Positions 1 through 64,000 of a stretch of DNA of 64,000 bases are shown piece after piece; positions within the stretch are counted from its first letter, which is position 1; the number at the start of each line of letters is the position of its first letter. A program made the position numbers and the translations under genes. The DNA comes from Ornithodoros turicata (Eukaryota; Arthropoda; Arachnida; Ixodida; Argasidae). Where the stretch lies: the NCBI RefSeq assembly GCF_037126465.1, contig NC_088205.1:26953482-27017481 (forward strand). Reading direction: 5' to 3'. The notes beneath the pieces were generated by a model, which had not been told where the DNA came from, did not search any database, and saw only the letters and a program-made list of their open reading frames with translations.

Positions 1-645
1 CGATGATGATACCTAAAGCTCCCTGCAGCCGAAGCTGACTGGTCTTGCGGCGAGCGGCAGATGTCCATAAGCAGATGTTATCGGCATATAGCGCGAGACG
101 CGGCAGCAGTGGGGCAGCAGTGCAGGATGAGAGGCCATGATGACATTGAAGAGCAGGGGGCTGAGCACACTTCCTTGAGGAACGCCGTGGCTAACAGGGT
201 GGGAGCTGTGTACTCCTCAGTGGTCCCTGAGGAAGTCCTGGATCCAAAGAAGGAGAGCGCCTCCCACACCAGTTTCTTGCAGGGTCGCGATGATGGCACT
301 ATGGAAAACGCTGTCATACGCTCTTTTTACGTCCAGGAAGACCACGTCAGTCATGTGGTCTTCAGCGCGCCAGTCAGCTTTTGCCTGCTGCGTCTCAGTC
401 ACTAGGTCGTTAACATTATCTATCAGCGACCGACCCTGCTCAAAGCCCTGCACTGCTTCGGGGAAGAATCGCGCAGTCTTGAGGTACCAACTCAGGCGGC
501 GAAAAACCATGCGTTCCAACGTCTTGCCTACGCAGCTAGTAAGGGCAATTGGGCGGAAGGAGTCAATGTTGCGGGGCGATTGGCTAGGCTTGAGAAGGGG
601 AACCACCATATTGGTCTTCCAGACCTGAGGGGCATATCGTGGGTT
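1..645 (-). pseudogene. Non-LTR (LINE) reverse transcriptase relic, I/Jockey-like
   Basis: Read on the minus strand, an open stretch of 130 codons (609 down to 217) carries early reverse-transcriptase motifs in order: SFRPIALTSCVGKTLERMV, then QGFEQGRSLIDNVNDLV, then the first catalytic block VFLDVKRAYDSV. After LWIQDFLRDH there is an in-frame stop. The same frame continues to the conserved GVPQGSVLSPLLFN block. A frameshift then separates it from the second catalytic block, which reads YADN instead of YADD. The 5' side fades out near 645 and the 3' side runs off the window. It is therefore a decayed, 5'-truncated copy. Motif order and spacing are typical of LINE RTs; the exact clade is inference. 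Confidence 0.85.
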
Positions 646-1199
646 TATACAACCTGTACTGTAAAACAGCTACATAGAAATTGTTGAATCTATTACCAAC
701 AGCGAACAAAGCAAAGCCTGTAAAAACTGGCTATTTGAAATCTACAGTATTGAAAGTCACCTTTTGTTGTCAGTCGGTTACTAAACTCCTTAAAAACAAA
801 TTGGTCCCAAAATCTGCAAGGGGACAACAGCGGTTGCAACAAACACCCTGAAATCCATTCGTCAGAAACGGGAAGCGAGACAATCCACGCACGCACAAAG
901 AACAGAGCGAGCTGTTGGCTAGAAGACAGAACAGTGTGGTCAGACATTCCTCCGAAACAGCGTTGGGAGTGGTCAGTACGATGTATTGCGGCTCTACGCA
1001 TTGTTAAATTAGCATCTACATGGAGAAACGTCTAATAAACTTGATACTGAACTTGAACCCAAAGTGTTACTACAGCAGGGACGTCAGCTTCTCCCATGCA
1101 TAACGAATGAGTGAATGTTTCAGCCTCGTCTTTGTCTAGGTCAGCCTTCAAAGCTCTCAATTGCACCCACATTTAAAGGTCAGAGGGCGCCGCACTATA
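646..1199. other. No recognisable feature
   Basis: Spacer between the LINE relic and the mariner-type MITE. I see only short unsupported open frames. Confidence 0.5.
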
Positions 1200-1988
1200 C
1201 AGGGTGTTGCACATGAAGTGATAAAGCATTCTAACTGGCGCCGGAGGATTGTAGGACTTTTGGCAATTACCTTCTGGGAACATTTGTCGCCGTTTAGGAA
1301 GGCTTTGGACAATTTTATAATTGAGAGAGATTTTTTTTTCGATTGAACTTTGAAAATTGCCTAGCGAACCTCACTTTTTTTATAGAAAGATGGAAGTCTC
1401 CGCGGATAACCACAGACCCAACAAAAACTATGCACAGTGTCGCGACAGAAATAGTAAACAAGTAAAAATTCCGCTTTACTCAACCTGCTTGCAAAGAACA
1501 GCGCACGGAAGGTACGGGGACAGGAGGACGTGCTCCCGCCTCTTGTTTTACCTTTCTTTCGCCCGCTTTGACCTTGATGCTGGTGACAACCGTCTTATCA
1601 CAAAGAAAACAAAACAAATGAAGGTGGGGACACTTCTTCCTCTGGACGCACATTTCGCGCGCGCTTCTTCGCAAAAATCAAGCAGGCCGGGCTAAAGCGT
1701 AATTTTTGCTCATTTTTTACAACTACGTATTTCTGTTGCGACACTGTGTATAGCGTTTGTTGGATCTGCGGTTATCCGTGCAGGACTTCATATTTCATTA
1801 AAATAAAGGTAAGGATCGCTTCGGAATTTTTCAAAGTTCAACTGACAAAAATAAATTTCCCGCAATTAAAAAGTTGTCCCAAGCCTTCCTCAATGGTGGC
1901 AAAAGTTTCCAGAAGGTAATTGCCGAAAATCCCACAATACTCCGGCGAGTGCGGCGTTTTTTTTTATCACTTTAGGTGAAACACCCTG
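1200..1988. mobile_element. Mariner/Tc1-type MITE with long terminal inverted repeats
   Basis: The ends read CAGGGTGTTGCACATGAAG on the left and, on the other strand from the right, CAGGGTGTTTCACCTAAAG. Both are flanked by TA (1198-1199 and 1989-1990), the target duplication of the Tc1/mariner group. Similarity between the arms continues inward for roughly 250 bp, through the shared block GGCAATTACCTTCTGG. The central 240 bp is unrelated filler with no transposase frame. It is non-autonomous. Confidence 0.85.
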
Positions 1989-2508
1989 TATACGTATTCC
2001 TTCAACGTCTTCCTATCCAGACAAAGTATCTGTATTTCCCATGAGTCTGGTTACCGACTGAAAAGGACAGGAGATATGCCCGTCTAGAAACCACGAAAGG
2101 ATATCGTTTCCCTCTTAGCAGAACGTAACAAAGGAGGGTACTGAATCGAATTTGGATGCCTCAGCCTTGAGAGTCAAAACCTCGCTTTGTGTGTTGTGTT
2201 GCTCCGCATGGCGCAGCGACTGAAAGAGGTAGTTTTCCGAGTCACTGCGCACGAAGAAAAACCTCATCACAGCGGAAGATGGCGAATAACCCGGTGTCGC
2301 TCATTTTTATATTTCAGCGCGCGATGCATGAGTGGACGCTGTCTTGTTGAGAGGCTTGACAACCATGCCGCTATGCCTTGCTCTCATAGTTCTCAGAGCG
2401 CGTAGGCTGTGCCTCGGAAGAACTTACTCATGAGCGTGCTTACTCATGCTCAATGTGAGCATGAGTGAGCAAAAGGAGAGCTGTGAAGCGTGTGGGTACC
2501 AGGAGTCG

Positions 2509-3302
2509 CAGGGATCGGAACCGTTATAATTTTTGGTTCGGTTCGGGTTCAGCTCCGCAGCAGCGCAAAATGTCGGTTTGAACCAGTTTCAACCGGTGCA
2601 AATGGTTTAAAACCTAGCCGGTTTAAACCTAACGGGGCTTTAAACCGAAACGGTTTAAACCGGTTCAGGAAAGTGAATTTTGAGCGATTGTCATGAGCTA
2701 AAAGCAAGCACATCCTTGCGGTTTCCAAACAACGCAAATGTACTACTTTTGTTGCTGTTGTTGCCGACACGGCAGTGGTTTACGGCAACACTGCGTGTTA
2801 CAGACTTGCGTTTCATATGCGACGTTACGGTAGCATACTGTACTCTCTATGTTCACTCGTCCTATACATCCTCTCACATCCTGCTCAAGGACTGGCCGTT
2901 ATTTTCACAGCCCAAAATGAAAACTTGGTTTTACTGGACGACAAAAATCGCCTACAACAGTCAAAAGGGCGCTCTTAAAACTAACACAACTGAATGAACG
3001 CAATAGCTGCGAGGAGGAAATACGTCGTGTACATTGGTTGCAGTTTTGTTTTGTTCAGTTTCCGTTTCGAATTTGTTTGGCAACCCGGCTCAATCCGATG
3101 TGTAAATCGGAGTTCCTTGCACAATTGCAGATTACGTCTGAACTGTTTCACGAACCGGTAACCGCCTAAATTAATTTCGGTTCAGTTCCGGTTCGGTTCA
3201 ACGCGACAAAAAATTATTTTGGTTCGGTTCAGTTCCGGTTTAGCGAAAAATACGGGGTTTTAGCGGTTCTCGGGTCGGGTTCAATTTCGGTTCTGATCCC
3301 TG
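2509..3302. mobile_element. hAT-like non-autonomous element with GGTTCGG subterminal words
   Basis: The left end starts CAGGGATCGGAACCG and the right end, reverse complemented, CAGGGATCAGAACCG. Both subterminal regions are filled with the words GGTTCGG, AACCGG and GGTTTAAACC, a pattern seen in hAT MITEs. I could not match an 8-bp duplication at the flanks, so the family call rests on the termini and subterminal repeats. No coding capacity. Confidence 0.6.
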
Positions 3303-3361
3303 GTCACAAGTGTCGACCGACTGCCACAGTTTTAAGGCAAGTTATAATGAAGGGAGAGAGA

Positions 3362-3500
3362 GAGAGAGAAATACATGATGACGATGATATGGGGATGACT
3401 TCCGCTCATTGAGCGGAATGCTACCCCATTGCTATTGGGGGAAAATGAGAGGATGGTGATGAGGATGATGCTGACGACGCTGACAGGGTTTTAGAGAGAG
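3362..3500 (-). repeat. LINE 3' untranslated tail with stem-loop
   Basis: Downstream of the minus-strand RNase H frame. The minus strand reads CAATGGGGTAGCATTCCGCT, then AGCGGAAGTCATCCCC, then a tail of short ATC/TCAT repeats. TTCCGCT pairs with AGCGGAA. The same framework with another stem recurs at 32062, 52030 and 54880. Confidence 0.65.
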
Positions 3501-3504
3501 TCGA

Positions 3505-4578
3505 TCAGGCCGGTAGTTTGCAGGAATTTGATGAAGGGTCGTAAGACGGACATCTGCTTTCGTGTGTCCCATGGTCCCAAAATGAGTCTGAGGTCAAGGG
3601 GTCGGCTGTCAATCCGCGCAAGGTCGTTTGCCGAATAATTTTAATTGTTTGCTCCCTCCTATAAGTGGCACATGCGATGATCACATGGTCCGCGGTCGCT
3701 GGCACACCACACTCCGGGCACAAGGGACTACTGGCACACCCTATCTGGTAACGGTAGTACGGCGAAAAGGCAACATTCAGCCGTAAGCGATGTTGGAGGG
3801 ACTGAATGACGCGCGGTAGAGATGTCGGTAAGCGACACGAGAATGTTGGGCCTACAATTCCCAGTATGGTACTGGCCGGGACATCCCGACGCCATTGTTC
3901 GACGGATGAGGAGGCAGCCCAGTCACGAAGAAGGGACCGTCTGTCCCCCCTTGGGAGAACAATCGGGACACACTTGCCCTGGTGGTGAGCGGCCGCTGCG
4001 GCAGCGTCGGCAACGTGGTTGCCAGAGATTCCGCAATGACCCGGAATCCATTGAAAAGCGATGGTGTGGCCGTGGGCAGTTATGGACTTCAGTAGGCGTA
4101 GAATGTTTATCACAAGTGTGGCCAGTGAGCCGCGGAGACCTGAGGTTTTCAGGCATCGAAGAGCTGACTTGGAGTCCGTACAGACTACCCATCGCCGTGG
4201 ATCGCAGGTGGCCGCATATTGTGAGAACAGCAGGATTCCGTACAGCTCGGCTGAGGTCGAAGAGGTGCGATGGGACAACCGGCAACCCCGGGTGAGCGGT
4301 ATCGAGGGTACCACAAAAGATGAGGATGACGAAGTTTTCGTTGAGGAGCCATCCGTGAAGACCGTGCAGAACCCATTATAATAAAGGGAATGCTGAGCAA
4401 TGTTTCTAAAACAGAGTGTGTGACAGTGAATGTCAAATCGAATGCTCCAAAGGTGCCGTTGCCTGCCACAGTTCATCAGGTACAGGAGATCAGGTACAAG
4501 ACGGGAGCCGGGATAATACGTAAATAGACTGATATCACCTGTCAGCTTCAAGGCAGAGCGGACGAGGAGCGCAGACAA
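3505..4578 (-). CDS. LINE ORF2 C-terminal fragment: RNase H plus CCHC zinc knuckle
   Basis: This uninterrupted 357-codon frame matches the end of an I-clade LINE polyprotein. The RNase H catalytic set is visible: VFTDGS (D76), SAELYGIL (E111), VCTDSKSAL (D135) and WIPGHCGISGNHVAD (H181, D191). RNase H in LINEs degrades the RNA strand during cDNA synthesis. It is followed by the conserved RLRLNVAF block and a CPEC...H...C knuckle (C287, C290, H298, C303). Endonuclease and reverse transcriptase are absent upstream, so this is a 5'-truncated copy even though the remaining frame is open, which suggests a fairly young insertion. It is unlikely to be expressed as a protein by itself. Confidence 0.85.
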   Translation of the reverse strand: MSALLVRSALKLTGDISLFTYYPGSRLVPDLLYLMNCGRQRHLWSIRFDIHCHTLCFRNIAQHSLYYNGFCTVFTDGSSTKTSSSSSFVVPSIPLTRGCRLSHRTSSTSAELYGILLFSQYAATCDPRRWVVCTDSKSALRCLKTSGLRGSLATLVINILRLLKSITAHGHTIAFQWIPGHCGISGNHVADAAAAAAHHQGKCVPIVLPRGDRRSLLRDWAASSSVEQWRRDVPASTILGIVGPTFSCRLPTSLPRVIQSLQHRLRLNVAFSPYYRYQIGCASSPLCPECGVPATADHVIIACATYRREQTIKIIRQTTLRGLTADPLTSDSFWDHGTHESRCPSYDPSSNSCKLPA

Positions 4579-4839
4579 TCGCTTTCGTTTCTATTATCCG
4601 TGCTCTTGAAGGTCTTTTTGCTGAGAAAGAAAATGCATCCAAAGAGCCGACCCTGCTTTGCATCTACTTGTCGTCCGTTGTCGAACACTGGAGCCACATT
4701 CACATTTAAACTCCACGATATAGGAGATCGGAGTCATGATTGGAGAATAACAATTTCTTAGCTGCTGCTTTACTATGAACAAGGACGAACAGGATCTCCG
4801 TCTGTCGGCGTCGAGCATCCTGATACGAATAAACTACGG

Positions 4840-4905
4840 ACACCTGAGAGACTTCGAGCTATGGCTTCTCCGTATTTTTTCAGTTTTCAATCAATCAATT
4901 AATCG
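4840..4905 (+). repeat. Possible LINE 3' tail
   Basis: The T-rich run followed by CAATCAATCAATTAATC resembles the tails at 25884 and 32264 but without a clear stem-loop. Weak call. Confidence 0.3.
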
Positions 4906-5130
4906 AGCTATGGCCTGTTAATGGCTCTGTTGTGCTTTGCCTGGAAACGTACTAGACGCGGGGCGCGTACATCCAACTTTCGGTCTACGCCCGCATGCAT
5001 TAGAGAATGCGTCGCCCGCAACTGATAGGCCGAAATTCGAATAATTTTAATTGTCATATATCTATCCAGCTAGCCTTGTTATTAAAACCGAATGTGGAAT
5101 AATATGAACAGGTGCAACATAACACAGTTC

Positions 5131-5313
5131 TGTAGCGGCCCGTGGGCGAGGGCGACGCCCCACAACCAACGCGCGCGCTAGCACACAAAGGCTTCATCGA
5201 CGCACTCCTGGACTGATGCCACTGATTGATAAGCTGTCCAGCACATCCGGCACCCCGGGACATTCCATCACCATCGATCAGTATTGATGTAGAGGGACAC
5301 CATCTTCTCTACA
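5131..5313 (+). repeat. LTR (5' end of an LTR retrotransposon)
   Basis: The 183-bp block starts TGTAGCGGCCCGTGG and ends CTTCTCTACA, so it has TG...CA ends. It is related to the LTR pair at 35937 and 36695 (shared GGCGGCCCGTGG-like start, GACATTCCATCA core and GTAGAGG...CTCTACA end). It is followed by TTTAATGACCCGG, the counterpart of the primer-binding site TTTGGTGACCCGA at 36111. No partner LTR follows within several kb, so only the 5' part survives. Confidence 0.7.
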
Positions 5314-8300
5314 TTTAATGACCCGGACCGGACACCACAGTCCGGGAGACACTAAGGTCTTTCACCATCCCAAACGTCACAACGACTACAGTTCATTCTG
5401 TAGCAAAAATGGCCATGCTGGGTTAGCTTGCTATGAGGTCGCCTTTTCTAGTGGCACCCGTGAACATTTCGGAGATTATGCTTAACTCCACAAATTGAAA
5501 GCAAAATTGTAATGCCTCCTTTTATTGATCTTACATTTGCGCACTTACAATAAAATGCGCTGCCGCGTGGCCTTCCACCTCAGTTGTCGCCCACAGCCAC
5601 CAACTTGATACAAGCCCCTGCTATACTCTAATGACAGATTCACCGCCATTACAAAGTAATGCTATGGGAGAATTCCGGCTCTCACCTGTGAGTACACTAC
5701 GCAGGAGCGTGAGCACAAGAAGAATATTGTATGCCGTCTACAAGACGGCTGACAAGACGGCTTCGTTTACACAAAACGAAGCGGCGTTGGTTAGTTTATC
5801 GTCACGAGAGACATACAGTGCTGTAGTGAAACCAAGGTTAGTTCAAGTTTGTTGACTACAGGTCCCGCGAGTGCTCTCGGCGCTCCAGACATTGAAAAGC
5901 CGTGAATTTGAGTGGTTAAACAGTGATGTCGTGTTTTTGAACACGGCATATCATTTTACGAAGCAATCGAGCACTCTCCTTGATTATCCTTGTTTCGAAT
6001 TTCCGGTAGATGACAATACATGTGACAATGGCGTGGGCAAGCTTTCGCTTGTCCCATCCTACAGTTGGCAATATGACAATATATGTTTGGAATTTCGAGA
6101 TCGAGAATTTCGCAACCGGGAATATCGAGGTCCTAACGTCTGCGATTTCGAACATGTGGATTCTTCACTGTGGGATATCGGCATAGCCCCCTCGAATTAA
6201 CAACCACTGCTTTAGCCAAAGTTGCATCGAAGTAGCATTGCGAAGTAGGTTAAGTTTTCTTTTGACACGACCAATTAGATAGAGTGAAGAACGACATCTT
6301 GAAGCTTCTGCTGTCCTTCCATTGTTTTGGTTATCCCTTTAATGGACCGCAAGTCTGTGTACTAGAACACCCCAGAAGACATGTTCCACATCCCTGGCAC
6401 AGAAAGAAACTCAGCCTGTATAAATAAGCGGCGCAGGCGTATATAGGTCACGTCTTCCAGTGCAAGATACAAGCCCATACGATGAATTGCGAAGGGCCCC
6501 CGTCTTCCGGAAAAAGTTCTCTCACGGGAAAAGGAAAATCTGCGTCCCTCACAAAGAACCAGTAAAGGGTCGGGACGCGTGACCGACGGCGGAAAAGGTG
6601 CGATAAGGAAGAACCCTTTTAGGGAGGGCTCCGATAAGGCATACGACGCCATGGAGCGCAGAGCAAAAAACCGAAAGTGCAACGTAGGGAAAGCGAAGAC
6701 AAAGTGGGTCCCGTCCTTTGTGCAGCATACGCTAACACTAAAGGGCACAAAAACACTTTAACGGCGCGACGTGATGTCATATAAGTGTGTACCAGCGAAT
6801 TCGCATTTACTTCCGGCGTGGAAGGTGTGTCTTGCGTTGACGGTAGCAGCAGGCATCGAGACGGACAGGATAGGGGGGAAAGAAAGGGACCATCGCAGGC
6901 CGGAAACGTGTGTATGAGACCACTACGGTAATGTTCGTCATCGCTTCACAGTCAACTTGGCAAAGTTTGTCTTCCGAAAACAGCTTACGCTTTAAATAAA
7001 CGAGTTTTAAAGATTCGCACTCCCCCTGCAGCTAAGGAAGCACCAGCGATAATAACAACACGATGATGTCAGCCAGGCACGCGAATGGAAGCGCGGCGCA
7101 GGTGATTGACTCCGAGGTCGTCTGCTTCGCGTACGAACCGCAATATACTCCGTGAAAAGTCATCGGTAAATACGCCGATTCTCGCTTACGAGTGTGAGTT
7201 CTGACGAGACCATGTTGCCTGGAACACGGTGTTACGCTCCTGGCTCTACGAACAAGTCCGACGATAACCAGAAACAATATCCCATAAGCCGATCAGAGAC
7301 TCTCCGCGACAGCGGACGCCTTCCCTCACGCTCGCCGGTCGGTTGCCATGGGCTCCCCATACAGTCGCTCTCTGATTGGGTCTGTCCGAGTGACGTTTTG
7401 CCCGATTTCCAGAGAGGGAATTCCGGAATGGTCTCTATATACGTCGTCAGCACTTGCCATGCGTCACATCAAACTGCACAGGAACAACTCCACTAATTGA
7501 CGTCGGATTTTCGGCGTTATTGTCAGTGAGGAACGCGGAGTAAAACTTCACTATAACTTCAGAATCGATCGCGACAGATGCGATAGTTCCTTTCAACGCC
7601 CGTCTTGAAAATATGGGACACACCTACTTTGCTCGCCAGCTTGATGAACTGCTGCATGAACAAAGAAAGCGGTTGATGTGGACTTCGCATAGAGTAATAA
7701 AATATCTGTAACCGCGTCGGCAGCGGTTTTCCCAGCACCCCCTCCCCCACACCCCCAGGACACCCCCAAAAATATTGCGACACCCCTCCAAATTCCCGCC
7801 AGAAAAGCCAAAAAGCCAGAAAAGCTGCAAATATGGGTGCCCCCCCCCCCTCCCGCTGCGGAACACCAATACACCCCCGAGGCGAAAATCCTGGGAATAT
7901 CCCTGCGCGTCGGTTCAATGATTTCGAACACAATGCGCGGGTGATACCTAGGAGTGACACTTCGCATACATCAACTATCGCGGCAAGTCTTGTCGGTTTA
8001 CGCGCGAAAATGAAAGTATAAATAATTCACAGTTCGAGAGGCGGGTGCAGGCAGTTCAGTGCACATCCAGTGTGGTCTGAGGAAAATAAATGCTCTTGCA
8101 CAGAGACTGTAGAGCAGTAAGAAAGACAAACAATGTAATGAAAAAAAAAAAAAAACTGGAATGACCCAGAAAGAATGTGTCACTTCGAAACGGGAGAAAT
8201 TGGTGCACGTTTTGGCAATGATGTTGTCGCTTTGAGCAATCAGACATCCTTGAGGCGGGTATAGACGATTTCAGAAATTGCATGGGTGGCCCACCAGAGA

Positions 8301-9820
8301 GCGCCGTGTTGCGAAAGTCCCGCTGCATCTTGGGATTTAGTTTTCATGAGTCAGAGAGAAGAGAAAGAGCGCAAACGGTTTCGGTTTTCTTTCTCCTTCA
8401 CCTCCCGCAACCTCGAGCAACAGGCAGCGAGCACGAATGTAAACCATTTCCCACGACACATTGCGCGATGCACGTGACATGGGCGACGGAGGGCCCCCGT
8501 GCGGAGCACAAGGGCAATATCTGAAATCGCCTATTGGAACACGAGCCGTGGAACCTGCTTATTCGAAGTCATGGCAGTCAAGCGGGAGCTCACTGACCAA
8601 ATCAGCTGAGCGCATTGTAGGCGAGCCGGGGTTCGGCCGGCCCGTGCCTCTTAGCTTATTCGTCACAAAACGAACAAAACTGAAATTCTCATCGAATACT
8701 TTCACAGCGCAAAGCGCATGCGTAGTAATGATGTAATGAGAAATGTCGTTGCAAGCTCTATTTGAAGCGTAAGAAGACGTCAGTGTGCGCAATGTCTCCC
8801 AAGTGCAGACGCATGCACGAATTATCTGCTTGGCTCGTCGAAGTATTCCAATGGGTGAAGTTCATCACAGACAGGGTGGATCACATCTGGAGCTGACATG
8901 GAGCTGATTAGATGCAGGTACTCATGCAAGACGGTTTTCTCATCCGGACGATGGTACTGGGTGAACTTTTTCCTTTCCTCCGTTCTCCTCCTCCGGCTGC
9001 GTTCACGAGGGAGGTAACCGGAATACGAGAACCTCTCCACCGCTGACAGCAGGTTTCGAAGGATAGCACTACCAAGCGAGTTCACCTGCTAGTTCAATCT
9101 CATAATTTCATACTGCGCAACAGGGAGGCGAAGAAAGTTGAAGGACATCCCTCGTGAATGCTAGACCATCATTTCCGGTATCGTTTAATCTTAAGTGAGC
9201 TGAGCTCGCCGACGAAAAAGCCTGAGTGTGGGCGACGAAAGGATGGTCTACAGACAAACAGCTGTTCTCGTACAAATAGGGGGATCTCGTATATCAAGCC
9301 CACTCTGCCGACGAATATCGATCGTCCGCGCAATAATTGGTTTCTGATGATCTATGACGCCCATTTGGAGGACTATACAGGTACGGATTTTCATGAAACG
9401 TGGAATTTCACGTCATTTGGACGAAAACGCTCTGTTAAGGCAGCAAGGAGGGCACCTCGAACATGCGAAAATGTGTAGAGCGTGTTGGTTGGTACACCGA
9501 AACATGACGAGGCAACGTATACGCTGTCCGTATGTGTCCTCTGTCCGTGTCTCCGCCGCGTTGCCTCGTCATGTTTCAACCTCGATCGTGCCTTTCTTTT
9601 TTTATACCGCGTGATATGAACATATTGCCTTCAAGAACTTTCGCGCAAAATATTTCCTCTGGGAAGCGCGATTTTCTGACAAAATTAGTGTACAAGAGTG
9701 CACGCAGTAGCAGCGATCTCTCATCTGTCGTGCTGTGACGTCACATCACATAGCGCTTTTATTGACTGCCGATAATCGTCTGCCAGAGCGAGGGAGCAAG
9801 TCGATCGATCAACTGACCAG
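5314..9820. other. Long stretch without recognised genes
   Basis: About 4.5 kb with only short, unsupported open frames. It includes a C-rich tract at 7740-7855 with a 12-C run and a poly-A run near 8139. I recognise no protein family or element boundary. Confidence 0.4.
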
Positions 9821-10065
9821 CTCCCGTGGTATTGTGGTTACGATGATGGCATTCCACGCCGAGACTGTGACCCGGGTTCGAATCCGGGTGCCGGCTGTGC
9901 TGTGTGGGTGTTTTCCCAGGATTTTCCTCAGATGCTTTATGACGAATGTCGGTACAGTTTCCTGTGAAGTCAGCCCAGGACGCACGATCACCCCTGCGGT
10001 AGTTATGACGTTGCCCACCTGAGCGTGGCAGACAGCGGCAAGCAGTTCTACCATCACCACCACCG
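9821..10065 (+). mobile_element. tRNA-derived SINE, copy 1
   Basis: The head has a pol III A-box-like segment (GTGGTATTGTGGTTACG) and a perfect B box, GGTTCGAATCC, at 9875-9885 inside a stable T-arm-like stem. The body GCTGTGCTGTGTGGGTGTTT, then a CAGGATTTTCCTCAGA segment and the GTCAGCCCAGGACGCA segment, is shared with copies at 18684, 20775 and 45970. SINEs of this layout, such as Ruka, are known from ticks. It lies just outside the left end of the MULE. Confidence 0.8.
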
Positions 10066-10181
10066 CTTGACTGCTCTGCGTCAGATATGGGACAGGCGAC
10101 GCCAAATACGACCGCAAAAAAGAAAAGAAGGAAGACACGATCTTCACTAGAAGACGACGACGACGTGGCCTCGCAGAGCCG

Positions 10182-10190
10182 AGGTTTTTT
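10182..10190. repeat. MULE target-site duplication, left copy
   Basis: AGGTTTTTT directly before the left terminus, identical to 18020-18028. Confidence 0.75.
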
Positions 10191-10229
10191 GGGAGGCCGT
10201 TTTCGGCACCGATTCCGGGTACAGAGAGG
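10191..10229 (+). repeat. MULE left terminal inverted repeat
   Basis: 39 bp starting GGGAGGCCG. It matches the reverse complement of 17981-18019 except at positions 6, 13 and 27. Beyond it both sides become GAG-rich but no longer align cleanly. Confidence 0.8.
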
Positions 10230-10649
10230 GTGAGGAGGCAGAGAAGAGAGCGGCGAGGGAAACGATGCTGCCCTTTCTCTCCCAGGGCATCGCCAGCATC
10301 GCGCCATCGCGCCTCGCCTAGTGAGCTTGCTGTTTGCGGCGGCTGCATGCTGGCTATGCGCCGGCCCGCGAATGCTGTCACGAATGATTCCTATCACCAG
10401 TACAACGTTCGTATTTTCAAGTTGTTAAGAGACAATTAGTGGATCTAAATGCCTCCAGAAACGAATACACAAAACAAAATTGCATTTTGTGTGCAACATG
10501 GTAATCGAGTAAGGAATTTAGCGTACACGCTGGATGTGCATCGCTGTCATAATCATAAACAATGAGAAAGAGAACGGTCAACACCACTATTAATGGGAGG
10601 CGTGACAATTCACTTCATATTGATGCCCGAGTAACCAAATTGCATTATA

Positions 10650-10866
10650 CAGGGCGTTTGCTCTAACGTGTCCAGAAATTATATATAAAGCGCGGGCGAT
10701 AAAAGAAAAGCAAGTGGTACTTTTCTGCTATTTGAGTAAGAAACAGGCACTGCTACATTATAGTAGCACCTGTTTCTTAGTCAAGTAGCTGAAAAGTAGT
10801 GCTCCTTTCTCTTTTATCGCTGACTTTAAATTAAATTTCTGGACACGTTAGAGCAAACACCCGCTG
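10650..10866. mobile_element. 217-bp foldback mariner-type MITE inside the MULE
   Basis: The ends are CAGGGCGTTTGCTCTAACGT and, from the other side, CAGCGGGTGTTTGCTCTAAC. Both are flanked by TA. Almost the whole element is one hairpin: GTGTCCAGAAAT, GCGATAAAAG and AAGAAACAGG recur inverted in the right half. It lies between the transposase stop codon and the left MULE end. Confidence 0.85.
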
Positions 10867-11137
10867 TATATGGAACCGAAAATGTAACGAAGTTGATAAC
10901 CATCCTTAACATCTACATCCCTTTAATTAATTAATATGTACAGCTGTTCTTATCACATTCACCTTTATTCATTCTAAAACATAGTTTCCAGCACAGTAAG
11001 ATATTTAATACATGTATAAATGGAAAAGTAGCAAAAGACGTTGGAAAGTAGTAGAATTAATGGTATGCAGCAGTGCTTTATCCAGAATATCGAGCATGGA
11101 GGACGTTGAACGAAATTATGTGGAGGGAGGGGGTTAT

Positions 11138-11390
11138 AACTGAACCTCTGTATGTAATAAGGGGATAAGTAAAAAAATGCCAACCGAGAAAAGGGGCCTG
11201 ATCTGATTGTCCGTCCCATTAACATACATGCATTTCCCGTTTCTTACCCTCCTGTAGCGGGCCAATAAATTGCAATACGATCCTAAATTTTCTTTGACAG
11301 GTACATACTGGCATGTAGATGTCATTGCAGCAAAAATAGTAAAAAGGGGATAAGTCGACTTATCCCCTTATTGCATACACAGGTTCAATT
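11138..11390. repeat. Inverted repeat with embedded 26-bp perfect palindrome
   Basis: The left arm (11138-11170) and right arm (11358-11390) match at about 30 of 33 positions and contain AATAAGGGGATAAGT. The right arm overlaps a perfect palindrome at 11344-11369 centred on GTCGAC. It sits in the 3' region of the MULE transposase gene. It may be a small MITE; no target duplication was found. Confidence 0.55.
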
Positions 11391-11612
11391 GTTGTCATGG
11401 TTCCCACAAAATTTGGGCACAAAAATTCATGGGTACTTCAAGATCCTTTTAAGGCACAGCTGTAGCTCTGCCATGCAAAACTGGGGAAAGATAGGGGACG
11501 TCTCGAAACAGTTGGGGAGTGAAGGGCGGTCTGGATAAATCACTGCAGCAGAATACACAACATTACTGAAAGCCAGTTGCTGACAACGTTCATTAGGAAA
11601 TTTGAAATTGCA

Positions 11613-13751
11613 TCAAATTACTGGATCAGGGACATGGTAGGTCAATCTCATTTTGGTTGCCTTTGATCCAGTATGGCCCCGTGACGTCCAGTGCTGTCGT
11701 CCCCGCGCATATCTTTTTAGTAAGTTTGTTCTAAAAGATGTAGGCCCAGTTTTCTTATTTTGTTTTCCCTGATTGGAGCAGCCCTTTGTGGGAGAACCTC
11801 TTACAGTCAGACCATTAGATGTGGACATGCCATCCTGCAGTTCTGCTTGACATTCTGCGAGCCGATTCAGTACATTTTTCATCTTGCTAATATCATGGCA
11901 GTAATAAACAGAACTTTTACAGTGCTCTAGTGCATGTATGACGCTGTTTCTGACTCGTCTTTCTTCTCTTCGCTGGACCTTCTGTAGGTCTTGTAGTGGT
12001 GCTGAGTTTTCACTCGTAGTCGGAGCACATGTAATATCATCATGATGTAAAATATCCACTTCCATGTCACTACGTGTGTCAACGTTCCGATCTAACGTTA
12101 GAGCTGGACTGTTCCTGTATTTCTCGGGTAGATGGTCAAATCCCCATGAGTCAAACAATAGAAATATGGCACAAAAATGCTTGCAAGGAAGCTGTGTGGT
12201 AATGAAATCCTTGCAGGTGCAGGAAGGTGCATTGAAGTTCACTGTATGGTGGAGCCCATCTTGAGACAATGACCTCACCTTAAATATCCCTTGGCCATCG
12301 TCATTATCACCCAGAATGTCCTCCCTCATAAAGTCACCAGCAGCAGTTATGCGTGTCATGATATGCTTTACGACCTTTGGTGGCCTATTGTGAAGATATG
12401 ATGGAAGGTCAGGACGACACAGCCTGTACTCCGTTGAAAGCTTCATGTTTCGTTCTAAAAAGATTCGTTTTCTCTCTGGGAGAAACTGGCCAACGAGAGT
12501 TCCAATTAACCCGGCAAGGCTTTTTCGCCCACTGTGCTGCTTAATATAGTGCTCCTTGAGCAATTTATTTTGTGATTCAACTCCATTGTTGGTAGCGATA
12601 GGGAGTTGAAGCCTAAACAGCTTCACCCACATCTTCTCTACTGAGAACCAGACTTCATTCAGGTAATGTTGTAACTTGGAGTTTGATGACCAGACTTCTG
12701 ATGACCACAAGGCTTCTTTTGCATGCTTATATTCCTCTTCAGTGGTTGCTCTAGCAATTTTTCTCAGGAGTGTTAGTGCTTCTTCCTGATTTTTCACGCC
12801 ATTCTCTTTCCTTCTGAGCCACCTATCCCATGCTCTTTCCCGATGTACATCACAGATGGCTATTTCACTGTCTGGAAAAATTGCAGAAATTGCATTTATC
12901 TCTGCTATTGAGTAGTCAACCATCCAGAACATAGGACTGAACGAAGGACACCACTGTTTGAAAATCCTCAAAGCTTCAGAAATGCATTCAGCTGTTTCGA
13001 ACTGTGTTATAAATATTCCAACGTTCATATAGCCAACAGGGGTTTCTACTGCCAGAAGGAACAAGGGCAGGGCATAATCAGTGGTTTTGTGTGTTGCATC
13101 TAGGCACACAACAGTATCTGCATATTTTTGCATGAGAGACTTCATGAAGGCAGACTGATAACAGAAAAGTAGCTTTTCGGTACACTCCTTTGACACAAGA
13201 GACAAAATGTCATCACTACCAGAAGCACATGAAAGATCAGGGCTGTTCTGTTCGATGTGCTCACTCGATCGGTACGGGCGAAAAAAAAAGTGTGATGTTG
13301 ATTCTTGTTCTTGTAATGTCATTATAAGAGCTGCAGCGTTATCCTGGTCCACCTCGCTGAAGCGGTCTTTTCTCAGCACAGAACGAATGCGGTTACCAAT
13401 GTCTTCCTTCGTAGGATAGAATGCTCTGCACGCATCTTCAGGCTTTTCTTTGCCAGCAAACATGATATCATCTACGAAGTATACAAGGCACTGCTGCACT
13501 TCCTTCACAGATGTTATGCCCTTATGCACTAGCCTTTCAATTTCTTCTGTCACTTTACTGTTGACTGGCTGTGCATAGTAGATAGCTTCACCAAACTTGT
13601 GGTTTGTGTGTCCATCCTTTGCAGAAATGCTGATATATATTCTCTGTTCAACCAGCAGGGAACTGTCACTTTCTCTGATGGCATCACGAAGCTTAGCAAG
13701 TGCTTTGCCTTTTGCGTCTTTTCTTCCTCTTGTACTGAGGGTGGTGCTCAC
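11613..13751 (-). CDS. MULE transposase exon 4: DDE core and SWIM zinc finger
   Basis: This 712-codon frame is open throughout. It starts with GTG straight after TTTTTAG, and TAG would be an in-frame stop, so it begins at a splice acceptor and not at a start codon. Within the exon, residues 37-51 (RIYISISAKDGHTNH) match the segment that precedes the nuclease in this family. The catalytic residues are D218 in CLDATHKTTDYALPL, D279 in FWMVDYSIAEINAISA and E392 in NNGVESQNKLLKEHY. The MULE CxxH block is CDVHRERAWDRWL (300-312). The SWIM finger is CTCKDF...LPCKH (C511, C513, C523, H525). All catalytic and metal-binding positions are present, so the enzyme may still work. The C-terminal 180 residues are basic and of low similarity to anything I know. 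Confidence 0.9.
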   Translation of the reverse strand: MSTTLSTRGRKDAKGKALAKLRDAIRESDSSLLVEQRIYISISAKDGHTNHKFGEAIYYAQPVNSKVTEEIERLVHKGITSVKEVQQCLVYFVDDIMFAGKEKPEDACRAFYPTKEDIGNRIRSVLRKDRFSEVDQDNAAALIMTLQEQESTSHFFFRPYRSSEHIEQNSPDLSCASGSDDILSLVSKECTEKLLFCYQSAFMKSLMQKYADTVVCLDATHKTTDYALPLFLLAVETPVGYMNVGIFITQFETAECISEALRIFKQWCPSFSPMFWMVDYSIAEINAISAIFPDSEIAICDVHRERAWDRWLRRKENGVKNQEEALTLLRKIARATTEEEYKHAKEALWSSEVWSSNSKLQHYLNEVWFSVEKMWVKLFRLQLPIATNNGVESQNKLLKEHYIKQHSGRKSLAGLIGTLVGQFLPERKRIFLERNMKLSTEYRLCRPDLPSYLHNRPPKVVKHIMTRITAAGDFMREDILGDNDDGQGIFKVRSLSQDGLHHTVNFNAPSCTCKDFITTQLPCKHFCAIFLLFDSWGFDHLPEKYRNSPALTLDRNVDTRSDMEVDILHHDDITCAPTTSENSAPLQDLQKVQRREERRVRNSVIHALEHCKSSVYYCHDISKMKNVLNRLAECQAELQDGMSTSNGLTVRGSPTKGCSNQGKQNKKTGPTSFRTNLLKRYARGRQHWTSRGHTGSKATKMRLTYHVPDPVI

Positions 13752-16700
13752 CTAAAAAAGAGTTGCAAGTGTAGGATAGTAAATATATTTTGTGATACTC
13801 TGTTTGTGTGGACTGCTGTTAATTCATTAATTCAAAGGCACTCAACACTGACAGACAGAACAAGCAAGAAGCAAGACAGAACAGACAGAACACATGGCGC
13901 AGATTTTTTGTTTATATACAGGGTGGGTGCTATAAAAGGTCAGTCACATTTTCGCACGTGGCGCAATACCTACTTGACGGACAGACTTCTGCTATCACAG
14001 AACACATAATTTGTGTCAGAAAAGCCTTCAAGAAAATCGTGGTTACCAGGAACTGCATAACAAAGTAAATACCAGCCGCCGGCTCTAAGGCCAAACGCAC
14101 CGCCTCGAAAATATTGTCGCCACCGGCGTGCCAGCTCGGAAGATCTCTCATTGGCTGCTCATTGGTCTAAAAAACTGGCGTCAGTTTTCTTCGCACTGAT
14201 TGGGCAAGAGTCATTTGACTGAGGAGCGAGCATCCGAACGTGCGAACCGCTCAACGGAAGCAGTCGAACAGAGGAGAAAGAAGAACGACAGAGGAGAAAT
14301 CGCATCTGTCCGGCCACGCGTGTTCTCTCAGACTGCAACTGTTGTGCACGCAGACGCTACGGGGTAGTTTGAGGGTTTTGAATGCTTTAGATTTAGATTG
14401 TGGCGAACTGCTAATGTGAGAACGGAATGGCACATCCACCTCATCATCACAACAGCGTGAAGACGAACATGACATGGAATCCCTGCACCTCCAAAGGACG
14501 CAGAAATCGTCAGAGAGGAAGTCTGCACTCTTTCCGACGTACTGCAGGTGAACGGTAAGACAAGTTTGATTACTTTTTTGTGACCGAAGGAAGTAATGCA
14601 GGTTTATCACGTTAAGTGTATTACGTACAACATTTATGAGTCACTCGGTACGTTAGCGGCGTTTCATTGTGCAGTGCATTGCCGTAACTTGTACGTTTCT
14701 GATATGCCGTCAATCAAATTATGTGTGGTTATGCTAGTTGCCCCTCATGCGCGTCGCAGCCGTTCATTCGCTGTGATCTACGAACATTCGTGACAAATGC
14801 CTTGGTGTTCAAATACGAAATCAATATAGATTGCCTATCATGGCAGTGATTTTCGTGCAGTGTTACGGATCATCAATATATTTTTTGTTTTGTTTCAGTT
14901 CTCCCGCAGCCATCGGCAACGACGAAGCACATAGCTCAGCATTGGCTTTTGAACGGCCCTTGGATGTCGAAGCACCTAAAGCTCCAGTGAAGCCTGTTAC
15001 AAGACGTAAAAAGGTATGTACTGTTGCTTTTTTGAGGCAGTTCCCGAGGACAAATAAAGTTGATTTGTCATACACCATCGCTTTTTGATTGTCTGCTTCG
15101 GGACAGCATGATCATTGCTCTACAGCAAAACAGCAAGCGCCGAAGACAAACGGACGAGTCTGGGGGGGTAGGGGGGACAAGAGGAGAGACGAAAAACCTG
15201 AGGAGAGAAGGGGAAGGAGGTCGGTCTGCACATGCGCACTGGGCCCCAGCTTTTTTCCCGCGCTGCAGCTCGGGGACGCTGTGAGTGGCTCCTCGAGATC
15301 ACGTGGTTTGGGCGCCCACCATTTTCCCTGGATCATTGCGTAAACGGCAGCTTCCGGCGGATGTAAATACTGTGAGACAGACGATTGCCATCGTGATCAT
15401 CATATCCGGCACGCTCGCTCGCTCCCGTTTCTGGAAGTTCCAGGATCAGCCCGAATAAACAGTCTCTCCTTGCCAAACCTGTTTCCTTGCAACAATACGA
15501 CCACGCAAACTTTCGTGTTCATGCATTTCATATGCGCAATACAGATGTAAACACGGCGGTCTGCCCCTAGTTGAGTGCAGCTTCCGCCTAGGGGAGCTAG
15601 CGGCATCAAAAGCGAAAACAAATTCGTGTCGGCTAGCGCCCCTAGGCGGATGCTATACACAACAATTTGCAGATCGCCGTGTTCACATCGGTATAGCGCA
15701 TAGGAAATGCATGATGACGAAAGTTTGCGTGGTCGTATTTACTTTGTTATGCTGTGTCTGGTAACCACGATATTTTTTACGGAGGCTTTTCTGACACAAA
15801 TTATGCAACTCTGTGGTAGCGGAACTATGTCCGTCAAGTAGTATGTCCGAAGATACGAATGACCTTTTATAGCACCCACCCTGTACATTTGTAGTAGGGC
15901 ACACAATAGGGGCATGCAAAACAGTGGCCATGCAAAGTTTAACTGCATTCATAGACACTGAAAAGGAAAGGAATAACGGGAAGGAAAGGCCTAGAAGCAT
16001 TTCATTTGTGAAGTGTTTCTAGGCTGACTTGTCAATGCTGAACTTGTGTATAAAATAAGACCAGCGGTGTAGCCCCTTACATACACAGAGGTCAGGCAGG
16101 CTGTCAGGAATTTCGTGTTGTGACGTTATGAGGCAAGTATTGTCATTTTCACTCGCATGCAACACACGATTTTTAGCATATCCTCCAAGAATTTCAATAT
16201 GAATGTCAGCTGGTAAACTTCCGGAGGGGGCCTGGCCCCCCTGGGCACAATGAGCGCCTATGCCTTCAAATGTTTCGATGGAAAGATTGCTAACACACAA
16301 TGAAGTGGAATGTACAGTAGGATTGCCGTGGGTAAATTACCGTGTACTCTGGGTATGCTTGTATCTTCTTTATATGCATATAAGCAGTGCACCCCTTCTT
16401 CTTAGTTGTTTGCAGTTTCATCTTCTTCTTTTTTGGTAGTTCTGCCCAGTCGGATGTACAGCTGGTCGAAGCCTGAAACCAGTTATGGCACTAAATGAGA
16501 AAACTTGACCTTTTTTTTTTCTTTTTTGAATAAACAATGACAGCATGTGATGTTGGAAGGGTATGTATAAAAATTACTTGAAAAAGATTTTGCTTAATAG
16601 AGTTATTTAATATATTTGGTGTGACCACCAGTAATCAAGTTTACCTAGATATGTAATTTAATTATCTACTGATAGCATGCATACCCCACTACTCTCTTCC

Positions 16701-17831
16701 ATGTATGACTAATCAGCTTGCTGATACGCGCTGTAACAATGTGTGGTATACCCTTGGAAATGAGACACTGGGCTAGAACACTTTAGATGCAAGAGGGATG
16801 CTGCAGGCATAGAACAAAATTAGAACATTGGTTCTTAGCTGCATTCGTACTTAATTGTTATCACTAAACTGTGTAATAATGTACTATAGTAATAAGGTTT
16901 TAGGTTCTGGAAAATATAAAACTGTTGCTGAGACAAACTAGACAAACTGAGATAAAACTGAGACAAAAAGCTCTCCTACATATTGCAGTGTTGCTGTACA
17001 GTGAACAAACCAGAGGTGTCCCTGTTTACCATAGGTCTCTTATATTGTATTGTATCGTCGGAAGGCTTTTGTGCAGTCACATCAAGCCATCATGAATGGC
17101 TCATGAACAACCTGTTGTATGGTCACTATATGACCATACAACAAGTTGTTGTTCAGAACTGATTGAAATAATATTTACCATTTCTGTTTGGACATGGTGT
17201 CTGTCCTTGCCAAAGATACAGCCCTTCGTTATGCAAGCAGTAACTTCGAACGGCATGTCTAATGCAACAGGCACTCCACCTTTCCCAGTGCTGAACAGAA
17301 GTCTGCCTAGGATGCCGCATATAGTACAAATGAAAGTTAATTTTCGCAAGGACGCGTGAGAGAAAAAAAAAGCTTACACTTGTTCGCTGTAATATATACA
17401 GGGTGGGGGCAGAAAAAGTAGCCCCAGAACAATCTGGCTCTACTTTATCTGCACCCACCCTGTACATCTACATACAGCACAACATACAGCTGCACACAAA
17501 CACATATTTTCGCCCAGCATCTCCCCCCTCTTTGTAAGAATCTGCTATTTGGACTAATGTCAGGAGTAATATACGAAGACATAACAATCAATGTACTGTA
17601 ATAATGATTGTATATTGTAATAATGGTATAAAGCTCACCATAATCAGTGCTCCTGTCGGGACGCGCGTACCGCGCTTTCTCAGTTTGAAAAGATACTCCT
17701 ATGCTGCAGAGATCATTTTCCAACTTGCTGAGGCAGTCGTCACTCAGCAGGTATCCACACCAGCGTGACCCCTCCTTCTTAAGGCCCTTTAAATGCCGCT
17801 TAAGCAATATCTCTTCATCAATCCCCGACAT
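11613..17831 (-). CDS. MULE transposase gene, four exons (predicted 863 aa)
   Basis: Proposed exons on the minus strand: 17831-17639, 17306-17179, 16472-16341 and 13751-11613. They total 2592 nt, i.e. 864 codons including the stop, with no internal stop. Introns begin GTGAGC, GTAAAT and GTAATT and end CCTAG, TTTCAG and TTTTTAG. Phases are 1, 0 and 0, and the frames fit. The N-terminal exons carry cysteine- and lysine-rich segments (CITKGCIFGKDRHH; KKKGCTAYMHIKKIQAYPEY) like the DNA-binding part of MULE/SWIM proteins. The last exon holds the DDE nuclease and SWIM finger. The product would cut and paste the element by binding its inverted repeats in the nucleus. ATG at 17831 lies 188 bp inside the right terminus, leaving room for a promoter. 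A domesticated host gene of the ZSWIM type is the alternative, but the flanking inverted repeats and duplication favour a transposon. Splicing is my prediction and is not confirmed by transcripts. Confidence 0.75.
14474..15013 (+). other. Candidate two-exon coding fragment captured in a transposon
   Basis: Proposed exon A runs from ATG 14474 to 14547 (donor GCAG|GTGAAC). Exon B spans 14899-15013, between TTTTGTTTCAG and AAAAAG|GTATGT, both near-consensus splice sites. The phases agree (2 then 1), giving 63 codons starting MESLHLQRTQKSSERKSALF and ending EAPKAPVKPVTRRKK. Three ATTGG (inverted CCAAT) boxes lie upstream at 14150-14205 and an AATAAA at 15053. I recognise no protein family. It could be a host-gene fragment picked up by the 13919-15883 element, or chance. 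The strand is opposite to the transposase. Confidence 0.3.
15494..15739. repeat. Inverted repeat with 108-bp arms nested in 13919-15883
   Basis: Arms 15494-15601 and 15632-15739, about 85 percent identical, begin AATACGACCACGCAAACTTT and meet around a 30-bp spacer. This is probably a separate foldback MITE; no target duplication seen. A GAATAAACAGTCTC polyadenylation-like motif lies 40 bp upstream. Confidence 0.7.
16341..16472 (-). CDS. MULE transposase exon 3 (predicted)
   Basis: 132 nt, 44 codons, between an acceptor GGTTTCAG and a donor ACG|GTAATT, phase 0 on both sides. It encodes SDWAELPKKKKMKLQTTKK followed by GCTAYMHIKKIQAYPEYT, the segment typical of CARF/SWIM-type proteins upstream of the nuclease. 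It was too short to be an obvious open frame by itself. Confidence 0.7.
17106..17150. repeat. 20-bp-arm hairpin in MULE intron 2
   Basis: AACAACCTGTTGTATGGTCA, a 5-nt loop, then its inverted copy with one mismatch. It lies 28 nt inside the proposed donor of exon 2. Confidence 0.6.
17179..17306 (-). CDS. MULE transposase exon 2 (predicted)
   Basis: 128 nt between acceptor CCTAG and donor ATG|GTAAAT, phase 1 in and 0 out. It encodes VPVALDMPFEVTACITKGCI then FGKDRHHVQTEM, a Cys-containing N-terminal segment. The neighbouring AG four bases downstream would break the frame with exon 1. Confidence 0.6.
17399..17462. mobile_element. 64-bp minimal mariner-type hairpin in MULE intron 1
   Basis: Flanked by TA on both sides. 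The ends CAGGGTGGGGGCAGAAAAAG and, reversed, CAGGGTGGGTGCAGATAAAG pair to form one hairpin. It is the smallest TA-flanked copy in the window and shares its CAGGGTGGG terminus with 13919-15883. Confidence 0.75.
17639..17831 (-). CDS. MULE transposase exon 1 (predicted, start codon)
   Basis: 193 nt from ATG at 17831 to a strong donor TATG|GTGAGC. It encodes 64 residues starting MSGIDEEILLKRHLKGLKKE, acidic then basic, with no recognised domain. The start lies 188 bp inside the right terminus. Phase 1 joins exon 2. Confidence 0.65.
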
Positions 17832-17980
17832 GCCAAAGCAGCGAAACGCAACCGAGAGTACACGTACACGTGCGCAAACCGCAACTCTCGTTTCTCGTTG
17901 TCATGCCAACAACAACAAAAAAAAAGACAGCGTACATGTTCTCTCTCACACCTCCCTCTCTGCTGCCCTCGCATACTCCT

Positions 17981-18019
17981 CCTCTCTGTACCTGGAATCG
18001 GTGCCGGAAACGGTCTCCC
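17981..18019 (-). repeat. MULE right terminal inverted repeat
   Basis: On the minus strand begins GGGAGACCGTTTCCGG; 36/39 match to the left terminus. It probably overlaps the promoter of the transposase gene. Confidence 0.8.
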
Positions 18020-18028
18020 AGGTTTTTT
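18020..18028. repeat. MULE target-site duplication, right copy
   Basis: AGGTTTTTT, identical to 10182-10190. Confidence 0.75.
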
Positions 18029-18683
18029 AGCCTACCATTCCTACCATAGCCGAGGTATGGCCGAGGGAAGCAGGTTTTCTAACACGCGCGTTTGAAAGCT
18101 CTCTTGAGCACTCGTACTTTTTGCGCGGATTTGTATCTCAGGGCTTGTAATTTCTGCTCTTCCTGACATATTTTTTTAGTCATCCCATGTTCCTTTAAAG
18201 CAAATATCACAAGTCGGTTATTAGAAACCAGTCTGCACTGCAATTAGAGCGAACACAACGTTTAAGCTTCACCATGGCCTCCCATAGTAAAGCTTACACT
18301 TAGTGTCCGTCCTATAATTGTAGTGACCAATGATCTCGAGGAGGGCAGTTGACGAAAAGTCAGCGAGTGACAGCAGCGGCAATCAGAGGCATGGGTTCGA
18401 TTACCGTCACAGCAGCGACATAAGTTGCGCTTACATGAAGACGGCAGAAGGCGACATACGGCTTGCATGTAAACGGTTGCAGGACGACTTAAATAAGCCG
18501 TCGATTGAACGCCGCTCAATCGACAACTTTGGGTAGTTTATGCGACAGCTGTCGACTGCAATTTGCCATGAAAACCGGTAAAGACGACTTAGCAAGTCTT
18601 ATCCGCTACGTCACTTCCTTCCCGCCAGTCATCTCCCCTCTCGCAAGAAGCAACATGGCGGCGGAAAAGCATCCACTCGTTGA

Positions 18684-18795
18684 TGGTAGCCGAGGTCGCG
18701 CTGAAGACTGGGAGGTGGTGGGTTCAAATCCTGCCACCAGCTGTGCTGTCTGAGGTTTTCCTCGGGTTTTCCTGCATATTTTCCAGACGAACGCG
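18684..18795 (+). mobile_element. tRNA-derived SINE, copy 2 (truncated)
   Basis: B box GGTTCAAATCC at 18721-18731 is followed by the shared body CTGTGCTGTCTGAGGTTTTC. The alignment to other copies ends after TTTTCCAGACGAA, so the 3' half is missing. Confidence 0.7.
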
Positions 18796-18799
18796 CCCG

Positions 18800-20015
18800 T
18801 GTTTTGAACGAGGCATCGATATTTTGACGAGAGCGCAATGCCGGTGTAATGGTCACGGGATAAATAGAGCCCTTGTCACTTACATCTAGAATACATAGTA
18901 CGAAATGACATGGCGAGAAAATTTCTTCCATTGCCTCTCGAACGGAGGTATTCATTTGGCTATTCGCTCGTGAGCTTGTGCGGCCGGCGTGTTCGTCTTC
19001 TTCCAGCTAGGAGACAAATATTTTTTTAAAGCACTGCGTCTGCACAGCGTTACCCCTTTGTTGTATCTACAGTGTACGACATACCACTCTACATTTGGTG
19101 TTTTTACAAGGAAGACACAATGCACTTTCTGGCCAGACGCTATTCGTTCCGCTTTCAGCTTCCAGTACAACGGTAACATCTTTGGCCCAGAGCCGGGTGA
19201 GGATGCGTTGTGCGTGTGAAGCAAACGCCTCTGAAGGCCCACGTGTTTCTTTTGTATGCTAGTACACTCTACCTATGCGAGTCTCGTCTGGTCTCCGTCG
19301 CTTTTAATAACTTCAACTGCAGATTGTGTTCCGAGGCGGAGACCACTGAGCACGCCATTCTCTCGTGCCGAGGTACAATATTTTTCTTGTATATGTTTCA
19401 ACATTGTTTTGAAAGAGAACATCTTCCTGCGTCACCGCGCTATCAGGTATCTCAGGTAGGGTCCCTCGTTTGCGAATTTTTTGAATTTTGCAAATCAGGT
19501 GAGCATCGGTTCACGTAGCGGTCACAGCAGCGTCAACGGCAGACCGTATCTGCCATTGAGACCAGGAAGTGAGCTCCCGTGGGACACCGTTGTTTTACTC
19601 GGTCTCCGTTCGTTGTGTTGGATCATGGCACTCCTTTAGGAGATACGTGATTTGCCCATTTGCGGTTTTTGCATCTAGATTTCTCCCATCTCGAGCAGGC
19701 CGTACATCACACTCCATTTGGTTCACTGTCCTTAAGCTTGCAATTGCAAACTCAACTGATTACCGAATTCCAGGTCCAGTTTGCTCAAAATCAAGTCATG
19801 CGACAACTCAGCTACGAGCAAGCGTCGGCAATATGCATTATGTTGCTCTTTGAATTACAAGTTATTGCTGATGTTGCCGTGTATTACTACTAGTCAGTGC
19901 GCATCGTTAGTGGTGCATATTCTGAGCGCTGGGAGCCTACGCATGGTATGGTCGCGTGTATTATGTTCATTTGTTCATAGCATTATGATGTTGTAAAACA
20001 GCAGACAGGCAGTTT
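18800..20015. other. No recognisable feature
   Basis: Spacer of 1.2 kb with only short unsupported frames and no repeat boundary that I could define. Confidence 0.4.
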
Positions 20016-20017
20016 AT

Positions 20018-20100
20018 TTTGATGTGATGTGATAAAGAAAAAATGGGGATGTGAGTTTCGACGAAGTCGAACTGGCTAGTACTGGCTAATAGCTGGCCCA
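20018..20100 (-). repeat. LINE 3' tail with stem-loop
   Basis: The minus strand reads GTTCGACTTCGTCGAAAC (TTCGAC pairs with GTCGAA), then TCACATCCCCATTTTTTCTT and a TATCACATCACATCA tail. Same framework as 25884, 32264 and 41638. Confidence 0.65.
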
Positions 20101-20306
20101 GTACACAAACAAAAACAGATGTTGAGATGATGAAAAAACATAGATGATCTCCAGAGAGAACAGAGATGGTAATGGAGTTCAAGTGAGAGTAAAATGTTTA
20201 TGTTGACTGCGTAGTTTATCAATTCGTTGCTTGTAAACTCCGAGCATTATACATATGACAGAGAACACTTAATGATTTTAGTTTGTTAGCGAAATTGCGG
20301 AAAAAC

Positions 20307-20350
20307 AGAGCCGTTTCTGAGGAGAGTTTGGCCATTCTGTGATGTTTTGC
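20307..20350 (+). repeat. Isolated end of an element related to 21313-22127
   Basis: CAGAGCCGTTTCTGAGGAGA, then GTTTGGCCATTCTG, resembles the terminus CAGAGCCGTATATTAAAAGG, then GAGTCTGGCCATT. The opposite end was not found. Confidence 0.4.
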
Positions 20351-20774
20351 CACCCGGAGATGCGGGAGCCGCCGTGACGTCAGAGCCGTCATGGCTCCGC
20401 CCACTCGACCAGGATGAAAGGCGAGCCGCTGCGGATTTCAAGGTTGTGCCTCTGCTCTAAAATGGCGGAATGGGAGATTTCAAGGGGATACTTCTGATTC
20501 AAAATGGCGCCACTGGCCTTGACTACGCCCATCGTGTAACGTCAAATGGCGCGCTTTGAGACGCGTAAGAGTGCTGAGGGCACAGGCTATCGAATAGATT
20601 AACTAAATTAATTAATTAGTTTTCTGAGATTGCACCTCTACTGCGTTACGGTACTTCTAAGCATTTAATATTTTTGAAATCTCGCGCTGGCACCGTGAAG
20701 CAACTGTGGCTACGAGCGGCGTACAGAGTGGAGAGACTGAGACCTCTCACTAGTAGGAACGAATGGGGGACAGA

Positions 20775-20935
20775 GGGGACAATATGCGCCGTGGGCAGAC
20801 TTCAGGGGGAACTGTGCCGACATTCGACTGGAAAGTCTGACGGAAAACCCAGAGAAAATCTCAGACAGCACAGCCGGGATTCGAACCCCCGGCACCTCCC
20901 AGTCTCGTCATGGAAGGTGATTATCCTAACGAACG
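20775..20935 (-). mobile_element. tRNA-derived SINE, copy 3
   Basis: The minus strand has B box GGTTCGAATCC (20877-20887), then GGCTGTGCTGTCTGAGATTT, GACTTTCCAGTCGAATGTC and CACAGTTCCCCCTGAAGTCT, the same order as copies 1 and 4. Confidence 0.8.
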
Positions 20936-21312
20936 AGGTGTCAAGGTCAGCGAAAACGAAACGTGAGGGACCGTTCTTTCTTCGTCATGACAATATAATC
21001 TTCCAGGATGCAACGCGTGCGCAAGGAGAACTGGGATTTTCTGAAATCGTCTCTTAGGGTATTGTGGGTTGCATTCGCTCCGCCAGTGCATGTCAACAAC
21101 GTCCACAGTGCTTATGAGCGACGCTACAGTCGTCGATCTATGGGTGTTCTATATTTTTGGTTTTTGTTTAAAGGTACTGTAAAGCAGTAGACAAGCATGA
21201 TATGCCGGTGATGTGACTAGAGGCTTTGTTGCTTCTAACTACCATATGCGGAACCATACGACCGACAACGCGCTATAAATAATTTTAATTTGCCATGAAA
21301 GCTGCGGCGTAG

Positions 21313-22127
21313 CAGAGCCGTATATTAAAAGGGAGTCTGGCCATTAATGGGTCATACCTATACCTGAAGCTCCACCCACTTTTTCAGCTTTCAGACCAAT
21401 GAAGTCTTCAAATATGGGGCGCTATCAATCAGCCTATCCTCACTATTTGCCCCCCTATCCAACATGGGGAGCGCCATTTTGGGTGGCAAGTGGATTGGAT
21501 GGGATTGAAATGGATACCTCTCGCAATCTGCAAAAGTCGTGGATTGTTGGTGCAAATTTGATGAGCGCCACCTAGGGAGCGTAAGGCACGTCGGGAATTG
21601 TCGTCTGCTTCCGTCATGGTACCGCTGCCGGCAGAACCACCTGCTGGGACACATTCTGTTGTCGGTATGATTTTTAAACAAATCTACATGAATAGTTGGA
21701 ATATAAGAGGCAAGAATGTTTATATCCATGAAATCCAGCTGTTAAATATAAGATTGTACAGCACAGCGCCGCTTTTGTTATGATTTCGTTGTGATCGCCG
21801 TGTTCACTAGGCCTAACACCGGCGACAAAACGTATTATTTTCAGTTAGATATCGATGGATGAGCATAAGTTGAAACTGATTTCCGAGAAATCTATATTAG
21901 GATGTACATTTGCAGCGTAAACTCAGGTTAGTCTGTGAAAATTTTTTGTCACGAAATCCCCGCTTCATTGTGTTTGTTTTCGTCGCCATTTTGGGTGGCA
22001 GTATGGTGTCATGGCGACCCCCTTGGTAAAAAGCAAACCAATCATAGGAGCGAAACTGTGATTGACAGGTCGAGCCTCTTTTTGTGACTCCTCCCAATGG
22101 CCAGACTCCCTTTAATATACGGCTCTG
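21313..22127. mobile_element. 815-bp MITE with 8-bp target duplication (hAT- or P-like)
   Basis: Both termini read CAGAGCCGTATATTAAA and GGGAGTCTGGCCATT inward, with one A inserted on the left. The duplicated 8-mer CGGCGTAG stands at 21305-21312 and 22128-22135. Terminal repeats exceed 30 bp. An 8-bp duplication fits hAT or P superfamilies; I cannot decide between them. A short exon-like frame with ATG at 21616 and a GTATGA donor is present, but no transposase domain. Confidence 0.85.
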
Positions 22128-22135
22128 CGGCGTAG

Positions 22136-23901
22136 TGGAGCGGTGCGACGCCTGGTGTCACACAACCCCCTGTACAGCGGGCAACACTGAAAATTGGTAT
22201 TACACACTATGACATCGGAACTTCGTTATTTTAGTAACCATATTATTAGTTTTCCTGTTTACCTATGCATTCTGAAACCCCTGTTAATAGTTTCACCTGT
22301 TAACCCCTGTTTTTGCGAAGTAACCCAGTGCTGGCCGCTGTTCGAGGGGGGCTCTCCCTACTTCTCTGCTGCGCCTGCGCGCTCCTTTTGTTCGCGGCCT
22401 CTTTCGAACGAACAAACTCTCCTGTGAACCTCTGTGAACAAACATGTCCCGACGCTGTCTGGCTTCGTGAACGTCTGACACATTTTTTTCAACGGCTCAG
22501 CATTTCATTTCAGTTCGCTTATCCGTTTATCCTCAGATATGGATCGTTGTGTGGATTGCAAGGGCGGATTTTATGGTGGATTGTGGTGGATTGTTATGTC
22601 GGGCCCAGTGTTATACGCATGCAATGTGGTTGCCGCCGTATGTGTCAGAAGTACGGATTCATTTCGAGTACCTAGTACAGTGTTGCCCGTAATCTTTAAT
22701 TGTAATTTTCTAATTAACTGCAATGTCGATTGGAATGAAACTTGCACAGTTTTTGTCCTGGTGGCTTGGACTATCGAATAGCCACACTAAATGACATTTG
22801 ATCGGTGCTGCTTTACAGTACCTTTAAAGCGGTACAACTTTTTAAAGCACAACATCTATTAGGGCAGCAGAGATACCGCTTTTACAGTGAAAGTAATTAC
22901 TGAGCTTGTTTAATTAAATATTTCTGGCTGAATGTTTATTTCGCGGAATTAGAGGTTGTCATTGTTTAAAGTTAGCCCGTGCTTTTTTTTTAAGTACTGA
23001 GACGGGCACGTACTTTCAGATATCATTCGTCAGATCTTGCCGCGCAAATCAACCGAAATTGAGACCCATTCCAGAAACCGGCAAATAAACGAACTTCGGC
23101 AAAAAATAAACATGCACCCTAACACTTTTATCAAATAACTCAATTAGATAATCTTACGTAAGTGAACAACTGCAAGCTACATGCTCCCTCGCACAGAATG
23201 TCCGTACCGCCGTATAGCCCGCCTGCTAAAAAGCGGTATCTAAAAATTTTAATGGGTGAAGAATTTTTCACGTCTTGACGTAACGTTGAAGAAAAGTAGA
23301 ATTTCACAAATTTACGTAGCATCTCCCAGTGGTTGAACCAGGCGTCCCAACATTTATTTGACGGCAACAGGGTACTTTGGAACTCTGCGTTATCGATATA
23401 CTAACTCCTCGTAGGGCAGCTGCAGTGCAGTAGAGCTCTTTATCTCCACGTTGCGTCGATTCCAGACCCCGATATCAGGTCACGTACTTCCCCACAGACT
23501 GAGCTCGTCATTTATATCGCCATGGAGACGGGCGATCTCCTCACAAAAGAGTTTCAGCAGACGGAAGCCACGCTGCAGTCAGAGGCAAATGGGCTTAGCC
23601 TCTGAGCAAAGCCGTTCGTGCCAGATCGCGCAGATGCAATTTCAGAGGGATGAAATGGAACACACAGAAATATTTGCTGCGCTGAATAGTTGTGAGAACA
23701 GTACCAATATATTGATACAGGGGGAAGTTCGAGAGAAAGAACATGCTTCGTCGATTGTCAGATTTCTCAGTTACAATATATGCGTAACTGGTTAATATAT
23801 ATATATGATAGCGCGCAATGCGGTAATTGCATATAATGTTGAGAACTGATGCACAATGTCGTGGTGATAGGACGGTAATTTGTAATGTGCCGGCAGGTAT
23901 A
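22136..23901. other. No recognisable feature
   Basis: 1.8 kb without a recognised gene or element end; several short frames lack any domain signal. Confidence 0.4.
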
Positions 23902-24130
23902 CAGGGTGTCCCCGAAAACGTGTCATGGAATTATAATAAAAAAACTACACCACCTAGAGGTCAACGGCATATGTTCTTACTGGGTTTTTGCCACCTCCTG
24001 ATGTGAATGTCGTGTAACGTAAGTTTAATTATGTCAATTTTTGCTAACTGAAGTCGGAAATTTGCCAAGTAAAGGTCACTTTACTTTACCCTGAGCGCGA
24101 GTGTTTCAGACTCCACTCACATAACACGAC
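23902..24130 (+). mobile_element. Mariner-type element, one end only
   Basis: TA-CAGGGTGTCCCCGAAAACG marks a terminus of the CAGGGTG type seen at 1200. I found no matching right end, so the element is truncated; its inner limit is approximate. Confidence 0.45.
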
Positions 24131-24624
24131 ACAAGCGGCACTCGCGCACCCGGGAGTGTGAGATCCCGAGCCGCGTTTCGCGTTCCAATTTCATTTCGGT
24201 GCATGGAAGCAGACGACAGACGCACGGGTGCTTGAGATTTTCCGTGACGTACTTCCTGTTGAGCGAGTCCCAACCTTTACCCCACCTTTTTCTTTCTTCC
24301 TAATCTATATATCTAGTCTAATAAGCATGCTCGTGCTTGCTGTTGATGTTGATGTTGGCGAAAAAATTAACAGGGAGAGATTGAATTCGTCACACGACAA
24401 ATTCGGCTACTCCCTTAAACAGACCCCCCCCCCCACCACCACCACACACACATACACACAAAGGGGGAAAGTACAGGCCCGCAATTTTCACGATATCTAT
24501 CGGCCAAAGGCCAAATCATGGGCTAACGTAGCGCACATTGAATCACACAGTCCTAATAGACTGACTCCATCGCACACCTCTGAATAAATGTCACAAGCGC
24601 TGCCAAGGCAGCATCCCTCTTGTC

Positions 24625-24815
24625 AGAGGCGTGCGCCTTTTTGTGGCACTTTGATGTTCGTAATTGTCACAAAAAGGCGTACGCCCCCCCCCCCCCCCCC
24701 CGTTTTCAACAAATCAGGGCAGATAACGACATCATTCGAGATGATGGTTGGCTAGGGGCGTGCTATGCGATGAAGTACATTTCTAAGAGTGAAGGACCCA
24801 GCACATTTACGAGGT
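24625..24815 (+). repeat. Hairpin plus dispersed repeat (copy A)
   Basis: GGCGTGCGCCTTTTTGTG pairs with CACAAAAAGGCGTACGCC across 24 bp. A run of 17 Cs follows, then a segment shared with 44030-44110 and inverted at 42715-42795 (ATTCGAGATGATGG...GCGTGCTATGCGATG). Confidence 0.6.
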
Positions 24816-25883
24816 CAAAGCTGTGATTGTCCAGTCGGTCGAGAGCAAATTTCATGCGTATCTATAACAGTGCACGAGAACGCGCCCAGTGTCCTCTACG
24901 ATTGCACAAGGTTGCTTGCAGTTGTTGCTACGAGTGTCAGCTTCTGTGGCGCTAATGCCAGCTGCTCCGAAACTATATCGACGCACGTAAAAAGGGAATG
25001 AATAACCTAGGCATTATACGCTTGACCAGAATAACTATACCTTGCGAAATTGTGAGCTATACTATGAGCCGCGTACAAGCACAAATTATGACCCACAAAT
25101 CATTACGCACAACGGACATTAGAAGCTTTTAAAGCTAAGGCAATACAAAAATAACTTATTGCGATGCGATTTGTAGGGGTATAATTATCTATATGTTAGA
25201 TTTGCCTCTATTGCTTCGTTTGCACTTGCTTGCATTACTTGTCTTGAATGACTATATGGACAGAATGGGCACCGAGACCTCGTCGGACCCGCAGGCTTTA
25301 GTCTCGAGGTCCATCCAGATGTATTCTGGAGAATAAAGCGTCCGGGAATACGTTAAGGAGGTAAGGGTGTTCAACAAGTGACCCTCAGATACGGCTGAGG
25401 AGGACAACTCGGGAAATGTACGGGTACTGTCTATCTCTTGTCGGGATGAAACAGATATGAAGCTAACGAATCGCGTAACAACAATAAGAGTTATTATTAA
25501 TAATACTCAATTTGTGTTCTTCTGTGACGGACTAAAGGGAGAAGAAAAATGTAAAATAAACTCTCAGCAAGCACAAGCAGGACGGTTCAAGCTTCCTGTT
25601 CAAACTTTTGTACATGAACAGGTTTGTAGACGAACGTGTTTTGCACCACACATAAAGTCCCCTGGGTCTCCATGTTCGACTATAGGCTACATTATTACAC
25701 ATTGTGACACATTAGTACAAGTATTACATGTCTAGGTCTCCATGTATTACGCCATGCCTGAAAGCTTCACGATTTTCCCATTGAAAGCTTCCTTAGAACT
25801 AAGTTTACATAGCTACCGCAATGGCGATCGCTACACGGCCCAGATACGCTAAGAATGGCGGCGATATCGTTCGGATGGCCTTA

Positions 25884-25960
25884 AGATTTGATTGATTGAT
25901 TGATTTGTAAAAGAAAAAATGGAGATGTTAGTCTCGAGCCACTCGGGACTGGCTACTCCA
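25884..25960 (-). repeat. LINE 3' tail with stem-loop
   Basis: The minus strand reads GTCCCGAGTGGCTCGAGAC (7 of 8 paired), then TAACATCTCCATTTTTTCTT and a TACAAATCAATCAATCAATC tail. Confidence 0.7.
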
Positions 25961-27159
25961 GGACGCGTTATTCTGAAAAGAAAGGTAAACTACACAAATC
26001 TATACACTTTGAAACGGAATGGATGAAAACATCGCCACAAAACTTGGCACCAAAAGCAACAGTGTAGGAGAGTCCACGTGCGAAATCTCAATGCACAAAA
26101 AACAGCGAGCGTCACAATGTGCTAATGAATAATACTGTGTCGAATAGTAACAAAATAGCGGTTTATAGCACGTGTTTTGAAAAATTCCATTCTACCAGCA
26201 GCTGGAAGATGTGTGAATTGTCATACCTGCACTACACATAATCGAAAACGTCTGGTTAGCCGGAAAAAACGGTTAGCGTCGTCATCACACTATGCTATTA
26301 TGATCATCTGTTGGCGCAGAACGTACCGGTCTTCGGCCAGCATTTAAGTTACTTCAAATTAAGAGTCGAGCTCAAAGTTCAATACATATAAAGTTTACTC
26401 GGAGACACAGGGTATAACGAATTACAAATAAGTTGTGCACGCGCGCTTGAAACCACATTGAGGAGATAGTATACGGTCTAACTGTTTCTCGCAATGGATA
26501 GCGGTCTGCTTATCAGTTTTTTAGCCGATGTAGAGAGCGACAATGTGCTTTTTAATTTTTAACTATTCAATTGAATTATTCGCTTTTATTCGCAGTTTTC
26601 CAGAGCGCCAGCAGTGTACTTTTAGGCACTATGGAGGCATTTCAAATCGAGAACACTACGTCACTTTCAAAATTGAGATGGGTGTCCGGTGCCCATGCAT
26701 AAGACGAGAGTTCTATTGGGCTTCTCAAGAAAAAGTTTAAATGTAAACGACAAAACCCACCGCCGCTCTGGGCCAATTTAGTCACTCGAAGGCACAGCTG
26801 CGATTTCGAGACGTCGCTCTCACTCCACTCGAAAAAGGGAAAAAGAAGATGGATAGGGTTGTCCCTATTTCTGATTTTGCAGTATAGCTTCGATGAATTT
26901 GTTCTCCATGATGGATTATATTGGGGTATGGGCCCTGCGGTGCGCGCAGTCAACAACTTTGTCCTACGCCATTGGGCAATACATTCAACGTGCATTATGT
27001 CATTCTAAGCGATTTGCTGGCACAGCCCCATGGCACAACCAATAGCTCTACCTCCATTTTAATTGTTTCCTGCTACCACAAATATCACCCAAAAAACAAC
27101 ACTTGATTGGCAACCGAAGCGTATAATTTGGACTGCTGCTCATGGAAATCGTTCTCACC

Positions 27160-27232
27160 TTGGTGAGCACAAATATATATATATATATAATAACATTAAT
27201 TAACGTTAACATATATAATAACATTGGTGAGC

Positions 27233-27301
<69 letters not shown>
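27160..27301. repeat. Duplicated segment and long AT microsatellite
   Basis: TTGGTGAGCACAAATATAT occurs at 27160 and again at 27224, each followed by an AT run. The second run spans about 64 bp of pure AT and abuts the inverted repeat at 27303. Confidence 0.9.
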
Positions 27302-27302
<1 letters not shown>

Positions 27303-27304
<2 letters not shown>

Positions 27305-27523
27305 CTGGAAACGCCTCGGAATGGTGCTGTGGCATAATGCTTTTTAGAAATATTTTAGTTTGATAGTGTTGGCTGATACGCGCACATATACATACGATAT
27401 ATATAAACTAATACAGAGAGAGATACGCACACTATAGACTGTGTACGTATCAGCTAACACTGTCAAACTAAAATATTTCTAAAAAGCATGATGCCACAGC
27501 ACCATTCCGATGCGTTTCCAGCG
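27303..27523. repeat. Inverted repeat with 78-bp arms
   Basis: Arms 27303-27380 and 27446-27523 match at 74 of 78 positions around a 65-bp spacer. They begin CGCTGGAAACGCCTCGG and run to GGCTGATACG. A foldback MITE is likely; no target duplication could be read because the left side borders the AT repeat. Confidence 0.85.
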
Positions 27524-28099
27524 ACCGTAAAGACGAGGGGCAGCCGCAAGTTCTCTGGATAGTTTCCAATGCAGACGACAGCTGTAAACACCTGAAATTG
27601 TTGTCTGCTCTGTCTGCAGAAAACCGTCCTGAATAGTAACAGTCACCTCGAAACAGCCGGCACATCAGAGTCAAAACACTGTTCTGTCACCTGTCTTTTG
27701 CAGTCGTTTGAAAAATGTTCCCCGAAAGAAGAAACGTGAGATAATATATAGCTAGCAACGGGAGACGCTGGGGTGCTCTGTCGTCAGCCGAAGCCAGAGC
27801 CTCGAAAATGAAAGACGGCACGAAAGCCACATGGTTCGTTCGTCGCAAAATAATAATAATAAACGATATCGTCCTTCCATTTCTCTCGCTACACTTAGCG
27901 CATACTGGCCACACTGGAAGGGCCATAGTCTTCGCATGACGTCATGGGGAAAGGTCCTTCCGGGTGAGCGAGGACTCAACTGAGCGCGCAGAGAGGAGAA
28001 TGGAAAACGTCGCCAACCAACATCGCGAAAGAGAAACGAGTGCACACACACACAAAAAGGATGGAAACTGGAAATGTTCCAGGCCCACTATTATTATTG

Positions 28100-29500
28100 T
28101 GGCTGAGAAGAGGACGTAAACGAAAATCGCCCGGGGTAATGAACTGGTTATCGGTTTCTGCTGTTTGTTACGAAGTTTAACGTCTTAGTGTGTGCGGCTC
28201 TTTCCTGTATGGCGCAAGTATTAAAAACAAGTGATAGAAATAGGGCGCCAGGTTTTTGTAGCGACTGGAAACGGCAGCAGGAATGAATGTGGACAACGTT
28301 AAAACCACAAAAGGTTCGTAACATACAGTCAGCCTCCCAGCTGTAAATTACACTGTCACTGTTTCGACAAGAGTATAAGGAAACTGTGTAAACGAAGCCA
28401 TTGCACTGACCTACGCAAAAATCTCGAGGTATCTGTTCTGATCAGACGAAATGGACATCCCAGAAAGTGTGAGCAAGAAAGGAGTGAAAAAGGATGTGAG
28501 GAGAAGAAGAACTCCATAGAAAAGCAAATGATAACGTTAAAGTAGCACAGAAGTCATTTTTAACACCCAGTTTTCTTCCTATAAAACTGTTAAGTAGGCC
28601 AGTAAGATGCACCATGCGAAGTAATTCCCATCACAGAGTCATGATTATCGCGGAAATTGAATTTAAAGTACGCCGCAAAAAGCAACCGTGCGCAACGGCG
28701 GTGAAGAGCAGTACCAGCCTGTGATCTGCCTGGAACCTCACGCTGATGCTATAAGGAGAACGCTCGTTGAATGGTCTAGAAAATTGTCTGCTACTCCTCT
28801 GTCGCCTGCTACTCGGCTGTTCGGGGTTCTGAAAAAGCCTTTCTCCTCGCTCGGTAATGATTCGGCCGCTCTTCTATCCTCAATTCACCGGGAGATCTGG
28901 CAAAACTGGTTTACGGCGGCAAGGGGACAAGGCGCTGACCCCCACTGACCGGCGAACCAGAACGAGTTCTCCTTATAACGTCATCTATGACGTGCCATCA
29001 AACCTTCTTCTCCTCGTTATACACGGAGTGGCGAGTTAAGGGTGAAGGCGCGGACCCATGTTTATGTGAGTTTTGTTTTTGTTTTTTGTTTGGGGGGGGG
29101 GGGGATCTTATATACACTCTGAAAACGAGGGATATCTACAGTTGTTCTTACATTTTTTTAGTTGGCTTTCGGTTCCTCTTATATACAACACGTGAGGACA
29201 CTTCCCGTAGGATGAAGAAGAAACAGAAAATAATAAGTTATTTATTATATTATTTAATAATTCCGGAACACTGTTTGGTTCCTTCAGGTGTCGTAACAGG
29301 AATTGGACACACAAAAACAATAAAAGAAAGAGAGAAAAACAAATTACAAGTATTGATACACAAAAGTGCACAACAACACACTTGAGCGATAACAACTGAA
29401 TACGCCGACGACAACGAAGACGCCGAGACAATGTTAACTACGTCAAACGGCCATGCATTCCAATCGCGGATCGTGCGAAGGAAAACTGAAAACTTAAAGC
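28100..29500. other. No recognisable feature
   Basis: Contains a run of about 14 Gs near 29091 but no recognised gene or element end. Confidence 0.4.
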
Positions 29501-29539
29501 AGTTGTAGTTTCAATGAATGAAAAAAAAAAGAAAAAGAA

Positions 29540-30536
29540 CAGTGTTGGCCCGGGAGACGATAAAGAAAGGTATCTATCCCGTTCAATACAAACACGATTA
29601 TGCATAATCTAATACAGGAGTTCGAGGCGATGTTCCTTTCGTCTCAGCTGTAGTTAGGGTTGCCACATTTCAGAGTGAAAAATACCGGCTGAGGGAGAGG
29701 AGGTGGAATAGAGGGAAAGGAGGAAAGACTCGTGAGAAAGGGAAAGTGGGTGAGGAACGTTCTAGCTGGCTCGACACAACCACCAACAGCTTTCCACAAC
29801 CACTGCTCTTGTACCCTCCGAACACAAGACGTAATAAATAACAATGATAATAATAATAACAATGAATAATAATAATAATGAATAACTAAGAAAACGACTG
29901 GTGACTGCGAAGTTTGGTCTGTGCTCCAGATGTATTCAAGCTGCAGAGGAATGTTGAAGGAAAAACCCCGTAAAAGCCCTTATGAAAGGTCTTGAGCCAC
30001 AAATACCGGCAGAAGGCTGCCGGTATCACCTTCCTACCGGCAACCGGCAGAGGAAGCAAATAACCGGCTGAGCCGGTATAATACCGGCCTGGTGGCAACC
30101 CTAGCTGTAGTGGAGGTAATCTGTGCCCAGCACTGAGAGCAGACGGCAAGTGGGTGGATCGGTACTTGTTACAAATCAAACGTACAGCTTTCCTTTGTAT
30201 ACGCTCGAGTTTATCAGCGCAGTATTTGGTGTGCGGGCCCCAGATAACATGACACAGTACATAATATAGCACGGTATATTCAAGAAGGGGAAGAACAAGA
30301 GATTTGGATGCGGTTAATTTGACATTGAAAGAAGTTGAGTGCAGGAAACGACTCAACCAGTAAAGACGTTTGAAAGCTTGAGAACAAATATTGTCGATAT
30401 GTTTATTGCAGCGTAGGTCAGACGAAATAGCATGTATCTTGGCAAAGGGCACGTTGGGGGAAATGTACACCACCGATGCGTTACTTCTTCTTCGTTTCTC
30501 CTCTTCTGTCTTTCGGCGATGCGACATATGGGACAA
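29540..30536 (-). pseudogene. CR1/L2-like LINE, post-RT region, split by a MITE
   Basis: The minus strand encodes the conserved block after the RT domain: ISSDLRCNKHIDNICSQAFK, RLYWLSRFLHS, KSLVLPLLEYTVLYY, WGPHTKYCADKLERIQRKAV and RLICNKYR. This is typical of CR1/Rex-like LINEs. At the codons for Leu-Gln the frame is interrupted by the 449-bp element 29655-30103. On the far side it resumes as LRRKEHRLELLY, a stop, IMHNRVCIERDRYL, again matching the family. It is an old, non-functional copy; there is a short tandem duplication within LEYTVLYYVLCHVIW. Confidence 0.75.
29655..30103. mobile_element. hAT-type MITE inserted in a CR1-like LINE
   Basis: Perfect 12-bp ends TAGGGTTGCCAC / GTGGCAACCCTA are flanked by the 8-mer GCTGTAGT at 29647-29654 and 30104-30111. 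Subterminal ACCGGC words are abundant at both ends. An AAT microsatellite occupies the interior near 29832-29885. Excision of the element and one duplication copy reunites the LINE reading frame. Confidence 0.9.
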
Positions 30537-32060
30537 GATCGGCGCGAAATTTGAAATTTGAGAAAGGGTGGCTCCGATGAGTTAGCGTCGATGGAGGTGC
30601 TTCTTCTCTTTTTCTCTGGTCGGCTAACGTCACATAAACTCATACCATTCCTGCGCTGTTTCCTGACTCGTGGAAGCCGACTGAACGTGGTGCGTACGGT
30701 CAAACGACGAAGAAATGAGGTGTACATTATCACTCACGATATTTCCTAGCATGTTTAATGGACACACGTCCGATAAATGCAAAAATATGGAGATCGTAGA
30801 ACAGACTCTCAGGGACGGAGCTGACCGCCTTTTTTTTGTGTGTCAGTGTCTGAGTATTCTGATCCCAAATCTTCGTCCATTGTGTTGTTTCGGGTATGTA
30901 ACACAGCGGCTGCGACCGGCGTGGTATGAGGCCTTGTATGTATTTGTCCCCTCTATGTTGTTCCAGCCTCAGAACATCAGTTCTTTCATATACTGCTTGT
31001 CCGCTCCATGCAGAGTGAAGGTCAACGCGGTGGCCTTGGAGGGAGAGATTTCTGCGACATCCTCTCCACGTTCCTATTTCGCTTTGAGTTCTTTCTAATT
31101 TGAGGCATAATTCGTCACATGAGGAAGAAACAAAGCTTATGGCAGGTATACAGTTGATGTTATGCACCAACTACGATGTGCAGCAATTTTCTCTTGCGAA
31201 GTCTCCATTTAGACCTTGAAATGACACTTCAACCTTCTCGAGACGATATAAAAATAATAATACAACCATATTTATGCGTTCAATATCTCTAAATGTAGGC
31301 TGAAAACTGTACTTGAAACTAAACAGTCCCCCACGGAAAATGACATCAGGCGAATCTCAATGTGAGTCACAACAGAAGCGCAGGTACGTCTTTTAAAGCG
31401 CGCGTCTGCATGCACGAATGCAGAGTAGGAAGACGAGCAAAGTGCTGCGGACGTCGGGAAAAAAGCATTTGAGCGTTCAAACATTCAACACTGAGTAAGC
31501 AGATGCCGCTTTCCGTATGCAAAACGTCGTCTGCGTCTTACGACAGGATGCGGGAAATCTCCGTGTGCAGGGAACTCGCAGCGCCTCATCCAACGGAATC
31601 GTCTTACAACGGGACGGACATGAAGACCGGTAAGGATTGCACTATTTACGCGACATTTCTTCCTTTACGAGCTTTACACGTTCATTCGTATGCAAAAAAG
31701 GTACAGTTTAAAAGTTTCCGCGCGTCTTTAACTATACCATTTCAGATCTAGCAAAATCTCTACGAATGCATGCCTGTTTCATCTCTTGTTTGCGGAGTAC
31801 CGTTTCCACGTTGCAAAGGGGGGGAGGGGGCACGGTACAACGGTGACAAAATCTGCTAAAAGTCACGTACGAGCACATTGTTAACTGTAATCTTTGCGAT
31901 ACTTAGTACCCAACCATGCACCGTGTGTGCGTGCACGGGTGTCGTTACATCGGGACCGTTACCCCCCTTCTCGATCACCTTTGGTTCTCGATAGGCAGCA
32001 GGCTTCCTGGCGCGGTACACATTGAGAACGCTCCGTTAATTATGAGAAATGATGCACGTA
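30537..32060. other. No recognised gene
   Basis: A minus-strand frame of 146 codons (31170-30730) is open but shows no domain I recognise and may be chance or an unknown element. There is a G-rich stretch near 31819. Confidence 0.3.
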
Positions 32061-32061
32061 A

Positions 32062-32120
32062 CAATGCGGTAGAGTATCGCCCCTGGCGATGAAACTTCCC
32101 AATCATAATCATCAAATAAA
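32062..32120 (+). repeat. LINE 3' tail with stem-loop
   Basis: CAATGCGGTAGAGTATCGCC, then CCTGGCGATGAAACTTCCC and a CATAATCATCAAATAAA tail. ATCGCC pairs with GGCGAT. Same framework as 3362, 52030 and 54880. Confidence 0.65.
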
Positions 32121-32263
32121 GTTGTTGTTTTTAACGCACGTCAAACAATCCTGGGGAACGTTGGAATATTTGAAACGCATCCGAGTTCCCATAAAAAAAT
32201 AAAATAAATTACGGCAACCGTTTTTTGTATAAAGTAACTAACTAGTTGATGTCTAGTTACAGT

Positions 32264-32309
32264 GGCTCGGGACTAACATCTCCCCAATTTTTTTCTTTTA
32301 CAAATCAAA
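32264..32309 (+). mobile_element. 46-bp LINE 3'-end insertion with 12-bp target duplication
   Basis: GGCTCGGGACTAACATCTCC, an oligo-T stretch and a TTTTACAAATCAAA tail are bounded by TCTAGTTACAGT at 32252-32263 and again at 32310-32321. It is an extremely 5'-truncated copy of the LINE whose tail is seen complete at 25884. It landed in a GTAACT-rich, hAT-like relic. Confidence 0.85.
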
Positions 32310-32321
32310 TCTAGTTACAGT

Positions 32322-34690
32322 TATTTACTTCAGGATTTCCTGTATAGTGTCAGAAACTAATCGCATATCCGTTCACTAGCTCTCAGGGACTGGTATTCAC
32401 CATGTATTTTGCTTCCCGGGAAACAACAACAGATAACAACAACAATAAATGATGGAGAATTCATGATGACATGGCTCAACAGATAAATTGATGATGATGA
32501 ATAGGGAAATTCGCCACATGAGGTGCGAGTTAAAGAGTTAGTTACATTTACAACTACCGGTTAAATATCAGTAAGTGATTACTTGTAACTAAGTTACTCC
32601 AAAGACTACAACTAACACACTCGATTGCTGACGTTATTCATTAAAGCTTAGCTGAATAGTGTTCTTCGATTGTGCCCATACTTCACTGCGCTGTTGCCAT
32701 CATGAAGGTTGACCGGGGAGAGTTGTCGCAGATTTTACTTTTGATTTTGCTGTGACGAAAGTACGTTCGTCAGGCTGATGAAACGAATGATGGATTTTAG
32801 TAAGATCCTTTGGCTACAGAACCCACAATAAACTAAAGATGGCTTCAAAAACAGTGTATAACCAAGTCATTTGCGCGGAGGTCGTCAAGTGCGACAATAC
32901 GCCCCAGTAGCGGGGCAGGTTGTCACTGGGGCTGGGGCAGGTTGCCTGAGGTCTCCGTGCCTGAGGTGTACCGAATGGAATACCCATTGGAAGTGCACAC
33001 GGAAAACAAACTAAACGAGCAGAAAAGAACCTATTATCTTACGCCTTACATTTGCACAATCTACACGCCACTCCTAGCTGTAGAGAATTCATCGGCGCAC
33101 TGCAAGCTAGTCATTACTGGCTGTAGACCGGCATTGTAAATGTAAAAAGCGGCACTAAATTATTACACGATCTCCAAGATGTACTAAAAGCTACTGAAAC
33201 ACTTTCTCGCATATATAGTTGCCGCCTCAGCGGCGAAATATCCCACTACATCCACTATTTGCTGTTGTTGTCGTCAGTCGTTCTATAGCAGTTGAAATAT
33301 GTGACACTTTACCCCACCAGATATGGGACAACTGACCCCTACGACACCCACAGTGACTTTACCTGAGCCATGGACTTACCTGTGGAACGTATTCCGCTGA
33401 AAATCTGTGAAAAGATTTACGAATGCTGAATAAACATTACGAATATGCGCATTCTTTAGCGTTTCAGTGTGCGTCGTGCAAAATGTGAAAATTGCAAGAA
33501 CGAAAACTTTACTTACTCGTCACGAGTGTGACAACTCTCCCTCTCTTTTCCTCTTTTTCTTTCCCTTTTATTTTCTTCCTCGATTTTCCTTTTTTTTTTT
33601 TTTGAATAGCTAGCCGACCTCCGTCTGGCTGACCTTTCCTTTCTTTTTTCTTATTAAACATATCCCCCCCCCCCATCTCCCCGCTCCTCTACAGATCTTC
33701 CTCCAATAAAAAGTGCGTATAGTTGGATGTTCTTCTATAGCTGTCGAACTGTGTCCCGCATACTGTAAGTATACTACTTCTTCCATTTCATTGTGAAACG
33801 AGATTAACCTCGTCGCAAAAGTGTTTCAGTTTTGCGAATACACACTCAAAAGAGGAATAGAGAAAAGGGAAAATGAGTAAGTTGAAGGTCTGAGCTTTTC
33901 TGGGAAGATTGTTCCGAGAAGAACGATTTCGTCCCTCATTCAGTATAAAAATCATTAATATCCTTATTGTTAGAGCAGAAAAAAAAAAGTCGCTTCTGGA
34001 AGACACTTCTTTCTCTTTCTACTGTTGAAACCTACTTGTGTGTTTTCCTCCTTTGGGTTTATCCCTTTATTAAGTTCTTTCTTTTTTATTTACGCGCAGT
34101 GCAATTCAATCTCTCTTTTAACGTCTCATCTATATTCACACAGGGGGTGCTCTGCAGATACATACATAGGACCCACGCGGGAGCTCTTTTCCTCATGAAT
34201 AATTACAGCTGTTTCTTAGTCGACAACACGCTGGTATTCCAAAGCTATAATGCATGTCTGTAATTACGGTGCATGCAAAAGCAAGCACTCTAATTAGAGC
34301 TGCCGTCTTGCACCCGATACGGTCGCGCACCTCCTTTCGTTCAGTTTTAATTCTTGCAGGCACGATCACTGATCAGAAAAATTTACGTTGAGAAACGAAA
34401 ACAGGGCTTTCCTAATTTGCACATCAGAACCCTCAGGGATGCACCAAATATATCTTCCCCTTCCTTGAGCGACCAATTCGTGGCATGATTTTGGAATCCA
34501 AACGGGGTGCCAAAGAGCCCATAAGAAGTCATTCGCACTGCAATAGAGAAAACATTTTCGTGAAAGTATATAATATAATCTGCTTGAGGCACGGAAATAA
34601 TGTACGGTGTTCCTGAACCTTAGATAGTTTTGCTCTAAAAAGGTACAATAAGACAAAAAAAAGAGAGAGAAAGAAAAATGAAGATACGTA
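32322..34690. other. No recognised gene
   Basis: Contains GTTAGTTAC/GTAACTAAGTTACT words near 32530-32600 that look like a decayed hAT MITE subterminal region. Poly-T and poly-C tracts lie at 33590 and 33666. Nothing else recognised. Confidence 0.4.
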
Positions 34691-34698
34691 ATGACTGA

Positions 34699-34722
34699 AA
34701 ATAAAATAAAATAAAATAAAAC
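34699..34722. repeat. AAAAT microsatellite
   Basis: About five tandem AAAAT units just before the MITE. Confidence 0.85.
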
Positions 34723-34733
34723 CCGACAGCTAG

Positions 34734-34984
34734 TACACTCTTTAAAAAAAGGGTGTACTTTAACTCATTTTCCTTGCCACATATATCACTCGCTTTTAGA
34801 GAGTACAATTACTCTCAAAAAGAACTCTCCTCACTCCCTTCAGGGAGTGGGGTGAGAGTGGGTGAGGAGTAGGGGGTTAAAGGGACCCTTTAACCACCTA
34901 CTGGAGAGTAATTGTATACTCCAAAGGGAGTGATATATGTGGGAAGGAAAATGAGTTAAAGTACACCCTTTTTTTAAGAGTGTA
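34734..34984. mobile_element. 251-bp foldback MITE
   Basis: The ends are TACACTCTTTAAAAAAAGGG on the left and TACACTCTTAAAAAAAGGG reversed from the right. Pairing continues through GTGTACTTTAACTCATTTTC, CACATATATCACTC and ACAATTACTCTC to the centre, so the whole element is one hairpin. The target duplication is unclear. Confidence 0.85.
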
Positions 34985-35936
34985 ACTAAGACTGTTCTCT
35001 TCGAGTGAAATGAACGGAGAATTATCTTCCGCCATTCAACATTTATTGCAACAATAGACTGCGTCATTCAGTCGCTGCACCGGTTGGGTATATTCACTTT
35101 AAAGGAAGAAGTCAAAAAGAGATGCATCATGAACAAAAATAAAGAAGAAACGCTGACTTAAACGGAAATAGATAGGAAAAGTGCGGAAGTTATTGGACAG
35201 AACTCATAGATGAGTGAACAGCGTCTTCCTCCTTCAAATGACCTTCTTGAGAAGATGAGGTACGAACTGTCAACAACGCAGTCGAGAAGCTTTGCGCCCG
35301 CAGCCGTTATTGGAAAATATAGGGCTTAACCGCCTATACGCCGTAACTTGTGCGGAAGCAGCCTTGCACGCTGAGTCGAAACATGTGGGTTCATACGGGG
35401 TCATGGACGCCACGAGGAACGTCAAAATCTGCGCGTCATACGTTCAGATTTCAGAGATCGTTAAAACTCCCACGGGGGAAAGATTAACCAACGTACAGTC
35501 TTGTATTGCGATTGCGTGGGACAACAGCTGCGAATGGCAGGGTTTGACCTCAGGCATTTCTAAACGAAGTTCCCCGCACTGTTAAATTCAAACACAATTT
35601 GTTCTCCACGTCAGTTTCTTTAGAGAAGCAAGATAAAAATAAGATTTCTTTGGAGACGGTACCTGCTGCATGTGCAATCACTCTCAATTGTCCTTTTGCG
35701 TGAATTAATCGATAAAGTTGGCGTTTTCACTGCATAAAACTGCACCGTTGCATCATTGCCGGATATACGTCCTACGCCTAAAAGTTCTTTTTCTGCTCTC
35801 TTCACATTGAACTGAATCGAACTAAATTGTGGGAGAAAATGAGAAATTGAACGCGTCGCTCGATGAATCCCCCCTGCTATAGTTGAACCCCCCGATAACA
35901 TAAAAGTATCAAGTACTACAACAACAACAATAAATG

Positions 35937-36110
35937 TGTGGCGGCCCATGGATGATGATGACAACGACGTGCCTCTGCTGGCGCGCGCCACTGCGCCTGC
36001 CAGCCAGTTCTACCGGCACCGTCCTAGCGTGAGGCCACGCACATCTGCCCGCTGGGACATTCCATCATCGCCGGTCAGGACTCATGTAGAGGAACACCAC
36101 CTCCTCTACA
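35937..36110 (+). repeat. 5' LTR of miniature element
   Basis: 174 bp, TG...CA ends, about 90 percent identical to the 3' LTR; small indels differ. Confidence 0.85.
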
Positions 36111-36365
36111 TTTGGTGACCCGAAAAACGAACACCCTGTTCGGCGTAATTCGGCCATTCACCATCCTAAATTTTTCGGCGGCAAACCAGCAGCGAACCAC
36201 CCTCTAGCAGGCAAGGCGCACCGGGACCACTGTTCCACCGGGGACCCGCAGGGAGACCACAGTAAGCTGACTTTCCGGCCTCCACCTGCTTCATGATGAT
36301 TCTCCTCGGCACTTCTCTGGCGGCAACCGGCATTCACGCTGTCGTACCGGTCGCGGTACTGTCGC

Positions 36366-36490
36366 CCACTCAGCAACTCACTCACTCAGCAACAATCAAC
36401 GCTCAGCAGCAATCACTCAGCGTACTCAACAAAGGCTCAACGCACTCAGCAGACACTCAAAACAATCAGCAACCACTCAAGCACTCAACC
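36366..36490 (+). repeat. Degenerate ACTCAGCAA tandem repeat
   Basis: Many variants of ACTCAGCAA/ACTCAACAA in a row inside the internal region of the miniature LTR element; no protein domain. Confidence 0.7.
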
Positions 36491-36694
36491 AATCGGCATT
36501 CACATCCCATCACTGGAACCCGCTGGATCGCAGCGCTCTTGTTCCCCCCATCCCGCTGCTGCAGCATCAACAGCCACAAGCACAAGCCGTGTGCCGAGTC
36601 GTCCACCATCTGCGAGCCGTCATCATTCTCCTCTTCATGGTATCGACGCGAACCTCAACCGCATGCACCGCTCCGCGTCTGAGGGAGGGATTGA

Positions 36695-36862
36695 TGTGGC
36701 GGCCCGTGGACGACGATGACGACGTGCCTCTGCTGGCGCGCGCCACTGCGCCTGCCAGCCAGTTTTACCGGCATCGTCCTAGCGTGAGGCCACGCACATC
36801 TGCCCGCAGGGATATTCCATCATCGCCGGTCCGGACTCATGTAGAGGAACACCTTCTCTACA
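36695..36862 (+). repeat. 3' LTR of miniature element
   Basis: 168 bp, preceded by a polypurine tract and followed by AATG, the same 4-mer that precedes the 5' LTR. Confidence 0.85.
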
Positions 36863-37433
36863 AATGGATGAAGCAAAAGTGATGATGACACGAGATGCTT
36901 CACAGCAGTAGTCGCAGGACCCTATACCCCCACTTCAAAAAGGTTAACATGAGAGTAATAGCAAAAGGGCAAGAATGCAGGCCACCTGGAAAAAAACGGA
37001 ACTTAAGAAAGGGACAGAGGAGGGACGACACGATACGTTCTATGAGACGTAATATACGACACGTAATATAAGAGGATGAATTAATGGCGTGCGCGAAAGG
37101 ATGACAGGTCGGAGTTCTGTTTAGAGGTCTTCGAGGTGACCGGTAGCTTGAACGAAAGTAAAGAGGGAGCTAGGAGCACAGATGCGCAGGGGTGATGCAT
37201 GAGCCAGGGACTCCAAATACTACAAAATTTTCATGTTCTTAGGTATCTTGAGACTTGTGTTGTACTTGTCAGTTTGTGTGTTCCAGACGCAGAACTGTTG
37301 CCTTTTTCTATCATGCTCCACAAGGTTATCTTAACCACGGCCTCTGAGTACTCTCTCACTAAGACTGCCCCCCCTTCCCCATTCACGCGTACAACCCCCT
37401 GTAGCTGTTGCAAGTGCGACGAAATGCGATGAC

Positions 37434-37926
37434 TAGAGCTGTGCGCGGGTGCAGTTACATCTGCGGATCCACGCGGATATACAGTACGCATGACATTTTG
37501 GTTTGCGGATAGAAATAGAATGTTTTGAAATCCGCGCGGATAAAATGCGGATAAAACCGTGCAGCTTCTGCGGTATGTGCGGCTATCAGCATTTCATTCG
37601 CAGGTAAGCATTCATGCTTCTGCTCACGTTGAGAGGATGCAGCGAATCCAACATTTACCACACACGCATATAACACTATACAATTCCTTGCATTGCAGAT
37701 GACGTAACGTTCCTGAGTTTCTATGCTTAAAAGCGTGTGCAACAGAACACCTTCGTCACGCACAGTTTTCCTATACAAATGCAAAGACCGCGGATGTGCG
37801 GCTATATTCAATACCGCGCGAATGCGGACACAGCTATTTCAACTAGCGCGCTTGCAGAGGCGGATCTTCAATGCACGGATACCGTGCGAATGTGGATACC
37901 GTCAAACCTGTCCACGCTCCCCTCTA
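37434..37926. mobile_element. hAT-type MITE with GCGGAT subterminal words
   Basis: The 8-mer GCGATGAC stands on both sides (37426-37433 and 37927-37934). The ends read TAGAGCTGTGCGCGG and, reversed, TAGAGGGGAGCGTGG. The interior subterminal zones repeat GCGGAT and ATCCGC. Non-coding. Confidence 0.85.
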
Positions 37927-38159
37927 GCGATGACAAAAAAGTGAGATAAGGATTCTCTTCCAGAAAGCGAGCGTCACCTAATTTCGTCATTTCTGTTTAG
38001 AATATTTTGTTGACATAATTACAGTCCCGAATAAGTAACTGACCTGATTACTTTTCACTAATTACATAACCATGAAAATAGTGCAGCGAAAACAGGAAAG
38101 TTATTACAAACTATCGCTACTAGTCTATATACAAACTACTAAGGATATGTCCAATCTAG

Positions 38160-38929
38160 CAGTGATGGCCAGTAGTTAACTACATGTAGTACTAGTTAAA
38201 CTACCTGACTGGACGGTGTATGTGTACTAAATCTTCACTTTCAATGCTTGTCTAGTGAAGCCTCATTTGTTGTGAAATAATTCTGTAACGTAGTTCATCA
38301 CGTAGGCGCAGAAAGAATCTCACCGCCAGCTTCGTATTTGACGATCATAGCGGCCTGCGTACTACCTTGGTTACCGTCCTGTGTGCACATAACCGCATAG
38401 GATGCCTACGTGATCGTCATCGTGGCTAAGCGAAAATATTTTACGGTCCACAGTGGCGCAATCGGCAGCTACCACAATATTTGTGCGTGGTGCATTGATA
38501 TGTGACGAAGGAACCTGAGTGTAAATCATAGTCCGTCGTATGTTGTACGTACCTTTGTATAGAGGAAGCTTTCACTCAATAGAAAATATTTCCGCAACAA
38601 GCTCTTTTGTCAGCGCATAATATACAAGGGACAGGCAGTGGATTTTACGACAATATGTGAATTAAGCGACGTAGGCACAAGAGTATATTTTAAATATCAT
38701 TATCACTGCTTGTGATTCATATTTAGATGTCCAACAACACCACAAGGGATTGGTGTTGATGGATAACGTTAAGTAGTTATGGATGTAGTTAAAATACATT
38801 GCAGTAGTTAAAGGAATAGTTTTAACTACTCCCCCGAAAAGTAGTTGAACTACTAGTTAAACTATTCAATCGCAAAGTACCTAGTAGTTATAGTTAAACT
38901 ACTGTAGAAGTAGTTAGTGGCCATCACTG
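38160..38929. mobile_element. hAT-type MITE with AGTAGTTA subterminal words
   Basis: The identical termini CAGTGATGGCCA are flanked by CAATCTAG (38152-38159) and CAATCTGG (38930-38937), 7 of 8 matching. AGTAGTTA/TAACTACT words crowd both ends. The middle 500 bp is unique and has no transposase frame. Confidence 0.85.
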
Positions 38930-38937
38930 CAATCTGG

Positions 38938-40289
38938 CATTCGTACGGCGCACATATCAGGCAAGATGAATCTGTGCTCCTCGCATTAAAATTGGTTTCC
39001 AACTATTTACACTATTTACATAGTCCGCATTGAGGGTTCGAGAATGAGGGTCCTCAGAGCAACTTACACGTCCTCAGCGCATAAGTACCGATTGGATCAC
39101 TAGCACAGGAACTTCTGCTCACATAGCGAAAAGAGGCGGCGCGTTCGAGGTAATGAATAAGCAAACACGACATAGGGACTTCCAGAGTACGTATGACACA
39201 ATTATTATAATTAGTTGGTCAAACTTTGTCGCCACTTATTCGTGACACAATAAAAGGGAAGTAATGTGGCTTCGGCGTATTCCTGACGGGAAGAACGTGT
39301 CTTCTGTTTAGCACGCTCTGTAACGGGAGGTTGACAGTCGCGCGCGATGAGTGAAGCAACGCTGCTCCTAAATGCGTCGCATGAGTTAAGAAATAAGGTA
39401 AATAAAGGCTTCTCTCCTCCTCTCGCAGTGGTTGCAGCTATAAAAAAACCTGACGAGATTCCAGCTAACCTTTCGAGCGGGAATTCCTGGCAGTCAGTCG
39501 CTATCTCTATAGCTGACGTTGATGTACGTCTCATTTAGCCTCATCTGCGTTGTTCAACGTCCAGATACTCTGCGGGAATCGTCATCGGCGCAGTCGGTAT
39601 TGACAGCCCTTTGGTGGGACTTGCAGATCAAAAGGCAGAATTACAGAGCGTGTCATGAAGCCGGGAACAGAAAGGGATTTATTTGTTCCTGTGTTACGAA
39701 ACGTGATATATTTGATACGCACCAGCACGGTATTGATGTTTTCTCTCGCAGCATTCCTGGAGCGACGATCGACACAAACACCGTCACAGTAAACTCTGCT
39801 GTGATGAAGTAGAATATGCAGGATGGTTTTTGGAAACGCGTTTCACTTTAACAAAAGACCACGGGCATCTATCCTTCTTGTTTCTTTTTGCGTATCAGTT
39901 GTTGCCCACAAAGTAAATCACCCGCATGCCGGTGCTCATTACCTTGTTCCCGCTGTACAATATTCCGAGTTACCAAACAGTCATGTTCAGGCGCAACAGT
40001 AATCCGTTACCAATTCATCCAACAGTCGATCATTCCAATGCTATTTTGTCTTCTTCAGGACATCCAGGACAAAAATGTCATTCATTATTTAAAAAAAAAA
40101 AGTATTGTTTTGAGGATGAGGAAGAGAACCGAGGAGAAGGGCACGGACACTTCGAATAGAACTGACGGAGGTTAAAAGGGATCGGAACCTTGTAACAGTA
40201 TTTATTTTATTGCGTATCATATTAACAACCTCGCTCGAAGACAGAATACGCAAAATGTGCCGTTAGTGGACATTATCACTTCTACGAAG
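38938..40289. other. No recognisable feature
   Basis: 1.35 kb with short unsupported frames only. Confidence 0.4.
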
Positions 40290-40891
40290 TCTCGAAATTA
40301 GATTAGATTAGATTACATTTCATTAGAGATAGAAAAGAAGAAAAAAATAGAAACGCAGGTCGCACTGGTGCGACCAGCCGTTCCATGACGCTTGATGTGT
40401 GACAGCATTGAGATTAATTAATTAATTTTAATTAAAAGATTACTTCAGCACGTATGTCCCTGAGGTAGTTCGCCAGGGCGCACAGCGCATGTTGTTGGTG
40501 GCTGGTGTTGCAGGTTGGGTACTGGGGGGCCAAAGCAGCTGCTTTGGCCAGCCACCAGTACCTTTTCAACACTAAAACGTCGGTCACCAAGTTTAGCTTG
40601 AGCGTTCTTCAGTGTTTGCCGACTAGAGTCGAAGCGTCGGCAGGTCACCAGTACGTACTTCGTGTTCTGCACAGTTGCGCAAGTTGAACGGTCCGGCGAT
40701 CCAACGATACCTATCTTATCAAGGAATGCTGCAGCGAACGGGACGTTGAGTCGCAGCCGATGGATCTTCGATATGAGGCAGTAGGTGCAGTTGCGGTCGA
40801 TTCGCGCGAGGAACGAGTTATTCATGACGTCGCCTGTCCACATGGTCGAGATAACCCGAACTTGTAGGTTTCTGATTCTCCGATAATACAT
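40290..40891 (-). pseudogene. LINE C-terminal relic with 3' stem-loop
   Basis: The minus-strand frame 40891-40445 contains HRLRLNVPFAAAF and TCATVQNTKYVLVTCRRF. These correspond to RLRLNVAFSPYY and the CPEC...HVIIAC knuckle of the LINE at 3505, but the knuckle has lost Cys and His ligands. Downstream the minus strand forms GGTCGCACCAGTGCGACC, a perfect hairpin, and ends in TAATCTAATCTAATCTAAT. The 5' part is missing. Confidence 0.65.
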
Positions 40892-41204
40892 GACGTCATC
40901 ACATCATGACAGCGCAGGCACCTTTGCGGTCCCTGTCTCCGCCCCAGATTGGAAGACGGCCATAAGCTATGATGAGGAGATGGATAGCACGACCTTGGAG
41001 CAGCAATGTTGCCAGACAGGAAGACTGCGTACGCTGTGATGTCATACTTCTAGGAACTAGAGATGAACTTTATGACACTTTCACATCACAGAGAGAGGCA
41101 ATATTTCGCGAGAATACAACGTGAGGCACGTAGACTTCAATGGCATAAATTCAGTAGGATTTCGAAGAAACGATACTTTGATCGTAGAGGCACTTACAAG
41201 AAGG

Positions 41205-41285
41205 TCATGCTCACCGTAGGGTGCCTGAATACTAGCTCCCCACAGAGGGAGCTAGTACTTAGGTACCCTAGCTCAAGGCATCCTC
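41205..41285. repeat. Short hairpin
   Basis: GGGTGCCTGAATACTAGCTCC-like arm (41219-41239) pairs with 41248-41268 with three mismatches around an 8-nt loop. Weaker pairing extends about 15 bp on each side. It could be a tiny foldback MITE or a hairpin RNA precursor. Confidence 0.5.
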
Positions 41286-41637
41286 TTCATCCTATACACT
41301 ATGTGGACATACGGAGCTGTGATGTCGTACCCTTCAATCACGATCGCCACAGACGATTTCAAACACAGAAAGCCATCTTGCTTCTAATGTCAGCTCATGT
41401 GTGATGATGTCTCATTTCCATGGGTGCGGCTATTGAAAGGAGGGCTGCGATTGGCGGAACCCCACTGGCTACGTCATCCGGCTTAGCTACCAGACCTTGT
41501 TTAGTCTATAGTTGTTGGCTTCGCACTCTTCATTGATTTCGTATCACGGAATCATAAATTTATATCACGGTACAGCAGAGGTGCAAAATAATGCTCACAT
41601 CCTTGTAGCGAGACCTCATCACCCTATAAGCATGCTG

Positions 41638-41712
41638 GACTAGCCGGCCCAATGTAGAGTTGGGACAAACATCCCCATAATTTTCTTTTTAATCAAACCA
41701 AACCAACCAACA
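41638..41712 (+). repeat. LINE 3' tail with stem-loop
   Basis: CCCAATGTAGAGTTGGG (CCCAA pairs with TTGGG), then ACAAACATCCCCATAATTTT and AATCAAACCAAACCAACCAA. Confidence 0.6.
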
Positions 41713-42714
41713 ATTTTGTATTGTAACAGAAATACATAATACTTGCCCGAAATTAATATTGTAATACTAATGAGTAATACTTCGATTCTGAGGGATAACA
41801 ATACGTAATGCTACGTATATTACGTGAGCAATACCAGTAACACGTTGATACTAGGGCTGTTAAAGCTACTTTTGAAAGGTAGCTGAGTTATAGCCACAGA
41901 AAAATGGGTTCAAAAGTGCCTAAGTACAATTCCAGGTACCCCATGGAAAAATACACTGATACGGGGGGGCGGTCAATTTACTCTGACGGGAAAAGTCAGC
42001 CAGAAAGGACGACTTGCTGCTCCTTGTTAAATAATAGTGGGTAGCGATAGCTACATTAGAGAAACTGCTCAGTAGTTTCGCAGTTCAATTTTCAATTTCA
42101 ATTTATTTTCCATTTAAATTTATTTTCCATAGAAAAAGTTACTTCCCCGCACCTTCTGCAAAATTATCTAAATAAAAGACAGATTATCGCGCCACCTGGT
42201 GTGTTGAATAACTGCGTGTTTCTTACCTGCGCATGAATGATAGATATGACACCCGCATCTTTAGTGACGAACGATGACAGTATTTGTATCGACGAAATAC
42301 TGACTAAGGAAATGGACAAACACTTGACCAAGCAATGGCACAGCACACTAACAGCCCCTTCACATTAAGCACCCACAAACCGAGCTGTCACCTCCCGATC
42401 CCAGTCAGTTAGTAACAGTGGGTTGCTTCCACGCCGTGTTAGTTTTGTGCAATCTGTGCCTCTATCATGAGTGCATACAGCCTTCGTGTGAACCTCGCAT
42501 GAGTGCCGCAGACGTGACATCGTAGGATATCGGGTGACGCGGGTTGGTTGGTGGCATTTTATTGTCATGTGGTGAGCTTGCCGATATGACACACTACATT
42601 ATGGGCCCTGGGCCTACTTCGAACACTATAAAAAAGAGGCGGTGATGGCGGTGATCATAGAATTGCTCTAAAAAATGAGGGGGGGGGATCGAAGTAACTT
42701 GCCGCTTTTTCCAC

Positions 42715-42795
42715 GTCGTGCTCTAAGAAATGAACTCCACCACATAGCACGCTCCTAGCCCACCGTCATCCCGAGTGACATCGTTCTCTCAAAGC
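42715..42795 (-). repeat. Dispersed repeat flanking the Penelope-like relic (copy C, inverted)
   Basis: The minus strand reads GAACGATGTCACTCGGGATG, then GGGCTAGGAGCGTGCTATGT, matching copies at 24720 and 44030. The orientation is opposite to the copy at 44030. Confidence 0.65.
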
Positions 42796-42885
42796 GATAA
42801 AAACCGGGCTGTTTGGTGGTACATCCTCAAAGCTTTGGTGGTTTGGTGGTACACATGGCAAGGGGTGGTTAGTACCTTTTTATTG

Positions 42886-43844
42886 AAAGGTCTCAATGAG
42901 CTGAAGTTTGAAGACCCTTTTAGAATTACAAACTCATGCGGTGTAATTGAAAAGTTAAGGTGTGTTGAAAGTAAGAAGGTTCGGTTTTTCTGGAGTTGGA
43001 GTTGGACGGACTAAAAATAATACGGTTTTTCTCTTTGGATGTTGTTGATCTGTTCTATAGTTTGCCTTTGCATATCATTTCTGCCTGTGTACAGGAAGCA
43101 ATATCTGTTGGGTTAGTGTCCTTTCAAAATACTGTGGGTGTATCAGCTAGTGTCTTCATGGATATTCTAGAATTGTATTTAGATTCTACTGTTGTGCAGG
43201 TGTCGGGTGGGGTTTTCCGACAACGGGATGGTGTGTGTATAGAATCAAAAATTGCTCCAGTACTTAGTGATTTGGTTTTGGCTAAGATAAATAGGGGTGT
43301 TTCTGAGAACTTGGGGGGTGGGAGATTTGGGGTTGAATTTATTACTAGGTATGTTGATGACTTTCTGGTATGTGTGGGTATGGAAGGGGATGAATCGGGT
43401 ATACAGGGTTTGTTTGTTGGAGAGGGTTTAGGTTTAAAGTTTACTGTGGAAAGGGAAGAAAATTGTCAAATTCAGTACTTGGATCTTCGGAGTTCTTCAG
43501 ATGGGATTGGAGTATGTTGGGAATATTGCCAGCGATGTAAAAAACCTTTAACGCCTTTTGACTCCAATATCTCAAAAACTGTAAAAGCTGGAGTTGCAAA
43601 ATGTTTGATAAAAAACGCTTTGGTGAGGTCGTGTGTTCATAAGGTGGGCTCGAGCTGCATGGAGCAGGTGACTAGGCTTGAGGACGCTGGATATCCTAGG
43701 AATATAATCAGTGATGTCGTAAATAGGTTGGTAAAGGAACCTTGTGATCCTCACGTGCGATGTGAACAGAGAGATTGGAGGGGGGTTGGAGAGATCCCGT
43801 ATGTTCATCAGGCCTCCCATCGCCTAAAAACAGGTAGCCTGTAG
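42886..43844 (+). pseudogene. Penelope-like element reverse transcriptase fragment
   Basis: A 282-codon frame (42996-43844) carries Penelope-like RT signatures: FFSLDVVDLFYSLPL (catalytic D15), VFRQRDGVCIESKIAPVLSD, and RYVDDFLV (residues 118-125 with intact YVDD). The family-typical QYLDL, KTVKAGVAKCLIKNALVRSC and AGYPRNIISDVVNRL follow. A preceding frame supplies LNELKFEDPFRITNSCGVIE (42889 onward), separated by a frameshift near 42985. Residues matching the linker continue after 43844 in another frame (VVFKRGYWLRSLMARVNRT...KHVDPFVACSVG). The GIY-YIG endonuclease is not visible. It is therefore a decayed copy lacking both ends. Confidence 0.85.
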
Positions 43845-44029
43845 GCATGGTGTTGATGTGGTTTTCAAAAGGGGTTATTGGCTCAGGTCTTTGATGGCTA
43901 GGGTTAACCGGACAGAAACTGGGGGTTGTCATGTAAAACACGTAGATCCTTTTGTGGCTTGCAGTGTTGGATTGCATTTTTGTGGCATTGCAGTTCATAA
44001 TTGCTGCATGGCGTACGCCCCCGGTTGTC

Positions 44030-44110
44030 ATCAAATCAAGGGCGAGAACGTTGTCATTCGGGATGATGGTCAGCAAGGAGCGTGCTATGCGGTGGAGCTC
44101 TGTTTTTAGA
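44030..44110 (+). repeat. Dispersed repeat flanking the Penelope-like relic (copy B)
   Basis: GCGAGAACGTTGTCATTCGG, then GATGATGGTCAGCAAGGAGC and GTGCTATGCGGTGGAG. Shared with 24720-24800 and, inverted, with 42715-42795. Confidence 0.65.
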
Positions 44111-45960
44111 ATGTAGGAAGCTTTGGTGACAGTTGCATCGCACGAATATGCGACACTAAAGCGTATTGGTTTAATTTCTGTGAATCATAACCTTATTTGA
44201 GGCTCATCGCGCCTACGAGCTATTTTTCATTCATACGCTCGCAATGTCGTCAGTATCCACCTCGTTTTGCGACGCTGGGAACTTGGACTAATTATAAACT
44301 TTGCTATCAGATACATCCACTGAACTATTTGAATAAAACGCGCACATATTTAGCAACCTAAACTTTACTGTTCTATAATGTATTGCTGTGTCACAACTTC
44401 CCCACTGATCTTCCCTGAAGAGTAGCGCCACATTTCTGCGGCGCTAACTCCTTTCAACCCGATTTTCTTTGAAGTTGAAAAGGGCCCTCTTCAAATGAGT
44501 TCCAGCATCTCCATGATCCGCTCTACCTGAGTCTACCCTATATCACAGCGCTTCCGATAAAGTCCATGAAATCCTGTTGGCGTGTTCTTCACATCTCAAG
44601 CCGGCATTAGGCTGTAAAAATACTGATATACTGTTTCCTTGCGTGATTTCTGAGAAAGATAAATGTTCCGTGTTGTATAACAATGTTTACTGTTTAATAG
44701 ATATGTATATTCTGCACTGAAAGACGTGTTCGCTTTCAAACAAGCAAAACCAAAGTATTTTCTGTTCTTGGTATTAGGTTGAGGAAGCCTAAGCATTCCA
44801 GAGTGGCACTTTGTAGTGTCCTTCCCTTGGGTGTACCGCTTTGGAGTGTTGTCAGCTCCACACTATAGCTCAGCACCCAATTTTGTAACTTCACAAGTTA
44901 TTCATTTCTCCGAGAGAGAATGAGATAGGATGTTATCAGGGTTTCCTTGACTGTGGTGCATTGCTCCATTGGCACGAAGTCCGGAATTTCGTGGAAATCA
45001 TAGCGGAGGGGGGGGGGGGGGGGGATTCGAGCGCTCTGCCTCCCTGCATTGGCGGCACGTTGCTCGGGGAAGGGATGAAAGGGGGTGATCGAGGGAAGGG
45101 GTCATAGCGGTGTGGCAGGTTATCGCGGAAATTCTAAGGCCCGCATGACATTCTTTCTCGTACCTGCTGGCCCGCATCAGCCCCATCTCATCATCGTCTT
45201 TTTATGTGTGTGTGTGTTTCGCTCCACAGTCCGTACATATCACGTAACGACTAATCGATAACACTCTACAACCACCTGCTCTCACTTTTTTCATCAATTC
45301 CCCTTACAAATACACTTATCGGGCCCTGATATACGGATGCACTCTGCTCTCTACGCCAGTAAATTGAGTTTTCGCTCGCCCATTAATTATTCATCGGCCA
45401 TTAATGCGGCCAGCAAACACGAGTTAACCTCAAGCTGATTTCTGAGAATAAAATGTGTAGGGCTGTCTCTTGAGGTGAACGAAAAAGAAGCCTCACCACA
45501 TAGCTCGATGGAAATATACGTGCGTGCATATGAAGGGCTCATCGTGTTCGGAGGCCGTTTGTAAAATGTGAATGGGAAGAGGTGAAAGTGAATGTCAAAT
45601 GTGAAAGTGAATGAGTGGGCAGAGCCGTAGCGACGGGGGTGCGAGAGGGGCAGCCGCCCCGGGCGCCCTAGCCAGAGAGGGCGCGAACGGCAATCCCTGG
45701 CAGGTTGGTTGGACAGTATAAAGTAGGAGTGAAGAGAATTTGAATTTACGGTCTAGTCAGTGTAAATGGGCGTTTTCTTTCTTTGTTTACAAGGCTTCTG
45801 ACGGCAGTGACGGCGGGGGGGGGGGGGGGGGGGGGGAGCTTCATATTTGCACTGCCCCGGGCGCAAACTCGCCTCGCGACGACTCTGGGAGTGGGATACA
45901 TCTTATCCCCAGTTTTGGGTAGCTTCTCAGAACAACCCACCACAAAAGATATGGGTAAGA
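44111..45960. other. No recognised gene; G-runs
   Basis: Two long G homopolymers (about 19 Gs near 45007 and about 22 near 45815) and otherwise unremarkable sequence. Confidence 0.5.
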
Positions 45961-45969
45961 GCGTCCGCT

Positions 45970-46135
45970 GGTTGGTGGTATAGACAAATTCGTGCTGAAG
46001 ACTGGGAAGTGGTGGGTTCGACTCCTACCACGGACTGTGCTGTCTGAGGTTTTCCCCTGGTTTTCCGGCAGACTTTCCAGACGAGTGTCGGCACAGTTCC
46101 TCCTGAAATCTGCTCAGGACGCGTACTATCACCTC
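45970..46135 (+). mobile_element. tRNA-derived SINE, copy 4
   Basis: A-box-like TTGGTGGTATAGACAAA, B box GGTTCGACTCC (46015-46025), then GACTGTGCTGTCTGAGGTTT, GACTTTCCAGACGAGTGTC, GGCACAGTTCCTCCTGAAAT and CTGCTCAGGACGCG. This is the most complete copy with copy 1. Confidence 0.8.
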
Positions 46136-46139
46136 CTGT

Positions 46140-49100
46140 TCCCCACACCTTTCTGTTGTCCTCTCTCCATCTATCCACGTCTCTATACGTAGCTCATAGC
46201 CCCTCATCGTATCCCTCATCGCCGTTTGTTGGGATGCTTCCTGTACATACGACAACCGCCGAGATATTGAGCGAAGTTGCCCCCAATCACCGTTTCGGGG
46301 TCACAAACTGCGCTTTTACGCCGAGACGCATATGCGTTTACGAGGCTGTCATATGGGCCCGTGTTAACGACCGTAGTAAAACTCTCTTTCTACGAGTAAT
46401 CTCCGACATACGACGATAGTTCCTGCTTCAAAATATTTGAAGAAAGCCTGAAAGCTCGAATCAGGACATGCTTCAACGAGGTTTTCTTCGTTCTGTGGCT
46501 TGTGAGTGTACATTTCAGAGTGAATGTGTCGCTTTCGAAAGAATGGTACGCAGTCGCGATAACCAGATGCACGCCACACCGTTAAGGCGACGACTCCAGC
46601 ATATGCCAAGAGTTTACGTTGTGAGACAGAACTTGTGTACAGCACAGACGAAATGACCTGTTGTACGTACAAGGCGTTACGGAGAAATACCGGCTGCTAA
46701 AGATTAGAAGTTCGCCCGTAGTGCAGTAATATAATGTAGCTGATATCTGTAAAGTGTATTGTGTATATCTGTAAGTGTACAGCAATGTTTCACTCATAAC
46801 ATATATTTCAACTTATTTGATCGACTACTTCATTTTTTTATGTGCTTTGGAATTGCCGACTCATGTGTTTTGTAGGAGGCAGCATCTCCATATTTTTCTT
46901 CTCTTCTAATCTAATCTGATGTGTTTCATATATCTAAAATGTGAATTCACTGTAATTTTCATAACATTATTATGAGTCAACACTGTTATAAAGGTGTGGA
47001 TTCATAATCTTTATAAATAATTTGAGGTCCCCATATACCAGTTCCTAACTGTTGGACCCCTTCGTGTAATATGTGATATCGTATATGTATGCATGAATAA
47101 AAAGAATATAAATCGGGAAACGCACTTTTCGGCAGTAAGGGAAAAAGAAAAGGCAAATAAAACTTGAAAAAAATGCTTGCATCATTGGAGCAGCAGTGTT
47201 CGCACAAGACAGCACAGCCAATAACGCCACCTGAATAATCCTGGATAGTTTCTACGTCGCGTTTGGACAGCGCATCAGTGAAGATGACGTAGGACGCAGA
47301 AGAAAGTTCTTATTGGTTTGTCATATTCCCTGTTATAGTGCGAAAGAAGTTGTAACAAAAAATATAGACGAGAACCAAAAGGAAACACAGAATAACAGCG
47401 TGGCATAAAATGTTACTTGAAACAGGTAAGAAAAGGCGCAGGTGGTGTGGAAGTGTATGAAAGGTAACTAGTGATACGAAAACGGAACGTCCATGCTGTT
47501 CTTCTTAAAAGGGCAGTGTAAGACCCTTCAATAAAAGTTTCGTTTTTGACTGCGGCGGATTAGACGGCAAAGAAACATGCGTTCTTTCACAAAAGTAATG
47601 GTCATAGCTGAGGTATTGCGCCCGCGAGTGTTCGACGTGGGCACACTCTAAAGTCGCTTCCATTCCTTCCGGAATTTCGTAAGAGAATGAGTGCGATCCA
47701 CGTCACTCCGTGACGCAGCAGAGCCCCATGCAAGTGCGTCGTGGGCGTGAAAGACGAATTTGGAAATTGGCTGCTCGCTACGCTGCTGCTACGTCACCGT
47801 GGGCGTTCTACGTCACGGAAACAGATAGAGCTGCGCCTCTAAGGCCGCGCCTTGTGAATGGACAGACATGCACCTCGTCACGTGGCTTCTCAACATTCCA
47901 CACTCTCACCTGCACGGAGGCAAACTGTATTCATCTGTTTCAGAGTGACCGTCCCACGACCGTAGTGATAGTTGTCGTTCCCGTTGCCCTGTGCACGTCT
48001 CCGAATTCTTCATAGAAATAAGACATTGATTGCCACAAACGAAACCATATACTGTTGATAACGCAGTGACAGAGCGCATAACTTTCACACGGTCGACTAA
48101 AGATCGAGTATATGATAAAGATCCAGGCGATAATCGCTGGAGGAATTTCCTTCCAACTAACCCCAGTATCTTCGACGATGTGTAGCTAGAGAAAGATAGG
48201 CTAGGAGAGGTATGCGCTTCGCACAAAAGAAGAAAAGAAACGAAAGAAAGAGAGAGAACGAAAAACTGTTTTACTTGAAAGAGCATTTCCACGAGAGGGA
48301 AGAAACAGAGCTCCTCGTAAATGGACCCTGGCTATAACACGAACAGAGAAGAAACACGGAGGGCGTGAGGCGTCCTACATGCCGCGTGATTCTACGTGCA
48401 ATCACCCACCGTGTAGCGAATCGCCAACAGTCACGCATTCGCTGATTAGAAGAATTCTGCGCAACGAATGATGAGAAAGCAAACGAGGTGTAGATGCGGG
48501 AAAATAAGAAAAGTCGAGTCACGTTTGTATCTAGACAATATTAGAGTCACTCGCCGTTTCGTTCGCCCTGCACTTAAAAAAATCAGGCCCAAGTGGGGCG
48601 GCGTGCCAAACGGTCCGTTATTTATTAACGTGGTAGAATAATTAGGAAAATTATTTATTCAGTAATGAAGCCACGTCTCGCTCCGCACCAAGAACTACGC
48701 ATGCACGTACGCTTGAAACGGAGGTTTATGCGTATTTCCTATTGCATTGGACCTTGATCTGCAAGCAGGGTGTATGATTTTGAGATACGTAATATTTGTG
48801 CAGAATCACGTACTATTTTGTTTACTGTACTGCCTTCCCAAGGAAAGTGAGGGCGAGCTACAAAAGGAGAGATCTCTGACAAGGTAGCCGACCCTACACA
48901 TACAGCATGGAGACAAATGCGAAGAAGGTATTACAGTGACGTGGCCATTTGATAGTTAGTGCCGAGTTACGAGTCTGTATTTAAACGTATCGTGTCATGC
49001 AGTTGAGGCGCAATCACATAAAATGAGTTCATTCAATAGCGTAAACCCTCACATACCCATTTAAATCATCTTTTTTATAGAACAACTGAAAATTGCATTC

Positions 49101-50340
49101 AACACTGTGCCGAAGTAGTGACGAACATCCCATTGTCCATCATGAACGGCGGCAGAACTACACTGCGTTCACATAACACTGGGTCTAACGCAGCATCCTG
49201 TGGCGCGCCTCGTGGAAACCAGAATCACAAGAAGAAAATGCTGGATAAATAAGCGCCAGTGTTGCCCGCCAAACATAAGGGTTGCCTCGCACCAGGTGTC
49301 GCCCCAACCGATCTTACCGAAATTTTGACAACAAGATTATTTTTGGAGCAGCCGATATCACGTGTGTGGTATGTTGCGAGTGTTTTATGAGTAGCAAACT
49401 CGTCAATAACGCCACACGTGTAAGTGGGTTGCTTGTTGCCTTACGGTGACCCGGTGAAGGTAGACCGAAGCAAAGGCCCCAGTTTGGGAGTCGTCGATAC
49501 GGTAGGACAGAGACTATCGCTCTCACACTGGGAAGAACAGACTTGGTTGAAGCAGAAGTTGACGAGCAGTCTCTATCCGAAATATCGCCGGATCCCGGCC
49601 TGAGTCTTTTGCTCCAATAGCGTTTATTGCTGACGTTACCTATCCAGAGGGCACTAGATTCGCAACTTCGCCGAAATCGCCGCCATAACGTGGGTCCCTC
49701 GAGTTTGCTTCCGGTTTTCCTTCAAACGCAGAAAATACGAAAATTACTGGGATAGTGGTACAAATAATACTCACATAGTACAGTAAGTTTGAAACACCAA
49801 ATGTACGGTGATGGGGATGTGATAAAGAAAAAAAAAAGGGCCGGGATGTGGATGGACGGTGAATGCGGGTGAAAGTTTGGTCAGTCACCCTACGGACCTA
49901 CGTTATTACGGCGGCAAATCTACCAGCGACTGTGGCGCTCTCCTGCGGATGACGTCATGTTAATAAACCCTCTTGAGTCTGTCCTTAGGGACGATTCCGA
50001 TTAAGGTTCCTTTCTACTTGTGAAATGACGAGCAAGATTGAAATGAGGAGCTCGATGGGTTCAAGAGATTTGATACTAAATGCCTGGAAGCGTCTATGCC
50101 ATAGTTAGTATAAGTGGACGGAAGCATAAAGAAGTTCTCATTTCGAAATTAGTAATGCATATTAGGACTAGGAGTGGTCAAGGGGACTGCGCACGAGCGA
50201 AGGCTGTTGTTGCCAAATATTTCCGAGCTTTAGTGAGTGATAGTTGGCGGGGAGGTAAAATTATCAGTTCCCGAAAATTTATTTGAGGTAATAGGACAGA
50301 ATTTGTGATGAAACTCGCAGAAGACGGCGTGCGTAAGCAA
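46140..50340. other. Long stretch without recognised genes
   Basis: 4.2 kb with only short unsupported frames. A probable LINE tail lies near 49808-49855 (minus strand CCTTTTTTTTTTCTTTATCA then CATCCCCATCACC). Confidence 0.4.
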
Positions 50341-50348
50341 GTTGTACC

Positions 50349-50455
50349 CTGCCACCAAGTTGCTGGCGTCCTCGGCTAGGTTCGAACCCGCGATCTCGGG
50401 ATCAGAAGGAGAACACGCTACCGAGTGATCCACCGAGGCCGGTGGCTGGTTATCA
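50349..50455 (-). mobile_element. tRNA-derived SINE head of a second type
   Basis: The minus strand reads CCTCGGTGGATCACTCGGTA, GCGTGTTCTCCTTCTGATCC and CGAGATCGCGGGTTCGAACC. The ends CCTCGGT and GCCGAGG can pair as an acceptor stem, and the loop CTTCTGA resembles an Arg(TCT) anticodon loop. The anticodon and T stems are imperfect, so it is a SINE head or tRNA relic and not a functional tRNA gene. Confidence 0.55.
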
Positions 50456-52029
50456 GCTGGTCTTCTCATTTTCACGCTCTACTTTATAACGAACTCGTGA
50501 CTCTACATCGAACGGCGCGAGCGAACAACGTACAGCCTATTACCATTCCAAACCATTAACAATCACTTTGCACTCGCTTGTAACGAGAACATAATTCCAT
50601 AAATCAATGAAGTCACAACGCAATACAGATGTAACATTTTTTAACAGTGGGCGCGCGGAATACCGCTTGCGGACGTGAATTATGAAGACTGCGACACTAA
50701 TGGATCCGTAGAGCGCAATGCACTTTCACCGCGATTCAATCTCTTGCATGGAAATAAATATTTTCGTGGAGGCAACTCATTATCCCTGGCCAATGGCGTG
50801 CACAGCCTTCGTTCGCATGGCAGCACTGGAAAATCTAGCAAACAGATTTCATCATTAGAGTAAGCGTACTGCAATAAAAAGATTTAACGCTATTCCCAAA
50901 ATATTTGGGGCATTCACGTGCTTTGGAATGCCGAAGGCGTTGGATATATTTGGCTTCCCCCCCCCCCTATATAATTTTTCATTTTCAATTATTTTGCGTG
51001 CCAGAGTGACGACGAATGAGTTCAGCATATATACGTATAGTATACATCCCGACTATAGATCCAGACACCACGGACTTACACCCGCGTACTGCCTTCTTTT
51101 ACGTTCAAGTGTACGGATAACTATAAGCTGTTATAAACATTTATCATCTGATTTTTTTCTTCACTAAGTTCGCACACATATGCAGTCCCTGATGCCAATC
51201 AAGCGGTGCATCATATCGGGTGACCTCTTTCCCTTGCACCATCAGGTTTGGCAAGCATTTCATACTGAAATGCATAAACTGAAATACGCGGAAAGTTTAT
51301 GGAGGAGTGTTTGACCAGCTTTCAGAGGTCCATTAAAGGCTTCCAGTCAGCTGGACCGGCACTGACGCAACGACCTTTGAAGTGGCCTTTCAAGTCCAGA
51401 CGCAGACAGGTTTGCATAACTCTGGGAGACTTCTCTCGGAATATCACCAGGCCTTGGGCTTTGCATCGTGTTCATATTTTTTATATAAACTGCGACTGAG
51501 AACGTCTTCAAAATGTATCAAGCGTGTGTGTTTAACGAAAACGCGGTTAGGGATAACCTCTACATGCTTGGAGTGAAAAATGTGAGCGTACACGCCTTGA
51601 AGCCGTTCACAGCAGGGACAATGTCTTTGAAATCACGACAAATTGCGAACGTGGCAAGAATATGACTGCAGAACGGATCACTGTGCATGAATGGTCCTCA
51701 CGGATGCGTGTGTAATGAAATTGCAAAATTGGCGCAAAAGTTGGTTCTAAGCGCATCACTCTTTCTATAGCGCAGCGATGGGCATAAATACATTTTTTTG
51801 GTATTTAAATACAAAATATAATTACAGTACTTAAATACCGTCACTGCTACCATAAATACTGTGAGGAATATGTAATCTGAAACTACAGAAATAACGATGA
51901 TCATAACAGCAAATACCATTTATTTGTTAGGTCACCATGGCGAGTTTAATATTCGAAATTTCTCGAAGAGATCATCTTCTAGGCGACTTCCGTTCGGCCG
52001 TAGAATCGGATTCGCAAAGAACAAACCAC

Positions 52030-52735
52030 ATCTAATTATGACGAATGAGGCAATTCATCGCCAGGGGCGATACTCTACCAGAGTTCGAGGTAAGTCGTTA
52101 CTGTAACTACGTTCGTTTTTTCGGTAACTTATAACTTAACTCGGTACGTTTGCACCGTGGTAAGTTTCAGAGGAACTCGTTCCTTTTTCAGGTAACTTTG
52201 CCAAAGTAACTTAAACTAAGTTCCAAATTACTTTTAATTCGCTTTTCACTCACGTCCACGTATTTTCTTCCTTTCTCCCCGGTTCTTTAATGGCATTTTA
52301 TACCATAACGCGTGATATTCAATCAATGACAGCATTCTATTCAGGCAGTAAGAACCGCTGCCATTGAAATGAAGCTGACCCACTGTGCGCCCACATGGAG
52401 TAAGGTCCAAAGCGTTCGAACTGTTGGATATAAACGAAAACGATGTAAGCGTGTTGCACTCCTCCGCAGGCAACTCAATTGGTCTAACTCAACTGTTCAC
52501 GCACGCTGCACCCGTGTAGTGCCATGTCCGAAGTAACGAGGAAGTAACTCGTTGTTTTTTTAAAGTAACTCCGTAAGTGCGAGTTACATTTCAGGCTGAA
52601 GGACTTCGTTACTAACTTAGTTACATTTTGACACGGTAACTTAACTTTAACGAGTTCCTTTTGAAGGCTAACTTCTTGATATATGTACTCTACCCCATTG
52701 CTGGTGGTGATGTGGGGGAGTGATATTGGCCCACA
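52030..52735 (-). repeat. LINE 3' tail, itself split by a hAT element
   Basis: Joining 52695 onward with 52079 downward gives on the minus strand CAATGGGGTAGAGTATCGCC then CCTGGCGATGAATTG and a TCATTCGTCATAATTAG tail, close to the tail at 32062. The stem ATCGCC/GGCGAT is intact. The upper boundary near 52735 is approximate. Confidence 0.6.
52080..52686. mobile_element. hAT-like element with GTAACT words nested in the LINE tail
   Basis: The 8-mer ACTCTACC occurs at 52072-52079 and 52687-52694. Removing the insert and one copy restores the conserved GGGGTAGAGTATCGCC of the LINE tail. The interior ends are rich in AAGTAACT/AGTTACTTTA words. The terminal inverted repeat itself is poor. Confidence 0.65.
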
Positions 52736-53215
52736 GGTGCTAATAAACAAAGGCGTGTATTAAATCTGACGAAGATGCTTCGTTCAACAGGGTAGTCGTG
52801 TAGTGCGGCCACATCTGTTTGGGGGTCTTCTAAAAACTTGAGCGCCTCTATAGGTGAGCACTGTTGTCATTTACACTTGGCTTTGGAAGCGTGTCTTCCA
52901 AGTTGGAGAACGTCCTCGGCTGCCGTGAGTTATTGTCCAATGTTTGTCCAGACATTGTCTATCCATTTATGGGGTCCTCCTGCACTGCAGCTCGTAGCAG
53001 GAGCTCTGTCATGTTTCTCTCTTCTCCAGCCAGTTCTTTGGATATCCACCTAAGCTTAAAAAAATGTGGGATTCCGATGCAAGAACGGCCGCATCGCCTT
53101 CAGCATTCAGATAAATGTGAAATCTGTGTTGGAGACCCTTCAGAAGTGACTGTTGGGCTTCAGAAGTGCAGCACACGACTCGTCGCCCCAGAGTTCTTCG
53201 CGACATAACTTCCAC
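52735..53215 (-). pseudogene. hAT transposase C-terminal (dimerisation, hATC) relic
   Basis: The minus strand encodes IEALKFLEDPQTDVAALHDY, PVERSIFVRFNTRLCLLAPV, which follows the hATC pattern of a short helix, a Y-P motif, an F-N-T motif and an A-P-V motif. Upstream, LNAEGDAAVLASESHIFLSL resembles the stretch preceding it in hAT transposases. Stops and frameshifts separate the pieces. The D and E catalytic regions are not recognisable. It belongs to the 51773-53519 element. Confidence 0.6.
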
Positions 53216-53527
53216 ACAGGGACATAATGCTGAAAATCTGACACAAGTTCATGTGCGCAGACGTACTCATACTGGACAAAATTCAGGAAGTGAGGCCCTG
53301 TCAGAAAAGATGGAGGCGCGAATCCATGGAACACACCAGTGTCTTGTGTATTTACGAGTATTTATACAGTATTTACAAATGTAAATACCCGAAAATTGGT
53401 ATTTAAATATAATTACCAATACATTTTTAACTCTGTATTTAAATTCAAAATATAAATACATGTATTTATATTTCAAATATTATTTTAAATACAACGTATT
53501 TAAATACTGTCCATCCCTGCTATAGCG

Positions 53528-54879
53528 TAACTGCGATATCGTTTTTCGTTATTTGTTTTTGAGTGCGAAATTGCAATTATTCGTCTAAGACGGCTGTTAT
53601 GACGCCATAAGCCGCGGTTACATGAATGCAACTGAAGCGCATTGACTTGACTTGTCTCACTGAATGCATTCGTATAAACGGCCAATTCGCTAGGATAGTG
53701 CATCGAATTCAATCCGCCAGACAGACGTGGAACGAGACGGTATAGATGCGCATTGAAAGCGTCGACGTAAACAGAAGATGCGAATCGAAAACAAAAGGAG
53801 GACAAAGAAGGTTGAAGTTAAGGTGGCTGCGGAGTACATTTTCTGTACGAATGAGAATTTTAAAGAAATGGCAACGGAAACAACAGTTCCGGAACTGCAG
53901 AGCTCTATGTTTTCAATGTAACACCGTGGGGCGCTAGTTTTGTGCCAAACTCGATGCGCGTCCATGCAAACGGTGGCGCATCGACTTCATTCTGGTTTCC
54001 ACCCGATTCGATACGCTTCTGTAGCATTCCAAGCAACGTGCCGCCAATCGAGGCAGGCAGATCCTCAAATTCCCACGTCACCTTCCCCCTTCTGTAGCAT
54101 TCATGTAAACGAAGCTATAGGAACGGTGCGCCAAACGACCCACAGCTTCCAAACTTCCATGCACAAAGTACATACCAACCAATAAAAGCTTAATCTAAGA
54201 GGTTACCAAAATTGCTTTCCGGTATTTCGTACTGCACTTACGTACTTTATAAATCAATATTCAGTGCTGCACTCAACGGCTTTTCCCTTCAAGTACATAG
54301 TGTCTTAAACAGGAACGACAAAAAAAAAAAGACGAAAAAAAGAAAAGAAAGCGTCTCATGGCATGCTTGTCCGTGCGCCCTTATGCAGCTGTGTTAGCAC
54401 GGAGCGAGGCATGGAGCTGGATTTCCCTAAGCCAAGAGCAGGCTTACAGAACAAACAGATTTAGAAAACAAACATGCGTACCGTACTTAGCATATGAATG
54501 AAGCCTCCTTTATTGGCGTTTCCTCGCTTATGTCGCGTACTGCACCAGTGAAATAAATTCTGTTCACGCGCCCAGTGTTGCTTTCACAGGCCATATAAAA
54601 CGAACGCTTAAAGTAAAAAATGCAATAAAATAATGCGAGTCAAGCGTTTATAATGCGTTTACTCTGAATGTAACGTAACTGGAGTGACAGACTGTTTCGA
54701 CATTCAGTTAATTTTAATGATCAGTTAAGCCCATAAGCTTGAATTAATTAAGCGCTAGTTTCGTCATGACTAGAATCGTGATTTAAATCGTCGTCATTAT
54801 GAAGGATAAGTAACAGCGTTACAGACAGTAAGCATGAAGTATGTCAGTAAACTGGTGTATTTCACCAAATTGTACCGCA
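53528..54879. other. No recognisable feature
   Basis: 1.35 kb with short unsupported frames only. Confidence 0.4.
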
Positions 54880-54945
54880 AGCAATGGGGTAGTATCGCCT
54901 TTTGCGAGGAAATACCCCGCTCATCATCATCAAGATGAAGTTTTT
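54880..54945 (+). repeat. LINE 3' tail with stem-loop
   Basis: CAATGGGGTAGTATCGCCTT, TTGCGAGGAAATACCCCG, then CTCATCATCATCAAGATGAA. TCGC pairs with GCGA. Same framework as 3362 and 32062. Confidence 0.6.
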
Positions 54946-55374
54946 AGGTTTAAGCACATTTTCTCTCCCTTTCTCTTTTTTTTTTCTGATGCATAGCTTT
55001 CTTCATTATGTACTACGTGAATAACGAAGCCCTTAAACTGAAATAACCTCTCAAATATACGTTTGTGCATAATCAACTCTATTATGTCGTGCGAATGTCT
55101 TTTAGTGTTACGAATGAGGAGGCTCGAAATATGCGAAATATGCATCCTGCTGGCCACCGCGATGTTATATACTTTGTTAGCTACGAAGCGACAATGATAT
55201 TGAGCTCAGTGAATCTTCCAGCGAAGACCAAAAGCAAAATAGTCTATACTCCGAGACAACTCAAGGGCTGCAGTCGTACAGGCGTATCTCTGCCAGACGT
55301 GTATGTATAGTCCGCATACTGAGAGTGGGGCGTACGAGAAGGTGGCGGACGCCATGCAGACGGGGAAGTCGAAA

Positions 55375-55495
55375 CGAAAACACTGGTCGGAGACGACCTA
55401 CATGAAATATTCGCATTAACAGAACATGTGAATCAACTTCACATGTTCTGTTAATGCGAATATTTCATGTAGGTCGTCTCCGACGAGTGTTTTCG
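55375..55495. repeat. Near-perfect palindrome, 58-bp arms, 5-nt loop
   Basis: Arms 55375-55432 and 55438-55495 match at 57 of 58 positions; the loop is TCAAC. The arms begin CGAAAACACTGGTCGGAGAC and end at ACATGTGAA. The junction and single mismatch suggest a very recent origin. Confidence 0.95.
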
Positions 55496-55499
55496 TAAC

Positions 55500-57390
55500 G
55501 CGATCAGCAGTGCACAGACAACATTCTTTAGCATAAGATTGTGACTCGTGACTCGTCTGTGACTACATTGTGACTCGGGGACGTCAAGCTCCCGCCAAAG
55601 CCAATCACAGAAGTATTTCAATTTGTGGGCCGAGTTGGTCTGTAGGAGTTGATCTGTCCCGAAGACAAGATCGTTAATTAGAATCAAATTCATTCATTCG
55701 TTATTTCAAAATTCCTCGTTAGTTCATTCACTGTTCACGTGAGTCTGTGTCCCATTCCCCACGTCTTACACTGCGCATGAAAATGTGTGCGCCGAACTTT
55801 TTGATATTTTCTGCCCCCTTCAGAGATCACAGCTGTCTCACGACGTAAAACCACGAATTTCCGAAGTCCTCCTTCCGAAGTATAGGAAATACTAGTCGGA
55901 GTTCGCAGAGGATTAGATCCTACACGTCAATTTGCTCTCAATGCCGTTTGTGCCGTGTTTCGTGTTTCGCAGCGTTCAAATATCCCGTTTCAAAGGTGCA
56001 CAGCAACAAAGAGTTCAGCTGTGCACCGAAACGGACTTTTACGGGACAAACAAAAGTCACATTGGAACGAACAGTCGATTGAACAGACTTTAAAGGCATG
56101 GCGCGCTCCATACAAAACGCAGACTGCAATTTACTCTAAGCGGAAACAACGCTGATGACATTCAGCTAATATATTTGCTCAACCAAGGATGAACTTGAAC
56201 GAATCCAAGGACGCCAAAGACAAAAAAAAAGTACATTTTATCGTGGATGGAATTACGAGGCACGTTGTAAAAGCTAATGCTTCGCTTGTTTCGTCGAACA
56301 AATTGGAAACTTTTTTTTTGTCGTTCTGAATAGAATGCACTGTTTGAGCGCTGATCGAGCCTCAGAAACAATTCGCCACAAAATATTTTTAATACAATAG
56401 AGTATAAGATAAAACATTGAAACTAATGTATGTATTATGATACAAACGTTTATGCAGTGGACTCCATTTCATCAGGTGATTGCTACAGGAGATTCAATTG
56501 CTACATTTAATAGCAAGAAACTCCGTTCGCAACACGAGCACAGCAAGAAGGTAATGGTAAAACTGTGTAGGAGGAAGTTCATTCTTTCTAAAGCAAGGCT
56601 TAACTTTTTCTATTCCTCCGCTCGACTAAAAGATGACGCAAGGAGCAAACAATAACAACATGTCAGCAACAACAACATATCAGTCAAGGTAAATTCGAAT
56701 GATATATTGGCAGTTGTCAATGAGACGTGAATCAACTTTGTTTGTAGTCTGCCGACTACATGAATGCGCTCACTTTGGGTCGCGAACCGCAAATTCTTGG
56801 AGTCGTGGCACATTCGGCATGAAGACTGTATGTAATGTCAACCGTGGCCCACTTCCCAAATCTACGCTGACCTTAAATGAGACGACTGGTTTGGTGTATT
56901 ACTCATTCTGCCTTTGGCAGACACTGATGATGTCTCCCGTATGGGGGACGAAACGTCTGAATTAAATTTTTTTGCATTGTTTTGCCAAGTCGCTGTTAGC
57001 CTCTTTATACTCGTGATGAATTCCGGCTTTTGGAACATTTTTTCATGTACACAGAAGCACAGGAATGAGCCAACTCGTAGCAAATAAACAGAAACAACCC
57101 TCGATACTTATATCAATATGGTAGTGTCCCCGCATTCTGTTACCCCTCCCCCTTGTGGGCCCAAATTTCCCTCTTGCATCACGGAATCAAAAAGAACGTA
57201 TCTTAGCATTGGAAGGCATTCTAGTAATCCACCAGTACTGAAAGCGAAGTGGTAAGTGCAATTTTGCAAGTACTCATGTGGTGTACCCGTTGCGAATCGC
57301 AATTGGCAATGGAACGTCGATTGATACTACCGTAAGGGATTAACGAGCTTGGTGTCATTGTAATGTAACAGACAAACTCACCTTATAAAA
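55500..57390. other. No recognised gene
   Basis: 1.9 kb; short unsupported frames only. Confidence 0.4.
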
Positions 57391-57394
57391 GTGA

Positions 57395-57862
57395 GGTCCC
57401 GTTTCCATAAAAGTTGAGTATGAGACTCATACTCAATCTCAATTGACTTGGCAGTGCATTGGGCGCTCGCGCAGGAAGCACTGGCAAGGCTGTCGAGAAT
57501 AAGTCTGAGATGATGGCGCATTCCATTGGCAGAGCTGGGTCAAATTTTTTGCCCCAGGAAGGGACAAAATCTGTTCCATTCGCAGAATCGTGTCAGACGC
57601 TGAATGTTTCATTGGCGGAGCAAGGGCAAAACGTTTGCTCGAAAGAGCAAATGTTTTTGACCCACGAGACCAAAGCTAACCCAGGAAAGCACGGGCTCAC
57701 GCGTGTGCATCGTACCTCGAACGATTGTTAGCATTCCATTGACGAAGCAAACCCGTGTGACCGCGTGGGAGCATGCACTCAAACCCCACCCAGCGCGGGG
57801 CAAAATCTTCTCTCCCAATGGAATATGCCATGATACTCAACTTTTATGCAAATGAGCCCAGG
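57395..57862. mobile_element. MITE-like inverted-repeat element
   Basis: The left end has CCATAAAAGTTGAGTAT and the right end, reversed, GCATAAAAGTTGAGTAT. Weaker matches extend outward (GGTCCCGTTT against GGGCTCATTT). The interior repeats CATTCCATTGG and GGCAAAA words. Boundaries and target duplication are uncertain. Confidence 0.55.
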
Positions 57863-58027
57863 TCACTCACGCTGTTTTTCTTGTTTTTCTTCTTCTTCTT
57901 TTCGTGGTGCGCGTTTCCGTCGGTGATGAGTGCAAGGTGAACAACTGCCTGTTTGTCATTTGGACTTCTCTGTCTCACATATTGGAATGACTTAAGAGAG
58001 GAAGTAGAGCATCGTGCCACCTTGTCA

Positions 58028-58090
58028 GGCACTGGATATGATGTGATGTGATAGAGGAAAAAAAAAAGGTCTACAAGGGCTCTACAGGCT
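58028..58090 (-). repeat. Probable LINE 3' tail
   Basis: Minus strand: oligo-T run, CCTCTATCACATCACATCAT, like the tail at 20018. No clear stem-loop. Confidence 0.4.
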
Positions 58091-58099
58091 CGTCTTCAA

Positions 58100-59444
58100 C
58101 AACAGTAACAGTACCACTTGCGCTGGGAATTTGGATGAATAAATAAAAATAAGCCCTTCGGGGTCATAACGCGATAAATCACCAAGTACCCAATAAGAAG
58201 TGCCCCGATGATGAAAGTACCCACAAAAGTAAAACAAAAAATAACTGCGAAATATTATGAAGCACATTTAACAGTTGAAACATGGCAGTCGTCGGGATTT
58301 GAACCACGCTCCTCTCGATTACCGGTCAGTCTTTTTCGACGACTACTCGAATTTCACTGTTCCGTCCCCAGGCAACTTGAGGCTGCGTTGTGTTTGTCCC
58401 TTTGAACGTTCAAGCCTCAGAACAATTACTTCCCATCATGTGCACATTCAAACCGTTTTGTTTCTGAAGCGGCCTCGAAAATAGTGGCAGAAAGGTACGG
58501 GTGAAATTATCTCCAATGGCAACTCTGCCAACAGACAAATTTGAAAAAGATATTCGCTTGACCTTGCGGAGATATACTTGATAACCACTATGAAAAGAAA
58601 ATGTGCAGTAAAGGCCGTCCCGCATGGTGCGTGTTTCTGTGAATATCGCGCTGCGTAGAACTCCGCATGACCATGCGCCGTGAAAAAATACGCCTGTCAT
58701 ACCGCACGGGGCGCAAATCCCGCTGCTGCGTGCACAGCGTGTTTGGCGTATGGGCTTTACGACGCATCTGCAGCATTCTCCTCTCCTTCATATTCCGTCC
58801 TGAAATGGTTGTTTTTGTGTGCGTTCCTTTGTAATTGATTTGCATGTGGCAAAATGGACCCTCAAGAGCGAAAGGTGTTGTATACCTGGAGATGTCCTTC
58901 TACAGCTTTTTCGTAAGAGGGGCCATCGCTAAAAAGGAAGTACGATGCTGATGGACCGGAACCAGGAGTGACTTGCTGCGCCGTGATTGGTTGCTATGGA
59001 CGCCCGTGAACTGACTGCTACGTGAAATATCAAACCTGATATTGATGCGGTGAATCACGCGATACGAGCAGCTGCGACGTACAAAATTTCGCGCTGGGCT
59101 TGAAAACTCAGCTTTTACGCAAGAAAAACGCACCATGCGGGCCGGCCTTAACACGTTGAACGAAAGACACCGCGTCAAGATAACGAGAGTCGAGTCATGT
59201 AGTTTCCGTTAGCGATTGCAGAAATTACGCGGGACGACGAGGGCGACGTTGGGGAGGCCGATAGTTTGACAGATGGATCAATTTCCGGACGATTCCGCAA
59301 AGTGGCGTCCCGTGCCCTTATCAATTACGGTCACGCTGGAAACGATTACCAATACGGATGACCAGTTCCGTTTCGACCTGTGGTACGTTCTGTGCCGGAC
59401 GAAGTCTAATTTCTTTTCCAACTTCCGATGAATGCGGCTTATAT
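58100..59444. other. No recognised gene
   Basis: Contains a tRNA-like stretch at 58289-58353 that I did not accept (see rejected items); otherwise nothing recognised. Confidence 0.4.
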
Positions 59445-60083
59445 CCCTGTCAGACGGACTAATTTAGTGTCACTTTCAGCGAGTGACACTTGCACTTAGT
59501 GTCATTCGTGTGCTGTCACACGACATCTTTTAGTGACACTCGGCAGAAAGTGCACTAACGATTTAGTGAGTTCCCCAAACACACTTCACTTCCCTTCGGC
59601 TGACAAAGTGTGTAGCCTCGACGGCAGGTTTTGTGGCATAGGTAAAAATATTGAGAAAAAGTGAGGGGTCCCGACACCACAATATTTTTAAACGAGTATT
59701 TTCAACAGCGTGTTTATTTTATTTAAGTACAGTACGAGATGGTGCCAAAAAACATGTCATTACTCTCGTTAACAGCCTATGACAACTTCGCGGTCTTCGC
59801 CATTTGGCGGCGGCCATTTTTGTTGTGGAACATGTTTGAGGCCAATTTGTCTAATGTTGGAAGAACAGGAGGTGTTTCTAAATTAAAGAAAAAACATTTT
59901 GAGGAAGGTATTGTGGAGCGCGCCTAAATATTTCGCTGCCGTTTATTCTTGTCTATCGTAATTGCCATCGCTGCCATAAGTGACACTTACTTAAGCCGTG
60001 TAGCAAGCACGTAGTGAAAGTGACATTCGCTGGTTGGAGTGTACTACACGAAAATGACACTAAATCATCCCGTGTGACAGAGG
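59445..60083. mobile_element. Inverted-repeat DNA element with GTGACACT words
   Basis: The left end is CCCTGTCAGACGGACTAATT then TAGTGTCACTTTC. The right end, reversed, is CCTCTGTCACACGGGATGAT then TTAGTGTCATTTTC. The subterminal zones repeat AGTGACAC and GTGTCACT. TAT flanks both sides and could be a 3-bp duplication, but this is weak. Non-coding. Confidence 0.7.
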
Positions 60084-60256
60084 TATTATATGCTAACACA
60101 GAGTAAATGACGCGGTAGACACCATGTATAGTGCGACACTAAGCACCAGGAAGACACTGACGTATGGGGGAAAAGAACTGCTGGGAAGAATGACAAGAGA
60201 CAAAAGAAATAGGCACGCACACGCGCACGAAGAAAAACACATTCCCACGGTTATAG

Positions 60257-60420
60257 GCTGGGCAAAGTACCCAAAATTGTATTTAAAGTAAAGTACAAAG
60301 TACCTGGCGTCAATGGTATACTTGAAGTACACTGCAAAGCACCACATTTTAATAAATAGTGAACGAAAGTATAAAGCACTGGAAATTGCACTTTAAAGTA
60401 CTCGCCAAGTACCTTGCGAC
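60257..60420. mobile_element. Decayed hAT-like MITE with AAAGTAC words
   Basis: One end, GGCTGGGCAAAGTACCC, is followed by many AAAGTAC/GTACTTTAAA words. The opposite terminus is not clear. Confidence 0.45.
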
Positions 60421-60424
60421 TGAG

Positions 60425-62160
60425 TTAAGGCAGCAATAGGCAAGTTGGTAATTCTTGAAGAGGAAGAACATGCAATATATATGCGTGCAAACAACGGGGC
60501 TAAGGATTGATTTGATTTGATTTTAAGAAAAGGTAAAATGGATATTTTCTGCAAAAGTGCTGCAGTAAAAAGTTCTGCACTAATGCTCTCAAGGAGCAAG
60601 ATAGAAGCTGCACAATCAAGAGCTTTAGCGGTGCGTTTTGCGCCTCTTTCCTACTTCGCGCGCGATGAGTTCGCGTCCCGCAATCTGACCACACCGGTGA
60701 GAGGATGAAACGCAAATGCATGGCTACTACGCCAACTGACTAAGACAACGCGTCTGGTACTTATTCGCTCAAGTAAGCAGAGTTACCACAAGAGCCGCGA
60801 GCAAACCACGCAGGGCACTTTGTACGCCACACGCAAACTCTCCAAGATACCAATCCCGCGAAAGCGTAGAGGTGGCTTCACGTTCGGAGTTTGCACCCGC
60901 TATATTCCCGCGTACGCAAAGCTCAGATTCTCTGCTGGAACTCTAATATTTCAGAATGAAGTTTTGGCACAGAAGGGGTGGAACGATGTCATGTTTTATC
61001 TTTTATGGCTATTACCGATATATTTCTTTAAGATATGGCTATATATCAATATTATCAGTTCGACTAAATACATTCGATAAAATAATTTAACCTTCCGCAA
61101 ACAGCTTCTCTCTCTCTCTCTTTATTTTATTTTTGTTACTTTCCATACAAACGTCCGTATCTAATCTGTTTTTCACCCTTACATCTTCCCCGAATCGTAG
61201 TGCATTCAACTGTAGTAAAGTCACTAGCGAGTTTTAGTTAAATCAGAAAGTGTTCACGATAACAGTTCCGAAAACATGATAAGCCGTTCGCCCTGTTTCT
61301 TTGAAGCGGGTGACATGACTTTGCTAAGTTTCGATTTGATAACTCCACTTATCGTATCCTTTTCGTAGAGTTCCTTTTGATGTACTAAAACTTCCTATTA
61401 TCATGAAAAACAACCACAAGGTGTTGGAGTAGAATTACAACAGCACGTGGAGAAGACCATCGTTTTGAGAAACCCTGACATATAGCTACTGGTATCTGAG
61501 CGGACTTCATCAGACTGATTGACTCGTTCGCGGTAGAACTGCTACATACAGCGATTTCCCCCGTGTATTATACCAACAAGGAACCTGCATTTGCGGACGA
61601 GCACTTCGCCTGAGATGAACCGTCGCCTTGTTGTCAAGCTTATCGTACTTCGACAAAGCGAAACGAAGGGCTTTCGATTTGTCATGCCGCCTATGGAGAC
61701 CGCGAAGTATGAAAGATGCAGGACTGATTATGCGAGGTAGTAATACAATACTAGTAGTAGTAGCATGTACTGAATGATGAGGGCGGGAAGTTCAAACTTA
61801 GGAAAAGAAAAGGAGAAAAGAAAAAAGATGGATATTCGGGCATTGTGCCAAACGCGTTTAATGCCGTTGCATTATAAGCGCCATCGCTGGCGCAGTAAAT
61901 GTTTACGAAAGTCTTTTCACGATGCTATTAATTTTTTATTGAAAGCCTTTTGATATTGTGCGAAATCGTTTAACATTCTTACTTTTCTTTTCTTTTTGTC
62001 GACGTTATTGTGGTGTGGTGGTTACACAACTTCAGATTACCACAAACACAGTCTGGCGATCATGTGTCGTCACGTGGCCCCATAAAGCTGTGGCTTTAAA
62101 ACATAGCACTGAAAGCTGCATACTGAGGTAGAGAAGGTAAACGTACGAGGTAAACGAATA
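60425..62160. other. No recognised gene
   Basis: A probable LINE tail lies near 60505-60540 (GATTTGATTTGATTTTAAG on plus). Nothing else is recognised. Confidence 0.4.
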
Positions 62161-62165
62161 AGAAA

Positions 62166-62410
62166 TTATTTACGTTTATCTGTGACATGTACCGAACACA
62201 CAAAAAAGTCAAAATGCTTAAAGGCAACCGAAAAGTACTTCTTGAAGAGCTCGAAACCAGGCTCGCTTACCTCCTCAGGGACATAAAAAGCAGATGATGA
62301 TCCATCGGATGCCACCGAGCCATCAGTGTAAACTTCCGTTCGATTCGAGTACAGGGATTGGAGATATTGACGCGTAATTTCAAATGCCACAACAGCTTTT
62401 TCGTAAGATC
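62166..62410 (-). pseudogene. LINE RNase H N-terminal relic
   Basis: The minus strand encodes AVVAFEITRQYLQSLYSNRT, then EVYTDGSVASDGSSSAFYVP. VYTDGS is the first RNase H catalytic block, as in FCTVFTDGS of the LINE at 3505. Similarity stops after about 75 residues; the remaining RNase H motifs are gone. It is a small decayed fragment. Confidence 0.7.
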
Positions 62411-62916
62411 AGGAATGCATGTGTGTACAGGGGGCAGACATAAGGTCCACTACAGCTCCGTATAGGAGACCAAAGTATGCGATAGTGGGACGTGACTTTG
62501 TGGCGCATACCAAGCCGATGGGCTGTACAGTAACAGAAATAGAACAGAATGGGGTAAAATATATTTATCTCAATATTTTATATCTCAATCAATCAATCAA
62601 TCATGAGGGAAAATATACATGTTTATTTGAAGAAAAATATGATATTGTTAAAATCTTGTAAAGGGCGCATAGGTAGACAGTTGTTTTCTTTTTTACTGTA
62701 TGAATGTATTACCTTGTTCATTTATTCTGCGTACATGCCGTGTTTGTACTGTTTTCATCGTCATGTTCGGAGGACAACAACAAATATACGACGACGACGT
62801 GGCAGGATGTTACACCGCTCAAGCTGCGGTAGTACCCTATACCCCAGTGCCTGTGAGTTGGTTGGGAATGATATGGTTGGTTGGGGAATGATAGAGTTGG
62901 GCTAGTTGAGTAACAT

Positions 62917-63206
62917 TCATGATGAAAAGCGCAAAGACCGGACGTAAGAGATGAACACACGACGAGGCGCTACTATCAACTGAACTTTATTGTGGACACA
63001 TAACAGTTTTTAAAAATTGCAGGTGATTTAATAACCGGTTAACAATCTAGCAATGCCACTTCGCTGTCAGATAATGAGACTGAAGGTGAGCTAATACAGT
63101 TATCTCTCGCTTTTAATAAAGGTCACAATAAAGTTAAACTAACACTAGCACGTCGACCTGTGTTCATCTCTTACGTCCCGTCTTGTTTTCGCTTTTCATG
63201 ATGAGT
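62917..63206. repeat. Long imperfect inverted repeat
   Basis: The left arm (about 62917-62998) reads CATGATGAAAAGCGCAAAGA, CCGGACGTAAGAGATGAACA and later AACTTTATTGTGGACA. The right arm (about 63112-63206), reversed, reads CATGATGAAAAGCGAAAACA, GACGGGACGTAAGAGATGAA and AACTTTATTGTGACC. Two termini of a retroelement in opposite orientation, possibly Penelope-like, would give this picture; that assignment is a guess. Confidence 0.7.
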
Positions 63207-63729
63207 GTAGTAGTAGTAGTAGTAATTAACTGCTGAAAAAAGGACTTTGAGCAGAGTGTCTGCCCTAAGGGCGCATGCAGTTCCATCTCGTTTAGGTGGT
63301 TTTGAGGTTTATGATATGTGGTTGCTATAGTAGCGGTTGTATATACCTCTTTCTTTCAGCAGGTAGACACACAGTGCCTTCATCAGCGCCTTGTGAACCA
63401 TCTTCCCATTACTTTGCAGTCTTTTGTCCAATGTTGGAAGTGTCTGGGGCAGTCTTTTCCGTGCGTTCTTTTGTTCTGGGCACTGTATAAGTACATGTAA
63501 CGTGTCTGCAGATGTCGCACAGTCTTGAGGCCATAATACTGAAGGGGGGGGGGGATATGTTTAATGCAAAGTTTAAAAAAAGAGAGGGGAAAGGTTAGCC
63601 TCGATGTGGGCTTGCTATTCCCTAAAGTTTTCAAGCGAACAAAAAAAGATACAAACAGCTGGGATACAGAAAATTATGGAAAAATACAGAAGAAACAGCT
63701 CCTTCACTATTCGTTGCGCATAGGACGTA
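63207..63729. other. No recognised gene
   Basis: A GTA microsatellite near 63207-63225 and a G-run near 63545; otherwise nothing recognised. Confidence 0.5.
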
Positions 63730-63999
63730 TCAGAGAATGCCCAGAAGTTTAGATTCCCGAAGGAATCGTGTCAGCGCAGACGTGACTTCAGCGTGCTGGG
63801 TAGGGCCAAGTAGCACCGCGAGGGGGGAAAGCTCTCGGTAGCCTAGATGAGCAAGGCGGCGCCGGAGACTCGATCGGTGATCTTCGTACCGCTGGCAGGC
63901 AATGAGGATGTGTGGCACATCGGCTTCTACGTTGCACGTTGGGCAAAGAGGTGATGGGTGCTGATTCATCTTAAATAGGAGGAGAGGGGTTCGTGCCAT
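63730..63999 (-). pseudogene. LINE C-terminal zinc-knuckle fragment
   Basis: The minus strand encodes HPSPLCPTCNVEADVPHILI then ACQRYEDHRSSLRRRLAHLG. The CxxC...H...C knuckle matches that of the LINE at 3505 and is intact. The element enters from beyond the right edge, so its RT and RNase H may lie outside the window. The reading frame is open to the end. Confidence 0.75.
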
Positions 64000-64000
64000 A

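What the first reader, a model, noticed from the sequence alone, without database searches (positions are those of the whole stretch)
10191..18019. An apparently intact autonomous Mutator-like transposon with a four-exon transposase
Three independent signals agree: inverted termini (36/39), a 9-bp duplication AGGTTTTTT on both sides, and a reconstructed 863-codon gene with DDE residues and a SWIM finger all present. The splice phases fit through three introns. Intact MULEs with this architecture are little described in chelicerates.
Basis: partly seen in the sequence, partly recalled or inferred. Interest (0 to 1): 0.85.

Follow-up and report, generated by a model that had tools for sequence, protein, structure and literature searches.

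The report
Intact Mutator-like transposon in soft tick
A stretch of soft-tick DNA is a complete "jumping gene" of the Mutator kind, with matching ends, its landing footprint and an unbroken gene for the enzyme that moves it; such elements are known in arthropods, but this one carries a domain of the family named after a vertebrate nerve-cell gene regulator.

Summary
The element at 10191-18019 has 36/39 terminal inverted repeats, an exact 9-bp target duplication, and a four-exon minus-strand gene of 863 codons with GT-AG introns. The window is from the soft tick Ornithodoros turicata. In its own genome, other copies end at the same two points: of 26 fetched loci, 8 show both ends and 4 of these (three separate insertions) carry exact 9-bp duplications of other sequences; conservation over 29 aligned ends falls from about 91% inside to 37% outside. 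Tick proteins from other genera match exons 1-3 across the junctions. The catalytic triad (D369, D430, E543), an RNase H fold closest to the ISCth4 transposase, and a SWIM-type motif are present. The three other sampled insertions that keep much of the gene are broken. So it is a structurally intact, possibly autonomous MULE; transcription and mobility are not shown. About 2 kb of its length is a nested insertion in intron 3. It is a new member of a known superfamily. By-product: its N-terminal domain belongs to the Pfam family named after CaRF/ALS2CR8, a transcription factor reported in 2010 to have a DNA-binding domain without known relatives; the same architecture occurs in stick insect, Hydra and sea urchins.

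The parts
10182..10190 (.). target-site duplication, left copy AGGTTTTTT
   Evidence: exact match to 18020-18028
10191..10229 (+). left terminal inverted repeat (39 nt, GGGAGGCCGTTTTCGG...)
   Evidence: 36/39 to right end; 29 aligned ends about 91% conserved, flanks about 37%
11613..13751 (-). exon 4: end of CaRF-type domain, RNase H-like DDE domain, SWIM-type motif, C-terminus and stop
   Evidence: 712-aa open frame; Pfam PF15299, PF21056, PF10551; AF2 model and fold match to ISCth4 transposase
13752..16340 (-). intron 3 (GT-AG, 2589 bp)
   Evidence: its GT and AG are kept in L010, L012 and L015
13919..15883 (.). nested transposable element inside intron 3, TIR CAGGGTGGGTGCTATAAAAGG, with TA on both sides
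   Evidence: inverted arms 13914-13957/15845-15888; ends read; shorter forms at the same place in L010 and L015
16341..16472 (-). exon 3 (phase 0 at both sides)
   Evidence: matches P0001 100% and other tick proteins
16473..17178 (-). intron 2 (GT-AG, 706 bp)
17179..17306 (-). exon 2
   Evidence: 60% to P0042 (Ixodes pacificus), E 5e-14
17307..17638 (-). intron 1 (GT-AG, 332 bp), holding a 64-bp hairpin element 17399-17462 with TA on both sides
17639..17831 (-). exon 1 with start codon ATG at 17831
   Evidence: 44% to P0034 (Ixodes hexagonus), E 9e-14
17981..18019 (-). right terminal inverted repeat
18020..18028 (.). target-site duplication, right copy AGGTTTTTT

Best explanation
10191-18019 is a full-length Mutator-like DNA transposon (MULE) of Ornithodoros turicata whose single transposase gene is structurally intact. 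Inferred mechanism: the spliced 863-aa protein binds the conserved ends through its N-terminal CaRF-type domain (possible zinc ligands C94, C135, H199, H202) and cuts and joins DNA with a D369/D430/E543 RNase H-like active site. Joining across a 9-bp stagger at targets without fixed sequence, followed by host repair, leaves the 9-bp duplication. The same enzyme, or one like it, could serve the short internally deleted copies that keep both ends. Shown: ends, duplication, exon structure by homology, fold prediction, related copies. Inferred: zinc binding, end binding, cut-and-paste chemistry, present activity.
Against: No transcript data, no excision or insertion polymorphism seen, and no near-identical complete second copy among the 26 fetched loci; the closest relative (L015, exon 4 99%) lacks exons 1 and 2 and has an in-frame stop. 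TIRs are short for a MULE. SWIM scores just under Pfam's cut-off (18.9 against 19.6 bits). Codon-position bias is weak (L010: 49/49/55) and exons have diverged about as much as introns. The whole-genome search with the transposase itself did not complete, so copy counts and the claim of being the only intact copy are incomplete.
Confidence: 0.93

Rival explanations
1. A recently silenced relic: correct anatomy, but no longer expressed or mobile; the frame is open only because too little time has passed. (This overlaps with the best explanation, which does not claim activity.)
For: The three other sampled insertions that keep much of the gene are broken (L010/L012 with shared stops and with indels; L011 in pieces with stops; L015 without exons 1-2 and with a stop). 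Nested elements sit in introns 1 and 3. The NCBI gene model runs on into a LINE reverse transcriptase.
Against: No disabling change in 863 codons, all splice dinucleotides intact, both ends close to the family consensus.
Confidence: 0.45
2. A domesticated host gene derived from a MULE, kept for a cellular function, with ends surviving by chance.
For: Long multi-exon gene; its N-terminal domain family is named after a host transcription factor; some tick proteins carry the domain without a detected catalytic part (P0042, P0044).
Against: TIRs and an exact TSD are preserved at this copy, which selection on a host protein would not maintain; the triad is complete; many divergent copies in the same genome.
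Confidence: 0.04
3. Transposition runs by a copy-out/paste-in route through a circle, as I recall for the IS256 family to which ISCth4 belongs, rather than by cut-and-paste.
For: The closest solved fold is the ISCth4 transposase.
Against: The animal MULE Muta1 excises and reinserts in yeast (abstract end and passages of PMC5225508). A shared fold shows no route.
Confidence: 0.12
4. Chance or assembly artefact.
For: T-rich TSD; one single locus in the window.
Against: Shuffles reach at most 26/39; the ends recur on different contigs with other exact TSDs.
Confidence: 0.005

Closest known systems
Mutator-like elements (MULE superfamily), animal groups such as Phantom/Muta (Aedes aegypti Muta1, Muta5)
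   Same: DDE transposase with MULE Pfam domain; 8-9 bp TSD in the mosquito families, 9 here; non-autonomous derivatives sharing the ends; spliced gene (Muta1 two exons, Muta5 three; PMC5225508 passages)
   Different: 863 aa against 504-554 aa; TIR 39-50 nt, while 12 of 14 mosquito families exceed 100; CaRF-type N-terminus where Muta1 has a FLYWCH type. Clade not assigned: no reference sequences were available
Complete MULEs of Ixodida in the 2026 arthropod survey (PMC13359780, Table 1)
   Same: Tick MULEs with TIRs and an open transposase
   Different: Those are 2734-4214 bp, 339-500 aa, TIR 87-144 bp; this is 7829 bp (about 5.9 kb without the nested element), 863 aa, TIR 39-50
ISCth4 transposase (PDB 6xg8, 6xgx, 6xgw)
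   Same: Best fold match of the catalytic half of the predicted model
   Different: 11-16% identity; only the catalytic region aligns; bacterial origin and IS256 family are recalled
CaRF / ALS2CR8 (calcium-response factor; Pfam PF15299; that the two names are one gene is recalled)
   Same: N-terminal domain 82-277 matches PF15299, E 2.9e-31
   Different: CaRF is described as the only gene of its kind in each species examined (PMC2877716 passages); I recall no transposase part in it. No CaRF sequence was compared here

Membership tests
MULE superfamily | Target-site duplication of 8-11 bp | tested here: met
   9 bp exact at the window copy and at L010, L012, L014, L018; two of eight two-ended loci show none
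MULE superfamily | Terminal inverted repeats at both ends, shared by family members | tested here: met
   36/39; 29 ends aligned
MULE superfamily | Transposase with MULE-type RNase H-like DDE domain | tested here: met
   PF10551 1.4e-8 and PF21056 6e-16, both above cut-off; D369, D430, E543 invariant in 12 of 12 aligned proteins; fold
MULE superfamily | Zinc-binding motif, often SWIM (CxCxnCxH) | tested here: met
   C662-x-C664-x9-C674-x-H676; but Pfam SWIM scores 18.9 bits, just under its cut-off of 19.6
MULE superfamily | Transposition shown | not testable with these tools
   needs expression and an excision/insertion assay
Phantom (group 20 of PMC6446971) | Position inside the Phantom clade of a transposase tree | not tested
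   no Phantom or other named reference transposases could be fetched; the tree holds database relatives only
Ixodida MULEs of PMC13359780 | Within the size, protein and TIR ranges of Table 1 | tested here: not met
   7829 bp, 863 aa, TIR 39-50 against 2734-4214 bp, 339-500 aa, 87-144 bp
CaRF (ALS2CR8) domain family, Pfam PF15299 | Match above the curated cut-off | tested here: met
   109.6 bits against 28.9; 68.2 bits for the first 229 residues alone
CaRF (ALS2CR8) domain family, Pfam PF15299 | Residue-level homology to a vertebrate CaRF protein itself | not tested
   no CaRF sequence was returned by the three protein searches
WRKY-GCM1 type zinc finger | Known WRKY/GCM/FLYWCH fold of the N-terminal domain | tested here: inconclusive
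   The P0005 model folds most of the region confidently, but the whole-chain PDB search lists mostly RNase H matches; no Pfam hit other than PF15299 for the first 229 residues

The most novel reading that the evidence does not exclude
[quoted passage not shown] The intact tick copy would then be a member on which the ancestral DNA-binding role can be tested. Direction of descent is untested; no CaRF protein itself was compared here; and the 2010 paper found only one CaRF-like gene per species, which does not obviously fit a domain shared with a multicopy transposon.
Probability: 0.4. Interest if true: 0.68.

Novelty: new member of a known kind. Interest (0 to 1): 0.42.

Why it matters
It gives a precisely bounded, open-frame MULE in a soft tick, with relatives at graded divergence and non-autonomous derivatives in the same genome, and so a candidate for an activity test. 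It indicates that NCBI gene LOC135395156 is a chimera of this transposase and a LINE. If the CaRF link holds, it offers an origin for a transcription factor whose DNA-binding domain was reported to have no known relatives.

Tried and rejected
Tried and led nowhere: relatives in viral contigs (none confirmed); PDB by sequence (three hits at E 0.26 or worse); a second copy of the TIR inside the window (none); reaching CaRF itself with the third protein search (not returned); fold of the N-terminal domain (RNase H matches fill most of the list; no WRKY, GCM or FLYWCH row among the 50 shown, which excludes nothing); the missing exons 1-2 of the L015 copy in about 8 kb beyond its break (not found). 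Considered and rejected: domesticated gene (ends and TSD kept), chance (shuffles, recurring ends). Counting all transposase copies genome-wide was planned but not answered by the machine; an empty-site search was considered and not run. On rechecking, two residue numbers in my notes were found off by one and are corrected here (C94, C135).

Full report
Origin of the window. The window protein is 100% identical over exon 3 and most of exon 4 to NCBI LOC135395156 of Ornithodoros turicata (P0001). The contig given for P0001 has 84,440,111 bases, the length of contig C5 of the genome in which the window lies.

The observation. The two 39-nt ends match at 36 of 39 and are flanked by AGGTTTTTT on both sides. 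In 100 Markov resamplings of 9000-19200 the best 39-nt inverted match with arms at least 2 kb apart was 26; the real value is 36. Pfam finds PF15299 (named for ALS2CR8) at 82-277, PF21056 ZSWIM1-3 RNaseH at 346-448, PF10551 MULE at 365-454, and SWIM at 654-682 slightly under its cut-off. The triad is D369, D430, E543.

Exon structure, tested independently. The 64 residues of exon 1 match 19 of the 61 proteins gathered at E <= 0.01, best Ixodes hexagonus P0034 (44%, 9e-14); exons 1+2 as one piece match P0034 over 1-104 (48%, 7e-29); exon 2 alone matches Ixodes pacificus P0042 (60%); exon 3 matches P0001 (100%) and many others. That model then leaves exon 4 early and ends in a reverse transcriptase which lies at window 621-220, minus strand, 100% identical.

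Other copies in the same genome. One whole-genome search, with the left 510 bp, was answered: 49 matches, 40 of 1039 first-look candidates scored, so a lower bound. I fetched 26 loci around such matches (L009-L034). Eight of the 26 have both TIRs; TSDs are exact in four (L010 CTCGCGATG, L012 CATCGCGAG, L014 GGTTAGGAC, L018 GCTCTGAGC), one mismatch in two (L025 over 9 bp, L030 over 8), none in two (L028, L033). L010 and L012 lie about 34 kb apart in opposite orientation with TSDs that are reverse complements, so they are one insertion, duplicated. L014 (1314 bp) and L018 (1610 bp) are internally deleted, non-autonomous forms. In an alignment of 29 ends (window 2; 27 from 20 of the 26 loci; L011, L020-L024 and one weak end of L033 were left out; ends were chosen for at least 26 of 39 matches, which raises the inside figure; one L030 end is one base out of register), the 39 TIR positions average 91% conservation and the 15 flanking positions of 27 ends 33-48%, mean about 37%. 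L013/L019 and L025/L034 share their 15-base flanks and are probably duplicates too. The TSDs have no common sequence.

Is the window copy the intact one? Among 27 loci (L009-L035), 16 have some coding similarity, but only L010/L012, L011 and L015 retain much of the gene. L010 and L012 share stop codons and carry indels; L011 is in pieces with stops; L015 is 99% identical in exon 4 (22 differences, no gaps) but has an in-frame stop and breaks off in intron 2, without exons 1 and 2. Splice dinucleotides are kept at the sites examined in L010, L012 and L015 except one donor of L012 (L011 not examined). dN/dS of the window copy against the three is 0.59, 0.51 and 0.36 (Fisher p 0.005, 0.00015, 0.03), modest evidence of past selection on this frame; codon-position bias is slight and exons and introns have diverged similarly. 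The genome-wide transposase search did not complete, so other intact copies may exist.

Nested elements. Intron 3 holds an element with TIR CAGGGTGGGTGC... at about 13919-15883 flanked by TA, and intron 1 a 64-bp hairpin with a similar end. L010 and L015 carry shorter forms at the same place, so it probably entered before these copies separated. Without it the element is about 5.9 kb.

Relatives and the CaRF domain. Homologues are in Haemaphysalis, Rhipicephalus, Ixodes, Dermacentor and Hyalomma, and the domain alone in Amblyomma; R. microplus has more than ten database entries, from more than one assembly, so not all need be different loci; a second family (P0005, 42%) is in O. turicata itself. 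A tree of 39 catalytic regions (the window and 38 of 61 proteins; two chosen ones dropped as short) groups the 22 tick or unnamed rows with 100/100 support, apart from stick insect, Hydra, urchin, aphid and three other unnamed rows (midpoint root). The PF15299-plus-MULE architecture recurs in Bacillus rossius, Hydra, Strongylocentrotus and Lytechinus, the last with an added Ulp1-type protease and PHD finger. In 31 aligned relatives (A3, many with incomplete N-termini) the column of C94 is C in 14 and other in 1, of C135 C in 21 and Y in 1, of H199 H in 30, of H202 H in 29 and Y in 1, the rest gaps (columns found through P0005, window residues matched by motif). Reading them as a WRKY-GCM1-like zinc site is my inference. 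A 2010 paper states that CaRF's DNA-binding domain has no homology to any known family, and that only one CaRF-like gene was found per species, with none in fly or worm (passages of PMC2877716); the second statement speaks against a shared repeat family, though it rests on their similarity searches. A search of the held library for 'ALS2CR8' with 'transpos' gave two papers; in both the name occurs once, in a table, on other matters. A 2023 survey of transposon-derived factors has no occurrence of 'ALS2CR8' or 'calcium-responsive' in its main text. That is not proof that the link is unpublished.

Literature on tick MULEs. The 2026 arthropod survey (abstract, methods, results, discussion, tables and legends read) lists three Ixodida species with complete MULEs, outside this element's sizes; its supplement was not available, so species and sequences could not be compared. 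PMC6446971 and PMC5225508 were seen as passages. Four further library searches listed no description of this element among the rows shown, judged from titles and abstract starts.

Verdict. A real, precisely described, structurally intact MULE. Activity is open. New member of a known superfamily; the CaRF connection is the part worth following.

Noticed in passing
window 621-220 (-) and 11613-16472 (-): NCBI gene LOC135395156 (P0001) fuses this MULE transposase to a LINE-type reverse transcriptase about 11 kb downstream; likely an annotation chimera or read-through transcript.
   Followed up: partly
window 3508-4590 (-): Open frame of 361 aa with an RNase H domain (PF00075, 1.7e-10), possibly part of the same kind of LINE as the RT at 220-669.
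   Followed up: no
window 13919-15883: Nested element with TA flanks in intron 3; an inner part (element 3883-5173) occurs at 93% in another locus (L027), and a 246-nt foldback lies at 15494-15739.
   Followed up: partly
L010 and L012 (G000 C1, about 230.30 and 230.34 Mb): The same insertion in an inverted duplication, about 34 kb apart; could date the duplication or reveal an assembly artefact.
   Followed up: partly
L015 (C6:38.79 Mb): Mosaic copy: element 1-338 at 80%, then 97-98%, suggesting recombination or gene conversion between family members.
   Followed up: no
P0042 (Ixodes pacificus), P0044 (Amblyomma americanum): Tick proteins with the CaRF-type domain but no detected transposase domain: domesticated genes or truncated models.
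   Followed up: no
P0058 (Lytechinus), P0054 (Hydra): Relatives with an extra PHD finger and, in the urchin, an Ulp1-type protease fused to the transposase.
   Followed up: no
window 1196-1992, 27302-27524, 34734-34984, 55374-55496: Foldback (self-complementary) repeats of 120-800 nt, perhaps MITE-like elements.
   Followed up: no
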